Shown here piece after piece: positions 1 to 64,000 of a stretch of DNA of 64,000 nucleotides (the first letter of the stretch is position 1; each line of letters begins with the position of its first letter). Origin of the DNA: an uncultured Aquimarina sp. (GTDB taxonomy: Bacteria > Bacteroidota > Bacteroidia > Flavobacteriales > Flavobacteriaceae); contig CANMLS010000009.1 in the NCBI GenBank assembly GCA_947498785.1, positions 1 to 64,000 of the forward strand. Direction: 5' to 3'. The notes beneath the pieces were generated by a model. The model had not been told where the DNA came from. It saw only the letters and a program-made list of their open reading frames with translations, and ran no database searches. The position numbers and the translations under genes were made by a program.

Positions 1-75
1 AATATTTTACGAAAAATCAATCGCTTCTTAATAATTAAAAATATCTTTAAACTGTCCTAAGCATTGGGAGTATCA

Positions 76-133
76 TAGAGAGCGACTATTTAAATTATTT
101 GAGTATAAAGGAATTCCACTAGAGGATCAGTAA
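76..133 (+). pseudogene. 3' relic of a tandem lipoprotein gene
   Basis: The last 18 codons (RERLFKLFEYKGIPLEDQ, stop) of the lipoprotein family that follows are present. Homology to the other units starts abruptly near base 76 and continues through the spacer up to the next start codon with only a few substitutions. Upstream, bases 1-75 do not resemble the rest of the unit, so the 5' part of this copy was deleted or replaced. No start codon or signal peptide remains, so it is not expected to make a protein. Confidence 0.75.
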
Positions 134-172
134 AGTTTTAAGTATTGTTTGAATAAGAAACCCTTATCATCT

Positions 173-592
173 ATGCGAAATATTAATTTTATCATTATTC
201 TGTTATTTATATTTCAGAGTTGTTCAGCACAAAGAAAATTAACAGGTAAAAGTTATAATTATTCATATGCAAAAGAACAAACTGTTCTTGATAATTGCAT
301 ATTTTTTGAAAGTGATACAACAGCAATTATTTATGGTGGAAAAGGTGGTTATAAATATTCATCACATCCAAATTATAAAATACTAAATGATTCTACCTAT
401 TTTATATACTATCCTAATTTTAAGCGTACCAAACCAACCAAAGAAGAATTAAAAGATACCATAACCTTAAAAGTTCAAATGGCAGATGTTTTTAATGATA
501 CCATTTATTGGAAAAACGATAAAGAATTCATCTTTAGAGAGCGACTATTTAAATTATTTGAGTATAAAGGAGTTCCATTAGAGGATCAGTAA
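173..592 (+). CDS. Small lipoprotein of unknown function, tandem copy 1
   Basis: A 139-residue secreted protein. The N-terminus is a signal peptide (MRNINFIIILLFIFQSC) with a lipobox-like Cys at about residue 17 followed by SAQ, so it is probably membrane anchored. The mature part has repeated Tyr/Asn/Lys-rich beta-like segments and ends in LFEYKGVPLEDQ. I chose the ATG at 173 because copies 2 and 3 start at the same position; an in-frame TTG at 149 lies inside the repeated spacer. It is the first full member of a tandem array (unit about 457 bp). No known domain was recognised. A role in envelope function or as an immunity-like protein is only speculation. Confidence 0.8.
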   Translation: MRNINFIIILLFIFQSCSAQRKLTGKSYNYSYAKEQTVLDNCIFFESDTTAIIYGGKGGYKYSSHPNYKILNDSTYFIYYPNFKRTKPTKEELKDTITLKVQMADVFNDTIYWKNDKEFIFRERLFKLFEYKGVPLEDQ

Positions 593-631
593 AGTTTTAA
601 ATATTGTTTGAATAAGAAACCCTTATGATCT

Positions 632-1048
632 ATGCAAAATATTAGTGTTTTATTATTGTTTTTAATTTTTACAAATTGCTCAGCACAGAGAAATATAAAA
701 GATAAGAGTTTTAGTTATTCGTACAAAAAGGAACATACTGTTCTTGATAATAGTGTTTATTTTAAAACAGATAGCACATTGATTATCTCGGGTGGTAGGG
801 GGCCTTATTCGTATAGTTCGTTTCCAAATTATAAAGTACTTAATGATTCTACCTATTATATATACTATCCTAATTTTAAGCGTACCAAACCAACTCAAGA
901 ATTTTTAAAAGATACTATTAGTGTAAAAGTTCATATGGCAGATGTTTTTAATGATACCATTTATTGGAAAAACGACAAAGAATTCATCTTTAGAGAGCGA
1001 CTATTTAAATTATTTGAGTATAAAGGAATTCCACTAGAGGATCAGTAA
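632..1048 (+). CDS. Small lipoprotein of unknown function, tandem copy 2
   Basis: A 138-residue paralogue of the preceding gene. The signal peptide is different (MQNISVLLLFLIFTNC, then SAQR), while residues from about 40 to the end are close to copy 3 and the last ~50 are nearly identical in all copies. The spacer before it is a near copy of the other spacers, so whole units were duplicated. This copy shares its middle with copy 3 but not its N-terminus, while copies 1 and 3 share the N-terminus; such a mosaic suggests gene conversion. Function unknown. Confidence 0.8.
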   Translation: MQNISVLLLFLIFTNCSAQRNIKDKSFSYSYKKEHTVLDNSVYFKTDSTLIISGGRGPYSYSSFPNYKVLNDSTYYIYYPNFKRTKPTQEFLKDTISVKVHMADVFNDTIYWKNDKEFIFRERLFKLFEYKGIPLEDQ

Positions 1049-1087
1049 AGTTTTAAGTATTGTTTATATAAAAACCTCTTATGATCT

Positions 1088-1513
1088 ATGCGAAATATTA
1101 ATTTTATTATTATTCTGTTATTTGTATTTCAGAGTTGTTCTGCTCAAAGAAATATACTAGATAAAATCTATGAATATTCATACACAAAAGAATCTACTAT
1201 TCTAGACAATAGTATTCATTTTAAAACAGATAGCACATTGATTATTTCAGGTGGTAGAGGACAGTATTCCTATGGATCATTCCCTAATTATAAGATATTA
1301 AATGATTCTACCTATTATATATACTATCCTAATTTTAAACGTACCAAACCAACTCAGGAATTTTTAAAAGATACTATTAGTGTAAAAGTTCATATGGCAG
1401 ATGTTAAAAACGATACCATTTATTGGAAAAACGACAGAGAATTTATCTTTAGAGAGCGTCTATTTAAGTTATTTGAGTATGAAGGAATTCCATTAGAGGA
1501 TCAAGAACCATGA
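1088..1513 (+). CDS. Small lipoprotein of unknown function, tandem copy 3
   Basis: A 141-residue last member of the tandem array. It has the same signal peptide type as copy 1 (MRNINFIIILLFVFQSC, SAQR) and the same body as copy 2. The C-terminus reads LEDQEP and then stops, because sequence identity with the other units ends just after the DQ codons, so this marks the right boundary of the amplified unit. Beyond it, 1514-1650 is AT-rich with no recognisable gene. Function unknown. Confidence 0.8.
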   Translation: MRNINFIIILLFVFQSCSAQRNILDKIYEYSYTKESTILDNSIHFKTDSTLIISGGRGQYSYGSFPNYKILNDSTYYIYYPNFKRTKPTQEFLKDTISVKVHMADVKNDTIYWKNDREFIFRERLFKLFEYEGIPLEDQEP

Positions 1514-1651
1514 GACTCTGGTATACCAAACGAATATAGATTAATTTCTAAAGCAATAGTGGGCGTAGAGGAAACTCTTTTTCCAAATCCTTTTCAAAGG
1601 GAATCAATCAAAAAAACTAACTTTTAACTAAAAATACCAGAATCCATAAAT

Positions 1652-1685
1652 AAAAAAGACTGCCTGAATACTTTTCAGACAGCCT
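1652..1685 (-). terminator. Rho-independent terminator of the Calx-beta gene
   Basis: Bases 1657-1668 pair with 1674-1685 over 12 positions (two G-T wobbles) with a short loop, and the minus strand continues into a run of T. It lies about 35 bp after the stop codon of the minus-strand gene ending at 1719. Confidence 0.8.
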
Positions 1686-1718
1686 CATCTACATATTAAT
1701 TATATAATGAACTAAAGA

Positions 1719-4700
1719 TTAAATTTTAACTAGTTTTCTTTCTATACTTCCATTTATAGTTTCTATTCTGATAAAATATATACCAGAAGGAAGATCTGTA
1801 ATAGAGAAAGAATTGTTTTTCGTCTCAAGAATCTTTTTTCCTGTTACGTTATAAACAAGTACAAGATTTAAAGGTATATCAATGTTTACTTCTCCCGCTG
1901 TTGGGTTTGGATATATTCTGATATCTAAATCATCGTCATTAAGAATGGTGATTAGTGCACTATCTGTACTATTAATTTCTAGCGAAGTATTAGCTACATT
2001 AGATAAGGTAACGGTTACAGTTTCATCAGATTCTGGAGTAGCATCTTCTGTAGGTAAAATAGTAAATGTTTGTGTCTCACCTGCATTTCCTGTAAATGAA
2101 AGTGTTTGATTGATAATTGCGGTATAATCATTATCATCTAGTGTAGCCGTTCCATCAGTTGTGTTTATATCGACAGTAAAACCTCCAGGAGCTTCATTGT
2201 CCAGAGTGGCGATTACTGTTATTGCACCATCATCTTCATTAGCATTTACATCCTCTATAGTAATGGTCGCAATATCAGGATCTGTTATAGTAATTGTTGC
2301 TTCATCAGTAGTCCCAATAGTTACACTGGTGTTATTAGTATTAGTCATCGTAAGGATTACGGTTTCATCTAATTCTACAATATTATCATCAATAACTGAT
2401 AACGGAATGGTTATAGATGAAGTATTGGCAGGAAACATAAAACTAGATCCTAAATCATCATAATCTGTTCCCGAAATAGCTGTTCCCGTTGCAGAAATAG
2501 TAACCATAACAGGAATACTAAACTCATTCGTCGTATTCACTGTATACACTCCATTAGTAGTGCCTTCTTCTGCCTGTGTTGTAGCTGTGATAGAAAGTAA
2601 AGCTATATCATCGTCCGTAATGGTAACAGTAGCATTATCTGTACTACCAATGGCAACGGCACTGTTGTTTGTTCCTGTTAATGTTACAATAACAGTTTCA
2701 TTGCTTTCAACCAAATTATCAGCAATCACAGGCACAGTGATTGTCGCAGAATTGGTATTGGCAGGGAATGTAAAAGTTGTACCTAAAGCAGTAAAATCTG
2801 TTCCCGAAGTTGCTGTTCCTGTTACCGAAAGATTGACTGTCACGGGAGTACTAAATTGATTTGTTGTGCTTATTGTAAATAATCCATTAGTAATATTTTC
2901 TGCTGCTTGTGTAGTGGCTACAATAGAAAGTACCGCTGCATCATCATTCAAGATTGTCAATGTAGCACCATCGGTGATATTAATATCTCCTGAAGCAACC
3001 GTTGAAGGAGAAAGTCCACTCATTTCTATAATCACTGTCTCGTCTGGTTCAGAAGTTGCATCAGCCGTAGGGGTAATCGTGAAGGTTTCTGTTTCTCCTG
3101 CCGTTCCTGCAAAAGTAAGGGTTTGTGCTGTTACTGCACTATAATCGCTATCAGCCGTTGTTGCTGTTCCATCTGCTGTGCTGACATCTACATCAAACCC
3201 ACCATCTATAGCGTTATCCACTATAACAGTTACGGTAATGGCACCATCATCTTCATTACCGCTTACATTAGCGATAGTTACTGTTGCCTGATCATCATTG
3301 TTTATGGTCAGCGTAGCTCCATCTGTAATATCTATATCGCCAGAGGCAACCGTTACAGGGTTTAAGGCACTCATACTGATGGATGCGGTTTCATCAGCTT
3401 CTACTTTGGTATCCCCACCAAGGGTAATATTAAACGTTTCTGACTCGCCAGCCGTTCCTGCAAAAGTAAGGGTCTGAGCTGTTACTGTAGTATAATCACT
3501 ATCAGCTGTTGTCGCTGTTCCATCTGCTGTACTAACGTCTACATCAAACCCACCATCTACGGCATTGTCAGCAATAACGGTAATGGTTGCCGTACCACTG
3601 TTCTCATTCACAGTAACATCTGCTATGGTTACCGTAGCCTGATCATCATTGGTAATCGTTCCAGTACCAGTACTGTCTCCTATAATGACATTTGTACCTG
3701 TTGGATTCGATAAGGTTAGTGTAAGTGTTTCATCTATTTCAACGATTTGATCACTTGTAATGGTAATATCTACTGTTTTACTGGATTCTCCAGCGAGAAA
3801 GGAGAGTGTTGTCGTGCTAATGGCTGTATAATCAGAACCAGCTGTTGCAGATCCATTTGAAGTAGCATAGTCTACAGTAGCTCCTCCTGCTGGTGCTGGT
3901 GCATTTAAAGAAACAGTAAATTGTAAGGTATTCGTTCCAGCATCTCCTTCAGCTATTGATGGATCATTAACCGATATTGATATATTGTCATCATTCAAGA
4001 TTGTCAATGTAGCACCATCGGTGATATTAATATCTCCTGAAGCAACCGTTGAAGGAGAAAGCCCACTCATTCCTATAATTACGGTCTCGTCTGACTCTGA
4101 AGTTGCATCAGCCGTAGGGGTAATCGTGAAGGTTTCTGTTTCTCCTGCCGTTCCTGCAAAAGTAAGGGTTTGTGCTGTTACTGCAGTATAATCACTATTA
4201 GCCGTTGTTGCTGTTCCATCTGCTGTGCTAACATCTACATCAAACCCACCATCTACAGCGTTATCCACTATAACAGTTACGGTAATGGCACCATCATCTT
4301 CATTACCGCTTACATTAGCGATAGTTACTGTTGCCTGATCATCATTGTTTATGGTCAGCGTAGCTCCATCTGTAATATCTATATCGCCAGAGGCAACCGT
4401 TACTGGGTTTAAGGCACTCATACTGATGGATGCGGTTTCATCAGCTTCTACTTTGGTATCCCCACCAAGGGTAATATTAAACGTTTCTGACTCGCCAGCC
4501 GTTCCTGCAAAAGTAAGGGTCTGAGCTGTTACTGCAGTATAATCACTATCAGCTGTTGTCGCTGTTCCATCTGCTGTACTAACGTCTACATCAAACCCAC
4601 CATCTACGGCATTATCTACTATGAGTGTAATGGTTGCTGTACCACTGTTTTCATTCACAGCAACATCAGCTATGGTTACCGCAGCCTGATCATCATTGGT

Positions 4701-6659
4701 GATGATGCCTGTTCCTTGTCCGTTAGAAATAGTTGCATTGAAGGGAGTACTTAAGTTAACAAAAAACGATTCATTAGATTCTACTTTGGCATCTCCATTA
4801 ACTCCTACAGTAATCATTTTTGAAGTTTCTCCTGGTAAAAATATTACTCCGGTAGTCGTTACTTGATTATAATCACCATCTGCTATAGTAGCTGTATTAT
4901 CTGCGGTGGCATAATTGACAGTTACTGTTTTTCCTGAAGCTGCACTTAACGAGATCGTGAATGTAGCATTGGTACTTCCTGAGTTTCCTTCACTAATTGT
5001 AGGATCGCTAATGCTGAGTGTAGGTGTCGAGTCATCATCTAGAATGGTATAGGTGACTTGTTGTATTCCATTTTCTATACCGTTAGTAACACCAGTAATA
5101 TCTACAATTACTGTTTCATCATTTTCATCTAATGCATCAGAAACATTATTAAGATTTATCGTTCCTGTCATTGATCCTGCATTGATGGTTATAGAATTTG
5201 CACTACGGGTATAGTCTGTTGTATTGATAGCAGTGCCACTAAAGGCAAGGTTTACGGTTGTATTGGCTCCATATGTATTAAGAAGGGTAGCTGTAACAAT
5301 ATTATTACTAGTTGTTGATTCTAGATCACTGGCATCATCAATTGATAATGTGACCGAAGGAATGGCCGAAACATTTAAAGTAGCGATATAATTACCGCTA
5401 CTATTTACGGTTCCATCATTGACTTCAAATTGAAATGAAGTATTAACAGACCCGTTTTGGATATATTGTAAATTACCTGCATCTAGGTTGGCTTTGGAAA
5501 CGATACTTCCATTAGTTAACTGTTCACCAGCATCAAAATCATCTCCGTTGTCAGCGTCTATATATAAGGTTCCAACTGGCGGAACTATTTCTATTAATAC
5601 ATTATCCAGAGGATCACTATCGGTATCTGAGTATCCAAAATCTGCTGTGGAGAAGGTATAGGTTAAATCTTCGAATGGACCATTAGATGCAGTGAAACTA
5701 GAAGCCGTTGGCGGAGTGTTAGGTGCAATAATAGTAATATTTCTATCTTCGGTACCACTGCAAAGTCCTGAGGTTTCATACGTAACGGTATACATCCCAG
5801 GGGTACTTGCTGACACATCTATTGTTCCAGTAGATGTATTTATTATTAACCCTGCAGGAGATCTTGAAAAATCTCCTCCTCCAACTCCTGTAATAGTAGG
5901 CGTGGGATCTACATCTGTAGTTAAATACGAGGCAGCTGAATAACTAAAATTAGCATCTTCACGAGCAGTGATAGTAATGGTATGCGATCCACATGCACCT
6001 GGTGTAACGCCTCCTCCTTCTCCTCTAACAAAATATGTAATTGACCCTGATGTTGGAGGGGTAACAATTACCGAATTACCAGTTGTTGTGTCTATTTCAG
6101 TGCCTCCACAACTTCCTGTATATATATGCCATTCTGTAGCATCGTTTAAATTTCCTGTCCAAGTGAGTAATGCTGAATTACCACTACAAATAATAGGAGG
6201 GCCGTGATTCACTGAAGGCACGCTTGGAGGTGTAGTTAGAGAATTACCTGAAAGCGCAACCGAGTAGGAGGTAAGTACTCCGATGGATTGAAATTGAATA
6301 CTTATTGAATAAAAAGAACTTGCAGAAAGAGTTTGGGAAACTCCCGAAGATAGTGTAACCGAAGAAGGTACTGTGTTTCTTGCTGATGTGGCATAGGTAA
6401 ACAATGTAACCACTACATTATCAGACCATGTTGCTATAAATGTACCACTAGAACCATCAGCTATAATCCAATGATCTGTGGGGTCAGCAGTAGGACAGCT
6501 TCCAGCAAGACAAACATCACCAGTAATAGTGGTTGCTGATGAAACTGTTAACACAGCTAATTGAAGCACAGAATTGTTAGGCTCTGTTTCTGTGATTTGT
6601 GCATTAATAACTTGATTTCCCAAAAGAAAAACAAAAGAAAGAAGTAGTAGTTTTTTCAT
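1719..6659 (-). CDS. Giant secreted Calx-beta repeat protein with T9SS sorting tail
   Basis: A 1646-residue surface or secreted protein. Residues 1-20 are a signal peptide ending near INAQ. A region of about 120 residues follows that resembles pre-peptidase C-terminal domains (TEPNNS start), then a cadherin-like stretch at roughly 310-430, then about ten Calx-beta repeats, each starting with a pattern like VTIADVxVNENSG and ending in a DD-rich loop, typical Ca2+-binding beta-sandwiches. The last ~70 residues (from YPNPTAGEVNI to RKLVKI) are a type A T9SS sorting domain, so it is exported through type IX secretion and attached to the cell surface. Two adjacent repeats were duplicated almost exactly (DNA 2941-3653 and 3988-4700). 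Likely an adhesin or biofilm protein; no enzyme domain was seen. Confidence 0.9.
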   Translation of the reverse strand: MKKLLLLSFVFLLGNQVINAQITETEPNNSVLQLAVLTVSSATTITGDVCLAGSCPTADPTDHWIIADGSSGTFIATWSDNVVVTLFTYATSARNTVPSSVTLSSGVSQTLSASSFYSISIQFQSIGVLTSYSVALSGNSLTTPPSVPSVNHGPPIICSGNSALLTWTGNLNDATEWHIYTGSCGGTEIDTTTGNSVIVTPPTSGSITYFVRGEGGGVTPGACGSHTITITAREDANFSYSAASYLTTDVDPTPTITGVGGGDFSRSPAGLIINTSTGTIDVSASTPGMYTVTYETSGLCSGTEDRNITIIAPNTPPTASSFTASNGPFEDLTYTFSTADFGYSDTDSDPLDNVLIEIVPPVGTLYIDADNGDDFDAGEQLTNGSIVSKANLDAGNLQYIQNGSVNTSFQFEVNDGTVNSSGNYIATLNVSAIPSVTLSIDDASDLESTTSNNIVTATLLNTYGANTTVNLAFSGTAINTTDYTRSANSITINAGSMTGTINLNNVSDALDENDETVIVDITGVTNGIENGIQQVTYTILDDDSTPTLSISDPTISEGNSGSTNATFTISLSAASGKTVTVNYATADNTATIADGDYNQVTTTGVIFLPGETSKMITVGVNGDAKVESNESFFVNLSTPFNATISNGQGTGIITNDDQAAVTIADVAVNENSGTATITLIVDNAVDGGFDVDVSTADGTATTADSDYTAVTAQTLTFAGTAGESETFNITLGGDTKVEADETASISMSALNPVTVASGDIDITDGATLTINNDDQATVTIANVSGNEDDGAITVTVIVDNAVDGGFDVDVSTADGTATTANSDYTAVTAQTLTFAGTAGETETFTITPTADATSESDETVIIGMSGLSPSTVASGDINITDGATLTILNDDNISISVNDPSIAEGDAGTNTLQFTVSLNAPAPAGGATVDYATSNGSATAGSDYTAISTTTLSFLAGESSKTVDITITSDQIVEIDETLTLTLSNPTGTNVIIGDSTGTGTITNDDQATVTIADVTVNENSGTATITVIADNAVDGGFDVDVSTADGTATTADSDYTTVTAQTLTFAGTAGESETFNITLGGDTKVEADETASISMSALNPVTVASGDIDITDGATLTINNDDQATVTIANVSGNEDDGAITVTVIVDNAIDGGFDVDVSTADGTATTADSDYSAVTAQTLTFAGTAGETETFTITPTADATSEPDETVIIEMSGLSPSTVASGDINITDGATLTILNDDAAVLSIVATTQAAENITNGLFTISTTNQFSTPVTVNLSVTGTATSGTDFTALGTTFTFPANTNSATITVPVIADNLVESNETVIVTLTGTNNSAVAIGSTDNATVTITDDDIALLSITATTQAEEGTTNGVYTVNTTNEFSIPVMVTISATGTAISGTDYDDLGSSFMFPANTSSITIPLSVIDDNIVELDETVILTMTNTNNTSVTIGTTDEATITITDPDIATITIEDVNANEDDGAITVIATLDNEAPGGFTVDINTTDGTATLDDNDYTAIINQTLSFTGNAGETQTFTILPTEDATPESDETVTVTLSNVANTSLEINSTDSALITILNDDDLDIRIYPNPTAGEVNIDIPLNLVLVYNVTGKKILETKNNSFSITDLPSGIYFIRIETINGSIERKLVKI
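2941..3653. repeat. Internal duplication, copy A, in the Calx-beta gene
   Basis: About 713 bp that recurs at 3988-4700 with an offset of 1047 bp (349 codons), so the frame is kept. The two copies differ at only scattered positions. Each encodes two Calx-beta repeats and they are separated by a different one. Confidence 0.85.
3988..4700. repeat. Internal duplication, copy B, in the Calx-beta gene
   Basis: Partner of 2941-3653. Identity is high enough that recombination between the copies would delete or add exactly 349 codons in frame, changing the length of the surface protein. Confidence 0.85.
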
Positions 6660-7161
6660 ATATATGATTTTGAAATAGATATAAGTTATACGTTAAATAT
6701 TTTGATAGATATAGTAATATCACTTGCTATATAGTTAAGAATAGCAGTAGTAACCGTTTTATAAATAACCTTGTATATAAAGGGGGAGCGTAGTTATTTC
6801 TTCATATAATGTTGATTTAGTGTTTTTTATGTTTTAAACAATGCAGTACAAATAAAGATAAATTCTATATCAAAAACAAAGAAAAAATGTTTTTTATCGA
6901 TTTTATGTGTTTTTTATCGATGATTATGTTTTGAAAAGCTAAATTATATGTTAAATTTAGTCTTGGTTAATTATTAATATGAAGTATGCTTGACATACTA
7001 ATAGATGTACAATCGTTTATTTTTATTAAGATTTTATAGAGGGTGTTTAGACAAGTCTAAATAGTTTCTTTTGAGAGGTGTGAGGGGTGTACTAAAATGA
7101 GTACTGTTTTATCATATGCAGTCGATGGTTGTCTTCATATAAATATGTATGCTGACAAAGT
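6660..7161. other. Intergenic region with direct repeat and palindrome
   Basis: About 500 bp without a convincing gene. It must hold the promoter of the minus-strand Calx-beta gene. Visible structure: a 14-bp direct repeat TGTTTTTTATCGAT at 6888-6901 and 6908-6921, spaced 20 bp start to start; and a palindrome at 7046-7061 (TTTAGAC, AA, GTCTAAA). The start of a possible reading frame at 7097 is not supported by any homology. Confidence 0.5.
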
Positions 7162-7497
7162 CTTGACAGTAAAGCTGACGCTCTTGACAACAGAGCTGGG
7201 AGTCTTGACAGTAAAGCTGACGCTCTTGACAACAGAGCTAGGAGTCTTGACGGTAAAGCTGATGTTCTTGACAACAGAGCTAGGAGTCTTGACAGTAAAG
7301 CTGATGTTCTTGACAACAGAGCTGGGAGTCTTGACGGTAAAGCTGACGCTCTTGACAACAGAGCTGGGAGTCTTGACGGTAAAGCTAAGGCTCTTGACAA
7401 CAGAGCTAGGAGTCTTGACGGTAAAGCTGATGTTCTTGACAACAGAGCTGGGAGTCTTGACAAGAAAGCTAAGGCTCTTGACAAAATTTTAGGTGTT
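7162..7497. repeat. 21-bp minisatellite, 15 units plus a degenerate unit
   Basis: Fifteen tandem 21-bp units, all beginning CTTGAC, alternate between two types, giving a 42-bp higher-order repeat. A sixteenth unit (7477-7497) starts CTTGACAA and then diverges. In the plus frame starting at 7159 the units read LDSKADA / LDNRAGS, a heptad pattern, and continue to a natural-looking end (KILGVDFYSLLPKYF, stop at 7528-7530). That frame has a TGA at 7153-7155 immediately upstream and no start codon. The other plus frame (LTVKLTL / LTTELGV, from ATG 7097) and one minus frame are also open because 21 is divisible by three. I treat it as a minisatellite or remnant of a heptad-repeat gene, not as a proven CDS. 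There are no spacers, so it is not CRISPR. Confidence 0.85.
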
Positions 7498-7512
7498 GAT
7501 TTTTACAGTTTA

Positions 7513-8850
7513 CTACCTAAATACTTCTGATGGAAATACTACAGGGCTTTCATGACCATTTTTTCCTACTGTTGCGATGCCAAAAAAGAAATTGTCGATA
7601 ACAATACCTTCTAATACAAAATTGTCTACGTCACCAACAAACCGACTATGATCCCACGTAGGGGATGTAGTGTCTCGCCAGTAGATTTTATATCCTTTTA
7701 CATTGGGGTCATTGACTTTTTTCCATTTAAATTTAGCCGAAGGTTCTACGATACCTCCGATTTTTACTTCAGATGGAGCAGGAGGTGCCCAAGCAAGACT
7801 TGCGAGGTTAATGGCATTTACAGCAGTTAGTTTTGCAGCATATTCAAAATTAACATGTTCTACAACATCACCATATTTGATTCCGTTTTCTTCTCTAATG
7901 TTTTGATGTTGCTGAGTGTAGTTTTCATGAGCTTCCATAATTCTAATTCCGGCATAGCCCAAATCATTAAAAGGTCTGTGATGTCCACCACGTCCAAAAC
8001 GATCTAATCGATAGATCATCATTGGATTCATTTCTGGCATATATGTTTTTACATTTTTATGGATATATCTTGCTAATTGACGAGAAATACCATCAACCTC
8101 ACCACCATAAAAACGTCTACGGCGAACTTTCTTCTCATCGTCAGTAAGGTTAGTAGGTTCAGAGAATATTCTAAATGTTCTGTTATCTATAACTCCATCT
8201 ACGCCTTTAATATTTCCGATCATATCATTGTTAAGAATTCCTATAATATCCCATCCTTTATCCTTGGCGTATTTTGCTAATCCGCCACCACCAAAGAGGC
8301 CTTGTTCTTCTCCTGATAATCCCACATAAATAATACTACTCTCGAATGAGTATTTAGACAGTACTCTTGCCGCTTCAATAGTTCCTGCCATTCCGCTGGC
8401 ATTGTCATTAGCACCAGGAGCATCGGTAGTGAAATCCATAGTGTCACTTGCTCGCGAATCGATATCACCACTCATGATGATATAACGATTGGGATATTTT
8501 GTGCCCTTTTGTATAGCTACAACATTAACTACCCATGCATCATGAGGAACTCGGGCTCCCATATCTTTAGTAACAAAGTCTTTTTGATAAAATACATCTA
8601 AACAGTTTTTACAATCTTTAGAGATGGTTTCGAACTCAGATTTTATCCATCTGCGTGCAGCTCCAATACCTCTGGTTGTAGAAATGGTATCACTGAAGGT
8701 ATTACGAGTTCCAAAATCAGCTAGTTTTTTTATATCAGTCTCAATTCTATTTGCAGAAACATTAGTAATGATATCATAGATACGTTGGTCGGTTTGTGCG
8801 GTTAAAATGGTAGATAATAAAAGTAAGCCTAAGGTGAAAAATGTCTTCAT
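7513..8850 (-). CDS. Secreted M28-family zinc metallopeptidase
   Basis: A 445-residue exported peptidase. Residues 1-18 are a signal peptide (ending LTAQ). The M28 fold shows as SGDIDSR, PGANDNASGMA (bridging metal ligand), GLSGEEQGLFG (catalytic Glu and neighbouring ligand), NNDMIG and a C-terminal GHHRPFND/AHENY segment carrying the last His. It probably removes residues from peptides outside the cytoplasm. Oddity: the first ligand, usually His in a G-H-x-D motif, is Asp here (G-D-I-D). The last ~80 residues (from about WAPPAPSEVKI) look like a fibronectin-III-like module. It runs convergent to the minisatellite, whose longest plus frame overlaps its 3' end. Confidence 0.88.
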   Translation of the reverse strand: MKTFFTLGLLLLSTILTAQTDQRIYDIITNVSANRIETDIKKLADFGTRNTFSDTISTTRGIGAARRWIKSEFETISKDCKNCLDVFYQKDFVTKDMGARVPHDAWVVNVVAIQKGTKYPNRYIIMSGDIDSRASDTMDFTTDAPGANDNASGMAGTIEAARVLSKYSFESSIIYVGLSGEEQGLFGGGGLAKYAKDKGWDIIGILNNDMIGNIKGVDGVIDNRTFRIFSEPTNLTDDEKKVRRRRFYGGEVDGISRQLARYIHKNVKTYMPEMNPMMIYRLDRFGRGGHHRPFNDLGYAGIRIMEAHENYTQQHQNIREENGIKYGDVVEHVNFEYAAKLTAVNAINLASLAWAPPAPSEVKIGGIVEPSAKFKWKKVNDPNVKGYKIYWRDTTSPTWDHSRFVGDVDNFVLEGIVIDNFFFGIATVGKNGHESPVVFPSEVFR

Positions 8851-9297
8851 TAATTTGAATTTGATGACCTAATTTAAATAAAACAGGTAATTAACAAATG
8901 TGCATTAACAAATTTATATGATGAAAGAGGTTATCTTAAAAAAATAACTTTAGAAGTTTTACCTTTTATTATTTCATAAATAGAAGTGATTAACTTTTTT
9001 TCTAGTATTCTTCTTAAATGTACAAAGAGTATCATATTAGAGTATTTCTTCTCAAACCCTACTTATTCTAGATCGATAGTTCTATATGACCATTTCATAT
9101 AAAAGGTGCGGTAACTTATCACTGAACAACTTGTTTAAGGATTCTTCGATCAAATTAGCAATATCAAGAGTTTTACTATTTGGAATGAAAAACAACAACT
9201 TTATGTTTTTGGCCTATTTTTAGAGATTATTAGATATAATGTATAGTTTATTAGGTATTCTAGGGATTCATGAATTTAGTGTTATACCAGAAATCAA
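8851..9297. other. Intergenic region, no gene seen
   Basis: AT-rich DNA with stops in all frames. It presumably contains the promoter of the M28 peptidase (minus strand) near 8860-8950. No RNA gene, repeat or operator was recognised apart from the terminator just to the right. Confidence 0.4.
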
Positions 9298-9326
9298 AAA
9301 ACTCAGGACATTACATCCTGAGTTTT
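9298..9326 (-). terminator. Terminator after the DUF4302 gene
   Basis: An 11-bp perfect stem (AAAACTCAGGA with TCCTGAGTTTT) around a 7-base loop. On the minus strand it runs into a T-rich tract. It lies about 90 bp downstream of the SusC/D operon's last gene and closes that operon. Confidence 0.8.
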
Positions 9327-9414
9327 CTAAGTTGAGTTAGAAAGACTATTGCTGGAAAATCAATAGTATATTGTAAAATAAAATTCTTTCTATCATTGGG
9401 GCATTAAAAAACAT

Positions 9415-10779
9415 TTAAAGGGTAAACCATAGTCCGTATACTCGTTGAGATGGATTTCCGGCATTGACAAACGTTCCTGCTATATTGATAAAAGTCTGAA
9501 AATTACCTGTTGTTGTATAATACATTCCGGCAGGATTTCTAAAAAAATCGATTAGGGCTGTAACTCTAGTTTCAAAGAATCCACTATTACCAGGATTACC
9601 TAGTGTAGGGTTAGGTCCTTGATAGTCTAGAACTAATTTTTTATCTACTATAGAACCTTGTAAATCATAGATGCCATTAAATCTAGCTCCATCAGCCGTT
9701 CTGTCAAATGCGATTATAAGTAATGTGTCATTACCATCATCGGCAGGATTTGTTACTAACTGAAACTCTGCAAATACAAGTCCAAAGGGAGTAAGTTCTG
9801 TATTTACTTGATCAATTATAGCATCAAAACCAAGCGATGTTAAAGGATTAGCTCCTAAGCTTGGACGATATAAAAAAGTTGTGAAATCTACTCCGATATC
9901 AAGTACATCATTGGTGATAAAAGGAGGTGTATCTATAAATCCAATTGTAGCAGTGTTACCTCCAACAGTAGCGATATAGGTCATTGAGGTATCGTCAAAA
10001 ACAAAATTTTCATAAGAAGTACCATTGATTTCTATTGGTGGACTTGCAATAAATCCATCAGTGGTATAGGCAATTCCATAAGAAATTTCAGTAACCGCGC
10101 CTTCTTCTGTTTGATTTGTAGCATTTATAAAAAGACGTAAACTATCATAATTTAGGTTGTATATAGTTGTGTTTCCAGAATCATCTTGGATAGTAAGTCC
10201 CTGAAAAACTGAAGATGTAGCGGTTGGTATGAGGCTAGATCTTCTTGCAAGAGAAGTATTTACATCTGCCCAATCTCCAGCGTTTACTGGTTCAAAAACT
10301 ATAGTAGCCTCATTTCTAGGTTCCATAAAAATGATGTTTTCACCTTCGCTTTTGATGTATATAAAATTAGAATTTCCTTCATATCCTGATCCTATAAGTC
10401 CCGGGATATTACTATCAGATACTTTATGGATATGATTACGAGTAGAAAAAACTAACTCTGTAGTAGTTCCCATGCTTACTTCATATTTACTAGAAGTAAT
10501 AGCAGTTTCACTATCTACGTCTGATGTCATTTCTACTGTGCCATCGTTATTAAATTTCATATAAAAAGTAAATCCTCCATATTCATCATTTTTTGTAAAA
10601 TATATGGCTCTATATCCATCTGGAGAGGCTAATAGTAAATTTTGAAGCTCAGTAATCCTTTGATCAATTCTGGTACTTGGAGCTTCATCAAATACATCAT
10701 CATTATTATCACTACTACAAGAGATTAAAACCAGTAATAATGACCAAAACCATATTTTTTTTAATGCTTTTATAATCAT
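9415..10779 (-). CDS. DUF4302-type lipoprotein of the SusC/D operon
   Basis: A 454-residue lipoprotein. The signal peptide ends at the lipobox LISC (Cys about 21) followed by an acidic SSDNNDD linker, typical of surface-exposed Bacteroidota lipoproteins. The body (ASPDGYRAIYFTKND, GGFTFYMKFNNDGTVEM) matches my memory of DUF4302, a family that often accompanies SusD-type operons and is of unknown function. It is the last gene of the operon, 13 bp after the metallohydrolase gene, and is followed by a terminator. By position it may bind the substrate at the cell surface; that is inference. Confidence 0.75.
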   Translation of the reverse strand: MIIKALKKIWFWSLLLVLISCSSDNNDDVFDEAPSTRIDQRITELQNLLLASPDGYRAIYFTKNDEYGGFTFYMKFNNDGTVEMTSDVDSETAITSSKYEVSMGTTTELVFSTRNHIHKVSDSNIPGLIGSGYEGNSNFIYIKSEGENIIFMEPRNEATIVFEPVNAGDWADVNTSLARRSSLIPTATSSVFQGLTIQDDSGNTTIYNLNYDSLRLFINATNQTEEGAVTEISYGIAYTTDGFIASPPIEINGTSYENFVFDDTSMTYIATVGGNTATIGFIDTPPFITNDVLDIGVDFTTFLYRPSLGANPLTSLGFDAIIDQVNTELTPFGLVFAEFQLVTNPADDGNDTLLIIAFDRTADGARFNGIYDLQGSIVDKKLVLDYQGPNPTLGNPGNSGFFETRVTALIDFFRNPAGMYYTTTGNFQTFINIAGTFVNAGNPSQRVYGLWFTL

Positions 10780-10792
10780 CTTTGTTATTTTA

Positions 10793-11641
10793 TTAATTAA
10801 TAATGTCTAATGTATTTTGATTTACAAGCTCTTGTAATTCATAAATATCAATGCCAAATTCATCGGTGAAATATTGAGCAACAAATTGTTCTTTTGTTCT
10901 GATAAAAGCTTTGGCTTCATCACTTGTAATACCATCAACAAGAGCATCAAATTCTGTTTTAGAAGTAGTTAAAATAGTGGCAACCATTTCTGCAAAATCT
11001 TCACTCTCTGCGCTTGAGGCATAGGCTGTGATATATCCTAATTCTCTTGAAGCTGCATCACTTCTATTAAACCATTGTGCAGTATAATCTTCAGGGTTTA
11101 CATTACCATAATCAGGATTATACGGTTTAGTTTGATTTAGGATATGAGCATATTCATGCTGTATAGTTTGGAAATATCTTCTCGTTAATGTGAGGTCGGA
11201 TAAATCCAATTGGTCAACATTAAAAAGAGTGATTTTGGTCCCAGCTTCTGCAATACCCAAAGTAATCGTTCCAGTTTGATTGAAATTAAACCCACCGATT
11301 AATGTAAACTGTCTTGGAGCGATATTTCTAATAAAATTCTCTCCCCCTAATTTGGTGTATGGCTCTATCCATACTGCTTGAACTACCTCTAATAGTGGTT
11401 GAATATTTTCTTCTGTAGGTGGGTATAAGAACCTATTTAGATCCACTTCATTTTCGTTCCATTTATATTGAATGTCTATATTATAAGGCCCGATAAAATT
11501 GTTTCTTATCCAAACGTCAAGCTCTGATAAAAGAGGAGTTTCTGTATTGATTTGAGATGGTCCAACATTTTCTCCTTTGTCGCAGCTTATTATGATTAAT
11601 AAGCTGGTAGCTATGGTTATATATTTAATTATGTCTTTCAT
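10793..11641 (-). CDS. Substrate import-associated zinc metallohydrolase lipoprotein
   Basis: A 282-residue lipoprotein (lipobox Cys at about residue 20, IIISCDKG). The zinc signature HEYAH is at residues 162-166, within QHEYAHILNQ, and a later ESEDFAEMVA segment could supply a third ligand. This matches the putative zinc-binding metallopeptidase family found in SusC/SusD operons. It probably cleaves a peptide or other ligand at the outer membrane before uptake by the SusC/D pair encoded just upstream (26 bp gap to SusD). The actual substrate cannot be read from the sequence. Confidence 0.85.
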   Translation of the reverse strand: MKDIIKYITIATSLLIIISCDKGENVGPSQINTETPLLSELDVWIRNNFIGPYNIDIQYKWNENEVDLNRFLYPPTEENIQPLLEVVQAVWIEPYTKLGGENFIRNIAPRQFTLIGGFNFNQTGTITLGIAEAGTKITLFNVDQLDLSDLTLTRRYFQTIQHEYAHILNQTKPYNPDYGNVNPEDYTAQWFNRSDAASRELGYITAYASSAESEDFAEMVATILTTSKTEFDALVDGITSDEAKAFIRTKEQFVAQYFTDEFGIDIYELQELVNQNTLDIIN

Positions 11642-11667
11642 ACTTATTATTCTTAAATTATTTGGTG

Positions 11668-13155
11668 TTATCTAGGGTTTGGTTGCAAACCAAAGCTAAG
11701 TGCATCTTCAGGTATCTGTAACTGTTTTCTATTATCAGTCTTACTTAGCGTGCTTTGATTTTCATTAATATCTTCATGGATAACCTCAAGATTATGCCTT
11801 CTTATATCAAACCAGCGTAACCCTTCATTATGAAATTCTCTTCTTCTGAATTCTGCTAACGCATGAATTAATCCTAGTTTATTTGTTTCGATTGTATAAA
11901 ATGGTGTATATATTCCTTCATCAACAGTGTATATCATATTGATTTGATCAATGGTTAATATATCGGTTGTAGCATCATATGCAGCTACTTTTTTGGATAA
12001 GAAAGCATTAACGTCGTTTACTGCCATATCTGTTTGACCTAGCATAGTATATGCTTCTGCTCTGTTTAGTAATACTTCGTCGGTACTTAAAAGAACAGTA
12101 TTTACAAATGCAAATCCAATATTTGCAGCTGCATTGGTCGTTCTGAAGTATTCTACATATTTTGGTATATTAAAGAATAGATCATTACCGAATACTGGAT
12201 ATGCCCATCCTTTTCCATTAATTTGTGAACCATTGAAGAAAAGATTAGCCGCCAATCCTGCGGATAATTGGTATCTTGCACCGGCATAAAATCTGGAGTA
12301 TAATGAACTTCCGGATACAATTAATAAGTTAGAAATATCAGAAGTAGAGGAGTATTGAGTACCTGTTTCACTAAAAGTAAGACTGTTATAGAGACCGTTC
12401 CAGTCTCTTAAAAAACTCGCAGGAGCATCTCCAAGAACATTATTACTGTATTGTATTACTTTTGCCCAATCTCCTTTGAACAAGTAAAACCTAGAGGCAA
12501 AAGCGTTGGCAGCATCTTTATTAAAATGAAATTTTGGAATTTCGTAATCATTCGTCACAAGAGGTAACCCTTCGGTGATGTCTGCTTCTATTTTGTCATA
12601 GACTTCTTGTATAGAACCTCTGGTGTAATCTTTTATGACTATGTTTTCTGGTTCTGTGACATAGGGGATTCCCAGATCTGTACCTGCTGTAGATGGATCA
12701 TAAGTTTTGGACCAAATATTCACCAACATAAAATGTGCATATGCTCTTGCCATTAGAGCTTCACCTTTAAGATAATCAAGTTCACTACCTCCACCTAATT
12801 CTTCTATTGCAGCTAGGGCTTGATTAGCTTGAGCGATAGCTTCATAGGTCTCATTCCAGTAATTGGTAGAGAAATCTACATTTATATCATTAACATCTCT
12901 CCAGAAAAATGCTTCGGTATTTACTCTTACTTCATTGGCTGTTTGTCCCTTATCTTCTGCATTATCAGTCCTTGGTTCTAAAAAAGGAGCATAGGTTGCT
13001 GCAGGATAGGCGAGTGTAATGAGTTCACCGATTTTTTCTGCCGTATCTATTTGTGTTCTGTTATCTGGTATCTCATCTAATGAATCTTCACAAGAGAATA
13101 TTAGTATACTTAATAAACTAATACCAACTAATTTAAGTTTTGTTTTCATAATCAT
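11668..13155 (-). CDS. SusD/RagB family outer-membrane lipoprotein
   Basis: A 495-residue lipoprotein with signal peptide and lipobox LIFSCEDSL. It shows the usual SusD features: N-terminal NYWNETYEAIAQANQAL helix, the GEALMARAYAHFMLVN TPR segment at about 130-145, and a C-terminal FRRREFHNEGLRWFDIRRHNL region. It caps the SusC transporter and binds the substrate outside the cell. It begins 6 bp after the SusC stop codon, so the two are translated from one message. ATG codons at 13155 and 13149 are both possible starts. Confidence 0.93.
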   Translation of the reverse strand: MIMKTKLKLVGISLLSILIFSCEDSLDEIPDNRTQIDTAEKIGELITLAYPAATYAPFLEPRTDNAEDKGQTANEVRVNTEAFFWRDVNDINVDFSTNYWNETYEAIAQANQALAAIEELGGGSELDYLKGEALMARAYAHFMLVNIWSKTYDPSTAGTDLGIPYVTEPENIVIKDYTRGSIQEVYDKIEADITEGLPLVTNDYEIPKFHFNKDAANAFASRFYLFKGDWAKVIQYSNNVLGDAPASFLRDWNGLYNSLTFSETGTQYSSTSDISNLLIVSGSSLYSRFYAGARYQLSAGLAANLFFNGSQINGKGWAYPVFGNDLFFNIPKYVEYFRTTNAAANIGFAFVNTVLLSTDEVLLNRAEAYTMLGQTDMAVNDVNAFLSKKVAAYDATTDILTIDQINMIYTVDEGIYTPFYTIETNKLGLIHALAEFRRREFHNEGLRWFDIRRHNLEVIHEDINENQSTLSKTDNRKQLQIPEDALSFGLQPNPR

Positions 13156-13161
13156 TTCTTT

Positions 13162-16100
13162 TTAAAATCCAAGATTTAGTGATACTGTATATTGTTTAGC
13201 AATTGGGTAGGCAACTCCTCCAGCTCTAAAAAATTCTGGATCTTGTCCATTAAGGTTATCATCAGAATAGATCAGGAAAGGATTTGTAGACTGAAAAGTC
13301 ATTTTAAGATTGTTTAGCCCTATTGCATCAATTGCCTTTTTTGGGAAAGTATAGGATAGAGAAATGTTTTTCATCCTAATAAAATCTCCATCAGCAATTC
13401 TCTCTGTAGAGAAATTATATGCATTATATGCTCGGGCAATTTCATTTGTTCCTACTTCGTTAACTAATCTTTGTGAAGGAATCACAGGGATGTTGGTTCT
13501 GTCTTCGTCTCCTGGGAATAACCATCTGTTTCTAAATTCTGTAGGAAAAACAGATAGATCACTATATGAAGAGCTGTAATATGGGTCTAATCGAATTTTA
13601 TTTCCAGCAGAGAAGGTTACAAAGAAACTAAGATCCCAATTTTTATAGGTAAAATTGTTTGCAAATCCACCAGTTAAATTAGGTTCTACAGATCCTTCAA
13701 ACTTAAGATAATCTTGTATATCTTCTACTTCTTGGAAATCGACTCCAGAAATTGGATCCCTGTCATCATTAAAAACGTATGTAGGTAACCCTCTTTCATC
13801 TAGCTTATCAAACTGAAATGAAAATAAGGACCCTCTTGGAAAACCAATAACATTACCACCAGTTGACGATACCAAATCAAAAACATTTGGTCTTTGCTGT
13901 AATTCTGTAATTTCTTGGTCAAAATATGCAACATTAATTGTTGTTCCCCATTTAAAGTTGGGAGTAACTATATTTTGTGTATTTAGTTGAAATTCTACAC
14001 CATTGGTATTCATAGATGCATTGTTTGCCAATTTAATTAATTGTCCTCCAATACCTGATGTTCTTATTTCATCAATCAAATCTTCTCCTTTTCTAAAATA
14101 GACATCAGCAACAAGAGAAATTCTATTGTCAAAAAAACCGGCATCTAATCCTAGATTGAGTTCAAATGTTTTTTCCCAAGTTAATTCTGTGTTCTGTAAT
14201 GCATCAATATTGATCGCATTTTCTCTTGTATTAGGATTTAATCTATCTGTAACAACATTTCTGAAAACGGGTAAATTATTACTCACATTATCAGCAAGTA
14301 AACCAATAAGTCCATAACTAGGTCTAATGGCTAGTTTTGATATCCAACCTATATTCTGTACAAAGGGTTCTTGATCAATATTCCATTTGGCACCAACATT
14401 ATAAGTAGGTAACCATCTTGCACTAGAGGATTTACCAGCTCTGTTTGAGCCTTCGTAGTTTCCTGTTACATTCAGAATATATTTTTCATCAAATGCATAG
14501 GTAGCTGTAGCAAAGAAGGTAGCTCCACGTTCTCTGGTTTGTTCTAAACCAAAATAGTCACCACCATCTAATATAATTTTATCGATTATATCTGGATCTG
14601 TAAATGGAACTCCACCTTTGTCAAATTGAAATCCAAATCCTCTACTTATACTTTCTTCTCTATTGGTAAATCTAAATTCTTGACCTAGATAAACTCTAAT
14701 GTCGCTTTTTTCAGTAATGTTAGTGTTAAAATCTAATGTATTTCTAAAATTATAAGTAATGATTTTATTATCTCTTCTAGTATAAATACCTCCAAAGGGT
14801 AGTACTACTTGTGGTCTAGAATTTGGTCTTTCGGGATCCTGAAATAAGAAGGTATTTTGATCTTCTACAATAGTAGTTTCATTGGCTCTATATGCTGCAG
14901 CAACGTTAGAGTTTTCTGTTGCTTTATGCTCATTGGCAGCAGTAGCATATCTTGCTGTACCAAGAAAGTTGTATTTTAGTTTTTCACTGATTTTTGCTTC
15001 AAATTCTCCTTGAATTTTTAAATCAAGTACTGTTAATTCTGTAGTGTTAGTCTCAATTTCATTTAAGATATTAAATGGAGCCCAGTTGTATCTAAAAAAC
15101 TCGAGGTTACCTTGATTATCTCTTGGCCTAAGCGCACGACTGGTATTAAGTGCATAACTAAAAGGGTTGATGTCAAAATCTCTGTTAAATCCTCCGTTTA
15201 CAACATCAGATAATCTATCAAAAGCACCTGGCGCATTCTGATCTCTATAGGATCCCTGGATAAGAGTAGTTACTTTATATTTTTCTCCTAGATAATATGT
15301 ATTTCTAATGTTTCCAGTGAGTCTTCGTACACGATCTGCTATAGTAAGCCCAGGATCAGTAAAGTAACCAATTGATGAGTAATGAGATGAGCTTTCACCA
15401 CCACCAGAAAAACTTATAGAATGATTTTGTGTTAAGTTTTCTCTGAACAATGTTTTAAACCAATCTGTATTTGCTAATTCATATTGTTGCAAAAATCTGG
15501 CTCTTGCTTCTGGAGTATTGGTAAGAACAAAAGAATTTGTTTCTGGGTTAAATGTATTAATTGCTCTATACATCTGGTTGTAAATACCTCCAAATCGACC
15601 TTGTAAACTGGATGCTAGATTTAAAAACCCTTTGGATTCTAATTCTCTATAGATAGAAACAGTTTCTTGAGAGTTAAGTAAATCATACTGTCCATAAGTT
15701 GGTCTGGCTCTTACAGCATATTCTGCAGAATAACTAACCTTTGTTTTTTGATTTCTTTTACCAGATTTTGTAGTGATAACTACAACACCGTTTAATGCTC
15801 GTGCACCATAAAGAGCAGTTGCAGAAGCGTCCTTTAATATTTCTATACTTGCAATGTCTGATCCATTTAATCCAGCTACTGCAGAACTTAATAGTGTACT
15901 AGAGTCTCCAGATACCAAATCGTTTAAAGATACATTTACTATTTCTTCTTGTATAGCACCGTCGATAATCCAAATTGGTTTTGTATCACCCAAAATAGAA
16001 GAAGATCCTCGTATTGTTATTCTAGGTGTAGCACCAAAAGTACCTGTAACATTTTGTATTGAAACCCCTGCAGCTCTTCCTTCTAGTGATCTAGAAATAT

Positions 16101-16863
16101 CTGGAACACCTTCAAGTTTGATATCTTCTGCTTTTAGGGATTGTGATGCACCAGTAAAGAATTTTTTTCTAATATTTTGATATCCTGTGATTACAATTTC
16201 TTCAAGATCTTCTATACCTTTTGTGAGAATAATATTATACGTCTTTTTATTCTTGTCAATAATTGTAATGGTCTGTTTTTCAAAACCTAGACTTTCTATT
16301 TTTAACACATCTGATACAGATACGCGAATTGTAAAATAACCATCAAAATCGGTAATTACTCCTCTTGTGGTACCTTCAATTGATAATGCGGTTCCAGGCA
16401 CAGGAAGTCCATCTGGATCAACTATTTGTCCAGTGATATCAAACCCTTTTTGTGGTTTAATAGAAGCAATTTGAAAATTTTTGGGAAGATTATTAGTGTT
16501 AATTAGTTTTTTAATTAAAACAATTTGTTTGTCAATTATTTTATAGGATATATCAGTGTTTTTAAAGATTTTATCCAAAATGTATTCTACTCTTTTATTT
16601 GATACCTTAAGGGATATTTTACGCTTGGTATCTACCTCTGCATCTTTATAAAATAGTTTGAATTCTGTTTTTTGTTGTATCAAATCAAATACATTCTCGA
16701 TGGTGAAATTTTTTACATCTATGCTAATCTTAGTCTTTTGAGAATATGTATTTGCATTTATTCTAAAGAGAGACAATATAATTAGTAGAACCGTTAGTCT
16801 CATTTTTAAATTGAATGTTAATTTTACCGCACCAATTTTGCAGTTCTGTTTAATTTTTTTCAT
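13162..16863 (-). CDS. SusC/RagA TonB-dependent transporter with STN signalling domain
   Basis: A 1233-residue outer-membrane receptor. A long signal region (start MKKIKQNCKIG, hydrophobic LTVLLIILSLF) precedes an STN domain at about 45-125 (ISIDVKNFTIENVFDLIQQ), then a carboxypeptidase-regulatory-like domain (ITGQIVDPDGLPVPG), the plug (EEIVITGYQNIRKK; RITIRGSSSILGDTKP) and the beta-barrel to the terminal strand TVSLNLGF. The STN domain indicates that ligand binding is passed to the FecR protein encoded just upstream, which controls the divergent ECF sigma factor. I used ATG 16863 rather than 16893 because MKKIKQN is the common start in this family. It imports an unknown substrate with the SusD and metallohydrolase lipoproteins. 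Confidence 0.93.
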   Translation of the reverse strand: MKKIKQNCKIGAVKLTFNLKMRLTVLLIILSLFRINANTYSQKTKISIDVKNFTIENVFDLIQQKTEFKLFYKDAEVDTKRKISLKVSNKRVEYILDKIFKNTDISYKIIDKQIVLIKKLINTNNLPKNFQIASIKPQKGFDITGQIVDPDGLPVPGTALSIEGTTRGVITDFDGYFTIRVSVSDVLKIESLGFEKQTITIIDKNKKTYNIILTKGIEDLEEIVITGYQNIRKKFFTGASQSLKAEDIKLEGVPDISRSLEGRAAGVSIQNVTGTFGATPRITIRGSSSILGDTKPIWIIDGAIQEEIVNVSLNDLVSGDSSTLLSSAVAGLNGSDIASIEILKDASATALYGARALNGVVVITTKSGKRNQKTKVSYSAEYAVRARPTYGQYDLLNSQETVSIYRELESKGFLNLASSLQGRFGGIYNQMYRAINTFNPETNSFVLTNTPEARARFLQQYELANTDWFKTLFRENLTQNHSISFSGGGESSSHYSSIGYFTDPGLTIADRVRRLTGNIRNTYYLGEKYKVTTLIQGSYRDQNAPGAFDRLSDVVNGGFNRDFDINPFSYALNTSRALRPRDNQGNLEFFRYNWAPFNILNEIETNTTELTVLDLKIQGEFEAKISEKLKYNFLGTARYATAANEHKATENSNVAAAYRANETTIVEDQNTFLFQDPERPNSRPQVVLPFGGIYTRRDNKIITYNFRNTLDFNTNITEKSDIRVYLGQEFRFTNREESISRGFGFQFDKGGVPFTDPDIIDKIILDGGDYFGLEQTRERGATFFATATYAFDEKYILNVTGNYEGSNRAGKSSSARWLPTYNVGAKWNIDQEPFVQNIGWISKLAIRPSYGLIGLLADNVSNNLPVFRNVVTDRLNPNTRENAINIDALQNTELTWEKTFELNLGLDAGFFDNRISLVADVYFRKGEDLIDEIRTSGIGGQLIKLANNASMNTNGVEFQLNTQNIVTPNFKWGTTINVAYFDQEITELQQRPNVFDLVSSTGGNVIGFPRGSLFSFQFDKLDERGLPTYVFNDDRDPISGVDFQEVEDIQDYLKFEGSVEPNLTGGFANNFTYKNWDLSFFVTFSAGNKIRLDPYYSSSYSDLSVFPTEFRNRWLFPGDEDRTNIPVIPSQRLVNEVGTNEIARAYNAYNFSTERIADGDFIRMKNISLSYTFPKKAIDAIGLNNLKMTFQSTNPFLIYSDDNLNGQDPEFFRAGGVAYPIAKQYTVSLNLGF

Positions 16864-16914
16864 ATTTTTAATATGATTTAATGATTGAACCATTGTTAAA
16901 TTAAGCTTACTCTA

Positions 16915-16946
16915 AAATCGAGATATGTTGCAGCATTTCTCGATTT
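16915..16946 (-). terminator. Hairpin between fecR and susC, possible attenuator
   Basis: AAATCGAGA (16915-16923) pairs with TCTCGATTT (16938-16946), with an inner ATG/CAT helix. On the minus strand it is followed by four T only, so it may be a partial terminator separating FecR from the highly expressed SusC/D genes. Confidence 0.5.
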
Positions 16947-16983
16947 TTTCATTTTATGGTTGACTTCTTCCCATGCTTTTTGT

Positions 16984-18156
16984 TTAAGGATTAATAATTA
17001 TTTCATTTTCTTTGATGTGATAATTAAAGAATGTATTACTTTTAAAAGTCTTTAATACACTTTCTATATTCTCTACATCAAAGCGACCAGTGAATTTTTC
17101 AGTTTTAATATTTTGGTAATTAATTGTTATTTTTTTGTTGTAGAACCTTTCAAGTTTTTTCGTTATGATTTCAAAACTTTCATTTTTGAATACTAATACT
17201 CCATCTACCCAAGCTATATAGTTTTCTGTTTTAACATTGGAGATGTTTAAGCTTTGAGATGTTTTTAATAAACTTGCTTTTTGATTTGGAGCTAATATCT
17301 TATCTGTATTCTTATCAAATCGATTTTTATTTTTGAATACACCAACACTTCCTTCTATCAAAACTACTTCAGAAAAAGAATCATCAGCATAAGAAGAAAC
17401 ATTAAATTTTGTTCCGAGGACTTCTGTTTTAATACCATTAGTAGAAACAATAAATGGATCTTTCTCATTTCTTGCAATTTCAAAATAAGCTTCTCCTGAT
17501 AGAGTTACCTCTCGAACATGACCACTTAAGAATTTTGAAGGGAATTTTAAAGTAGAACCAGCATTTACATGTACTATAGTACCATCTGATAATACTAATT
17601 GGATTTTTTTTCCATAAGGAACTCTTAACGTATTTATAACTGTTTTTTCTTTAGAAATACTATCGTTGTCTTTGGTATTATAGATGATTTTGTTTTTCTC
17701 CTGAAATGCTAATATGATCCCATCCTCATTTTTAATTTCTTTGAATAGCTCATCATCCTGTAAAGTTTCAATGTTGCCATCACCTTGTTGTAAGGTAACC
17801 TCAGTAATAATTTCATCTGTGTTATATAGAAGTTTATTATAGATAAAAGTACTGCCAAGTATTAAACCGATAAAGATGGCGGCATATTTTAAATAATTAT
17901 TGCTTCTATTTTTGTCGGTTTTACTAGAGGGTTTTGTACTTTGTATATGTTTCTGGAATAGTGAAGCGGCTTTTTGACTATCAAAATCATTTTTATTTAG
18001 TTGTATATAATGATCAATAGCAATGTGTTTCTTAAATAAAGCTAGGTTTTTTTGGTCTTGTAATAACTTCTTGAGCTCAATAATTTCGCTCTCAGTCATC
18101 TCCTTATTTAAGTATTTTAAAATTTGATTTGTGTTCAAATCCTTATTGTTTTTCAT
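16984..18156 (-). CDS. FecR family anti-sigma factor
   Basis: A 390-residue single-pass inner-membrane protein. The N-terminal ~85 residues are the cytoplasmic sigma-binding part (MTESEIIELKKLLQDQ), a transmembrane helix follows at about 92-110 (YAAIFIGLILGSTFIY), then the periplasmic FecR domain (TLRVPYGKKIQLVLSDGTIVHVNAGS; VTLSGEAYFEIAR; VLGTKFNVSSY; VVLIEGSVGV) and a C-terminal DUF4974-like domain. It receives the signal from the STN domain of the adjacent SusC and controls the sigma factor encoded divergently at 18.3-18.8 kb. It is separated from susC by a hairpin at 16915. Confidence 0.93.
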   Translation of the reverse strand: MKNNKDLNTNQILKYLNKEMTESEIIELKKLLQDQKNLALFKKHIAIDHYIQLNKNDFDSQKAASLFQKHIQSTKPSSKTDKNRSNNYLKYAAIFIGLILGSTFIYNKLLYNTDEIITEVTLQQGDGNIETLQDDELFKEIKNEDGIILAFQEKNKIIYNTKDNDSISKEKTVINTLRVPYGKKIQLVLSDGTIVHVNAGSTLKFPSKFLSGHVREVTLSGEAYFEIARNEKDPFIVSTNGIKTEVLGTKFNVSSYADDSFSEVVLIEGSVGVFKNKNRFDKNTDKILAPNQKASLLKTSQSLNISNVKTENYIAWVDGVLVFKNESFEIITKKLERFYNKKITINYQNIKTEKFTGRFDVENIESVLKTFKSNTFFNYHIKENEIIINP

Positions 18157-18358
18157 GTGAATTATTGGCTTATTTATAACTAAGACTTTAAAAAAATGAA
18201 AAACCCTTACTGCTAAGACTGTTTTTTTTATTATTTATGTAAAGTTTTTGTTAATTGTTTTGGGGTTGGGGTTAAATATGGGTTAAAAAAGTGTAGCTAT
18301 AGAGAATAAAACTCAAATAGAAGAGCTTAAGAAGGGTAATGAATTTGTATATAGGCGT

Positions 18359-18829
18359 TTGTATGAAATGTACTATAATAAATTATGTTCCTATATTTTT
18401 AGTATATCAAAAGATAAGCAGCAAGCTGAAGATATTGTGCAGAATGTAATGTTCAAAATTTGGAAAAATAAAGAAAGACTGAAAATTAATACTTCGATTA
18501 AAAGTTATCTATACAAAGCCTGTTATCATGAATTGGTTGATAGTTATAAGAAGAATAAAAAAGAATTAAATTATATAGAACGAGTACAAAAAGATGCTCT
18601 TGATGTTTTTATAGAAGAAGACAATGATTTTGTCAATAATAGAATACGCTGTGTTAATATTGAAATAGAAAAACTCCCACCCAAATGCAAAGCAATCTTT
18701 GTGTTGAATAAAGTACAAGGTTTTAAATATAAAGAGGTAGCAGAACAGTTGGGGATTTCTATTAAAACCGTAGAAGCTCAAATGTCAAAAGCTATGTCTA
18801 GAATTAAAGAGGCATTAGATACTATATAA
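18359..18829 (+). CDS. ECF RNA polymerase sigma factor, start codon uncertain
   Basis: At least 156 residues. Region 2 (YYNKLCSYIFSISKDKQQAEDIVQNVMFKIWK) and region 4 (LPPKCKAIFVLNKVQGFKYKEVAEQLGISIKTVEAQMSKA; helix-turn-helix) are complete, as in the Bacteroidota ECF group paired with FecR. The given start is a TTG, but the same frame stays open up to 18287 and encodes IENKTQIEELKKGNEFVYRR, which looks like the normal N-terminus of the family. No ATG, GTG or TTG exists there; an ATG at 18278 is cut off after one codon by TAA. Either a rare start (ATA 18299) is used, or a mutation or base error has separated the true start. It is divergent from fecR and should drive the susC operon. Confidence 0.85.
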   Translation: MYEMYYNKLCSYIFSISKDKQQAEDIVQNVMFKIWKNKERLKINTSIKSYLYKACYHELVDSYKKNKKELNYIERVQKDALDVFIEEDNDFVNNRIRCVNIEIEKLPPKCKAIFVLNKVQGFKYKEVAEQLGISIKTVEAQMSKAMSRIKEALDTI

Positions 18830-18907
18830 TTTTTTTGTAGTGTTGAAATATGAGAATTGATGGGTTTTTAGAATCAAAAAAATCAAAATACATAACGCTT
18901 TTTAAAC

Positions 18908-20062
18908 TTATTTTCTTAAGGCATACAATCCAAAAATTGGACCTATACTTAAAAATAAATAAAGCATTGTATTGTCTAGTTTTCCTGCCAAGAATGATAA
19001 TAATTGAATACTTAGTATCGTAATTGTGAATCCAATACAATTGGTGATAGTAAGTCCTGTACCTTTTAGTTCTGGTGGAGCTGCTGCTGCAACCATTGTA
19101 GAAAATTGAGGGGAGTCAGAAATTACTAACATACTCCAAATGCTAAGTGCTGTTAAAAATAGTTCTGGAGGTAATTTAAAAAGTAGAGGAGAGGCAAGAC
19201 AGAATATTCCAGATATCAATAACGAGTTATAAGCAACTTTTCTACTTCCTGTTTTTAAAGAAACCAATCCTCCTAGGATACAAGAAATAGCTCCAATTCC
19301 TATAATTATAAATGACCAAAAAGATATTTGAAGCTGAATTGATTGGAGATCACTATAAGTTTTAAGAATAATGGGGACAAACCCCCAAAAAGCATACAAT
19401 TCCCACATGTGTCCAAAATACCCAAAAGCAGCTTTTCTAAAACTTGGAATTCCAAAAAGTTGAGTAACTATGCCAAGTTGAAGTTTAGAAACTAATTTTC
19501 TATAGGGGCCATCAGGAACCAAAAACAATATTACTAATCCTCCAGTAAAAGCTAATATCGATGTGCTTATAATAACGGCCTTATAATCACTACTCCAGGA
19601 AAACTCATTAATTAAATGAGGAAATGCAGTTCCTAGAACTAAAGCACCAACGATGTATCCTAATGCTCTACCTAAACCATCTTTGTAATAATCTGAGGCT
19701 ATTTTCATACCTATAGGGTATATTCCAGCAAGAAAAAAACCTGTTCCAAACCTAGCTGTTAATAAATTAAATACTGTAATATTAGGTATCAATAATGACA
19801 GGTTTGATAGGCCTCCCAAAAATGCACAGATCATAAATATTCGAGAAGGAGAAAAACGATCTGCGAGTGTTAGTAATGCAAAAGTAAGTGTGCCTACTAT
19901 AAAACCAAATTGCACAAAAGAGAGAAGATATCCTAGAATATTAAACTCTACATTAAATTGTGTAGCAAGGTCGTCAATAACAGCATTCCCAGCAAACCAT
20001 AAGGAGGTACAAAAAAATTGAGAAACTATAATAACAGGGAGTATGTAGAATTTTGGTTTCAA
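18908..20062 (-). CDS. MFS transporter
   Basis: A 384-residue membrane protein with about 12 hydrophobic helices. The loop after helix 2 (ADRFSPSRIFMICA) carries the MFS A-motif region, and FGTGFFLAGIYPIGMKIASDYY matches helix 4-5. It is convergent with the ECF sigma gene and is not obviously part of the SusC/D operon. It could move a small sugar or nutrient product, but substrate specificity cannot be read. No terminator was evident in the 78 bp between the two genes. Confidence 0.85.
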   Translation of the reverse strand: MKPKFYILPVIIVSQFFCTSLWFAGNAVIDDLATQFNVEFNILGYLLSFVQFGFIVGTLTFALLTLADRFSPSRIFMICAFLGGLSNLSLLIPNITVFNLLTARFGTGFFLAGIYPIGMKIASDYYKDGLGRALGYIVGALVLGTAFPHLINEFSWSSDYKAVIISTSILAFTGGLVILFLVPDGPYRKLVSKLQLGIVTQLFGIPSFRKAAFGYFGHMWELYAFWGFVPIILKTYSDLQSIQLQISFWSFIIIGIGAISCILGGLVSLKTGSRKVAYNSLLISGIFCLASPLLFKLPPELFLTALSIWSMLVISDSPQFSTMVAAAAPPELKGTGLTITNCIGFTITILSIQLLSFLAGKLDNTMLYLFLSIGPIFGLYALRK

Positions 20063-20221
20063 AAAAACATAGATTTTAATACATAAAATTGAAAAAAGAT
20101 TTTTTAGAAAAGATTTATTACAAAAGTGTTTTTTTTATAAATGTTTAACTTACTAACAAAAAAGAGCCACCCTTGTATCCTAATCTTAATATAGGGTTTA
20201 ATTATATTGTTTTTTGAACAA

Positions 20222-21019
20222 TTATTCCACTAACAGAATAGTACCAAAAACATCAGCATTAATCCAACCTAAGTTCTTTTCTTCGCCAGGAATAAAAACA
20301 GAACCAATAAAGTTTTCTCGTTCTTTGCTACCATCATTATCATTATAAGCTATGGCAAAACCTAATTGTTGATCTTTCTTTAAAATTACCGGGTCATTGA
20401 CTTTTCCTTCTTCATAGGTATCATCATAGACAATCATTTCAAATTCCCAAACCGATACATCGCCTTTGGTAACTCTTTTGGTAGTTACATGATTGTTATA
20501 GAGTAGAGGTTTCTTATCTTTTCCTAAATCAACTACATTGCCATCGAGAGCAACATGATACGCAAATGCATTATTTGAGAATTGATGGTTACCTCCAGAA
20601 TTGTCGGCATCAATAAAGATTTCTACACAATCATCATCCCACCATAATGTTAATGGGTCTTTATTCTGATCATATAATTTATTGTCTTTGATCTCTACCA
20701 ATATATATATTGCTTCTGGTGTCCAAACCATTTTATAACGTCCAAAAAAATCATCAACACTGTAGTCTTCTCCTAACCATTTTTGATCTAATCCATGCCA
20801 TATGACTTCTTTCCAAACAGGATCGTCCATATTTCCGTCCAGTTTAGGAACAATTGTGGCCTTTTTTACTTCTCTAATTTGATGGTCTTTTTTAGTGGTT
20901 ATTTTTGATATATCTTCCTGTTCGGTTACCGCAAGTTGGTTTTTGGTTTTGTCTGTAGTTTCTTTTTTACAAGATATTATTATTGATAAGATAAGATAAA
21001 GAAAAAATATTTTTTTCAT
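20222..21019 (-). CDS. Lipoprotein with CBM9-like carbohydrate-binding domain
   Basis: A 265-residue lipoprotein (lipobox IIISCKKE). From about residue 50 it resembles the family 9 carbohydrate-binding fold: PKLDGNMDDPVWKEV start, YKMVWTPEAIYILVEIKDN, WWDDDCVEIFIDADNSGG and GFAIAYNDNDG. It probably binds a sugar at the cell surface or in the periplasm. It lies next to an MFS gene and near ThuA and GH16 genes, consistent with a carbohydrate-use neighbourhood. No catalytic domain was seen. Confidence 0.82.
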   Translation of the reverse strand: MKKIFFLYLILSIIISCKKETTDKTKNQLAVTEQEDISKITTKKDHQIREVKKATIVPKLDGNMDDPVWKEVIWHGLDQKWLGEDYSVDDFFGRYKMVWTPEAIYILVEIKDNKLYDQNKDPLTLWWDDDCVEIFIDADNSGGNHQFSNNAFAYHVALDGNVVDLGKDKKPLLYNNHVTTKRVTKGDVSVWEFEMIVYDDTYEEGKVNDPVILKKDQQLGFAIAYNDNDGSKERENFIGSVFIPGEEKNLGWINADVFGTILLVE

Positions 21020-21071
21020 GGTTAGGGTTTAGTGTGGTAATAAAGCCTAAAAGTAATAAACATAATTCAAA

Positions 21072-21107
21072 AAGCGGCTGCTACTTTATTAAAAGTAACA
21101 ACCGCTT
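21072..21107. terminator. Orphan hairpin upstream of the CBM9 gene
   Basis: AAGCGG and TACTTT pair with CCGCTT and AAAGTA across a 4-base loop, with two C-A mismatches. The minus strand continues into TTTTT. It sits in front of both neighbouring start codons, so it would terminate no known upstream gene and may be a leader attenuator of the CBM9 gene. Confidence 0.5.
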
Positions 21108-21261
21108 GTTTGTTCATTGCATAAATGCTATAATAAAAAATATGTTTTTTAGTTTATATACTTTTAGAACGGATTTGATATAATAATTTGATAACATTCT
21201 AGGTTTTGATCTTCCTTCGTTCATAATTTATTTTAGCAGAATAATTTAAATAATATTTCTT

Positions 21262-22059
21262 ATGAAAAATGAATTAAAATTCATCTTTTTATTTGTTTCA
21301 TTGTCTTTATTTTTTATTGGTTGTGATAAGTCAGATGACGATCAACTCCAAGAGTCTATTGGATTAGAGACTCAAGATGAAAACGTTTTTACGGGAAAAA
21401 AAGAGATCAGGGGTCATCTCATTTCCTATAAAGTACAATCTAAAAAAGAACTTACTTTTAATGTAGAAGTAACTATCGATAAAAAGACGTTATCTGCTTC
21501 TGTGGCCTATGATGATGAAACTATAGATTTTGATGGGAATGATGTTGTATTAACAAATGAACAAAAAGAAACTCTGTTAAGTCTGGGAGAAGAGATTTCA
21601 CTCTTTTTATTTAAGGGTAAATCTGTAGATGATTTTACAATGGTAGAGTATACACTATTAAGGTTATTAGAATATTGGGCAAAATCACCAAATAATTATA
21701 AATACACAAAGGTAAAAGTAAAATCTCCTAAAAATGTTACCACAGATTTAAAGAGCAGAAATGAAGGCGTTACTTGTATTAGAAAAAATACTATTGTTAC
21801 TGTAAGTTATGACGATGATAGAGGTGATATTAATGAAGATGTATTGGTTAATGGGGATCGTTGTATTGGCAGATGTGGTTCTGGATGCCCGGGAACTTTT
21901 ACGTTAGCAAGCGCGTGGACTAAAGATTGTTTGGATCATGACCGTTGCGGACGAGTAAATGGAGGAAGTGCCAATCCTTTTGATAGAGAATGTGGAGATG
22001 AATATTTTGAGGCTGCAGATGATTATTTGTTTGGAGTGATTAGAGGGTGTAGGGGATAA
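21262..22059 (+). CDS. Lipoprotein with phospholipase A2-like Cys/His-Asp C-terminal domain
   Basis: A 265-residue lipoprotein (lipobox FFIGCDKS). Residues ~40-170 have no recognised domain. The C-terminal ~90 residues are Cys-rich: CIRKN, CIGRCGSGCPG, CLDHDRCG, ECGDEYF, RGCRG. The CLDHDRC motif recalls the calcium-dependent phospholipase A2 active site (C-C-x-x-H-D-x-C) with the first Cys replaced by Asp (DCLDHDRC). It may be a secreted lipase-like or disulfide-stabilised toxin or effector domain. The fold assignment is tentative. It is monocistronic and ends at a strong terminator. Confidence 0.7.
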   Translation: MKNELKFIFLFVSLSLFFIGCDKSDDDQLQESIGLETQDENVFTGKKEIRGHLISYKVQSKKELTFNVEVTIDKKTLSASVAYDDETIDFDGNDVVLTNEQKETLLSLGEEISLFLFKGKSVDDFTMVEYTLLRLLEYWAKSPNNYKYTKVKVKSPKNVTTDLKSRNEGVTCIRKNTIVTVSYDDDRGDINEDVLVNGDRCIGRCGSGCPGTFTLASAWTKDCLDHDRCGRVNGGSANPFDRECGDEYFEAADDYLFGVIRGCRG

Positions 22060-22107
22060 GGTTATTTGTAATAGAATAAAAGCAACAGTATAAGAGATTA
22101 ATCTAAA

Positions 22108-22157
22108 ATAACTATAAATACCAAAATTTCACTTTGAATTTTGGTATTTATAGTTAT
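22108..22157. terminator. Bidirectional terminator
   Basis: A 21-bp perfect inverted repeat (22108-22128 with 22137-22157) around an 8-base loop. It lies between two convergent genes and can end both transcripts. Confidence 0.85.
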
Positions 22158-22201
22158 GCTATTAATTATAGTCCCTATTCAAGAGGCATGTTATACTTGC
22201 A

Positions 22202-23245
22202 TTAATTTTTTTTCCAAATTCTAGAAATTGTTCTCTTTTTAGATGGGAAATCACTAGGAATATCTTGTGTGACCTTTCCTGTAGCGACCCATTCTGCTCC
22301 TCGCTGTATTGTGGTTATGAATCCAACACACTCCATAGAATAATCAAAATGACCTAATGTGGTGTGAAAAATTCGACCTTTTCCATAATTTATAGCCATC
22401 ATGATTGGTACATTGCGTTCAGAACCTTTTAATACAGGTTCCCATAGTTGTGCATTTTTTTCGACATCAGAAAAAGCTGTGGCAAGAATAGTAACATTTT
22501 CAAAAGGTCCTCTCATGCGATCATATAATTCATCCTTGGCATGAAGCCATTTTGTGGGTAAACCTTTCATTATAGGATGTTCTGGTGTTCGGGAGGTAAT
22601 AATGAATTCATGTTCTTGTCCATGGGATCCGCATATTCCATTAGTATGATCAACTTCGATATCATCTTTATTGTTATAGAAAGCATATGGTCCAGAGATA
22701 CTATCACGATCCCCCCATGCGCCTAATCCTATCATTTTGTTGAACTCAGACCAGTCTCCCCATGCATTATTTGCGGCATGAACAACAATTAATCCTCCTC
22801 CTTTATGCATGTAGTTTTCAAACTTTCTTTTGGTGTTGTTTGGCCAATCCGGTGTCAATGCTCCAAGATTGGATATAATCAAATCATATTGGTCAAAATC
22901 AATATCTAGATTTGAAGTTGTAACAGGTTTCTTAGAAATAACATACTTTGATGAATCTAAAGGGAATTCAGTAATGAATTTTTTTAAAGTATAAGGTCTT
23001 TTAGGGTTGTACTTAATACCAAGCCATACAGTGTCTGTTCTATGGATATCAACATCAAAAAGATCTGTTTTCTCAAGATAACTCTTCATCATCATGGTAG
23101 TTTTGGGCCAAATATAATGGTTGTTTTGCCCGTCAATAATCAATGCTTTTAATTTTGAAGATTGATGATATGGATTCTTATGCCGATTGCATGCCGATAC
23201 TATGATAAGTATTGATAGTATCCAGTAAAATTTCATTTTTTTCAT
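22202..23245 (-). CDS. ThuA-like domain lipoprotein
   Basis: A 347-residue protein with a lipobox (IIVSACNR). The ThuA-like fold shows as LKALIIDGQNNHYIWP at the start, DLIISNLGA, YMHKGGGLIVVHAANNAWGDW, EHPIMKGLPTKWLHAKDELY and GKGRIFHTTLGH. ThuA proteins are related to class I glutamine amidotransferases and are linked to disaccharide or glycoside use; the reaction is not established. The neighbouring CBM9 and GH16 genes fit a role in carbohydrate metabolism. ATG codons at 23245 and 23236 are both possible starts. Confidence 0.87.
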   Translation of the reverse strand: MKKMKFYWILSILIIVSACNRHKNPYHQSSKLKALIIDGQNNHYIWPKTTMMMKSYLEKTDLFDVDIHRTDTVWLGIKYNPKRPYTLKKFITEFPLDSSKYVISKKPVTTSNLDIDFDQYDLIISNLGALTPDWPNNTKRKFENYMHKGGGLIVVHAANNAWGDWSEFNKMIGLGAWGDRDSISGPYAFYNNKDDIEVDHTNGICGSHGQEHEFIITSRTPEHPIMKGLPTKWLHAKDELYDRMRGPFENVTILATAFSDVEKNAQLWEPVLKGSERNVPIMMAINYGKGRIFHTTLGHFDYSMECVGFITTIQRGAEWVATGKVTQDIPSDFPSKKRTISRIWKKN

Positions 23246-23380
23246 TTTTGACTACTTGCTTATAGATAAATAAAAGATATTTGTATCTAAATCAATTGAT
23301 TTGTGTTTACGCTGATTATGAATTTGGTTATCTATGAGAGTGATTATTGAGGTATTGTAAATATGCTTTTAATATAAAAA

Positions 23381-23413
23381 AACCATCTTTTTACATAATA
23401 TAAAAAGACGGTT
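23381..23413 (-). terminator. Terminator of the GH16 gene
   Basis: AACCATCTTTTTA pairs with TAAAAAGACGGTT (one G-T pair), and the minus strand runs into seven T. The same 13-bp arms recur at 25195-25225, on the other side of the GH16 gene. Confidence 0.85.
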
Positions 23414-23446
23414 TCTTCGCTAAGTTAAGTTTGATAATATTATAGT

Positions 23447-24985
23447 TTATTCTTTTACAAATTTCATTGATTTATCATCAATTAATAGTGTATACATTCC
23501 ACTATTTAAGCTACTAACATTAAGTACTACATCATCTCCTCCTGATTTTACTTTATGTTCTAGTAAAACTTTACCATACATGTCTATTACTTTCAAATTA
23601 TGAATTCCTTTGGAGAGTTTAGGGATATTTAGTGTTCCTTCTGTTGGATTAGGATATGTAAATGAGCCTAAAGAAGCAGATTCATTGGAGTCAAACCCTA
23701 TATCATTGGATGATAATTTACCAGGACTCAAAATCCAAAAACGTTGATTTTGGTTAGATGCATTACAATCCCACTGTTGGATTGGTACATTATGAGCAGT
23801 ATTACCCCCTGTTAAATCTAAACATTTATTTGTTTTTTTGTTTTGAAAAGCAAATTGTCCATTTCCGCGATCAATTCTTTTCCATTGTTGATCTTCGTAT
23901 CCTCTACAGTCCCATTGTATGATTTTGGTTCCATTTGCTGAATTACCTCCAGGGACAGCTAAGCATCTACCTGATCTAACATTTTTTATTTCAGAATATC
24001 CATTACCTTTATCTACAAATGTCCATTCTCTAGCGTTTCCAGTTCCATTCTGGTGATTTACAATTTGTGCTCCATTACTAGAAGACCCATTTATTGGCGA
24101 CATCCACTTATTGGATTTTACTGATTTAATAACATAAGAATTGCCGTTACCACCACCTCCTCCGTTGCCATCGTCGACTAATTTGTATGTACGCACCCAG
24201 TCCACTTTCATTGTGTTGATATTATTGTCATTCAAATGACTTTTAACCGCCACGCCGCCAAGAAAATTTTCATCATCAGTCCACAAATCCCAAATAAGAT
24301 TTAGATTTCTGGTTAAAGGTCTGTTAGTTCTTACACTTCCTGCCGGTTCTCCGTCGAGATAAAATTGTACATTATTTGCGTCTTTCCACCACATACCTAC
24401 TATGTGATACTCTTCGTTCCATCGTACTCCTCTTTTAGGATTATTAGGAGATAAATTTCTATTATCAAAATCTCCTTTATTTCTCTCTGTATTTCCATTG
24501 ACCACCTGAAAATATTGAGAATTCATTTGCCAAGGGAAATTAGGTTGGCATCCGCAACTAGGCCTTGAGTTGTTTTCAACAATATCAATCTCATCTCTGT
24601 TATTGATATCCCCATTATTAAGCCAAAAAGTATTATAGGCTGAAAGATGAGCGGTTATCATTCTACTTTCAGTATACATAGGGAATTTGATCTGAGCTTT
24701 AGAATAAATCCTAGAACTTTGAAACCATAAAGGTTCAGGGCCGAGTGTAGCTTTAATCCATAAGTTTCCACCAGAAACTCCAGAATTTCCTGCTATCATT
24801 TTTGTAGGAGTGTTTGCATAATCCCATAATACCTTTTCCCATTTATTGTTGTCAAAATTACCATTGAATTCATCTGATAAGTTATTGACTTTTTCCCATT
24901 TTTTTCCTGATGGAGGGGTCGGTTGTGCATAGACAAAAAAGCATGCTATAAACATGCCGATACTTACGATAAGATTTTTTTTCAT
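23447..24985 (-). CDS. Secreted GH16 glycoside hydrolase with ricin-type lectin and T9SS tail
   Basis: A 512-residue exported enzyme. After a signal peptide (ends FVYAQ) the catalytic domain covers about 25-275 and carries the GH16 motif EIDIVE at 132-137 (nucleophile and acid/base Glu, assisting Asp). The start PPSGKKWEKVNNLSDEFNG is typical of marine beta-agarase or porphyranase-like members that cut algal galactans. A Gly-rich linker leads to a ricin-type beta-trefoil (about 285-420, with repeated QxW motifs such as QQWKRI and QQWDC) that should bind sugar. The last ~75 residues (YPNPTEGTLNI...) are a T9SS sorting tail. The exact polysaccharide cannot be fixed from sequence alone. Confidence 0.9.
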   Translation of the reverse strand: MKKNLIVSIGMFIACFFVYAQPTPPSGKKWEKVNNLSDEFNGNFDNNKWEKVLWDYANTPTKMIAGNSGVSGGNLWIKATLGPEPLWFQSSRIYSKAQIKFPMYTESRMITAHLSAYNTFWLNNGDINNRDEIDIVENNSRPSCGCQPNFPWQMNSQYFQVVNGNTERNKGDFDNRNLSPNNPKRGVRWNEEYHIVGMWWKDANNVQFYLDGEPAGSVRTNRPLTRNLNLIWDLWTDDENFLGGVAVKSHLNDNNINTMKVDWVRTYKLVDDGNGGGGGNGNSYVIKSVKSNKWMSPINGSSSNGAQIVNHQNGTGNAREWTFVDKGNGYSEIKNVRSGRCLAVPGGNSANGTKIIQWDCRGYEDQQWKRIDRGNGQFAFQNKKTNKCLDLTGGNTAHNVPIQQWDCNASNQNQRFWILSPGKLSSNDIGFDSNESASLGSFTYPNPTEGTLNIPKLSKGIHNLKVIDMYGKVLLEHKVKSGGDDVVLNVSSLNSGMYTLLIDDKSMKFVKE

Positions 24986-25194
24986 AATTATAAGCTTTAA
25001 GGGTTGAATTTTGTGTTATTATAAAATTAAATATTAATTTTTTAAGTAACTCATATTTTTTAATCGTATTCCTAATTGTCTATATATTATCTAGGAATTA
25101 AAAGAATGTTGTTGAGTGAAATGAGAAATGAATATGGTTGAAAAGTGTTTCTTTTCATAATTTAAAATTACTTCAAAATAGAATTGCATAAAAA
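24986..25194. other. Intergenic region upstream of the GH16 gene
   Basis: Holds the GH16 promoter on the minus strand. A weak inverted repeat (ATTCCTA at 25068-25074, TAGGAAT at 25092-25098) could be an operator, but the arms are short. No gene is seen. Confidence 0.35.
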
Positions 25195-25225
25195 AACCAT
25201 CTTTTTATTGAGTAAAAAGACGGTT
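25195..25225 (-). terminator. Terminator of the fad operon
   Basis: The same 13-bp arms as the hairpin at 23381-23413, with a different 5-base loop. It lies 60 bp downstream of the acyl-CoA dehydrogenase gene and runs into T on the minus strand. Confidence 0.85.
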
Positions 25226-25285
25226 TTTAAATAAAAATTAAACAACTCTCTAATGGTATAACTTTAGAGAGTACAATTGTATATA

Positions 25286-27097
25286 TTATCCAAGAAAATA
25301 CCCATTTTCTTTGGCGATTTTATCAGCAATTTTGATTCTTAATGCAACTACATTTGGTTGATTAACATACTTAGTGAAACGCTTAAGTCCCATAAGCATC
25401 ATTTGTTGCTCATCTCCTTCTGCAAATGAAACAATAGCTTCTTTTCCTTTTTTGATTGCAATATCTACAGCATTGTACAAATATAATTGAGACATAGCTA
25501 TCTGAGTTTCCTGAGCTTCTTCTCCAAAACGTTTTGCATTTTTCTCTGTACGTAGGATTGCAGATTCTGCCATGTAAATTTCAATTAAGATGTCTGAAGC
25601 AGCCATTAGTAGTTGTTGGTGTTCTTCTAGTTGAGGTCCGAATTTTTGTACTGCAGAACCAGCTACCATTAGAAAAACTTTTTTAAGTTTGGCAAGAATT
25701 TCTTTTTCTTCAGAAAGTAATACAGAATAGTCTGGAGTATCAAAGGAAGGAATACCAGTAAGTTCATCAGCAACTTTCATAGCTGGACCAAGAAGATCAA
25801 CATGACCTTTCATTGCTTTTTTTACTAACATTCCTACAGCTAGCATTCTATTGATCTCATTCGTACCTTCATATATTCTAGAAATCCGAGCATCTCTCCA
25901 TGCAGATTCCATTGGAGTATCTGCAGAGAACCCCATTCCACCAAAGATTTGTACACCTTCATCTGTACAACTTTGTACATCCTCAGATACAGCAACCTTA
26001 AGAATTGAACATTCAATTGCATATTCTTCAACACCTTTCAGCTCTGCTTCCTGATGCGTATTTCCTTCTGCTTGACGAATAGCAATTCTATCTTCAATAT
26101 TTTTTGCAGCTCTATAACTTGCAGATTCATCTGCGTAGGTGTTAGTAGCCATCTCTGCAATTTTAGATTTAATTGCTCCAAAGTTCATAATTGGAGTTTT
26201 AAACTGAATACGTTCATTAGCATATTTGGTTGCTTCTCCTATTACTCTACGTTGTGCATCAAGACAAGCAGCTGCTAATTTGATACGACCAACGTTTAGC
26301 GCGTTCATTGCAATCTTAAACCCATTACCTCTTTCTGATAACATATTTTCTATAGGCACTTTGGTATTGCTAAAAAATACCTGACGGGTAGAAGAAGAGT
26401 GAATTCCTAATTTCTTCTCTTCATCGGCCATAGAGATTCCATTAGATGGATCATTCTCTACGATAAACCCTGTAATATTTTTATCATCTTCAATACGAGC
26501 AAAAACGATCATTACATTACAGAACCCTGCATTAGAGATCCACATTTTCTGACCAGAGATCAAATAATGTTTTCCATCATCAGACAGGACCGCTTTGGTT
26601 TTTCCAGAATTTGCATCCGATCCTGCACCAGGTTCTGTTAAACAATATGCTCCCATCCATTCACCTGTAGCTAATTTAGAAACATATTTTTTCTTTTGTT
26701 CCTCATTACCATATAACGAGATTGGCATAGTACCTATACCAGTATGAGCTCCAAAAGCAGTACTAAACGATCCGGTAGCTCCAGAAATATAATCACATAC
26801 TAGCATTGTAGAAACAAATCCCATTCCAAGACCATCATAAGCTTCGGGAACCGCTACACCAAGAAGACCAAGTTCTCCAGCTTTCTTCATACAAGCTTCT
26901 GTATACTCGTAGTCTTTAGATTCAAATCGTTCCCAATGCGCCCATAGTTCACGATCTACAAATTCTTTAGCACTATCACGCATCATTCTTTGCTCTTCAG
27001 AAAAATCTTCTGGAGTAAATACGTCATCACATTTGGTTTCTTTGACAAGGAACTGTCCTCCTCTAAGAATATCTTTATTTATAGTTTCTTTGCTCAT
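25286..27097 (-). CDS. fadE: Acyl-CoA dehydrogenase
   Basis: A 603-residue flavoenzyme for the first step of fatty-acid beta-oxidation (acyl-CoA to trans-2-enoyl-CoA). N-terminal helices (FTPEDFSEEQRMMRDSAKEF), the middle domain YCLTEPGAGSDANSGKTKA, and the C-terminal domain with FGGMGFSADTPMESAWRDARISRIYEGTNEINR (FAD contacts and the region of the catalytic base) are intact. An extra ~170 residues at the end match the long bacterial FadE form. It is the third gene in a fadN-fadA-fadE order like that of Bacillus subtilis, about 30 bp after fadA. Electrons would pass to the electron-transfer flavoprotein, which is not encoded here. Confidence 0.93.
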   Translation of the reverse strand: MSKETINKDILRGGQFLVKETKCDDVFTPEDFSEEQRMMRDSAKEFVDRELWAHWERFESKDYEYTEACMKKAGELGLLGVAVPEAYDGLGMGFVSTMLVCDYISGATGSFSTAFGAHTGIGTMPISLYGNEEQKKKYVSKLATGEWMGAYCLTEPGAGSDANSGKTKAVLSDDGKHYLISGQKMWISNAGFCNVMIVFARIEDDKNITGFIVENDPSNGISMADEEKKLGIHSSSTRQVFFSNTKVPIENMLSERGNGFKIAMNALNVGRIKLAAACLDAQRRVIGEATKYANERIQFKTPIMNFGAIKSKIAEMATNTYADESASYRAAKNIEDRIAIRQAEGNTHQEAELKGVEEYAIECSILKVAVSEDVQSCTDEGVQIFGGMGFSADTPMESAWRDARISRIYEGTNEINRMLAVGMLVKKAMKGHVDLLGPAMKVADELTGIPSFDTPDYSVLLSEEKEILAKLKKVFLMVAGSAVQKFGPQLEEHQQLLMAASDILIEIYMAESAILRTEKNAKRFGEEAQETQIAMSQLYLYNAVDIAIKKGKEAIVSFAEGDEQQMMLMGLKRFTKYVNQPNVVALRIKIADKIAKENGYFLG

Positions 27098-27127
27098 CGT
27101 TTTATATTGTTTTTTCTTAGCTCGTTA

Positions 27128-28318
27128 TTAGTTTAAAAATTCAAAAATACCAGCAGCACCTTGTCCAGTACCAACGCACATAGTAACCATACCGTATTTC
27201 CCTTTCATATCGCGCTTACGCATCTCATCAAATAACTGAACAGAAAGTTTTGCTCCAGTACATCCAAGTGGATGTCCTAATGCAATTGCGCCTCCATTAA
27301 CATTTACTATATCTTGATTAAGACCTAATTCTCTCATCACTGCAAGAGATTGAGATGCAAAAGCTTCGTTAAGTTCGATTAGTTCTACATCATCTTGTTT
27401 TAATCCAGCTTGTTTTAATGCTTTTGGAATTGCTTTTACTGGACCAATACCCATAATTCTTGGTTCTACTCCTGCGGCAGCATAATTAACAAGCCTTGCA
27501 ATTGGCTCAAGGTTTAGCTCTTTTACCATTTCTTCGCTCATCACCATAACAAAAGCTGCACCATCACTCATTTGAGAGGAGTTACCAGCAGTAACACTTC
27601 CGCCTGCTTCGAATACGGGTCTAAGTTTACCAAGTATTTCTTTATTGGTTCCAGCACGAGGACCTTCATCTTTATTTACCGTATATGATTTTATAGCTTT
27701 CTTTCCGTTTTCATCTACATAAACTTGTTCTACATTTATAGGAACAATTTGATCTTGAAAACGGTTTTCTGCTTGCGCTTTTAGGGCTTTCATATGAGAA
27801 TTGTATGCAAATTCATCCTGATCCTCACGGGATACTTTGAACTGATGAGCAACTGCTTCTGCAGTATTTCCCATTCCCCAATAATAATCTTCATGTCCTG
27901 ATTTTGCTAAATCATAATTGAGTTCTGTCTTATATCCTGTCATAGGTACAGAACTCATACTTTCTGCACCTCCAGCGATAATACAATCTGCCATTCCAGC
28001 TTGTATTTTTGCAGTTGCAATTCCTATAGTTTCTATTCCCGAAGAACAAAATCTATTTACTGTTACTCCTGGGACATCCACAGAGTTTAATCCCATGAGT
28101 GAGATTAAACGAGCCATATTAAGACCTTGAGACCCTTCTGGCATTGCATTGCCAACAATTACATCATCGATACGAGATTTATCAAGGTCTGGAAGCTCTT
28201 TCATCATATGCTCGATGGTTTCTGCTGCCAATTCATCGGTTCTTTTAAATCTAAACACTCCGCGAGGAGCTTTACCAACGGCTGTTCTATATGCTTTTAC
28301 TATATATGCTGTTTTCAT
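27128..28318 (-). CDS. fadA: Acetyl-CoA C-acyltransferase (3-ketoacyl-CoA thiolase)
   Basis: A 396-residue thiolase that cleaves 3-ketoacyl-CoA with CoA to acetyl-CoA and a shortened acyl-CoA. The active Cys is in VNRFCSSGIE (about 90), the His in NGGAIALGHPLGCTGA, and the second Cys in MVTMCVGTGQGAAG. Length and motifs are normal. It sits 12 bp after the upstream fadN and about 30 bp before the acyl-CoA dehydrogenase, so all belong to one operon. Confidence 0.95.
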   Translation of the reverse strand: MKTAYIVKAYRTAVGKAPRGVFRFKRTDELAAETIEHMMKELPDLDKSRIDDVIVGNAMPEGSQGLNMARLISLMGLNSVDVPGVTVNRFCSSGIETIGIATAKIQAGMADCIIAGGAESMSSVPMTGYKTELNYDLAKSGHEDYYWGMGNTAEAVAHQFKVSREDQDEFAYNSHMKALKAQAENRFQDQIVPINVEQVYVDENGKKAIKSYTVNKDEGPRAGTNKEILGKLRPVFEAGGSVTAGNSSQMSDGAAFVMVMSEEMVKELNLEPIARLVNYAAAGVEPRIMGIGPVKAIPKALKQAGLKQDDVELIELNEAFASQSLAVMRELGLNQDIVNVNGGAIALGHPLGCTGAKLSVQLFDEMRKRDMKGKYGMVTMCVGTGQGAAGIFEFLN

Positions 28319-28330
28319 TTTTTTCTTTTT

Positions 28331-30736
28331 CTAGTTTCTTAGTGTTTTTCCTTTCTTAAGCATATACTCAATACGCTCAAGAGTTTTACGTTCTGTACAA
28401 AGTGACAAGAAAGCTTCACGTTCTAGATCCAATAAGTATTGTTCTGTAACCAATGTTGGTTCTGATAAATCTCCACCAGCCATTACATATCCTAGTTTAT
28501 TTGCAATTTTGTGATCGTGCTCAGAAATATATTTACTAGCTTCCATAGCATCAGTTCCTACCAAGAACATTCCGAGTGCTTGTTTTCCTAAAACTTTAAT
28601 GTCTTTACGACGCACAGGTTGAGTATACCCTTGTTCTGCAATTAGTTTTGCATGTGCTTTTGCAGTTGCAATCTGGCGATTTTTATTTACAACAACGATA
28701 TCTTTTCCTTTTTGCAGCAAGTTTGTATCAAACGCTTCATATGCCGATGTTGATACTTTGGCCATACCTATAGTTAAAAAATGTTCTTGTAATACATTAA
28801 GTTCGATATCATCCTTTTTGAAAGTGTCTGCAGCTCTCAGTGTCATTTCTTTTGATCCACCACCACCAGGGATTACACCAACACCAAATTCTACCAGTCC
28901 CATATAAGTTTCTGCAGCTGCTACCACTTTATCGGCATGAAGTGAAAGTTCACAGCCACCACCTAAAGTCATACCATGAGGAGCTGAAATTGTGGGAATA
29001 GCAGAATAACGCATGCGCATCATAGAATCTTGGAAGTATTTGATGGCCATATTAAGTTCTTCGTATTCTTGCTCTACAGCCATCATAAAAATCATTCCGA
29101 TATTTGCTCCAACAGAGAAGTTCGCAGCTTGATTACCAACAACTAATCCTTGAAAATCTTTCTCTGCAATATCAATAGCTTTATTTAGTCCAGCAAGTAC
29201 ATCGCCACCAATGGTATTCATTTTACTTTGAAATTCTAAATTAAGAATACCATCTCCAAGATCTTCAATTACAACACCGCTGTTTTTGAATACTTCATTG
29301 GGTTTGCGAATATTGTCAAGGATGATAAAGGCATCCTGCCCTGGAACTTTTGTTTTTTCTTTTTTTGGAATATCATATGAATGAGTTGCTCCTTCTTTTA
29401 TTGTATAGAAAGAAGTGTTTCCTGACGAAATCATATCATTGACCCAAGCGGCAGGTTTTAAACCTTCAGCTTTCATAATTTCGATTCCTTTTTCTACACC
29501 AATGGCATCCCAGATTTGAAAAGGGCCATGTTCCCAACCAAAACCAGCTTTCATAGCATCATCGATTTTATATAACTCATCGGTTATTTCTGGAATTCTA
29601 TTTGACACATATGCAAATAGGGCAGATAAGTTTTTACGATAAAATTCACCAGCTTTATCTTTACCAGAAACTAACACTTTAAAACGATCAACGACTTTGT
29701 CTATAGTCTTAGTCATTTCTAAAGTAGCAAAAGAAGCTCTTTTCTTTGATCTGTATTCTAAAGTATCTAAATCTAGAGAAAGAATCTCTTTTTTACCATC
29801 TTCAGATACGGTCTTCTTATAAAACCCTTGTCCTGTTTTACTTCCTAACCATTTGTTTTCCATCATCGTATTGATGAAACCGGGAAGTTTAAAAAGTTCT
29901 AAGCGCTCATCATCAGAACAGTTATCGGCAATACCATTAGCTACATGTACTAAAGTGTCCAAACCAACAACATCTACGGTACGAAATGTAGCGGATTTTG
30001 GACGTCCAATTACAGGGCCAGAAAGCTTATCAATCTCTTCTATTGTTAGTCCCATTTCTTTTACCATATGAAACAAACTCATAATACTAAAGATTCCTAT
30101 TCTGTTTCCTATGAAGGCAGGTGTATCTTTTGCAACTACCGAAGTTTTTCCTAAATATTGTTCTCCATATCCATTAAGAAATTCTAAAACTTCTTGAGAT
30201 GTACTTGGACCTGGAATGATTTCGAATAATTTTAAGTATCGGGCAGGATTAAAGAAGTGTGTTCCGCAAAAATGTTTTTGGAAATCTTCACTTCTTCCTT
30301 CATTCATAAATTTGATAGGAATACCAGAGGTATTAGATGTAATTAGTGTACCTGGTGATCTGTGTTTTTCTAGATTTTCAAAAACTGCTTTTTTGATATC
30401 TAATCGTTCTACAACAACTTCTATGATCCAATCTACATCAGCAACTTTGACTATATCATCTTCGAGATTTCCTGTAGTGATACGATTAGCAAATTTTTGA
30501 TGATAGATAGGAGAAGGTTTGGATTTGAGAGCAGCGGTAAGCGAATCATTTACTAATCGATTGCGAACTACTTTGTTTTCAAGGGTAAGGCTTTTTGCTT
30601 TTTCCTTTTCGTTTAGTTCTTTAGGAACTATATCTAATAATAGCACTTCGACACCAATATTAGCGAAATGACATGCAATACCGGATCCCATAATTCCTGA
30701 GCCGACAACTGCAACTTTTTTAATGATTCTTTTCAT
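28331..30736 (-). CDS. fadN: 3-hydroxyacyl-CoA dehydrogenase / enoyl-CoA hydratase fusion
   Basis: An 801-residue two-enzyme protein for the middle steps of beta-oxidation. The N-terminal NAD-binding domain has VAVVGSGIMGSGIACHFA; it is followed by the 3-hydroxyacyl-CoA dehydrogenase C-terminal domains (KDTPAFIGNRIG). The C-terminal part is a crotonase fold (SAPHGMTLGGGCELSLHAD oxyanion region; FGVGVIPGGGGSKEM). This domain order, with dehydrogenase first, is that of B. subtilis FadN rather than E. coli FadB. It starts 17 bp downstream of the MarR gene stop. Confidence 0.93.
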   Translation of the reverse strand: MKRIIKKVAVVGSGIMGSGIACHFANIGVEVLLLDIVPKELNEKEKAKSLTLENKVVRNRLVNDSLTAALKSKPSPIYHQKFANRITTGNLEDDIVKVADVDWIIEVVVERLDIKKAVFENLEKHRSPGTLITSNTSGIPIKFMNEGRSEDFQKHFCGTHFFNPARYLKLFEIIPGPSTSQEVLEFLNGYGEQYLGKTSVVAKDTPAFIGNRIGIFSIMSLFHMVKEMGLTIEEIDKLSGPVIGRPKSATFRTVDVVGLDTLVHVANGIADNCSDDERLELFKLPGFINTMMENKWLGSKTGQGFYKKTVSEDGKKEILSLDLDTLEYRSKKRASFATLEMTKTIDKVVDRFKVLVSGKDKAGEFYRKNLSALFAYVSNRIPEITDELYKIDDAMKAGFGWEHGPFQIWDAIGVEKGIEIMKAEGLKPAAWVNDMISSGNTSFYTIKEGATHSYDIPKKEKTKVPGQDAFIILDNIRKPNEVFKNSGVVIEDLGDGILNLEFQSKMNTIGGDVLAGLNKAIDIAEKDFQGLVVGNQAANFSVGANIGMIFMMAVEQEYEELNMAIKYFQDSMMRMRYSAIPTISAPHGMTLGGGCELSLHADKVVAAAETYMGLVEFGVGVIPGGGGSKEMTLRAADTFKKDDIELNVLQEHFLTIGMAKVSTSAYEAFDTNLLQKGKDIVVVNKNRQIATAKAHAKLIAEQGYTQPVRRKDIKVLGKQALGMFLVGTDAMEASKYISEHDHKIANKLGYVMAGGDLSEPTLVTEQYLLDLEREAFLSLCTERKTLERIEYMLKKGKTLRN

Positions 30737-30753
30737 TTTTTAACTTAGAGTTG

Positions 30754-31209
30754 TTAAGGTGTTATAGATTCTTGTTTTGAGTAAATTTTTTTGGATGATA
30801 TAAGATCATTTATAATTTGAAATACTTCTAAGAAAATGTCTAATTTTTCTTGAGGCACATGTTTTCTAACGGTATTGTCAAAAGTAAAAACTACTTCTTT
30901 AGAAAAATTCCTCATTTCTAGACCGAAGGGAGTCAAGTATATTAATACACCTCGACCATCTTGGGGGTTTTTCTTTCTAAAAATCAACCCTTTTTCTTCC
31001 ATAGTTTTTAATGTTCGTGATAGACTTGTGGCTTCCATTCCCATTTTAGGACCCAATGAGGTAGATGGAGTGCCGCTTTCGGGATCTATGCTTAATAGAG
31101 CAAACCCAGTAGCCATTGTGCTGCCTTTTTTACCGGCCTCTTCATTATACATCTTGGCAACCGCCATCCATGTGGCTCTAAGTGCATAATCGATTGTCTT
31201 TTCTCTCAT
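30754..31209 (-). CDS. MarR family transcriptional regulator of the fad operon
   Basis: A 151-residue winged-helix protein. The DNA-binding part shows as LGPKMGMEATSLSRTLKTMEEKGLIFRKKNPQDGRGVLIYLTPFG (recognition helix and wing). It is the first gene of the beta-oxidation operon, and a 30-bp palindrome lies 32 bp upstream of its start; a similar site precedes the acyl-CoA ligase gene. It probably represses both and is released by acyl-CoA, by analogy with FadR-type regulators; the ligand is inferred. Confidence 0.9.
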   Translation of the reverse strand: MREKTIDYALRATWMAVAKMYNEEAGKKGSTMATGFALLSIDPESGTPSTSLGPKMGMEATSLSRTLKTMEEKGLIFRKKNPQDGRGVLIYLTPFGLEMRNFSKEVVFTFDNTVRKHVPQEKLDIFLEVFQIINDLISSKKIYSKQESITP

Positions 31210-31240
31210 TTAAAATAATATTGTGAATGTAAAGGTAATA

Positions 31241-31270
31241 AAAATTTATTATGCACGCATAATAAATTTT
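31241..31270. promoter_or_regulatory. Palindromic operator of the MarR-fad operon
   Basis: Perfect inverted repeat: AAAATTTATTATGC and its reverse complement separated by AC, centred 46 bp upstream of the regulator start codon. The core TATGCnCGCATA is shared with 33309-33320 upstream of the ligase gene. Confidence 0.75.
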
Positions 31271-31325
31271 GCAAAAATTTGAAGAAAAGAGAAGTAATTT
31301 ACGTTTTTCTATTGAATTAATAAAA

Positions 31326-31350
31326 AAACTCCCCATAAAATGAGGAGTTT
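31326..31350 (-). terminator. Terminator of the acyl-CoA ligase gene
   Basis: AAACTCCcCAT pairs with ATGaGGAGTTT over a 3-base loop and runs into seven T on the minus strand, about 50 bp after the stop codon at 31402. Confidence 0.8.
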
Positions 31351-31401
31351 ACTGATTTACAGTTAAATTTATATACATTTTTTTGTAATCAGTCAATTGA
31401 A

Positions 31402-33174
31402 TTAGCCATAAATTTTAGAATATAAATCTTGATATTTTTCTTTAATTATTTTCCTTCTTAGTTTCATAGTAGGAGTAAGGTGACCTGCGTCAATACTCCA
31501 TTCTTCAGAAGTGAGTTCAAATCTTTTTATTCGTTCCCATTTTCCAAATAGTTCATTGTGTTCATCAACTTCTTCTTGATAGCGATTAATTACTTCTTGG
31601 TTGCTGATCATTTGTTGAATAGTATTCCCTATTTGTAAGCCTTTATTTTCTGCCCAGTCTTTTAGGAATTCGAAATTGGGTTGTATAAAGGCAGCGGGCA
31701 TTTTTTCACCATCGCCAATAACCATAATTTGTTCAATAAAACGAGATTGTTTCATTGCATTTTCAATTAATTGAGGAGCGACATATTTTCCACCAGAAGT
31801 TTTGAACATTTCTTTTTTACGATCAGTAATTTTTAAAAAACCATCATTATCTATTTCCCCGATGTCACCTGTATGGAAATATCCATTTTTTAATGCTTCA
31901 CTCGTTTTTTCTTTATCTTTATAATACCCTAGCATTACTTGAGGACCTTTGATTAAGATTTCACCATCTTCTGCAATCTTAACTTCGGTATCAGGAATCA
32001 TTTTTCCTACGGTGCCGATTTTAAAACCAGCTTCTCTTAGATCATTTACAGATATTACAGGTGAAGTTTCAGTAAGACCATATCCTTCCATTACTGCAAG
32101 CCCTGCGGCATTAAATATTCTTGCTAGTCTTGGTTGTAGAGCAGCGCTACCAGAAGCGATTATTTTTAGGTTACCTCCAAGTGCTTCTTGCCATTTGCTA
32201 AATATCAATTTTTTAGCAATTCCTAGCTTCTTTTCATATAACCAGCCATTAGCTCCATAAGGTTCGTATTTTAAACCTAATTCAACTGCCCAGAAAAATA
32301 ATTTCTTTTTGACACCTGTTAAATCAGCTCCTTTTGCAATAATTTTGTCATACACTTTTTCAAGCAATCTAGGAACCGCCGTCATTACATCAGGTTTAAC
32401 TTCTTTGAGATTTTCACTAATGGTTTCTATAGATTCTGCAAAATATATAGTTATTCCAAGATACTGATATAAGTATATCAGCATTCTTTCATAAATGTGA
32501 CAAACTGGTAAAAAACTTAGAGCTTTTCCTTGACCTTCGGGTAATGGGAAACGAGTGCCTGAATTTATAGCATTGCTTACTATGTTTTTATGAGATAGCA
32601 TTACACCTTTGGGTTTTCCTGTTGTTCCTGATGTGTATATTAATGTTGCAAGATCATTTTCTGATATAGAAGCCATTATTTTTTCTACTTCTTCTTGATT
32701 GCTATCATCTTTTCCTGATTCTAAAATCTCATTCCAACTTTTACAACCAGTTATATCATTAAAAGAGTATATCTCTTTTAGTGATGGAATATTATTATGA
32801 ACATTCTTTACTTTTTGGAAGACTTCTTCATCCGAGACAAAACAATATGTTGCTTCAGAGTGATTTAAAACATACTCATAGTCTTCTTGAGAAATAGTAG
32901 GATAAATGGGTACATTCTGAGCACCTATTTGAAGGATACCAATATCAGTGATATTCCATTCTGTTCTGTTGTTTGACGATATGATAGCTACCTTATCATT
33001 AGGTTTAACACCTAATTGTAATAGACCTCGACTGATCTGATTGGCTTTTTCTACATATTCTTTGGTGCTAACAGAGACCCATTTCCCATCATATTTGGTT
33101 ACCAAAGCCTTATCTAAATTAAATTCTTTTAATTGATAATATGGAAAATCAAATAGTCTAGTAATTGCTGTCAT
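31402..33174 (-). CDS. Long-chain acyl-CoA synthetase (AMP-binding)
   Basis: A 590-residue ligase that activates fatty acids to acyl-CoA through an acyl-adenylate. The P-loop motif LIYTSGTTGKPKGVMLSH (about 178-195), the motif VMEGYGLTETSP and the motif GYFHTGDIGEIDNDGFLKITDRKKE are intact. The length and C-terminal part match eukaryote-like long-chain ligases common in Bacteroidota. It is a separate transcription unit from the fad operon but has the same palindromic operator type in its upstream region, so it is probably co-regulated. Confidence 0.92.
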   Translation of the reverse strand: MTAITRLFDFPYYQLKEFNLDKALVTKYDGKWVSVSTKEYVEKANQISRGLLQLGVKPNDKVAIISSNNRTEWNITDIGILQIGAQNVPIYPTISQEDYEYVLNHSEATYCFVSDEEVFQKVKNVHNNIPSLKEIYSFNDITGCKSWNEILESGKDDSNQEEVEKIMASISENDLATLIYTSGTTGKPKGVMLSHKNIVSNAINSGTRFPLPEGQGKALSFLPVCHIYERMLIYLYQYLGITIYFAESIETISENLKEVKPDVMTAVPRLLEKVYDKIIAKGADLTGVKKKLFFWAVELGLKYEPYGANGWLYEKKLGIAKKLIFSKWQEALGGNLKIIASGSAALQPRLARIFNAAGLAVMEGYGLTETSPVISVNDLREAGFKIGTVGKMIPDTEVKIAEDGEILIKGPQVMLGYYKDKEKTSEALKNGYFHTGDIGEIDNDGFLKITDRKKEMFKTSGGKYVAPQLIENAMKQSRFIEQIMVIGDGEKMPAAFIQPNFEFLKDWAENKGLQIGNTIQQMISNQEVINRYQEEVDEHNELFGKWERIKRFELTSEEWSIDAGHLTPTMKLRRKIIKEKYQDLYSKIYG

Positions 33175-33308
33175 ATTTTATTTTGTAATGTTTCTTAATA
33201 ATTTTTGAAGTCTAATTTTCTAATATTTATTTCAAAAATGATAATTTACTATAGTTTATTAAGTAAATTCATCTGGTTAACTAACATTTGTAAACTTCAT
33301 AAAATTAT

Positions 33309-33320
33309 TATGCGCGCATA
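33309..33320. promoter_or_regulatory. Palindromic operator upstream of the acyl-CoA ligase gene
   Basis: Perfect palindrome TATGCGCGCATA about 135 bp upstream of the ligase start. It is flanked by AAAATTAT on the left and GTTTTGCAAA on the right, closely resembling the MarR operator at 31241-31270 including the trailing TTTTGCAAA. Confidence 0.65.
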
Positions 33321-33371
33321 GTTTTGCAAATTATGAAAAATCTGGTAATATACAACTCCAATATATGAAAA

Positions 33372-33397
33372 AAGGAGATTTAATTTGATAACTCCTT
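33372..33397 (-). terminator. Weak terminator of purL
   Basis: AAGGAG (33372-33377) pairs with CTCCTT (33392-33397) around a 14-base loop, followed on the minus strand by a T run. It is 230 bp downstream of the purL stop codon; the region 33400-33630 between them shows no gene. Confidence 0.5.
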
Positions 33398-33630
33398 AAT
33401 ATTTTATTGTTTTTGTTGATATATATGGTGGTTATACTAAGTAATCGTTAAGTTTTTTGACCTAAAACCATTCTTTTTTTGGTATAACTTCAAAATAAAA
33501 TTAATTATGGTTGTACAAAAATTTAATATAAATGAGTGTAAAAATTAGTTGCCTAGATAATTAAAAGACCATTTTTAATCGATGGTATTACATAGTCCAT
33601 ACAAAAATGTACATATAAATAGAGTAACAT

Positions 33631-36600
33631 TTATTTATTATCTAGCCATTTTCTAGCATTTACGAAGGCTTCGATCCATGGGGATACTTCATCTTGTCTA
33701 TCTTTAGGGTAGTATGCCCAATTCCATTGAAAAGTGGAACGCTCGATGTGGGGCATCATTACTAAATGGCGACCAGTTTTATCTGTCATCATTGCTACAT
33801 TGTAATCTGAACCATTTGGATTCGCTGGGTAATCTTCATATCCATATTTGGCAACGATATTATATTGATCTTCTGATAAAGGTAAATTAAATTTTCCTTC
33901 TCCATGAGAAATCCAAACTCCAAGTGTACTTTCTGCTAAAGAAGATAGCATTATAGAATTGTTCTCTTGTACTTTTACAGAAGTAAAACCACTTTCGTGC
34001 TTATGAGAATTATTATGAACTAATTTACCATGTGTCTCATGTTCTGGATTGATCACTTCTAGCTCCATAAATAATTGACAACCATTACAAATTCCGACAG
34101 ATAAAGTATCTTCTCTTGCAAAAAAGTTTTTTATAGTAGTATTTGCTTTTTCATTATATAAAAAAGCACCAGCCCATCCTTTGGCAGATCCTAAGACATC
34201 ACTATTAGAAAAACCTCCTACAGCACCAATAAACTGAATATCTTCAAGGGTTTCTCGTCCAGAAATTAAATCAGTCATATGCACATCTTTGACATCAAAA
34301 CCTGCCAAATACATAGCATTAGCCATTTCCCGTTCAGAATTACTTCCTTTTTCTCTAATAATCGCGGCTTTTGGCCTTTTTTTAGTAGCGTCAATTACAG
34401 GTTTTTTTCCTGTAAAATGTTTAGGAAATGTGTAATCTAAAGGTTGGTTTGCATAATTTTTGAATCGATCCTGAGCCAGATTTTTATCAGTTTGCTTTTG
34501 ATCAAGTAAATAGGAAGTTTTGTACCATGTATTTCTAAGTTCCTTAATGTTAAGGTCAAAAGAATCATTTTGGTTTTTTATGTTCAAAGAAGATCCTTCT
34601 ATAACTTTTCCAATGTTGAAAAACTGAATTCCATATTCTGACAGAATAGTATCCATATCTGCGTCAGCACTCGCTTGAAATACAATTCCAGCATTTTCTG
34701 AAAACAATAATTTTATAGTATCAGCTTCTCCAATTACAGATAAATCAATATTGGCACTGAGATTGGTATCAGCAAAACATAGTTCTAACAATGTGGTAAT
34801 AAATCCTCCAGATGCTATATCGTGACCTGCGACAATTTTATCTTCTAGAATTAATTTTTGTATAGTATTAAATGTTTTTTTAAACTCTTTAGCATTCTTA
34901 ATGTTTGGTGTTTCAGATCCTATTTTGTTCATGATTTGTGCAAATGAAGAACCTCCTAGTTTATAGGTGTCGTTAGAAAGGTTTATGTAATAGATACTTC
35001 CTTCGTTTTTTTGAAAAACAGGCTCAATAACTTTATTGATATTATTACAATTAGCTGCGGCAGATATAACTACGGTGCCTGGTGCAATGACTTCTTCATT
35101 TGGATATTTTTGTTTCATGGATAATGAATCCTTACCTGTAGGAACATTAATTCCTAAATCTATAGAGAATTCTGAAATAGCTTTTACTGCTTTATATAGT
35201 CTTGCATCTTCTCCTTCATTTTTACAAGGCCACATCCAGTTTGCAGATAGGGAAACAGAATGCAAACCATCTTTAAGTGGAGCCCATATAATATTAGTTA
35301 AGGCTTCTGCTATTGAATTTTTACTACCTGCTTCTGGATCAATTAAACCCGAAATAGGGGAGTGACCAATACTAGTTGCAATACCTTCTTTACCATTGTA
35401 ATCCAAGGCCATTACTCCACAATTATTTAATGGTAATTGAAGAGGTCCTACACATTGTTGTTTTGCAACTTTTCCACCTACGCAACGATCTACCTTATTT
35501 GTTAGCCAATCTTTGCATGCAACAGCTTCTAATTGTAGTACTTGCTCTAGGTAATTCTGAAAACCATTTACGGTATAGGAAATTTCATTATAATTGCGAT
35601 CAATAGAAATATCATTCATAATAGTTTTGGGAGAACTCCCAAACATATCCTCTAATGCCAAATCCATTGGTGTATCACCTTTTGTTTTTGACTGAAAAGT
35701 AAAACGATCATCACCGGTTACATCTCCTACTTGATACATTGGTGAGCGTTCTCTTTCTGCAATACGTTGTAAAGTGTCTATATCTTTTTTTGCAATAACC
35801 AACCCCATTCTTTCTTGAGATTCATTTCCAATGAGTTCTTTTGAAGATAATGTTGGATCTCCTACAGGTAATTTATCAAGGTCGATTTTTCCTCCGGTTT
35901 CTTCTACAAGTTCAGAAAGACAATTAAGGTGACCTCCAGCTCCATGATCATGTATAGAAACTATTGTGTTTTTTTTGCTTTCTACCATACCTCTAATAGC
36001 ATTGGCAGCTCGTTTTTGCATTTCTGGATTAGAACGTTGAATAGCATTTAATTCGATTCCACTACTAAACTCCCCAGTATCTGCAGAAGATACGGCAGCA
36101 CCACCCATACCAATTCTATAATTCTCTCCTCCAAGGATAACGATCTTGTCTCCAGTTTCTGGTTTTGCTTTAATTGCTTGCTCTGCTTTACCATAACCAA
36201 TACCTCCAGCTTGCATTATTACTTTATCAAAACCAAGTTTACGGGCATCTTCTTCATGCTCAAAGGTAAGTACAGACCCAGTGATAAGCGGTTGCCCAAA
36301 TTTATTTCCAAAATCAGATGCTCCATTAGAGGCTTTGATCAGGATGTCCATAGGAGTTTGGTACAACCAATCTCTTTTTTGCATAATTTGTTCCCAAGGT
36401 CGATTATCTTCTAATCGAGAGTATGAGGTCATATATACAGCTGTTCCAGCAAGAGGTAAAGAGCCTTTTCCTCCAGCAAGTCGATCTCTAATTTCGCCTC
36501 CTGATCCCGTTGCAGCACCATTAAAAGGTTCCACCGTGGTAGGGAAATTATGAGTTTCAGCCTTTATAGAAATAACACTATCAAATTCGGTTTCCTCATA

Positions 36601-37296
36601 AAAATCAGGTTTATCAGCTGTTTTAGGAGCGAACTGAGTGACTTTAGGGCCTTTTATAAAAGCTACATTATCTTTATAAGCAGAAACAATATCATTTGGA
36701 TTTGTCTCAGAAGTTTTTTTGATTAGTTTAAAAAGTGAAGTTGGTTGTTCTTCTCCATCAATTACAAATGTACCATTGAATATTTTGTGGCGACAATGTT
36801 CAGAATTTACTTGAGAAAAACCAAACACCTCTGAATCAGTAAGTTTTCTGCCTATTTTTTTACTTACTCCTTCTAGGTATTCTATTTCTTCAACACTTAG
36901 AGCAAGACCTTCACTTCTATTATAAGCAGCAATATCATCAATTGCTATTATTTTTTCGGGTTCAATATCTATCGTATAAATATCTTGATTTAAGCTCGTA
37001 TACTTTTGGGAAAGCATAGGGTCATAATCAGTATAATCTTTTACAACTTTTTGAAATTCTTCTATCCGAATAATACCAGATATACCCATGTTTTGTGTGA
37101 TTTCTACTGCATTGGTACTCCAGGGAGTAATCATTGCGGCACGAGGACCAACAAAAAAAGCGTCAATAGACGCCACAGATAATTGAGGTTGGTCACCAAA
37201 TAACCAGATGAGTTTCTTTATATTTTCAGGGGAGATTTCATTGTCTGTTTGAACGGCAAATACTTTCTCATTTTGGTTTCCGAAGAAATGAATCAT
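33631..37296 (-). CDS. purL: Phosphoribosylformylglycinamidine synthase
   Basis: A 1221-residue enzyme of purine synthesis that converts FGAR, ATP and glutamine to FGAM. The large single-chain form is complete: N-terminal PurS-like part, two AIRS-type halves (KAETHNFPTTVEPFNGAATGSGGEIRD with the catalytic His; LPVGDPTLSSKELIG), and a C-terminal glutamine amidotransferase with the nucleophile Cys in VGICNGCQLF and the His of SHGEGKF. I chose ATG 37296 (MIHFFGNQNEK) over an upstream in-frame ATG at 37362, because the intervening residues do not match the family and a TAnnTTTG-type -10 box (complement of 37330-37337) lies between the two. Confidence 0.95.
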   Translation of the reverse strand: MIHFFGNQNEKVFAVQTDNEISPENIKKLIWLFGDQPQLSVASIDAFFVGPRAAMITPWSTNAVEITQNMGISGIIRIEEFQKVVKDYTDYDPMLSQKYTSLNQDIYTIDIEPEKIIAIDDIAAYNRSEGLALSVEEIEYLEGVSKKIGRKLTDSEVFGFSQVNSEHCRHKIFNGTFVIDGEEQPTSLFKLIKKTSETNPNDIVSAYKDNVAFIKGPKVTQFAPKTADKPDFYEETEFDSVISIKAETHNFPTTVEPFNGAATGSGGEIRDRLAGGKGSLPLAGTAVYMTSYSRLEDNRPWEQIMQKRDWLYQTPMDILIKASNGASDFGNKFGQPLITGSVLTFEHEEDARKLGFDKVIMQAGGIGYGKAEQAIKAKPETGDKIVILGGENYRIGMGGAAVSSADTGEFSSGIELNAIQRSNPEMQKRAANAIRGMVESKKNTIVSIHDHGAGGHLNCLSELVEETGGKIDLDKLPVGDPTLSSKELIGNESQERMGLVIAKKDIDTLQRIAERERSPMYQVGDVTGDDRFTFQSKTKGDTPMDLALEDMFGSSPKTIMNDISIDRNYNEISYTVNGFQNYLEQVLQLEAVACKDWLTNKVDRCVGGKVAKQQCVGPLQLPLNNCGVMALDYNGKEGIATSIGHSPISGLIDPEAGSKNSIAEALTNIIWAPLKDGLHSVSLSANWMWPCKNEGEDARLYKAVKAISEFSIDLGINVPTGKDSLSMKQKYPNEEVIAPGTVVISAAANCNNINKVIEPVFQKNEGSIYYINLSNDTYKLGGSSFAQIMNKIGSETPNIKNAKEFKKTFNTIQKLILEDKIVAGHDIASGGFITTLLELCFADTNLSANIDLSVIGEADTIKLLFSENAGIVFQASADADMDTILSEYGIQFFNIGKVIEGSSLNIKNQNDSFDLNIKELRNTWYKTSYLLDQKQTDKNLAQDRFKNYANQPLDYTFPKHFTGKKPVIDATKKRPKAAIIREKGSNSEREMANAMYLAGFDVKDVHMTDLISGRETLEDIQFIGAVGGFSNSDVLGSAKGWAGAFLYNEKANTTIKNFFAREDTLSVGICNGCQLFMELEVINPEHETHGKLVHNNSHKHESGFTSVKVQENNSIMLSSLAESTLGVWISHGEGKFNLPLSEDQYNIVAKYGYEDYPANPNGSDYNVAMMTDKTGRHLVMMPHIERSTFQWNWAYYPKDRQDEVSPWIEAFVNARKWLDNK

Positions 37297-37639
37297 TTTT
37301 AGGAGTATTGTGTTGTATTGTACGAGCCGCAAATTTACTGTTTTATAACTTAAATTTAGCATAAAATTGATATCGAATTTTATAGATGTTTACCGAATTT
37401 TTTAACAATTTCTGAATGTTAAATACTAATTTTGTAAACAATAGCATTTGTCTATAAAACATATGATCTTAGTTCATGATTTTTTTTAATACGTTTTATA
37501 TATTAGGATTGGTTTAAATTTTTATAACGGATTGAAAAGAATTGAACCACTTCTCTCTTTTAACCACAATTAAAATCATGCAAACTCGACTTCACATTAA
37601 ATCAAAGGTTATTCTTTTGATTTCATTTTTTTATTTGCT
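37297..37639. other. purL promoter region and left flank of the IS element
   Basis: Contains a TAAATTTG motif on the minus strand (37330-37337) that fits a Bacteroidota -7 box for purL. The remainder is AT-rich and no gene was seen. Confidence 0.45.
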
Positions 37640-38150
37640 TATAGAAAACACCGTCTTTGACGGTGGTAATGTTTTAAGGGCTTTGCCATTTTTTAGGTTT
37701 ACCATCTAAAACTTTTTAATATGAGTAAATATAGAAAATTAACACATGTCTATTACAAATGTGATCATCACATTGTATTCACACCGAAGTATCGTTTTCA
37801 GATACTTGAAGGTATGATCAAATCATTGGTTGAGCACGATTTGCAAGTAATCAGTACTTAGAAGGATGTTCAAATAGTAGAAATGAATGTACAAAAAGAT
37901 CACATTCATTTGGTCTGTTCGATTCCACCAAAAGTATCTATTTCAGAGTATATGGGTGTTTTGAAAGGAAAAATTGCAATAAAGCTTTTCAAGACATACC
38001 CAAATTTAAAACAAAAGCCATATTGGGGTAATCATTTTTGGTCAAGAGGTTATTTTGTTAGTACAGTTGGACTGGATGAAGATATGATTAAACGATATGT
38101 AAAATATCGGGAACATCACGAATGAGCGTTATGACCCTTTGGGTCTAATC
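37640..38150 (+). mobile_element. IS200/IS605-type insertion with inactive transposase
   Basis: Bounded by subterminal hairpins rather than inverted repeats: CACCGTC/GACGGTG at 37649-37665 on the left and GACCC/GGGTC near 38130-38143 on the right. It carries only a tnpA gene, with no tnpB, as in the IS200 group. The exact ends are approximate because these elements leave no target duplication. Confidence 0.75.
37721..38125 (+). pseudogene. tnpA: IS200-like TnpA transposase interrupted by one amber codon
   Basis: A 134-codon HUH (Y1) transposase frame. MSKYRKLTHVYYKCDHHIVFTPKYRF and HIHLVCSIPPKVSISEYMGVLKGK are family signatures; the HUH-like H-I-H and the Y1 region (WSRGYFVSTVGLDEDMIKRYV) are kept. 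Codon 47 (37859-37861) is TAG where the family usually has Trp (ST-W-KDV), so a single G-to-A change stopped the gene. There is no frameshift and the rest is intact, so the decay is recent. The downstream ATG at 37883 gives only the C-terminal 80 residues and is unlikely to act alone. Confidence 0.88.
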
Positions 38151-38162
38151 TGAAAATCAAAG

Positions 38163-38187
38163 CCTCCATTTTTAGCGGAGGTTTTTT
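38163..38187 (+). terminator. Terminator at the right end of the IS element
   Basis: CCTCC (38163-38167) pairs with GGAGG (38177-38181), followed by six T on the plus strand. It overlaps the last codon region of the convergent rRNA methyltransferase gene. Confidence 0.7.
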
Positions 38188-39415
38188 ACTGTTTTTTAAG
38201 TTCATCTACTTTTTTTTCCAATGAAGCCATGTAAAACCCATCATAGCCAGATTTGTGAGAAAGTATTTTTTTGTCTTTAACAAGTATGAAGCTCTTTCCT
38301 ATTTCTGTTGAAAGGAATTTTTTTACTTGATTTTGATTTTCTGAAGGTAAAATGGAACAGGTAGCATATACTAATTTCCCTCCAGCTTTTACCATTTTAG
38401 AATAGCTTTCTAAAATTTCTGATTGCGTATTTTTTATTTTATCTAAAAATTCTGGTTGTAATTTCCACTTAGCATCAGGGTTTCTGCTTAGTACACCAAG
38501 ACCGCTACAAGGAGCATCAATTAATACTCGATCTGCCTTATTATGAAGTTTTTTAATATCTTTTGTGCTTTCTATAACTCTAGGTTCGATATTATGTGCG
38601 CCAGCTCTTCGTGCTCTTCTTTTTAGTTCTTTAAGCTTATTACCATAAATGTCCATAGCTATTACTTGACCTTTGTTTTGCATTAACGCGGCTAGGTGAA
38701 GTGTTTTTCCTCCTGCGCCAGCACAAGTGTCTACAACTCGCTGTCCTGGTTGAACATCTAGAAAATCTGCTACTAATTGAGAAGAAGCGTCTTGTACTTC
38801 AAACATCCCATTTTTAAAAGCCTCTGTAGTAAAGACATTAGTTCTTTCTACAAGTTGAAGAGCGTCTGGGTATCCATTGATAAATTCAGTATCTATATTT
38901 TCATCTTCTAAAGTACTTCTTAGCTTATCTCTTGTTGTTTTTAAAGTATTTGCTCTTAAAACGACTGGTGCTTGCTGATTTAGTGCATTAATTTCTTTAT
39001 CCCATGCTGCCCCTAGTTCATTTTGACCAAGTTCATCCATCCAATCGGGAATAGATTCTTTAAATTTTCTGACTTTACTCAATTCATCAAAACGACCTTT
39101 AATTCGTCGAGTAGGAGTAGGAACTATCTGTTTCCAATCTGGTAATGAAATACCTCTTAATGTTGCCCAAACGGCAAAAATTCTCCATAGATTTTCTCTG
39201 GAATACGGTTCTTTTACTTCAGCAATTTCAGTATATAAGCGTTTCCATCTAACAATTTCATAAACAGTCTCTGCTACAAAGCTACGATCACGAGATCCCC
39301 ATCTTTTATCTCTTTTTAGTAGTTTTTGTACGATTTTATCGGCATATGCTCCTTCATTAAATATTTCATGTAATCCATCTATAACAGCAAAGACAAGGTT
39401 TCTATGTAAACGCAT
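38186..39415 (-). CDS. RsmB/NOP family RNA (cytosine-5) methyltransferase
   Basis: A 409-residue SAM-dependent methyltransferase that probably makes m5C in 16S rRNA. The SAM loop is VVDTCAGAGGKTLHLAALM, and both catalytic Cys motifs are seen: VLIDAPCSGLGVLSRNPDAKW (PC) and LVYATCSILPSEN (TC). An N-terminal NusB-like helical part (about 1-150) precedes. The length is slightly under E. coli RsmB (429). It is convergent with the IS remnant. Confidence 0.9.
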   Translation of the reverse strand: MRLHRNLVFAVIDGLHEIFNEGAYADKIVQKLLKRDKRWGSRDRSFVAETVYEIVRWKRLYTEIAEVKEPYSRENLWRIFAVWATLRGISLPDWKQIVPTPTRRIKGRFDELSKVRKFKESIPDWMDELGQNELGAAWDKEINALNQQAPVVLRANTLKTTRDKLRSTLEDENIDTEFINGYPDALQLVERTNVFTTEAFKNGMFEVQDASSQLVADFLDVQPGQRVVDTCAGAGGKTLHLAALMQNKGQVIAMDIYGNKLKELKRRARRAGAHNIEPRVIESTKDIKKLHNKADRVLIDAPCSGLGVLSRNPDAKWKLQPEFLDKIKNTQSEILESYSKMVKAGGKLVYATCSILPSENQNQVKKFLSTEIGKSFILVKDKKILSHKSGYDGFYMASLEKKVDELKKQ

Positions 39416-39491
39416 TGTGGTATTTTTTTAAGGTTTGCAAAGGTATATGTTTGTAACCAAATACTATTATATTTGAGAATAATTATTGATA

Positions 39492-40556
39492 ATGAGATTA
39501 ATTACCACTATACTATTCGTTTTTACCTTTGTCTGTTGTAATACAGAAGATAAGATACAGAATCATAACTTTTCTGACATAGAACTAGAATACCTTTTAA
39601 AGGACTCAATAAGTGTAAGAGCGATAGACATATACAAGGATACACTATTAGGTTTTGGGTATAATAAAGGATATGGGTTTATGAATCTAAATACTAATAG
39701 ATTAGAATTAATCAATTTTGAAAATACAGGTTCTAATGATGAAATTTCTAATTGGGTTGCCGAGCAACGCGCTGTGAGTTATACTAATACCTCTTTTTTT
39801 AGTTTGGGTATAGGATCTCCAGCGAGGCTAAGAAAAATTGATATTAATAGTAAGGAGGAAAAAATAGTGTATAGTGAAACACATGATAAAGTGTTTTACG
39901 ATGCGATTACCTTTTGGAATACAAAAGAAGGGATTGCAATGGGAGACCCAATAGATAATTGTTTGTCAATATTGATAACAAGAGATGAAGGGGAAACATG
40001 GAATAAAATTTCTTGTGATGATCTTCCAGAGATTTTTGATGGTGAAGCAGCTTTTGCAGCAAGTAATGGTAATATTGCTATAATAGGAGATGAGACATGG
40101 ATTGTTTCGGGAGGTATGAAATCAAGAGTGTTTTATTCTCCGGATAAAGGGAAGACGTGGGATGTATTTACAACTCCAATTGTGCAAGGAAAACAAACTA
40201 CTGGAGTGTATTCTGTTGATTTTTATGATAAAAATATAGGAATCGTTTATGGGGGAGACTATACAAAACCAAAGAATAACAAAGCAAATAAAGCAATTAC
40301 TAATGATGGAGGAAAAACTTGGAGTTTAATATCCGAAGACAAAGGATCTGGATATAAAAGTTGTGTGCGATATATACCGAATGGAGGAGGTAAAGAAATA
40401 GTGGCAGTTGGATTCACAGGAATTTCAATTTCGAATGATTATGGAGAGCAATGGAAAGAGTTGAGTAAAGAAGGTTTCTATACTCTTAGATTTATAAACG
40501 ATAGCATAGCAATTGCTGCGGGTAAGAATAGGATAGCTAGAATTACTTTTAAATAA
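39492..40556 (+). CDS. BNR/YCF48-like beta-propeller lipoprotein
   Basis: A 354-residue lipoprotein (signal MRLITTILFVFTFVCC; lipobox-like Cys). It is built of BNR (Asp-box) repeats: SILITRDEGETWNKI, VFYSPDKGKTWDVF, KAITNDGGKTWSLI and ISISNDYGEQWKEL, so a six- or seven-bladed propeller resembling Ycf48 or sialidase-fold proteins. No sialidase active-site set was identified, so a binding or assembly role is more likely than hydrolysis. I chose ATG 39492 over the TTG at 39486. It is divergent from the methyltransferase gene. Confidence 0.83.
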   Translation: MRLITTILFVFTFVCCNTEDKIQNHNFSDIELEYLLKDSISVRAIDIYKDTLLGFGYNKGYGFMNLNTNRLELINFENTGSNDEISNWVAEQRAVSYTNTSFFSLGIGSPARLRKIDINSKEEKIVYSETHDKVFYDAITFWNTKEGIAMGDPIDNCLSILITRDEGETWNKISCDDLPEIFDGEAAFAASNGNIAIIGDETWIVSGGMKSRVFYSPDKGKTWDVFTTPIVQGKQTTGVYSVDFYDKNIGIVYGGDYTKPKNNKANKAITNDGGKTWSLISEDKGSGYKSCVRYIPNGGGKEIVAVGFTGISISNDYGEQWKELSKEGFYTLRFINDSIAIAAGKNRIARITFK

Positions 40557-40585
40557 AAAGAGAATTCTTAAACGAAATAGAGCAT

Positions 40586-41032
40586 TTATCCTTTTTTTCT
40601 TCGTTCCCGCATTTTTTGAAGAATACGTTTGTTAAAATCAGCTTCTGCTTTTATAAGTGCTATAATTTTTTTATTAGAAATTATTTGTTTTAAATCTGTA
40701 ATTAATTTCTTTCTGAATCTTGATTTTTTTTCTTGATTTTCAATGTGACTACTCAAAAAATCACCTGCTTGCTGATCACTTAATCCATCTGGTGAATTAT
40801 CCGCTTCTCTTAATGTTTTTAATTGTTTGCGTTCTTGACGTTTAAGTTTATGAACAGTTTCTTCATGATTATTATAAATTGGCCAAAACTTTTCTGCTTC
40901 TTTACTGGTCAAGTTTAATTTTTCTGTTAAATATGCAACTTTATATGCTTTCATTCTTTCTCTTGGTCCATTTTGTGCAAAGGAGCTGAAAGAAACAAAA
41001 ATTAAAAAAACAAATAGGACTACCTTTTTCAT
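40586..41032 (-). CDS. Periplasmic sensor-like protein of an ECF sigma operon
   Basis: A 148-residue exported protein with a signal peptide (ends SFAQNGP). The mature part is charged and helical (LNLTSKEAEKFWPIYNNHEETVHKLKRQERKQLKTL), resembling CpxP/Spy-like periplasmic helix proteins. It is the last gene of an operon with an ECF sigma factor and a membrane protein, a common arrangement in flavobacteria, and it may monitor envelope stress. Confidence 0.8.
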   Translation of the reverse strand: MKKVVLFVFLIFVSFSSFAQNGPRERMKAYKVAYLTEKLNLTSKEAEKFWPIYNNHEETVHKLKRQERKQLKTLREADNSPDGLSDQQAGDFLSSHIENQEKKSRFRKKLITDLKQIISNKKIIALIKAEADFNKRILQKMRERRKKG

Positions 41033-41041
41033 GTGTATGTT

Positions 41042-41572
41042 TTATTCTACAAATATAATGTCATCATTAATATCCTCATCGGATAAATAGTCTAATATCT
41101 CGTCGTCATTTATGAGTTCATCTTCAAATGCTTCGGTATAACTTATATCTTCATCTAATAAAGCAATCATTTCAGTACTACTTAATTCGATATTTCCTTC
41201 ATTAAAATAGTGATATATATCTGCTATTTCGATATCATCAAAATTTAGTTTAGATTCATTATGTCTAGATAATGAAATGATAATAGCAATCATTGCAGCA
41301 ATACCCGAAAGATATAAAATATTACGTTGAGTAAGTAATGAACGCACTTTAGTTTTGGATTGATCTTCGTTTACTTTGTTCATTACATTATCTTCTATCG
41401 TAGTAAAGTAATTTTCGGGAATTATAAAGCCCGAATCTATTTTGCTACCTAGAGTGGTATCATCATCAATGCGCGTAGATATTTTATCAAAAAGCTTGTG
41501 CTCAAACTCGTCAAAATAACCTTCGGGGACTTTAAAACCACCATTATTTTTATGTAAATTATCTTTCTTCAC
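41042..41572 (-). CDS. Membrane protein of the ECF sigma operon, anti-sigma-like
   Basis: A 176-residue protein. Two similar N-terminal cytoplasmic segments (GFKVPEGYFDEFEHKLFDKI and GFIIPENYFTTIEDNVMNKV) precede a single transmembrane helix at about 90-107 (ILYLSGIAAMIAIIISL) and a very acidic C-terminal tail. It lies between the sigma gene (31 bp gap) and the sensor gene (9 bp gap), so an anti-sigma or sigma-anchoring role is likely, though no ZAS or FecR domain is recognised. Confidence 0.78.
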   Translation of the reverse strand: MKKDNLHKNNGGFKVPEGYFDEFEHKLFDKISTRIDDDTTLGSKIDSGFIIPENYFTTIEDNVMNKVNEDQSKTKVRSLLTQRNILYLSGIAAMIAIIISLSRHNESKLNFDDIEIADIYHYFNEGNIELSSTEMIALLDEDISYTEAFEDELINDDEILDYLSDEDINDDIIFVE

Positions 41573-41603
41573 TATATGTTTGACTTAAGATTTGTGTAAT
41601 AGT

Positions 41604-42152
41604 TTAATCATTTTTTAAAAATTCTTCTATTTTTTTAGAAGCTAAGTGATATGATGCTTTTAGAGCACCTTCACTTGTTTCTAAAATTTCAGACATTTCT
41701 CTATATTTTAATTCCTGAAAATATTTCATGTTAAAGACCTGTTGCTGCTTTTGTGGTAAAGTGGCTATTGCTTTTTGTAATTTTAATTGTATTTGATCTC
41801 CCTCAAAATATATGTCAGCTTCTAGGTTCTGAATCAATCGTTGATTTAACTCCTCATTGCTAATCGCATATTTTTTTACCTTTTGATTAAGAAATGTGAT
41901 GGACTCATTCGTAGCAATGCGATATAGCCATGAATATAATTTACTGTCTCCTTTGAATTTTTTTATGTTTTTAAAGACTTTAATAAAGACATTCTGAAGT
42001 ACATCATCTGTGTCATCATGATTTTTCAACATATTCCTTATGTGCCAATAAAGCCTTTGTTGATATAAAGCAACAAGTTTCCTAAAGGCTTTATCATTGT
42101 CCATTCCTGACTGTAATATAAGGAGTAGGTCTTGTTCTTCTTTAGTGTTCAA
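41604..42152 (-). CDS. ECF RNA polymerase sigma factor
   Basis: A 182-residue sigma-70 family member. Region 2 (ALYQQRLYWHIRNMLKNHDDTDDVLQNVFIKVFKNI) and region 4 (LPQKQQQVFNMKYFQELKYREMSEILETSEGALKASYHLA) are intact. It is first in an operon with an anti-sigma-like membrane protein and a periplasmic sensor, so it should direct an envelope-related stress regulon. It has no SusC/D partner here, unlike the sigma gene at 18.4 kb. Confidence 0.92.
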   Translation of the reverse strand: MNTKEEQDLLLILQSGMDNDKAFRKLVALYQQRLYWHIRNMLKNHDDTDDVLQNVFIKVFKNIKKFKGDSKLYSWLYRIATNESITFLNQKVKKYAISNEELNQRLIQNLEADIYFEGDQIQLKLQKAIATLPQKQQQVFNMKYFQELKYREMSEILETSEGALKASYHLASKKIEEFLKND

Positions 42153-42322
42153 TAGTTAATCAGTTTTATTATAGAATCTATATCAATAAGACTAATGTAC
42201 ATAAAAAAGGTTTAATTATGTTTTAGAATTGTATATTGTTTACATTATTTGTAAGAATATGTAGGAATAAATGTTAAAAAGAACATTTTTTTGCATTTTT
42301 AACGGATAAAATGCATTTTTTG

Positions 42323-42353
42323 TTTGGTAGATTAAAAATAAATATTATCTTTA
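42323..42353 (+). promoter_or_regulatory. Bacteroidota-type promoter of small RNA 1
   Basis: TTTG (42323-42326), 19 bp, then TATCTTTA (42346-42353), close to the TTTG / TAnnTTTG consensus. Predicted start of transcription near 42360. Confidence 0.65.
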
Positions 42354-42359
42354 CAGTGT

Positions 42360-42487
42360 GATAATGATTTAGTTCTTTCATTCCCCCCAAAGTGAAAGTT
42401 TTAATAAAAGTGAGTTTTAATTTTAGAATAAGCCCCTAAATTAAGATGATTTGTGTGAAGAGAAAGAGTGCGAAAGCACTCTTTTTT
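42360..42487 (+). ncRNA. Small RNA 1 of a tandem pair
   Basis: About 128 nt, ends inferred. Three hairpins in order: CTTTCA/TGAAAG (42375-42398) with a loop containing six C; TTAATTTTAG/CTAAATTAA (42417-42444, one bulge) with another C-run in the loop; and the terminator AAGAGTGC/GCACTCTT (42464-42483) with a GAAA tetraloop and T run. The copy at 42662-42790 keeps all three, with C-rich loops in the same places. No convincing protein is encoded. It could be a trans-acting regulatory RNA using its C loops; the Flavo-1 family known from flavobacteria is the first to test. Confidence 0.72.
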
Positions 42488-42623
42488 CATTTTTTTAATT
42501 ATTGTGGAGCAAATCATTTTTATATGCTAGCATTGTAAATAGTAGGAAAAAGATTACTTTTATGAAATTTATTATATAATTTATAGATTAAGAGTTGTTT
42601 TGATAGATAAAAATCAAAATCTA

Positions 42624-42655
42624 TTTGCTTTTATCTAGTTTTTAATATATATTTA
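42624..42655 (+). promoter_or_regulatory. Bacteroidota-type promoter of small RNA 2
   Basis: TTTG (42624-42627), 20 bp, then TATATTTA (42648-42655). The same arrangement as in front of small RNA 1, although the surrounding DNA differs, which argues that each copy is transcribed on its own. Confidence 0.65.
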
Positions 42656-42661
42656 TACAAT

Positions 42662-42790
42662 AGTCAAATAATAAGTCCTTTCATTTCCCCCAAAGTGAAA
42701 GTTGTTAATAAGAGTGAGTTTTAATTTTAGATATACCCCTAAATTAAGATGATTTGTGTGAAGAAGAAGAGTGCGGAAGCACTCTTTTTT
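42662..42790 (+). ncRNA. Small RNA 2 of a tandem pair
   Basis: Homologue of small RNA 1, about 300 bp downstream and roughly 90% identical in the transcribed part. Hairpins: CTTTCA/TGAAAG (42678-42701) with five C in the loop; TTAATTTTAG/CTAAATTAA (42721-42747) with CCCC next to the loop; terminator AAGAGTGC/GCACTCTT (42767-42786) with a GGAA tetraloop. GAAA and GGAA are both GNRA loops, so the variation keeps structure. Its 3' end is 28 bp from the stop codon of the convergent ABC transporter gene. Confidence 0.72.
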
Positions 42791-42817
42791 GTTTTTAAAA
42801 TAATGATTGTTAGTAGT

Positions 42818-44644
42818 TTATCTGTCTAATGACTGCATGGTTACTAATTTTTGATACACCCCATTTTTAGAAATCAATTCATCATGCGTCCCTTTTTCAA
42901 CAATTTTTCCTTTTTGCATTACAACGATTAAATTTGAATTTTGTATTGTAGATAGTCTATGTGCAATCACAATACTAGTTCTGTTTCTCATCATATTTTC
43001 TAATGCAGACTGTACCAATCTCTCACTTTCTGTATCCAAAGCAGAAGTTGCTTCATCGAGAATCATAATAGGAGGATTTTTTAATACTGCTCTGGCTATT
43101 GATAAACGCTGCTTTTGACCCCCGCTTAATTTGTTACCACTATCTCCTATGTTGGTTTCTATTCCAGATTGTAAATCTTTTACAAACTCCCAGGCGTTTG
43201 CAATTTTTAAAGCGTCGACGATTTCTTCATCAGATGCTGTTTGATCACCCACTAATAGATTATTTTTTATAGTGTCATTAAATAAGATAGAATCTTGAGT
43301 AACCAATCCCATAAGGTCTCTGAGAGATTTCTTTGTTAAATCTCTTATGTCTGTACCATCAATTTTAATACTACCTTCATTTACATCATAGAAGCGAGTC
43401 ACCAAGTTTGCTATGGTTGATTTGCCACTTCCTGATTGTCCAACTAATGCAACTGAACTCCCTTTGGGAACTTTTAACGAAAAATTGTTTAATACAAATT
43501 CATCTTCATATTTAAAGGAAATATTTTCTAATGAAATGTCTGTATTAAAATCATTCTTCTCGATAGCGTCTTTTTTATCTTGTAGAGGAGAAGATGTATT
43601 AAGAATTTCTAATACACGTTCTGCTGCAGCATTTCCTCTTTTTACTCCATAACTGGCTTTAGAAATAGCTTTAGCAGGTGTAAGGATGTTATATGCAAGT
43701 CCCATGTAAACAATAAAAAGTCCTGGATCTAGTGTTTTTTCGACTAATACCATCTGGCCTCCATACCATAATAAAATGGCAATCACTGTGATGCCAAGAA
43801 ATTCACTAGTAGGAGATGCTAGATTTTGTCTATTGAGTAAGGAATTTGAATAATTATAAAAGCGTGAAGTAGATTCCTGAAACTTTTTTCCAAAGATTTT
43901 TTCTGCCGTAAACCCTTTAATAACTTTAAGTCCACCCAAAGTTTCTTCTACTATAGAAAGAAAAAAACCTTGTTCTTGTTGTACCTTATCTGAATGCTTT
44001 TTTAATTTTTTTCCAACTAAAGAAATTAAAAACCCTGATATAGGAATAAAAATAAAAACAAATAAGGTGAGCTTTAGACTGATTAAAAGCATAGTGAGTA
44101 TCGTGAAAAGAATAGTCAAAGGTTCTCTTACAATAAGTTCCAAAATAGATAAAAAGGAGTGTTGAATTTCTAATACATCGGTAGATATTCTAGCCATGGT
44201 ATCTCCTTTTCGTTTTTCTGAGAAATATGACAATGGTAATTCAACGGTTTTGTCATACAATTCATTACGAATATCTTTTAGAACCCCATTCCGAAGAAAT
44301 GTAATAAAATACATAGCCAAATAGCTGAAAATATTTTTAAGGAAGAACATACTTATCACAAGAATAACCATAAAAATTAGTACATCGTCATTACCTTGGT
44401 CTGCTTTTTGGGTTACAAAATAATTAAGATAATCTTCTCCATATTCCTTAACTTTTAATATGCCTTCCCATTTTGGTTCGATCCTTACTTTTTCTGTTTT
44501 TCCGAATAAAACATTTAACATGGGAAATAAAGATACCATAGATAATGTACCAAAAAGTGCGTAAAAAACATTAGCGGTAATATTTAATATTGCATATAAT
44601 CTATAAGGTTTCGCAAAGCGAAGAATTTGTTTAAAATAGTTCAT
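42818..44644 (-). CDS. ABC transporter, MsbA-like lipid exporter half-unit
   Basis: A 608-residue fused membrane and ATPase protein that would act as a homodimer. Six hydrophobic helices fill about residues 15-330 (intracellular loop STDVLEIQHSFLSILE). The nucleotide-binding domain has Walker A GQSGSGKST (about 402), signature LSGGQKQR, Walker B IMILDEATSALD and the H-loop IVIAHRLSTI. Family members export lipid A core or other lipids; which lipid cannot be told. It is followed by no obvious terminator on its own strand other than the small RNA region. Confidence 0.9.
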   Translation of the reverse strand: MNYFKQILRFAKPYRLYAILNITANVFYALFGTLSMVSLFPMLNVLFGKTEKVRIEPKWEGILKVKEYGEDYLNYFVTQKADQGNDDVLIFMVILVISMFFLKNIFSYLAMYFITFLRNGVLKDIRNELYDKTVELPLSYFSEKRKGDTMARISTDVLEIQHSFLSILELIVREPLTILFTILTMLLISLKLTLFVFIFIPISGFLISLVGKKLKKHSDKVQQEQGFFLSIVEETLGGLKVIKGFTAEKIFGKKFQESTSRFYNYSNSLLNRQNLASPTSEFLGITVIAILLWYGGQMVLVEKTLDPGLFIVYMGLAYNILTPAKAISKASYGVKRGNAAAERVLEILNTSSPLQDKKDAIEKNDFNTDISLENISFKYEDEFVLNNFSLKVPKGSSVALVGQSGSGKSTIANLVTRFYDVNEGSIKIDGTDIRDLTKKSLRDLMGLVTQDSILFNDTIKNNLLVGDQTASDEEIVDALKIANAWEFVKDLQSGIETNIGDSGNKLSGGQKQRLSIARAVLKNPPIMILDEATSALDTESERLVQSALENMMRNRTSIVIAHRLSTIQNSNLIVVMQKGKIVEKGTHDELISKNGVYQKLVTMQSLDR

Positions 44645-44676
44645 TAAAAATATTGATCAACAGTCATTACTGTTAT

Positions 44677-46407
44677 TTAAGTTAATTTTAAATCCTTTTT
44701 GATAGCGCTAATTCTGTCATCTAGTTGTTGATGTACTATTGAAAAATCAGATATGCTACCAAGGGATTCCTGAACGCTGATATAAAACTTTATTTTAGGT
44801 TCTGTTCCGCTTGGTCTTGCTGCAATTTTACTGCCAGCTTCAGTATAAAATATTAAAACATTTGATTTTGGGATATCAATAGTATTTTCGGTATCATTCA
44901 AAATGTTTTTTATACTACTGGTTTGATAGTCTTCAATCAGTACCACTTTTTCACCATTGATAAGCTTTGGAGGATTGTTTCTTAGATCTACCATGATTTG
45001 TTTTATTTCTGCAGCACCGTCGATTCCTTTTTTTACAAGAGAGATAAGGTTTTCCTTATAAAAACCGTGTTTAGTATATAGTTCTAATAATGTATTGTAA
45101 AAAGAACTCCCTTTGGCTTTAGCAAAAGCTACAATCTCGCAAGCGAGTAGAGTAGAGGTTACCGCATCTTTGTCTCTTACAAAATCACCCACCATAAAAC
45201 CAAAACTTTCTTCACCTCCTCCTATAAATTTCTGTTCTGGGAAGTCTTTGATTAATTTTGCAATCCATTTAAAACCAGTTAATACTTCTTTATATTCTAC
45301 TCCGTAGGCTTCAGCAAGGTTTTTCATCATTGGAGTAGATACGATGGTGGATGCTATAAATTCATTGCCTTTGATTCCAACTTTGTTTTTATAATGTTCT
45401 AATAGAAACCATGTCATTACAATCATGGTTTGGTTTCCGTTTAATAGTTGTAATTCGTTATTATGGTTACGAACGGCTATTCCCAATCGATCACAATCAG
45501 GATCTGTGCCAATTACAATATCAGCATTTACCTTTTTGGCAAGTTCCATAGCCATTGCCAAAGCCTCAGGTTCTTCTGGATTTGGTGATTTTACTGTAGG
45601 GAAATTACCATCTGGTTTTTCTTGTTCCTTTACGATATGAACATTTTTATATCCTGCTTTAGAAAGTGTATCAGGTACAGCTGTTATTGACGTTCCATGT
45701 AAAGAAGTAAATACAATCGTGGTATTATCTTTGGCTTCTTTTGTAGCTGCAAAACTTCCATGTTGTACACTTTGTTCGATAAAAACAGTATCGATTTCAG
45801 CATCTATTTTTTGAATCAGTTCAGTATTAGCTTCAAACTTAATATCGGCATATTTCAGACCATTTATTTCTGTTATAATTTCATTGTCCTGTGGTGGAAC
45901 CAATTGTCCGCCGTCTTCCCAATATACTTTATAACCATTATATTCTGGTGGATTGTGACTTGCAGTTAATACAATACCGCACTGACATCCAAGTTCTTTT
46001 ACTGCAAAGGACAGCTCTGGAGTAGGACGAAGACTAGAAAAAAGATATACTTTGATACCATTTGCAGAAAAAACATCTGCTACCACCTGCGCAAGTATAT
46101 CACTATTATTTCTACAGTCATAAGCTATTATAGCTTTTGGCTGTACTGAAGAAAATTGTTTGATAAGATAATTACTTAGTCCTTGAGTGCTTTTGCCTAA
46201 TGTGTATTTATTAATTCTATTTGTACCAGGTCCCATTATGCCTCGCATGCCTCCTGTGCCAAATTCCAAATCCTTATAAAAACTTTCTTTAAGTTCTTCT
46301 GGGTTGTTCTGTACTAAATTTTGAATTTCTCTTTGAGTAGTTGTATCAAAGGTTGGTGTCAACCACTCCTCAGCTCTTGTCTTTATAATAGATTCTGTGA
46401 TTTGCAT
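44677..46407 (-). CDS. Phospho-sugar mutase (phosphoglucomutase type)
   Basis: A 576-residue alpha-D-phosphohexomutase. The phosphoserine loop is TASHNPPEYNGYKVYW, the metal loop GTDPDCDRLGIAV, the sugar loop GGGEESFGFM and the phosphate-binding loop RPSGTEPKIKFYI. Length and motifs fit the PGM2-like group that interconverts glucose-1-P and glucose-6-P (or ribose phosphates). It is 32 bp upstream of the ABC exporter gene in the same direction and may be co-transcribed. Confidence 0.92.
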   Translation of the reverse strand: MQITESIIKTRAEEWLTPTFDTTTQREIQNLVQNNPEELKESFYKDLEFGTGGMRGIMGPGTNRINKYTLGKSTQGLSNYLIKQFSSVQPKAIIAYDCRNNSDILAQVVADVFSANGIKVYLFSSLRPTPELSFAVKELGCQCGIVLTASHNPPEYNGYKVYWEDGGQLVPPQDNEIITEINGLKYADIKFEANTELIQKIDAEIDTVFIEQSVQHGSFAATKEAKDNTTIVFTSLHGTSITAVPDTLSKAGYKNVHIVKEQEKPDGNFPTVKSPNPEEPEALAMAMELAKKVNADIVIGTDPDCDRLGIAVRNHNNELQLLNGNQTMIVMTWFLLEHYKNKVGIKGNEFIASTIVSTPMMKNLAEAYGVEYKEVLTGFKWIAKLIKDFPEQKFIGGGEESFGFMVGDFVRDKDAVTSTLLACEIVAFAKAKGSSFYNTLLELYTKHGFYKENLISLVKKGIDGAAEIKQIMVDLRNNPPKLINGEKVVLIEDYQTSSIKNILNDTENTIDIPKSNVLIFYTEAGSKIAARPSGTEPKIKFYISVQESLGSISDFSIVHQQLDDRISAIKKDLKLT

Positions 46408-46555
46408 GCTTAAGATTTTAATAACAAAAATACTATAATTTGAATATTGTTAGGGAGAATTAATGGGTATTGTTTACTGAATTTTAAGTTTTGTATAGTT
46501 AATACTATTATAGGGTATACTCATATATGTAAGTTCTTAGATGGTTAACTATGTA

Positions 46556-47503
46556 TTATAGATGTAACTGTTCTGCGATATTGTATCTTTCTTTATCCCG
46601 TTTGCTTGTTAAAATAATTTCACCAAGAAATCCGGCTAAAAAGAATTGAGTTCCTAATATCATAGAGGTAAGAGCAACATAAAATTCTGGTCTTTGTGCG
46701 ATTAATCTTCCTTTAGTCTCTATAAAAAGCTTATCAATTCCTAAGTATAATGAAAAACAAAACCCTACAATAAATAATAAAGTCCCAATAAGGCCAAAAA
46801 AGTGCATAGGTCTTTTACCAAATCTAGACATAAACCATATAGTAACTAAATCCAGAAAACCATTAATAAAACGACTCATTCCAAATTTTGTTTTACCGTA
46901 TTTTCTTGCTTGATGTAGTACAATTTTTTCACCAATTTTGGTAAAACCAGCATTTTTGGCAAGTACAGGGATGTACCGATGCATTTCGCCGTGTACATCT
47001 ATATGCTTCACTACAGTATTCTTATAGGCTTTTAGCCCACAGTTAAAATCATGTAATTTGACACCTGATGTTTTTCTTGCAGCGGCATTAAACAATTTTG
47101 ATGGTAAATTTTTTGCAATAACAGAATCGTATCTTTTCTTTTTCCATCCCGAAATAAGATCATAGCCTTCTTTGGCTATCATATCGTACATATCAGGGAT
47201 TTCTTCTGGATTGTCTTGTAAATCTGCATCCATAGTGATGACCACATTTCCTTGAGCAGCACCAAATCCAGCATGTAATGCCTGAGATTTCCCGAAATTT
47301 TTTAGAAAGCGGATACCCTTTACATTGCTATCTTGTTGTGATAATTGAGAAATTGTATCCCATGATCCATCAGTACTGCCGTCATCAATAAAAATAATTT
47401 CATAAGAAAAAGAATTGGATTGCATAACTTTTGCAATCCAATTGTATAATTCGTTAAGTGATTCCTGCTCATTAAGCAGTGGTATGACCACAGATATATT
47501 CAT
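46556..47503 (-). CDS. GT2 family glycosyltransferase with two C-terminal membrane helices
   Basis: A 315-residue protein resembling dolichyl/undecaprenyl-phosphate sugar transferases. The GT-A part has VVIPLLNEQESLNEL, FIDDGSTDGSW and the metal-binding DADLQDNPEEI (DxD-like) motif. Two membrane helices at about 230-255 and 275-295 anchor it. It probably attaches a sugar to a lipid carrier at the inner membrane for envelope glycans. It starts 3 bp after the stop of a DUF4199 gene, so the two are co-translated. Confidence 0.9.
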   Translation of the reverse strand: MNISVVIPLLNEQESLNELYNWIAKVMQSNSFSYEIIFIDDGSTDGSWDTISQLSQQDSNVKGIRFLKNFGKSQALHAGFGAAQGNVVITMDADLQDNPEEIPDMYDMIAKEGYDLISGWKKKRYDSVIAKNLPSKLFNAAARKTSGVKLHDFNCGLKAYKNTVVKHIDVHGEMHRYIPVLAKNAGFTKIGEKIVLHQARKYGKTKFGMSRFINGFLDLVTIWFMSRFGKRPMHFFGLIGTLLFIVGFCFSLYLGIDKLFIETKGRLIAQRPEFYVALTSMILGTQFFLAGFLGEIILTSKRDKERYNIAEQLHL

Positions 47504-47506
47504 AAA

Positions 47507-48031
47507 TTAATATAATTCTTGTTTTTTTCGCATAATTAGACCTGCAAAAAGGGAAATAATAAATCCAAAGAATAAGCTTCCTATGATAGAAAACGCAATT
47601 TGTATGTATGGACTGCTCATTTTTTCTGCAATAGCCATACTTTGATCTACTATTTGTTCTGTCATATCAGGGTTCTCAAGTAATTTTTCTCGCTGAACCT
47701 CTAGCATTTGCTGCGTAGAATTTGGTTCGATTACAGAGGTAAGTAAAAAAGTCCAGATGGCACCAATGATTCCCCCAATAAGAGCTATTCCAATTCCAAC
47801 TTTTAATGCATCAGAAAGGTTGAGATATCCTTGATTAGCAGTTTTATATGCTTTTATCCCATAACTTATAACTCCTATAAGAATCAAGATTCCTGCTACA
47901 GAATATATCCAGCTAGGATCTAGATATGCATTGGTTACATACATTACAACACCCAGTAATACTGAAGTTATACCTAATATGATCCCGTAGTTTATAATAA
48001 TTTTCTTAGTAGACGCTTTGTCATTTTCCAT
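47507..48031 (-). CDS. DUF4199 membrane protein, copy 1
   Basis: A 174-residue protein with four predicted membrane helices (IINYGIILGITSVLLGVVMY; WIYSVAGILILIGVISYGI; ALKVGIGIALIGGIIGAIWTF; IAFSIIGSLFFGFIISLFAGLIM). It matches the DUF4199 family, often beside a GT2 gene in flavobacteria. A paralogue lies just upstream (48185-48712). The function is unknown. Confidence 0.85.
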   Translation of the reverse strand: MENDKASTKKIIINYGIILGITSVLLGVVMYVTNAYLDPSWIYSVAGILILIGVISYGIKAYKTANQGYLNLSDALKVGIGIALIGGIIGAIWTFLLTSVIEPNSTQQMLEVQREKLLENPDMTEQIVDQSMAIAEKMSSPYIQIAFSIIGSLFFGFIISLFAGLIMRKKQELY

Positions 48032-48184
48032 ATGTGAAATAGTTTTGGTTATCTATAAACCATAAGTACACAAAGATAGTAAATTGTTACAGGTATAGAA
48101 TAATAATATATGTTATTGATGTATCTGTAATCAGAAGTTGTATCGGTGTTAATTCTAAAAATTTAGAAAAAATATATAATCTTT

Positions 48185-48712
48185 TTAATAAATATCTCGT
48201 TTTCTCTGCATAATTGCTCCTCCAATAAGGGATATAAGAAACCCTAAGAATAAATAATTAATTAGTGAAAAGATTGATAGTATATAAGAGGAATTAAATT
48301 TTTTTATTGTAATCATACTTTGTTCAATTTCTTCTTGTGACATTGAAGGGTTGCTATTGATCAATTTTTCTTGTTTCATATTAAGTATTAGATCGATCAT
48401 ATTTGGATCGATTATATTCATTAAAAAAACTTCCCAAATGATCGCTATGATTCCTCCTATCAAAGCAATTCCAATACCTGTTTTTAAGGCGCTTTTTAGT
48501 GTTAAAAAACCATCATTAGCTAATCTGTATAGGTATATTCCATAAATTATAGTACTACATAGGATTACAGAGCTAATTAAAGCAAAAATCCAATTTCTAT
48601 TGGTTGAATTATTAGTCAAGTAGAGAATTATACCATATATAATAGATATGATTCCTAGAATTACTCCATATGTTAAAATGTATTTCTTACTTGAAATATT
48701 TTCTTTTTCCAT
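48185..48712 (-). CDS. DUF4199 membrane protein, copy 2
   Basis: A 175-residue paralogue of the downstream gene with the same four-helix pattern (LKSALKTGIGIALIGGIIAIIWE; LINYLFLGFLISLIGGAIM) and the same charged tail (KRDIY versus KKQELY). The 153-bp gap between the two genes holds nothing recognisable. Tandem duplication followed by divergence is clear from the alignment. Confidence 0.85.
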   Translation of the reverse strand: MEKENISSKKYILTYGVILGIISIIYGIILYLTNNSTNRNWIFALISSVILCSTIIYGIYLYRLANDGFLTLKSALKTGIGIALIGGIIAIIWEVFLMNIIDPNMIDLILNMKQEKLINSNPSMSQEEIEQSMITIKKFNSSYILSIFSLINYLFLGFLISLIGGAIMQRKRDIY

Positions 48713-49037
48713 ACGATAAAAATGTTTTTTGGTTGTCTAAAAAACCGTTGGTACTCAAATATAATAAAAGGTTGTGGCCTGAATAAAAATAGCTTTTTAT
48801 CGGTTAATTTAATGATTTTATCGTATATTTATTTTCCAATTACGGTTTAACCGTAATATTAATATGGTGTGAACAGTTGTAAAATATGGAGGTTCACGAG
48901 AAATAAGTTGAAATGTTAAATATTTGAAATATAGTATTTTATGATTGAAAAGTGTTGAATAAAGTTGTAAAATGCTTTATTTGAGATTAAGATTTCAATT
49001 TAAAATGGTATAAAAAATATTAACTAAACCAATATTT
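48713..49037. promoter_or_regulatory. Divergent intergenic region with a 19-bp palindrome
   Basis: About 325 bp between a DUF4199 gene (minus) and a lipoprotein gene (plus). A perfect inverted repeat at 48839-48857 (ATTACGGTT, one base, AACCGTAAT) lies 126 bp and 180 bp from the two start codons and could be an operator. No gene was seen. Confidence 0.5.
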
Positions 49038-49499
49038 ATGAAAAAACTATTACTTTTTACATGCATGATTTCTTTCATTGCTATAGCTTCTTGTTCTAGG
49101 GAAGAAGAATCTACTGAAGTTTCGTTTACAGAAAAAGAAGATTTGGTAAAAAAATCTTTAATAGAATTCAATAAGAGTGTTGTCCAAACTTCTGGATATA
49201 ATAACTTTATTAGTTCTATATCTCAAAAATCAAATAATAAACAGCTTACACAAGATGAGTTGGAAATATTAATTAAAGATTTTCTTGTTTTTCAAAATCA
49301 AAATTTTACCGAGTTATATTATAAGATTATAGCTTTAGATATAACTCCTGAAGAATTTAGAAGTATAGCTCATCAATTTGAATACTTAAAACTAAAAACA
49401 ATAAGTAGCATAAATAAACAAGGTGGATGTTGTGGACTTGGAGGAGGTACAGCTGGAGATCATGTTATTTTTGCTTTTCTTGATTGGGCGTGTTGTTGA
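49038..49499 (+). CDS. Small lipoprotein with Cys/Gly-rich tail
   Basis: A 153-residue lipoprotein (lipobox IAIASCSR). Residues ~25-120 are helical and polar (LVKKSLIEFNKSVVQ; LTQDELEILIKDFLVF). The last ~25 residues change character: GGCCGLGGGTAGDH, then VIFAFLDWACC and stop, with four Cys and many Gly. The helical leader-like part followed by a Cys/Gly-rich tail recalls precursor peptides of modified or disulfide peptides, but no modification enzymes are nearby. Family unknown; it is a separate transcription unit. Confidence 0.72.
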   Translation: MKKLLLFTCMISFIAIASCSREEESTEVSFTEKEDLVKKSLIEFNKSVVQTSGYNNFISSISQKSNNKQLTQDELEILIKDFLVFQNQNFTELYYKIIALDITPEEFRSIAHQFEYLKLKTISSINKQGGCCGLGGGTAGDHVIFAFLDWACC

Positions 49500-49589
49500 A
49501 ACTGAAGGGTAAAATATTTTTATAATTCTTTATTTAAAGTGGCTGTGCAAGCTTAGGTATTAATTTCATATTTCTTTAAGCAAAATTGT

Positions 49590-49619
49590 TTTGCGTTTAA
49601 AAAAATAATTGTAAATTTG
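49590..49619 (+). promoter_or_regulatory. Promoter of the L31 gene
   Basis: TTTG at 49590-49593, 18 bp, then TAAATTTG at 49612-49619, matching the Bacteroidota consensus. The start codon follows 30 bp later. Confidence 0.65.
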
Positions 49620-49648
49620 CACCTCGAAATTAGATAAAGAATAATACG

Positions 49649-49900
49649 ATGAGAAAAGATATTCACCCAGAGAATTATAGATTAGTAGCTTTTAAAGATA
49701 TGTCTAATGATGAAGTTTTTTTAACTAAGTCAACAGCAAATACCAAAGAGACTTTAGAAGTAGATGGTGTTGAATATCCATTGGTGAAATTAGAAATTTC
49801 TAGAACTTCACATCCTTTTTATACTGGTAAGTCAAAACTTATCGATACTGCAGGACGTATTGATAAATTCAAAAATAAATACGCTAAATTCAAAAAGTAA
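49649..49900 (+). CDS. rpmE2: 50S ribosomal protein L31, type B
   Basis: An 83-residue ribosomal protein. [19 protein letters not shown] and [21 protein letters not shown] are family signatures. It is the type B form: it lacks the zinc Cys ribbon of type A and has the longer C-terminus. It is preceded by a clear promoter (49590-49619) and followed by a strong terminator (49926). Confidence 0.96.
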
Positions 49901-49925
49901 TTTAACGATAAAAACTATATTCAAG

Positions 49926-49957
49926 AGCTTTTCCATATTTGGAAAAGCTTTTTTTTG
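49926..49957 (+). terminator. Terminator of the L31 gene
   Basis: AGCTTTTCC pairs with GGAAAAGCT around ATATTT and is followed by eight T. Confidence 0.88.
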
Positions 49958-50078
49958 TTATCAATGATTTTTATAGGTTTTTTATTTTGCAAATAAATTG
50001 GATAAACAGCATGATTTTTATCATGAACGTCTTTATTTTTGTATAAGTTTAACATATTATTTTATTGAGAACAAAATC

Positions 50079-51257
50079 ATGAATTATATTCTTTTTGATG
50101 GTGCTTCGCGTAACGAATTATTACCATTTACATATACGCGACCTGTCGCAGAGATTCGAATTGGAATACTTACCATTCGAGAGAAATGGGAAAAGTATTT
50201 AAGGTATACTACTTCTACAGTTACAGAAGAGTATTTAAATGAAAAATACCCTATGGTAGAGTTAGAGGATAATGTGATGATTAATGCATCTTACCTTCCG
50301 TCAGAAAAACTGGTTGCGGCTATACTAAATCTACAACCCAAACAGGCTATTTTCTTTAACGAAGAACCTATTGCTTTTTATGTTAAAAAAGATCAAGAGG
50401 TTGATTTTGGTACCTATGAGATAGCGCATTATGATGGAGAAGTTTTTACGGTGCAACATACCTGGGACATTTTTTCTAAGAATGAACAAGCGATCAAAGA
50501 AGATTTTAAACTATTAACACAAGATAGAGAAAGCCAACCCATTCCTGAGAGTAATAACGTGATTGCATCAGAACATATTTTTATCGAAGAAGGAGCAGTT
50601 GTTGAGTTTGCAAGTCTTAATGCAAGCAAAGGTCCGATTTATATAGGAAAGGATGCTGAAATTATGGAAGGTAGTTTGATTAGAGGTCCTTTTGCACTTT
50701 GCGATCATGCAGTAATTAAGATGGGGGCAAAAATTTATGGAGGTACAACAGTTGGTCCATATGCTAAAGTTGGAGGTGAAGTCAATAATTCTGTGATCTT
50801 TGGTTGTTCTAATAAAGGACATGATGGGTTTTTAGGAAATTCGGTAATAGGGGAGTGGTGTAATCTTGGAGCAGATACTAATACATCTAATCTAAAAAAT
50901 AATTATGCTCCTGTGCGACTTTGGAGTTATGAAACAGAGAGTTTTGCAAAAACAGGATTACAGTTTTGTGGATTAATGATGGGAGATCATTCTAAATGTG
51001 GTATTAATACGATGTTTAATACAGGTACTGTAGTTGGGGTGAATGCTAATATTTTTGGAACAGGGTTCCCTCGCAATTTTGTACCAAGTTATAGCTGGGG
51101 AGGAAGTGGAGGTTTTGTAACTTATCTTACCAAAAAAGCTTTTGAAGTAGCTAAAGTAGTGATGCTGAGACGAAATGTGAGATTAACTGAACAAGATGAA
51201 AAAATTCTAAAACATATTTTTGAGGAAACAAAGATATGGCGAAAGAGTTATGAGTAA
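50079..51257 (+). CDS. GlmU-like protein with left-handed beta-helix
   Basis: A 392-residue protein. The N-terminal ~170 residues resemble a degenerate nucleotidyltransferase (MNYILFDGASRNELLPFTYTRPVAEIR) without the usual GxGxRM signature. The C-terminal half has hexapeptide repeats (IYIGKDAEIMEGSLIRGPFALCDHAVIKMGAKIYGGTTVG) forming a left-handed beta-helix, as in sugar-1-phosphate or acyl transferases. Bacteroidota genomes usually annotate it as a GlmU family protein; the donor and acceptor are unknown. I chose ATG 50079 because the 27 residues before it do not match the family. Confidence 0.87.
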   Translation: MNYILFDGASRNELLPFTYTRPVAEIRIGILTIREKWEKYLRYTTSTVTEEYLNEKYPMVELEDNVMINASYLPSEKLVAAILNLQPKQAIFFNEEPIAFYVKKDQEVDFGTYEIAHYDGEVFTVQHTWDIFSKNEQAIKEDFKLLTQDRESQPIPESNNVIASEHIFIEEGAVVEFASLNASKGPIYIGKDAEIMEGSLIRGPFALCDHAVIKMGAKIYGGTTVGPYAKVGGEVNNSVIFGCSNKGHDGFLGNSVIGEWCNLGADTNTSNLKNNYAPVRLWSYETESFAKTGLQFCGLMMGDHSKCGINTMFNTGTVVGVNANIFGTGFPRNFVPSYSWGGSGGFVTYLTKKAFEVAKVVMLRRNVRLTEQDEKILKHIFEETKIWRKSYE

Positions 51258-51269
51258 AATTATGGCATA

Positions 51270-52901
51270 TTAATTTGTTTTCTCTTTCCAAACTCGTTTT
51301 AAGACCAGAAAATTTTGTGGATTCATAGTCATTCCTTTTACGTTTTTCTGTGTAAAATGTATAGCTTGATCATAATATAGAGGAACAATAGGAGCATGTG
51401 CGATTATTATAGAGTCCATTTTTGCATAATGTTGTTCTCGTATTTTGGAATCAGTGATTAAGAAACTTTCTTCATAAAGTCTATCAAAAGTGTCATTTTT
51501 AAAATGAGTATAGTTTGGGCCATTTGGAGTATGATTTTTGCTATAGTAAGGAGAAAGGAAATTTTCGGCATCAGGATAGTCAGCAACCCAACTGGCTCTA
51601 AATGTATCTAGCTTTCCTGCCCATTTTTTTTGACGTATAGTAGAAGAAGGCATAACATCAACTATAATGTTAAGTCCGATTTTTTGAAGTTCTCGTTGTA
51701 TAAATTCACAAATACTTTGATAATTAGAATCTGTTGCAATTCTAATAACAGGATTTGTATCTCCTGTTTGTTTGATGTATGTTTCAATAAGTTTACGAGC
51801 TTTTTCTGGATTATATTCAAATCCTTTACTGTTAGTAAATCCAGGGATTCCTTTGGGAATAAAACCATTAATAGCAGGAGTTCCGATACCATTTTTTAGG
51901 TAGGTAATCATTTTTTTTCTATCAAAACCGTAATTAATAGCTTTCCTGATTAATATAGATTGTACTTCCTGACTATTTCCATCTAGATAAAATCCTAAGT
52001 ATTCAGAATTAAGATAAGAACCTTTGGAGATATGAATATGATCTTTGTAACGCTCTCTTAGTTTTCCTGTTGGAGTTAGCAGTTCATCTTTATAAGAAGC
52101 ATCAAGACTATTAAGGAAGTCAATATTTCCTTTCGCAAATTGAAGGAATTCACTTTGTTTTTCAGGTAAAAATGTAATCGCTACAGCTTCAAGATAGGGA
52201 AGTTGTTTTCCTTTTTTATCTCTTTCAAAATACAATTCATTTTTGCGAAATACTAATTTTACATTCTCTTCCCATAATTTAAACTTAAACGGGCCCGTGC
52301 CTATAGGGTTAGATCTAAATTGATTACCATAGAAATCTACAATTTCTTTTGGTACCACAGAGCAATATCGCATACTCATTAGCCCTAAAAAAGCAGGGAA
52401 AGGTTTCTTTAGTTTAATTTCAAAAATAGTATCATTGATAGCGGTGTATTTCTCCACATTTTTTAAAACCCAATTTCCAGGAGATGCAACTTTGGGGTCA
52501 ATTAATCTGTTAAAGCTATATGTGAAATCCTTTGCAGTTACGAATCTAGTACTGTCTTTGGTTTTAAACTGCTCATGTTTATGGAATTTTACATCATTTC
52601 TAAGGATAAATGTGTAATTGAGCATGTTTTCTGAAATCTCCCACCTTTTGGCAATATCTGGTTGAATATGAAGAGAGTCATCAAGTTGCACAAGACTATT
52701 GAATAATTGATTTGTTGACCAGATATTAGCAATGTCTCTGGCAAATGTAGGGTCTAATGAACTAACGTTTTCATATTGATTATATCGAAATACCAAATGA
52801 TCTCTGTTCTTTTGAGAAGATTCTTTGCATGAAGACAAGATGGTAAAAGTGCAAAACACTGTTAAGTAGTGGATTATGTATTTGTAATGCGTTATTTTCA
52901 A
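51270..52901 (-). CDS. Extracellular solute-binding protein, peptide type
   Basis: A 543-residue lipoprotein (lipobox LSSCKESS) of solute-binding family 5. It shows LDPTFARDIANIWSTNQLFNSLVQLD, KDFTYSFNRLIDPK, NPIGTGPFKFKLW and RKAINYGFDRKKM. These proteins deliver oligopeptides or nickel to an ABC permease, but no permease or ATPase gene is adjacent, so the transporter is elsewhere or the protein works alone. It is convergent with the GlmU-like gene, 12 bp apart. Confidence 0.9.
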   Translation of the reverse strand: MKITHYKYIIHYLTVFCTFTILSSCKESSQKNRDHLVFRYNQYENVSSLDPTFARDIANIWSTNQLFNSLVQLDDSLHIQPDIAKRWEISENMLNYTFILRNDVKFHKHEQFKTKDSTRFVTAKDFTYSFNRLIDPKVASPGNWVLKNVEKYTAINDTIFEIKLKKPFPAFLGLMSMRYCSVVPKEIVDFYGNQFRSNPIGTGPFKFKLWEENVKLVFRKNELYFERDKKGKQLPYLEAVAITFLPEKQSEFLQFAKGNIDFLNSLDASYKDELLTPTGKLRERYKDHIHISKGSYLNSEYLGFYLDGNSQEVQSILIRKAINYGFDRKKMITYLKNGIGTPAINGFIPKGIPGFTNSKGFEYNPEKARKLIETYIKQTGDTNPVIRIATDSNYQSICEFIQRELQKIGLNIIVDVMPSSTIRQKKWAGKLDTFRASWVADYPDAENFLSPYYSKNHTPNGPNYTHFKNDTFDRLYEESFLITDSKIREQHYAKMDSIIIAHAPIVPLYYDQAIHFTQKNVKGMTMNPQNFLVLKRVWKEKTN

Positions 52902-52925
52902 TTTTAGTAAACGAATTATTGTTGG

Positions 52926-53070
52926 TATATTTGCACACTCGATTTATCGGGGTGTCCTGAACCCGTTTCAGGACCTTTTATTTTAGAAAAAAGATTCTGA
53001 AAAAAGTACAATGTAATACTTTTTGGGATTTTAGAACATAAATTTAATAAGATACTGAAACAAGTTCAGT
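52926..53070 (+). promoter_or_regulatory. mtaB leader with two hairpins
   Basis: A TATATTTG -7 box at 52926-52933 (upstream TTTA at 19 bp) is followed by two palindromes that share CTGAA...TTCAG: GTCCTGAA/TTCAGGAC (52954-52974) and ATACTGAA/TTCAGTAT (53052-53072). The second covers the start codon of mtaB and could hide it. Confidence 0.5.
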
Positions 53071-54384
53071 ATGAATAGAAAAAAAGTTGCTTTTTATACA
53101 TTAGGTTGTAAACTAAATTTTTCAGAAACCTCTACAATTGCAAGAAGCTTTGTAGATGAAGGTTTTGATCGCGTGGATTTTTCTGAAAAAGCAGATATCT
53201 ACGTTATTAATACGTGTTCTGTAACAGAAAATGCAGATAAAAGATTTAAAACTATAGTAAAACAGACTCAAAAAGTAAATCCAGATGCTTTTGTTGCTGC
53301 GGTAGGTTGCTATGCACAATTAAAGCCAGAGCAACTTGTAGAAGTTGATGGAGTCGATTTGGTTTTAGGGGCGACAGAAAAATTTAAGATTACAGATTAT
53401 ATTAATGACCTTTCTAAAAATGAATATGGAGAAGTACACTCTTGTGAGATTGAGGAAGCTGATTTTTATGTTGGAAGTTATTCTATAGGAGATCGAACTC
53501 GAGCATTTTTGAAAGTGCAGGATGGGTGTGATTATAAATGTACCTATTGTACGATACCATTGGCGAGAGGAATTTCAAGAAGTGATACATTAGATAATGT
53601 ATTGAAAAATGCTAAAGAGATTTCACAAAAAGGAATTAAAGAGATTGTACTTACTGGTGTAAATATTGGAGATTATGGTAAGGGAGAGTTTGGTAATAAG
53701 AAACATGAACATACATTTTATGAGTTGGTAACAGCTCTTGATCAGATAGAAGGTGTAGAGAGATTACGAATCTCATCAATAGAACCAAATTTACTTAAGA
53801 ATCAGACTATCGATTTTGTAGCAGAATCGAGAACATTTGTTCCGCATTTTCACATTCCCTTACAGTCAGGAAATGATGAGATCTTAAAATTAATGCGCAG
53901 AAGATATCTTACAAATTTATATGTGGATAGGGTAACAAAAATTAAAGAAGTGATGCCTCACGCCTGTATCGGTGTAGATGTCATTGTAGGTTTTCCTGGC
54001 GAAACCGATGATCACTTTTTGGATACTTATAATTTTTTATCTCAATTGGATATTTCCTATCTACATGTGTTTACATATTCTGAGAGAGATGATACGATAG
54101 CTGCAAAACTAGATGGGGTTATTTCGCAAGGAGCACGAAAGAAAAGAAGCAAGATGCTGAGAGGGTTATCAGCAAAAAAAAGAAGAGCATTCTATGAAAG
54201 CCAGTTAGGTACAGAAAGGACAGTATTATTTGAATCAGAAAATAAAGAAGGGTATATACATGGTTTTACAGAGAATTATGTAAAGGTAAAGATGCCCTGG
54301 AATCCATCGTATATCAATACTATGCATGTTGTATTGCTAAGAGATATTGATGAAGATGGAATGGTGAGATTTGAATTTATTTAA
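53071..54384 (+). CDS. mtaB: tRNA (N6-threonylcarbamoyladenosine-37) methylthiotransferase
   Basis: A 437-residue radical-SAM enzyme that converts t6A37 of tRNA to ms2t6A. The N-terminal UPF0004 domain carries the first cluster Cys residues (TLGCKLNFSE, NTCSVTENAD, AVGCYAQLKP); the radical-SAM motif CDYKCTYC is at about 151-158 (VQDGCDYKCTYCTIP); a TRAM-like tail follows. Length and motifs identify the MtaB branch rather than MiaB. The start codon lies within a hairpin (53052-53072). Confidence 0.94.
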   Translation: MNRKKVAFYTLGCKLNFSETSTIARSFVDEGFDRVDFSEKADIYVINTCSVTENADKRFKTIVKQTQKVNPDAFVAAVGCYAQLKPEQLVEVDGVDLVLGATEKFKITDYINDLSKNEYGEVHSCEIEEADFYVGSYSIGDRTRAFLKVQDGCDYKCTYCTIPLARGISRSDTLDNVLKNAKEISQKGIKEIVLTGVNIGDYGKGEFGNKKHEHTFYELVTALDQIEGVERLRISSIEPNLLKNQTIDFVAESRTFVPHFHIPLQSGNDEILKLMRRRYLTNLYVDRVTKIKEVMPHACIGVDVIVGFPGETDDHFLDTYNFLSQLDISYLHVFTYSERDDTIAAKLDGVISQGARKKRSKMLRGLSAKKRRAFYESQLGTERTVLFESENKEGYIHGFTENYVKVKMPWNPSYINTMHVVLLRDIDEDGMVRFEFI

Positions 54385-54416
54385 GAATAAAATTTTAAAT
54401 ATTTTGAAAACAAAAA

Positions 54417-54439
54417 AATCTGCTTTCTTGAAACAGATT
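54417..54439. terminator. Short terminator between mtaB and the GNAT-like gene
   Basis: AATCTG pairs with CAGATT around an 11-base loop, with A-runs on the left and T on the right, between convergent genes. Confidence 0.55.
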
Positions 54440-54466
54440 TTCTTGTTCTTTTTGGTGAAATAGGGA

Positions 54467-54778
54467 TTATATATTTATTCCTACTGGAAGTAAATCTTTA
54501 TATTTCCTTCTGTTTTTACGCATAAACTTAGCGATAATTGGACTTGTAGGTACTAATCTAATGTTGCGTTCCTGAATTACATTAAATACGGCAACAATAA
54601 AATCCTCTCCATATCCTTTCTCAAGGTGTTCTTCACTCATTACAAGTTTAGTTAGGAAAATTTTCCTTTCCTGTTGGGCGTACTCGATCTTTGCTTTTTG
54701 ATCTTCGATGGTAGTTTCAAATTGTCTTAGAAATTCATTGTCTGTGATTTCTAACTCAACAGCACTCATGTTCTCCAT
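54467..54778 (-). CDS. Small GNAT-like acetyltransferase domain protein
   Basis: A 103-residue single-domain protein resembling the compact YjdJ-type GNAT group: AKIEYAQQERKIFLTKLVMSEEHLEKGYGEDFIVAVFNVIQERNIRLVPTSPIIAKFMRKN has the strand-strand-helix order and the conserved VPxxPxIxxF segment. The usual cofactor loop is GYGED. It probably modifies a small amine or is degenerate; the substrate is unknown. Confidence 0.75.
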   Translation of the reverse strand: MENMSAVELEITDNEFLRQFETTIEDQKAKIEYAQQERKIFLTKLVMSEEHLEKGYGEDFIVAVFNVIQERNIRLVPTSPIIAKFMRKNRRKYKDLLPVGINI

Positions 54779-55070
54779 AGTTTTTTAATTATGAGGTGTA
54801 TAATTAAGTGTATGTCAAGATATTATGTCTTGATATTAAAAAATAATCTTTGAGGAAGTAAGTATTTTAGGATCTAAATAACAATGATTGATTATCAAAA
54901 AAATAAGATTCAACTTTACTTTTCCTAACTAAGATTTGTTAGTTCAAAATTTAGATTTATTAAAAATTAACACAGTGTTTCCTTTTTTCTAACATAGGAA
55001 AACTATAATTTTGAATTGCAAAGATAAGAAAATTAGAGTTTTAAATTTAATCTTTACTGTTAAAATACCT

Positions 55071-55742
55071 ATGTCGCAGGAAGTTAGATATGTTTATTTT
55101 GTTCCAGGTTTGGCCGCAGACGTCTCTATTTTTGAATATATCAGGTTGCCAGAGGATAAATTTGTAACTAAAACGCTGTCTTGGAAAATTCCTTTTAGAG
55201 AAGAATCAATCGAAGATTATGCAAAAAGAATGTGTGATGATATAGCACATAAAACATGTGTTTTGGTAGGTGTTTCTTTTGGAGGTATTATTGTTCAAGA
55301 AATGAGTAAGTATTTAGAGGTCGAAAAACTAATTATTGTTTCTAGTGTAAAAAATAAATTTGAACTGCCAAAGCGAATGAAGCTTGCAAGAAAAACAAAA
55401 GCATACAAACTACTGCCAACAAGTTTGGTTTCAAAAATTGATGATTGGGAAAAATTAGCTTTTGGAGATTTTGCAAAAAAAAGAGCAGCAATGTATCAAA
55501 AATATTTATCAGTAAGTGATAAGGTATATTTAGACTGGGCTATCGAAAAAATGGTTTGTTGGGATCAGGAAGAAACTATAAAAGGATTGATTCACATTCA
55601 TGGGGATAAGGATGTTGTTTTTCCTATTGCAAATATAGAAAACTGTATAACAGTAGATAAAGGAACTCATGTGATGATTGTAAATAGGGCAAGGTGGTTT
55701 AATAAACATCTACCTGAAATTATCAATGATAACTTGCATTAG
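55071..55742 (+). CDS. Alpha/beta hydrolase
   Basis: A 223-residue hydrolase. VYFVPGLAADVSIF gives the oxyanion loop, LVGVSFGGIIVQEM the nucleophile elbow (Ser), HIHGDKDVVFPI the acid Asp, and GTHVMIV the catalytic His. I chose ATG 55071, because the 20 residues before it look unlike the family. The protein is short with a small lid; the substrate is unknown. It is followed 64 bp later by a lytic transglycosylase in the same direction. Confidence 0.85.
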   Translation: MSQEVRYVYFVPGLAADVSIFEYIRLPEDKFVTKTLSWKIPFREESIEDYAKRMCDDIAHKTCVLVGVSFGGIIVQEMSKYLEVEKLIIVSSVKNKFELPKRMKLARKTKAYKLLPTSLVSKIDDWEKLAFGDFAKKRAAMYQKYLSVSDKVYLDWAIEKMVCWDQEETIKGLIHIHGDKDVVFPIANIENCITVDKGTHVMIVNRARWFNKHLPEIINDNLH

Positions 55743-55806
55743 TCTAAGTTTTTATGTTATATTGTATAAATAAAATTTTATTCCCCAATAAAATCTACAT
55801 GAAGTA

Positions 55807-56754
55807 ATGAAAACGATTAAGAAATTTTTAGTTCTTCTGGGTGTATTATTTACATTTGGAATTTTAGTTAATGCTACACAAGACACTCCGGTAAAACCAG
55901 TTGAACAAGAAGTTCTTGAAGAGAAACTGGTTAATGATTACAATGTTTATGCTATTCCAATGCCAGATAACCTCAATTTTTCTGGAGAATTGGTGCCAAT
56001 AGAAAATCCAGATATAAGAGAAAGAATGGATAGAGAACTATTGGTGAATACTTATTGGCAATCTAATGGTCTACTCCTTTTTAAAAGAGCAAATAAGTAC
56101 TTCCCTATTATAGAACCAATACTTAAAGAGCAAGGTGTTCCTGAGGATTTTAAATACTTGGCAGTTATAGAGAGTAGTCTTACTCAAGCGGTATCTCCAG
56201 CAAAAGCAACAGGGTTTTGGCAAATATTAAAAGGAACAGGAAAGGAATATGGTTTAGAGGTAAATCAGAATATAGATGAACGTTATCATATAGAAAAATC
56301 TACACTTGTAGCTTGTAAATATCTAAAGAAAGCTAAGGAGCGTTTTGGGTCTTGGACACTTGCAGCAGCAGCTTACAATGCGGGTAGGGCTGGTATAAAT
56401 AAACAATTGGTAAAGCAAAACGCTTCATCATATTATGATTTGTTATTAGGTCAAGAAACTGGAAGATATGTTTTTAGAATTGTAGCAGTTAAAGAGATTT
56501 TAAGTAATCCCAAGCGATACGGTTTTAATTTTAGTAATGAAGATCTATATAAGCATATTCCTACATTTAATGTATTGGTAGATGAACCAATTGCAGATTT
56601 TAATAAATTTGCCGAGCAGTATGATATAAATTATAAAATATTGAAGCTTCATAACCCATGGCTTAGAGAAGCGCATTTAAATAATGCTACTGGTAAGGAG
56701 TATCTAATTAAAATTCCAAGAGAAGGATATTATAAAACAGGAGTTGGGCAATAA
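55807..56754 (+). CDS. Membrane-bound lytic transglycosylase, MltD-like
   Basis: A 315-residue exported protein (signal segment FLVLLGVLFTFGILVNA). The SLT domain has the catalytic Glu at residue 122 in AVIESSLTQAVSPAKATGFWQI and the later AAAAYNAGRAGINK motif. It cleaves peptidoglycan glycan strands with formation of 1,6-anhydro ends. A LysM repeat was not recognised with certainty, though the C-terminus (ILKLHNPWLREAHLNN...YLIKIP) resembles one. Confidence 0.9.
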   Translation: MKTIKKFLVLLGVLFTFGILVNATQDTPVKPVEQEVLEEKLVNDYNVYAIPMPDNLNFSGELVPIENPDIRERMDRELLVNTYWQSNGLLLFKRANKYFPIIEPILKEQGVPEDFKYLAVIESSLTQAVSPAKATGFWQILKGTGKEYGLEVNQNIDERYHIEKSTLVACKYLKKAKERFGSWTLAAAAYNAGRAGINKQLVKQNASSYYDLLLGQETGRYVFRIVAVKEILSNPKRYGFNFSNEDLYKHIPTFNVLVDEPIADFNKFAEQYDINYKILKLHNPWLREAHLNNATGKEYLIKIPREGYYKTGVGQ

Positions 56755-56809
56755 AACTATTCATAGATTTAATATTTTTGCCTAAGTTAGCTGCTTATTT
56801 TAGAGCGGT

Positions 56810-57178
56810 ATGAATACTTCAATACTTATTTCGTTAATCTTAATAGGATTACTTGCGGGTTTTTTTAGTGGTACTTTGGGTATAGGGGGGAGTGTAATTA
56901 TGATTCCTCTTCTTATTTTATGGGTGAATTTTTCTCAGCATCAAGCTCAGGGAACTAGTTTAGCTGTTTTAGCAGTTCCTGTTACATTGCTTGCTGCATA
57001 TAACTATTTTCAAGAAGGATTTGTAAATTGGAAATATGCTGTTGTTATAGCAATTACTTTTATTATAGGAGGATATTTAGGAAGTAAACTTGCGATTTCT
57101 ATAAATCAAATATTACTTAAAAAGATTTTTGGAGGAGTACTACTATTGGTTGCTATAAAGATGATATTTGGCAAGTAA
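56810..57178 (+). CDS. Half-size TSUP (TauE/SafE) membrane protein
   Basis: A 122-residue protein with four membrane helices and the family motif GLLAGFFSGTLGIGGSVIMIP at residues 14-34, then QGTSLAVLAVPVTLLAAYNY. Full-length members have two such halves (about 250 residues), so this would act as a dimer. They are linked to export of sulfur-containing anions; the substrate is unknown. It begins 55 bp after the transglycosylase gene. Confidence 0.85.
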   Translation: MNTSILISLILIGLLAGFFSGTLGIGGSVIMIPLLILWVNFSQHQAQGTSLAVLAVPVTLLAAYNYFQEGFVNWKYAVVIAITFIIGGYLGSKLAISINQILLKKIFGGVLLLVAIKMIFGK

Positions 57179-57295
57179 CTATATAGTATCTGGTGTCCTA
57201 AAATCAGTATGAGCTTACTATAAAATACATTCAAGTACTATTCTAGCATCCCCACTGTCTATAGAAAATTCTATTCTAAATGTGTAAAATATATA

Positions 57296-58108
57296 TTAAT
57301 GATTGTCTATTCTTTTGCCTCTTAGAGAATCTTTTTCTCTTTTATAACGTTCGTACTCATCATCAATATTTCTTTCTTCAGCATTACGCTGGTCTTCACT
57401 TTCTTCAATGCTAGCCTCTGGAGAAATTTCAGAGTTTATATCCAGATCAGCAATGAGAAGAGAAACGCCTTTTGATAAGGAATTAAAATGAATATTATAT
57501 GAGTTGCTTAATGTTTCACTAGAATGATGGGTGACAATTTTTCTGATATCAAGAATTTTTTTATTTCCATCCATAAAGTACATCATCGGAAAACCTAATG
57601 CGTGTTTTAGTTTATTTATGATATACGAATCTTGATTGGTTTTTTCGTCAATATGTACTAATTGTATGTTTTCTGTGTATTCTTTTGCTTTTTCCTTTAA
57701 TTTTTCTTTGTTATCCCAAAATAAAACTACAAAATCAATTTGATCGTGGAACTTATCAACTAAATCATTTAATGCTGGGATTTCTCCAATCCCAGGAACA
57801 CACCATGAGGCATACGTTATTAAAAATATTGGTTTTTCATATTCTTCTAGCGATATAGGTTCCCCTTTTAATGGATAAACATTAAAATCATCCATATATG
57901 TGCCGCCTAGGTGATGTGTAACCAGAGAATCGAACAAAAATTGAGCACGTTCCAAGTCCTGATCTTGATATGCAGCATCAATTTTTTGATTATATTTTGT
58001 GATATGCGCAGAAATAGCAACTGAGAAAGGTATTTTTCTTTCTTCCTGTGCAAAAGAACTGCTGAAATATAAAGAGAGTATTCCTAATACTAAAAATTTC
58101 TTCATCAT
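57296..58108 (-). CDS. TlpA-like thioredoxin-fold protein with a lost Cys
   Basis: A 270-residue exported protein (signal ends SSFAQE). Residues ~85-200 look like a TlpA or peroxiredoxin-like fold: ITYASWCVPGIGEIPALNDL. Where active proteins have WCxxC, this one has WCVPG with a single Cys, so it cannot act as a dithiol oxidoreductase in the usual way. The acidic, charged C-terminus (EESEDQRNAEERNIDDEYERYKREK) is coiled-coil-like. Function unknown. Confidence 0.8.
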   Translation of the reverse strand: MMKKFLVLGILSLYFSSSFAQEERKIPFSVAISAHITKYNQKIDAAYQDQDLERAQFLFDSLVTHHLGGTYMDDFNVYPLKGEPISLEEYEKPIFLITYASWCVPGIGEIPALNDLVDKFHDQIDFVVLFWDNKEKLKEKAKEYTENIQLVHIDEKTNQDSYIINKLKHALGFPMMYFMDGNKKILDIRKIVTHHSSETLSNSYNIHFNSLSKGVSLLIADLDINSEISPEASIEESEDQRNAEERNIDDEYERYKREKDSLRGKRIDNH

Positions 58109-58252
58109 AATATAGATTACAGTAGCTAATGTAATATAAAGCCATTAAAAAAGAACATTTTTAATCGTAAAACTTACCCCTTACCAGTTACAATTGTCTT
58201 AATGGCAATGTAAAACTATTATTAAACGTAATTTTGTATACAATTAGTATGC

Positions 58253-58768
58253 CTAAATTTTCTTCATCTGTTGTTTCATCATTGTAATCTGATCTTTCAA
58301 CATATTATGTTTGTCCAGTTTTTTAGCTTCTGTTAATAATATTTGTGCTTCTCTTTTACGGCGTTTGGTCATTGCTATACCGGCAAGATTTAATTTGGCG
58401 ACGGCTAAGTCTTGATTCATAGATAATCCAAGTTTGATAGCTTTTTTTAAATATTTTTCAGCTTGCGTAATATTAGTTTGGGATAACATGATACCAAGAA
58501 GATAATTGTAGTATCCTTGTTGTTTAGTTGTAAGAGCACTTTCAGGGTTTTTGATTTTATCAAGCCATTTCCGAGCTCCGTCAAAGTCTTGTTTACGAAG
58601 CCTTAAAAAAGCAAGAAGAATTAATTCATTTTTAAAATATAAAAAAACGAAAATTGCAGATAATAAAATAAGCATAATACCATTGCCTATATATCCTTCA
58701 ATCATTTGCCAAACTGCCACACCAATAATGATTGCTGCGATTACTAATTTTATATTTTTGTTGTACAT
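58253..58768 (-). CDS. TPR-containing membrane protein
   Basis: A 171-residue protein. Two membrane helices at the N-terminus (LVIAAIIIGVAVWQMIEGY and GIMLILLSAIFVFLYF) precede tetratricopeptide-like helices (YYNYLLGIMLSQTNITQAEKYLKKAIKLG; AVAKLNLAGIAMTKRRKREAQILLTEAKKL). I chose ATG 58768, since the 15 residues before it do not look like a membrane start. It is divergent from rpmH and probably a scaffold at the inner membrane. Confidence 0.82.
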   Translation of the reverse strand: MYNKNIKLVIAAIIIGVAVWQMIEGYIGNGIMLILLSAIFVFLYFKNELILLAFLRLRKQDFDGARKWLDKIKNPESALTTKQQGYYNYLLGIMLSQTNITQAEKYLKKAIKLGLSMNQDLAVAKLNLAGIAMTKRRKREAQILLTEAKKLDKHNMLKDQITMMKQQMKKI

Positions 58769-58836
58769 TGAAATGTTTAATTTTTTAAGTCCGGGCAAAG
58801 GTAATAAAAACAATTAAAAATAATTTGATAATTAGG

Positions 58837-58867
58837 TTTGTCAAAGTAAAAACTCTTTGTATATTTG
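58837..58867 (+). promoter_or_regulatory. Promoter of rpmH
   Basis: TTTG at 58837-58840, exactly 19 bp, then TATATTTG at 58860-58867, a perfect match to the Bacteroidota consensus. Confidence 0.75.
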
Positions 58868-58941
58868 CCCGCAGTTTTGGGAAGAGTTACCCAAACAATC
58901 AAATTTAGATATTTCAAGAAGATTTATAAAGATAGATAGCA

Positions 58942-59100
58942 ATGAAAAGAACGTTTCAACCATCGAAGAGAAAGAGAAAAAATAAACACGGTTTTAGAGA
59001 GCGTATGGCTTCTGCTAATGGTAGAAAGGTGTTAGCTCGCAGAAGAGCAAAGGGAAGAAAGAAGCTATCTGTTTCTTCAGAATTAAGACATAAGCACTAA
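58942..59100 (+). CDS. rpmH: 50S ribosomal protein L34
   Basis: A 52-residue basic protein: [42 protein letters not shown], ending SSELRHKH. This is a full L34 of normal length. It has a strong promoter at 58837 and a terminator at 59124. Unlike in many bacteria, rnpA is not adjacent; carB follows. Confidence 0.96.
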
Positions 59101-59123
59101 TGCTAATGTGCGTTAAAAATATT

Positions 59124-59157
59124 AAGGTGTTACTTTTATCGGTAACGCCTTTTTTTA
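59124..59157 (+). terminator. Terminator of rpmH
   Basis: AAGGTGTTAC pairs with GTAACGCCTT (one wobble) around an 8-base loop and is followed by seven T. Confidence 0.87.
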
Positions 59158-59203
59158 TATCTAATACATAAATTTTAAGAACAAACGCCAATACTTTTAT
59201 TAC

Positions 59204-62056
59204 ATGCCTAAAAGAGAAAAACTAAAGAGTATATTAATTATCGGGTCGGGACCAATTGTGATTGGGCAAGCGTGTGAATTTGATTATTCTGGAACACAAG
59301 CATTACGTTCGCTTAGAGAAGACGGAATTGAAACTATTCTGATTAATTCTAATCCAGCAACGATAATGACAGACCCTTCTATGGCTGATCATATATATCT
59401 TAAACCATTAAATACAAAATCAATAATCCAAATTTTAAAAGAACATCCTCAGATCGATGCAGTATTACCAACTATGGGAGGACAAACAGCATTGAATTTA
59501 TGTATAGAGGCTGATGAAAAAGGAATTTGGGAAGATTTTGATGTAGAGATTATAGGTGTAGATATTGATGCAATTAATATTACAGAAGATAGAGAGCAGT
59601 TTAGAGAACTAATGCTAAAAATAGGAATTCCTATGGCTCCTCAAGCTACAGCAAATTCTTACTTAAAAGGAAAAGAAATTGCTCAAGAGTTTGGATTTCC
59701 ATTGGTAATAAGGGCATCCTATACTTTAGGAGGGGCAGGAGCATCCTTTGTGTATAAAGAAGAAGATTTTGATGAGTTATTAACTCGAGGGCTTGAAGTT
59801 TCTCCTATTCATGAGGTGATGATTGATAAAGCGCTCATAGGGTGGAAAGAATATGAATTAGAGCTGTTAAGAGATAATAATGATAATGTTGTTATTATTT
59901 GTACTATAGAAAATATGGATCCTATGGGGATTCATACCGGAGATTCTATTACAGTAGCTCCGGCAATGACCTTGAGTGATAAAACCTTTCAGCGTATGCG
60001 TGACATGGCGATTCACATGATGCGTAGTATTGGAGATTTTGCGGGAGGATGTAACGTACAGTTTGCAGTAAGTCCTGATGAAAATGAAGATATTATAGCA
60101 ATAGAGATTAACCCAAGGGTTTCTCGTTCTTCAGCCCTAGCATCTAAAGCAACAGGATACCCGATTGCTAAAATAGCAGCAAAACTTGCAATAGGGTATA
60201 ATTTGGATGAATTAGATAATCAGATTACTAAATCTACCTCTGCGTTGTTTGAACCTACATTGGATTATGTGATTGTTAAAATTCCAAGATGGAATTTTGA
60301 TAAATTTGAAGGGGCAGATCGTAGACTAGGACTTCAGATGAAGTCTGTTGGAGAAGTAATGGCTATAGGAAGATCGTTTCAAGAGGCGTTGCATAAAGCA
60401 ACTCAATCTTTAGAAATAAAAAGAAACGGACTAGGAGCTGATGGAAAAGGACATAAGAATTATGATCAGATTATAGAGAAGCTTACTTATGCAAGTTGGG
60501 ATAGGGTATTTGTAATCTATGATGCGATTCAAATGGGAATCCCATTAAGTAGAATACATGAAATTACAAAAATTGATATGTGGTTCCTTAAGCAATATGA
60601 GGAACTGTATAATCTGGAAAAAGAAATTTCGACATACACTATTCAGTCTCTTACCAAAGAACTTATATTAGAAGCAAAACAAAAAGGTTTTGCTGATAGA
60701 CAGATTGCTCATATGGTAGGGTGTTATGAAAGTGAAGTATATAATAAGAGGGATGATTTAGGTATAAATAGAGTGTATAAGTTGGTAGATACTTGTGCAG
60801 CCGAATTTAAAGCAGAAACTCCGTATTTTTATTCTACATTTGAAGCAGAAGTAGAAACTCCTCAAGGAGAAGTTTATGTTTCAAATGAGAGCTCTGTTAC
60901 CGATAAGAAGAAAATAGTTGTTTTAGGCTCTGGACCAAATCGAATCGGGCAGGGAATAGAATTTGATTATTGTTGTGTACATGGAGTTTTAGCCTCTGCA
61001 GAATGTGGGTATGAGACCATTATGATTAATTGTAATCCAGAAACGGTTTCAACAGATTTTGATACTGCTGATAAATTATATTTTGAGCCAGTATTCTGGG
61101 AGCATATTTATGATATTATTAGACATGAAAAACCAGAAGGAGTTATTGTGCAACTAGGAGGGCAAACTGCCTTAAAGCTTGCAGAAAAACTAGATCGTTA
61201 TGGAATCAAAATTATAGGTACAAGTTATCAATCTTTGGATCTAGCAGAAGATAGAGGACATTTTTCTAAATTATTACAAGCAAATAATATTCCATATCCT
61301 GAATTTGATACAGCAGAAACAGCTGATGAAGCACTCGAAGTTGCTGATCGTCTTGATTTTCCGATTCTTGTAAGACCATCCTATGTTTTAGGAGGGCAGG
61401 GAATGAAGATTGTGATTAATAAACAGGAGTTAGAAGAGCATGTTGTAGATTTATTAAGAAAAATACCAAACAACAAATTACTTCTGGATCATTATCTTGA
61501 TGGAGCTATTGAAGCTGAAGCTGATGCAATATGTGATGGCGAAAACGTGTATATAATTGGTATTATGGAGCACATAGAACCTTGTGGAATTCATTCGGGA
61601 GATTCTAATGCTACTTTACCTCCTTTTAACCTTGGTGAATTTGTAATGCAACAAATCAAGGATCATACACATAAAATAGCTTTGGCATTAAATACGGTTG
61701 GGTTGATTAATATTCAGTTTGCGATAAAGGATGATATGGTGTATATAATCGAGGCAAATCCAAGAGCTTCTAGAACGGTTCCATTCATAGCAAAAGCTTA
61801 TGGAGAGCCTTATGTAAATTATGCGACCAAAGTTATGCTTGGAGAAAAGAAAGTCACAGATTTTGATTTTAAACCGCATCTTGAAGGATATGCAATCAAA
61901 CAACCAGTGTTTTCTTTTAATAAGTTTCCTAGTGTAAATAAAAAATTAGGACCAGAAATGAAGAGTACAGGAGAGAGTATCCTTTTTATAGATGATCTTA
62001 AAGATGATCAGTTTTATGACTTATATTCCAGACGTAAAATGTACTTAAGTAAATAG
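59204..62056 (+). CDS. carB: Carbamoyl-phosphate synthase large subunit
   Basis: A 950-residue enzyme that makes carbamoyl phosphate from bicarbonate, ATP and ammonia for pyrimidine and arginine synthesis. Both ATP-grasp halves are present: SILIIGSGPIVIGQACEFDYSG with RASYTLGGAGASF, and IVVLGSGPNRIGQGIEFDY with RPSYVLGGQGMKI. The chain ends about 120 residues before the E. coli length (1073): the C-terminal MGS-like allosteric domain that senses UMP and ornithine is absent, as I recall for flavobacterial CarB, so regulation differs. Confidence 0.94.
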   Translation: MPKREKLKSILIIGSGPIVIGQACEFDYSGTQALRSLREDGIETILINSNPATIMTDPSMADHIYLKPLNTKSIIQILKEHPQIDAVLPTMGGQTALNLCIEADEKGIWEDFDVEIIGVDIDAINITEDREQFRELMLKIGIPMAPQATANSYLKGKEIAQEFGFPLVIRASYTLGGAGASFVYKEEDFDELLTRGLEVSPIHEVMIDKALIGWKEYELELLRDNNDNVVIICTIENMDPMGIHTGDSITVAPAMTLSDKTFQRMRDMAIHMMRSIGDFAGGCNVQFAVSPDENEDIIAIEINPRVSRSSALASKATGYPIAKIAAKLAIGYNLDELDNQITKSTSALFEPTLDYVIVKIPRWNFDKFEGADRRLGLQMKSVGEVMAIGRSFQEALHKATQSLEIKRNGLGADGKGHKNYDQIIEKLTYASWDRVFVIYDAIQMGIPLSRIHEITKIDMWFLKQYEELYNLEKEISTYTIQSLTKELILEAKQKGFADRQIAHMVGCYESEVYNKRDDLGINRVYKLVDTCAAEFKAETPYFYSTFEAEVETPQGEVYVSNESSVTDKKKIVVLGSGPNRIGQGIEFDYCCVHGVLASAECGYETIMINCNPETVSTDFDTADKLYFEPVFWEHIYDIIRHEKPEGVIVQLGGQTALKLAEKLDRYGIKIIGTSYQSLDLAEDRGHFSKLLQANNIPYPEFDTAETADEALEVADRLDFPILVRPSYVLGGQGMKIVINKQELEEHVVDLLRKIPNNKLLLDHYLDGAIEAEADAICDGENVYIIGIMEHIEPCGIHSGDSNATLPPFNLGEFVMQQIKDHTHKIALALNTVGLINIQFAIKDDMVYIIEANPRASRTVPFIAKAYGEPYVNYATKVMLGEKKVTDFDFKPHLEGYAIKQPVFSFNKFPSVNKKLGPEMKSTGESILFIDDLKDDQFYDLYSRRKMYLSK

Positions 62057-62090
62057 AATAAAACGAAAATATAATTCTATAAATATCTAA

Positions 62091-62124
62091 AAACAGAATG
62101 GTGAAAGCTATTCTGTTTTTTTTT
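62091..62124 (+). terminator. Terminator of carB
   Basis: AAACAGAAT pairs with ATTCTGTTT around a 10-base loop, followed by a run of T. Confidence 0.87.
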
Positions 62125-62256
62125 GTTTTGTAAAAACCTCAAAGTATATTACTGTATTTTTTGAATATTATAAAAAATAAAAGATTATGTCTATGTTTTG
62201 CTAACTTTTATCTCTTAAAGAAGAGAGTGTCTGAAAATTAATAATACAATTCAATT

Positions 62257-64000
62257 ATGAGAGTTAGTGCAATTTTTGCTATACTATTAAGTATAGTTTT
62301 ATCATCATGTTCGTTTAAAAAGCAAGATATTGAGACTTCTGATCCTATAGATGCTAAAGTTTCAGCATTGCTATCCAGTATGACGCTGGAAGAAAAAATT
62401 GGTCAAATGACCCAGATCACAGTTACTGCATTAGAACAAGATGGTAATCCTGGTGTGCTAGATAAAAATAAGTTAAAGAAAGCTATTCATGAATATAAAA
62501 TAGGTTCAATTCTTAATGTTCCAAACCCAGGAGCTCCAAGCCCAGAAAGATGGAACGAAGTGCTGAATGAGATTTTAGAAGAAACAAATCAGACCGATAA
62601 AAAAATTCCAATCATTTATGGTATAGATGCAATTCATGGAGCTAGTTATACGGCTGGCGCAGTTTTGTTTCCACAACAGATTGGTATGGCTGCCACTTGG
62701 GATTCTGAGTTGGTTAAGAAATGTACGGCTATTTCTGCATATGAAACTAGAGCGTCTTCAATTCCTTGGGTTTTCTCTCCTGATTTAGATTTACCAAGAA
62801 ACCCTGCATGGTCTAGACTTTGGGAGTCTTTTGGTGAAGATACGTATTTATCTTCTCAAATGGGGGTAGCAATGGTAGAAGGTTTTCAAGGAGATGACGT
62901 AGGTTCGTCTGATAAAGTTGCAGCTTGTATTAAACATTTTATAGGTTATGGTAGTACAACAACAGGAAGAGATAGAACGCCAAGTATAATACCAGAAAGA
63001 GTTCTTAGGCAATATGATTTGCCAATATATGAGAAGAGTATTAAGGCAGGGGCTAAAAGTATAATGATCAGTTCTGGTGAAATCAATGGTGTTCCGGTTC
63101 ATGCAAGTAAAAAGTTGATAACAGATGTTTTAAAAGATGAATTAGGGTTTAGAGGTTTTGTAGTTACCGATTGGGAAGATATAATTTATCTACACACACG
63201 TCATAAAGTAGCATCCAACATGAGAGAAGCTGTTAAAAAATCTGTAATGGCGGGTATTGATATGAGTATGGTGCCAAATGAATATTCATTTTTTGAAGAA
63301 TTATTTTCTTTAGTAAACGATGGTGAAGTTCCTATGTCTAGAATTGATGATGCAGTAAGTAGAATATTGAGAGTAAAATACGAATTGGATTTATTTAGAA
63401 CACCAGTTACTGATCCAAAAGATTATCCAAATTTTGGTTCGGCATCTTCAGTAGCAATGTCATATATAGCGGCTTCAGAGTCTATCACGTTATTGAAAAA
63501 CACAGACAAAACTCTTCCAATATCCAAAGAAAGGAAAGTTTTGGTTACTGGACCTACTGCAAATAGCATGAAATACCTTAATGGAGGTTGGTCATATACT
63601 TGGCAAGGAGAAAAAAGCGACCAATATGCTAAAGATAAATTTACGATTTTGGAAGCTTTTCAAAATAAAATAGGAGAACAAAATGTACAATATACTCCTG
63701 GAGTTTCAATTTTTGAAGAAATAGATATTGAAAAGTCAGTTTCTCTTGCAAAAAATGTTGATTATATTGTTTTATGCTTGGGAGAACATAATTACACAGA
63801 AACTCCTGGAGATATCAATGATCTGTTAATTACTGAGCCTCAGGTTAAATTGGCAAAAGCACTTATCGAGTTAAATAAACCAATCATACTGGTTTTGAAT
63901 GAAGGTAGACCGAGGATAATAAGTCAATTTGAAGAAGGGATGGATGCAGTAATACAATGTTACCTTCCTGGAAGTGAAGGGGCAAAGGCATTAGTTGACA
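62257..64000 (+). CDS. Glycoside hydrolase family 3 lipoprotein, truncated by the window end
   Basis: The first 581 codons of a beta-glucosidase-like enzyme. It has a lipoprotein signal (IVLSSCSFKK). The GH3 N-terminal barrel shows MTLEEKIGQMTQIT, YGIDAIHGASYTAGAVLFPQ, SPDLDLPRNPAWSRLWESFGED, CIKHFIGYG and the nucleophile Asp about residue 305 in VVTDWED. The second (alpha/beta sandwich) domain begins at SESITLLKNTDKTLPI. The C-terminus lies outside the window. It probably removes glucosyl or related residues at the cell surface or in the periplasm. Confidence 0.93.
   Translation, partial: MRVSAIFAILLSIVLSSCSFKKQDIETSDPIDAKVSALLSSMTLEEKIGQMTQITVTALEQDGNPGVLDKNKLKKAIHEYKIGSILNVPNPGAPSPERWNEVLNEILEETNQTDKKIPIIYGIDAIHGASYTAGAVLFPQQIGMAATWDSELVKKCTAISAYETRASSIPWVFSPDLDLPRNPAWSRLWESFGEDTYLSSQMGVAMVEGFQGDDVGSSDKVAACIKHFIGYGSTTTGRDRTPSIIPERVLRQYDLPIYEKSIKAGAKSIMISSGEINGVPVHASKKLITDVLKDELGFRGFVVTDWEDIIYLHTRHKVASNMREAVKKSVMAGIDMSMVPNEYSFFEELFSLVNDGEVPMSRIDDAVSRILRVKYELDLFRTPVTDPKDYPNFGSASSVAMSYIAASESITLLKNTDKTLPISKERKVLVTGPTANSMKYLNGGWSYTWQGEKSDQYAKDKFTILEAFQNKIGEQNVQYTPGVSIFEEIDIEKSVSLAKNVDYIVLCLGEHNYTETPGDINDLLITEPQVKLAKALIELNKPIILVLNEGRPRIISQFEEGMDAVIQCYLPGSEGAKALVD

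Follow-up and report, generated by a model that had tools for sequence, protein, structure and literature searches.

Hairpin loops of CsrB/RsmZ-type decoy RNAs carry a motif that is also found at mRNA start codons, and these RNAs are encoded by multiple gene copies; the C/U-rich loops of LhrC-type sRNAs pair with Shine-Dalgarno regions and block translation. In the phylum of the locus described here, FopS and GibS of Bacteroides are multi-copy paralogous sRNAs with sigma-A-type promoters of their own, and the paper on them discusses dosage and has the R1′ seed in the 5′ region of FopS pairing with susC start regions (PMC11697453). In the same bacterial family, the Rfp sRNAs of Flavobacterium psychrophilum are independent sRNAs, among which Rfp18 is predicted to act via one stem-loop (PMC9723704). 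The open-licence literature yielded no paper on Aquimarina sRNAs, Flavobacteriaceae C-loop sRNAs or a decoy sRNA of this phylum.

The locus lies in a 64,000-nt stretch of DNA from an uncultured Aquimarina sp. (hereafter the window; assembly GCA_947498785.1, contig CANMLS010000009.1, positions 1 to 64,000), where two predicted sRNA genes stand in tandem.

42360 to 42487, + strand: sRNA copy 1, ~128 nt, called from the homologous copy, fold z and terminator
42662 to 42790, + strand: sRNA copy 2, ~129 nt, called from the same three kinds of evidence
42323 to 42353, + strand: promoter of copy 1, TTTG-19-TATCTTTA
42624 to 42655, + strand: promoter of copy 2, TTTG-20-TATATTTA
42375 to 42398, + strand: hairpin 1 of copy 1, C6 in the loop, matched by the other-genus model R2 (below)
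42678 to 42701, + strand: hairpin 1 of copy 2, C5 in the loop, matched by R2
42410 to 42460, + strand: genus-conserved block of copy 1, second hairpin (loop AAUAAGCCCC) and single-stranded GATGATTTGTGTGAAG
42714 to 42763, + strand: equivalent of the second-hairpin block in copy 2
42460 to 42487, + strand: terminator of copy 1
42763 to 42790, + strand: terminator of copy 2

The likeness to CsrB/RsmZ-type decoys would lie in the multiple gene copies and in a loop motif that is also seen at the start codons of a few mRNAs, here only candidates for regulation; their motif is GGA, bound by CsrA, whereas the loops here have C-runs, with the motif CCCC(AA). As in FopS and GibS, the paralogous copies have their own sigma-A-type promoters, and several conserved copies with promoters and terminators of their own mark the set as a multi-copy sRNA family; FopS, however, is ~65 and 70 nt and encoded at separate loci, whereas the RNAs predicted here measure ~128 nt (~90 nt in other genera), outside the 65-70 nt range of FopS/GibS, and are arrayed, ECF-linked and equipped with a CCCC loop (PMC11697453). 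Several near-identical copies are also seen in LhrC1-7 of Listeria (PMC11697453). LhrC loops, likewise C-rich, pair with Shine-Dalgarno regions. In the group studied here, translation starts without dependence on such regions (PMC9723704). For the Rfp sRNAs, compared by description only, the available part of the source describes no C-loop, array or ECF link (PMC9723704).

The two copies (42362-42494 and 42674-42796) match at 90% identity across 123 nt, in agreement with a sequence-only reading of this DNA that had given ~90% and had assigned to each copy a terminator and a promoter of the form TTTG-(19/20)-TAnnTTTA. Both promoters, which are of the Bacteroidota type, are present in the window at these spacings, and the two terminators are the only terminator-like sites in 42150-42830 (shuffled mean 0.0). 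The same reading held the DNA between the copies to be non-homologous, which is true of the two window copies but not of Aquimarina at large, where conserved boxes lie within the 130 bp upstream of a copy. The predicted 5′ end of copy 1 would fall ~7 nt past the −7 element, and that of copy 2 is a prediction too. On folding, each copy beat all 200 shuffles (z −4.77 for copy 1 and −6.00 for copy 2), and a 141-nt spacer control gave z +0.54. The genome of the window has no third copy, the next-best match being 18 bases long (E 0.054). Rfam 15 was searched including Flavo-1, the family that had been suggested as the first candidate, and no family reached its gathering score in the window; the best sub-threshold matches were to unrelated families. 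The conserved protein frame that would have spoken against an RNA gene was not seen: a short GTG..TAA frame, inspected by eye, does not survive the indels of window copy 2 and of two further loci (L012, L024), and the protein-coding reading was rejected.

The suggestion that the twins stand in an ECF sigma neighbourhood was confirmed by Pfam, and the surrounding genes are as follows.

41604 to 42152, − strand: gene of an ECF sigma factor, oriented divergently to the array (Pfam Sigma70_r2, Sigma70_r4_2)
41042 to 41572, − strand: next gene after that of the sigma factor, its product anti-sigma-like only in its position (no Pfam match)
40586 to 41032, − strand: Spy/metal-resistance-like periplasmic protein, a weak assignment (Metal_resist E 2.5e-4, under the curated cut-off)
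42818 to 44644, − strand: ABC exporter gene, convergent with the array

Within Aquimarina, homologues of the RNA occur throughout our sample. A DNA search of 91 genomes gave matches in 52, which are all 52 Aquimarina genomes (own genome included; weakest match 6.8e-5), and none in the 39 genomes from other genera of the order, while a 23-mer of the conserved core was found in 91 stretches of an 84,980-species collection, 89 of them from Aquimarina and the remaining two from an uncultured Flavobacteriaceae bin and a Bacteroidia bin. Across these 91 loci and the window, nhmmer returned 223 matches, some of them partial. Arrays reach nine copies at a spacing of roughly 260-320 bp, in some cases wider, which supports the theme of dosage raised by the sequence-only reading. 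In 49 of 92 loci the array has the window's ECF sigma gene, its ABC exporter or both as neighbours, and the other 43 lie elsewhere or are cut ends. Spread by phage was rejected, the conserved 20-mer being absent from all viral contigs searched.

Conservation was counted over the 175 distinct sequences among 200 full-length copies. GATGATTTGTGTGAAG is intact in 169 of these, and the C-rich loops proposed to be conserved have kept a C-run of at least four in 168 (hairpin 1) and 160 (loop 2). The proposed change of the terminator tetraloop from GAAA to GGAA is present, but the GNRA form is not kept in the genus, being found in 52 of the 158 terminators that could be scored; the terminator stem changes with its pairing preserved (inner-stem variants TGC 94, CGT 58, TGT 5, TAC 1). 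Double changes affect only 3 of 35 pairs in a 25-row Aquimarina alignment, and the evidence for structure inside the genus is therefore modest.

A model built from Aquimarina copies only (R1) found just two of the 299 family genomes, each belonging to Aquimarina itself, and the RNA seemed confined to the genus before ECF loci from elsewhere in the family were inspected. Relatives of the protein encoded after the sigma gene occur in 81 of 100 family genomes (one genome per genus), and we examined the divergent flanks in 69 of the 80 other genomes that have them. Such a flank often carries a shorter relative of the RNA, made up of a pair of direct DNA boxes, a promoter of the sigma-A type, a hairpin that exposes CCCC in its loop, and a terminator. 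When the 69 loci were screened automatically for a CCCCA-loop hairpin with a terminator behind it, 32 passed on the sRNA strand and none on the other, compared with 0.40 of 69 in dinucleotide shuffles. Covariation, modest within the genus, is clear here: in hairpin 1 of 32 other-genus units, 94.5% of cells are paired and 7 of 7 pairs show double changes, with a covariation value of 0.69 against 0.33 when shuffled and at most 0.27 when slid. Since the aligned units (27 and 32) were selected for CCC or CCCC, their invariant loop is no test of loop retention; of 45 dual-box promoters (39 of 69 loci) chosen regardless of C, 38 are followed by CCCC at no more than 75 nt (3.7 after shuffling) and one by GGGG (1.3 after shuffling), and four of the seven lacking CCCC are the first unit, unit A, of two-unit loci. 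In 30 of the 69 ECF loci no dual-box promoter was seen. A coding reading was rejected for these genera as well, the ATGs within the sRNAs opening frames of unrelated length (by eye), and Rfam gave no match in 20 other-genus loci (of 29 in a first set). The 5′ tail of many other-genus sRNAs is ACCTACTTATG or a near form, and the Aquimarina sRNA is without this CUACUUA tail. In three genera (L336, L346, L350), C-loop hairpins, two of them in L346, precede a similar reading frame of 41-42 aa.

The second model (R2), built from the 32 other-genus units with none from Aquimarina, matched the two window copies at 45.0 bits (E 4.8e-6) and 38.7 bits (E 6.3e-5), and the copies accordingly share the dual box, sigma-A promoter and CCCC-loop hairpin of that model. 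In 24 Aquimarina loci R2 gave 57 matches, 53 at E ≤ 0.0074, where nhmmer had given 58 copies. At E 0.01 it matched 137 of 299 family genomes and 110 of 236 genera, a count that includes up to 32 training genomes and two of the own genus; an origin confined to the genus was rejected. A scan across the phylum at E ≤ 0.001 matched 3 of 296 genomes, all Flavobacteriaceae, at a threshold that the own genome misses and at which at least 20 Flavobacteriaceae genomes gave no match. Taken as sequence comparison, these data give good support to a Flavobacteriaceae family of putative sRNA genes that stands divergent to an ECF sigma operon and has been amplified in Aquimarina.

Upstream of the promoters, the two window copies differ in which boxes they have retained.

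42289 to 42321, + strand: two direct DNA boxes, TGCATTTTT..GATAAAATGCATTTTT, immediately 5′ of promoter 1
42584 to 42623, + strand: degenerate counterpart of these proximal boxes, 5′ of promoter 2 (R2 match 42584-42705, 45.0 bits)
42250 to 42268, + strand: distal box of copy 1, direct repeat TGTAAGAA / TGTAGGAA
42542 to 42557, + strand: distal box of copy 2, inverted repeat GTAGGAAAAAGATTAC
6843 to 6920, − strand: dual-box promoter without a C-hairpin (R2 41.1 bits)

The proximal boxes of copy 1 probably correspond to the boxes TCGATnAArTG / CGATAAAATGCA seen in other genera, and copy 2 has retained its distal box and has degenerate proximal boxes. Site A accounts for 136, site B for 42 and site C for 11 of the 194 distinct upstream regions, which makes 189 with an assignment. 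Of these, 158 have a TTTG-18..21-TAT(C/A)TTT promoter (A 108, B 39, C 11), where mononucleotide shuffles give 1.6, 0.1 and 0.2. A GATAAAA-type box occurs in 114 of the A, 38 of the B and 8 of the C regions (shuffled 0.7, 0.5 and 0.1). GTA(A/G)GAA half-sites peak near −110, −120 and −131 of the Aquimarina upstream regions; between −110 and −132, with a phasing of 10-11 bp, many first copies carry them in direct and many later copies in inverted orientation. Neighbours at sites B and C, assigned by eye from protein sequence, include an E1 dehydrogenase, a second ECF/FecR/TonB receptor, and BlaR1-like and DUF456/DUF58-like proteins. The promoter at 6843-6920 lies upstream of a gene (1719-6659) for a Calx-beta protein of 1646 aa that bears a T9SS sorting tail (Pfam), and a weak dual-box promoter (48745-48824, − strand, 24.8 bits) precedes a DUF4199 gene close to the array.

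R2 also matched promoters of mRNAs, and 18 shorter R2 places were read. A CAP lipoprotein type, found in other genera, lies downstream in 11 of them (L266-L273, L277, L281, L283; CAP domain by Pfam for L266 and by eye for the other ten), and the CAP leaders place a hairpin of type CATCATGCCCCAAATTTGATG immediately before the start codon. Among the rest, L274 and L279 have C-loops ahead of other exported-looking proteins, L275 has CCCC without a clear stem, L276, L278 and L282 have none, and L280 is an sRNA unit. Because R2 itself favours C-hairpins, leaders found by it are not an unbiased sample. A leader of the window has a hairpin of this kind as well.

55775 to 55794, + strand: CCCC-loop hairpin ATTTTATTCCCCAATAAAAT in the leader of an SLT transglycosylase gene (55807-56754), 13 kb from the array

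In 26 Aquimarina orthologues of this gene, a C-loop stem of at least 5 bp is found in 17 leaders and CTACTTA (RNA CUACUUA) in 17, both together in 15; the window's own leader has the hairpin without CTACTTA, and those of L460 and L462-L465 have neither. In the genomes of two of these loci, L464 (G005) and L465 (G007), the sRNA is represented by a single weak match (1.3e-11), and their SLT proteins are the most divergent among the 26. In the own genome, a Beta-lactamase-family serine hydrolase gene starts with AAACCTACTTATG and has a CCC-loop hairpin behind it.

The motif occurs at the start codons of the SLT and CAP genes, which would be the candidate counterparts of the mRNAs regulated in Csr/Rsm-type systems, and is rare genome-wide. 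CCCC-loop hairpins were found in 6 of 1043 sampled leaders (2 of 326, 1 of 341 and 3 of 376), where other loop cores gave 3 (GGGG) or, in some cases, higher numbers (e.g. TGGG, 17); CTACTTA was found in 2 of the 1043 start regions, against a mean of 4.2 for its 210 permutations. GCCCCAAA followed by ATGA occurred 82 times against 38 in a reversed control, with none in two of seven genomes, and 20 of these places inspected by eye included five clear leader hairpins, most places being intragenic or before no long frame. A general leader code was rejected on the rarity of both elements, from which it also follows that any regulon is small.

The sRNA and the leaders share sense, not complementary, sequence, and the sRNA therefore cannot pair antisense with these leaders through the C-loop. 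The sequence-only reading had taken the exposed C-runs as a means of pairing with G-rich targets, and we regard a role as seeds that pair with G-rich mRNA start regions and block translation as unlikely. The retention of C-runs of at least four in both loops would fit such a role, and loop 2 has two start-region sites at or below −14 kcal/mol where 0.5 are expected, its best five sites being somewhat stronger than those of shuffled loops (−13.94 versus −12.16 ± 0.81 kcal/mol). Over 376 own-genome start regions (~8% of the genome), however, mean pairing is weaker than for shuffled loops, at −3.55 versus −4.72 for loop 1 and −4.69 versus −5.25 for loop 2, so that little support remains for G-rich targets in this sample; the gene with the best site (P0001) is present in 2 of 27 Aquimarina genomes, the own included, and GGGGG-N0-8-ATG is not enriched (200 versus 201 in the reversed control). 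A G-rich partner of another kind is offered by loci with two units, of which we assembled 23, leaving out L419 (same place as L190) and L432 (single). In L168, L177, L214, L235, L413-L418 and L420-L431, a unit A whose terminator loop is G-rich (mostly GCGGGGGCU) stands in tandem with a C-loop unit B. The G-rich loop, able to pair with C-loops, is present in 22 of the 23 loci, a point that also counts for seed pairing. An antagonistic pair, in which GCGGGGGCU of unit A in some genera kisses the AGCCCC loops of unit B and the first sRNA thereby acts as a sponge for the second, is in our view rather unlikely; the antagonist would be missing from single-unit genera and from the own genome. A 6-bp perfect match to the downstream C-run in 13 of the 22, persistence of the G-loop in 7 of the 22 where unit A has no C-run of at least three, and the exact G-loop with a matching terminator stem in ~13 of 199 family genomes (counted by eye among the 36 that show the pattern) are consistent with this antagonism. 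Against it, G-loop and C-loop do not covary, shuffled G-loops match equally well in 6 to 105 of every 200 trials at a locus, the own genome lacks the pattern, and 4 of the 23 loci were chosen after their sequence had been read. We treat the complementarity of units A and B as a lead towards a possible sRNA sponge and not as a result.

The location of the C-loop hairpin near the putative 5′ end in several leaders and sRNAs would also suit a 5′ RNA stabiliser or an initial sequence linked to the promoter, with no titrated factor; a stabiliser, however, would depend on its stem, and here the letters of the stem vary freely whereas CCCC is retained, which makes this explanation quite improbable. 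A functionless repeat element or chance duplication, as tandem copies and dispersed sites might suggest, is very hard to reconcile with the covariation, the terminators, the promoters conserved at three kinds of sites and the family-wide position, and we give it almost no credence. The simplest link between sRNA and leaders, judged on their shared sequence, would be mimicry of a bound element, and we tentatively prefer, at somewhat less than even confidence, to see the twins as a tandem pair of trans-acting sRNA genes whose products act as decoys and titrate a factor at C-loop leaders.

According to this decoy model, the array would be transcribed into RNA presenting one or more C-loop hairpins, and a few mRNAs of envelope genes would have the same hairpin at their start codons. 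From the hairpin common to both we infer that the sRNA could act as a decoy, titrating a putative factor, either protein or G-rich RNA, that would otherwise be bound to those leaders. Array size would set the dose, and the conserved upstream boxes may set the timing of sRNA production. Whether these elements amount to a CsrA-independent, Csr-like code, made up of CCCC-loop start-codon hairpins of envelope genes, ECF-linked sRNAs and, in some genera, a G-loop anti-sRNA, is more speculative, and we hold this wider proposal to be rather unlikely. The RNA family itself was previously unlisted, with no Rfam entry, and it has covariation support, a conserved operon neighbour and a presence in 110 of 236 sampled genera. 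It provides a defined loop motif usable for pulling a binder, together with named candidates for regulated mRNAs; if the Csr-like code were true, the sRNAs would set the free level of a factor that reads CCCC-loop hairpins.
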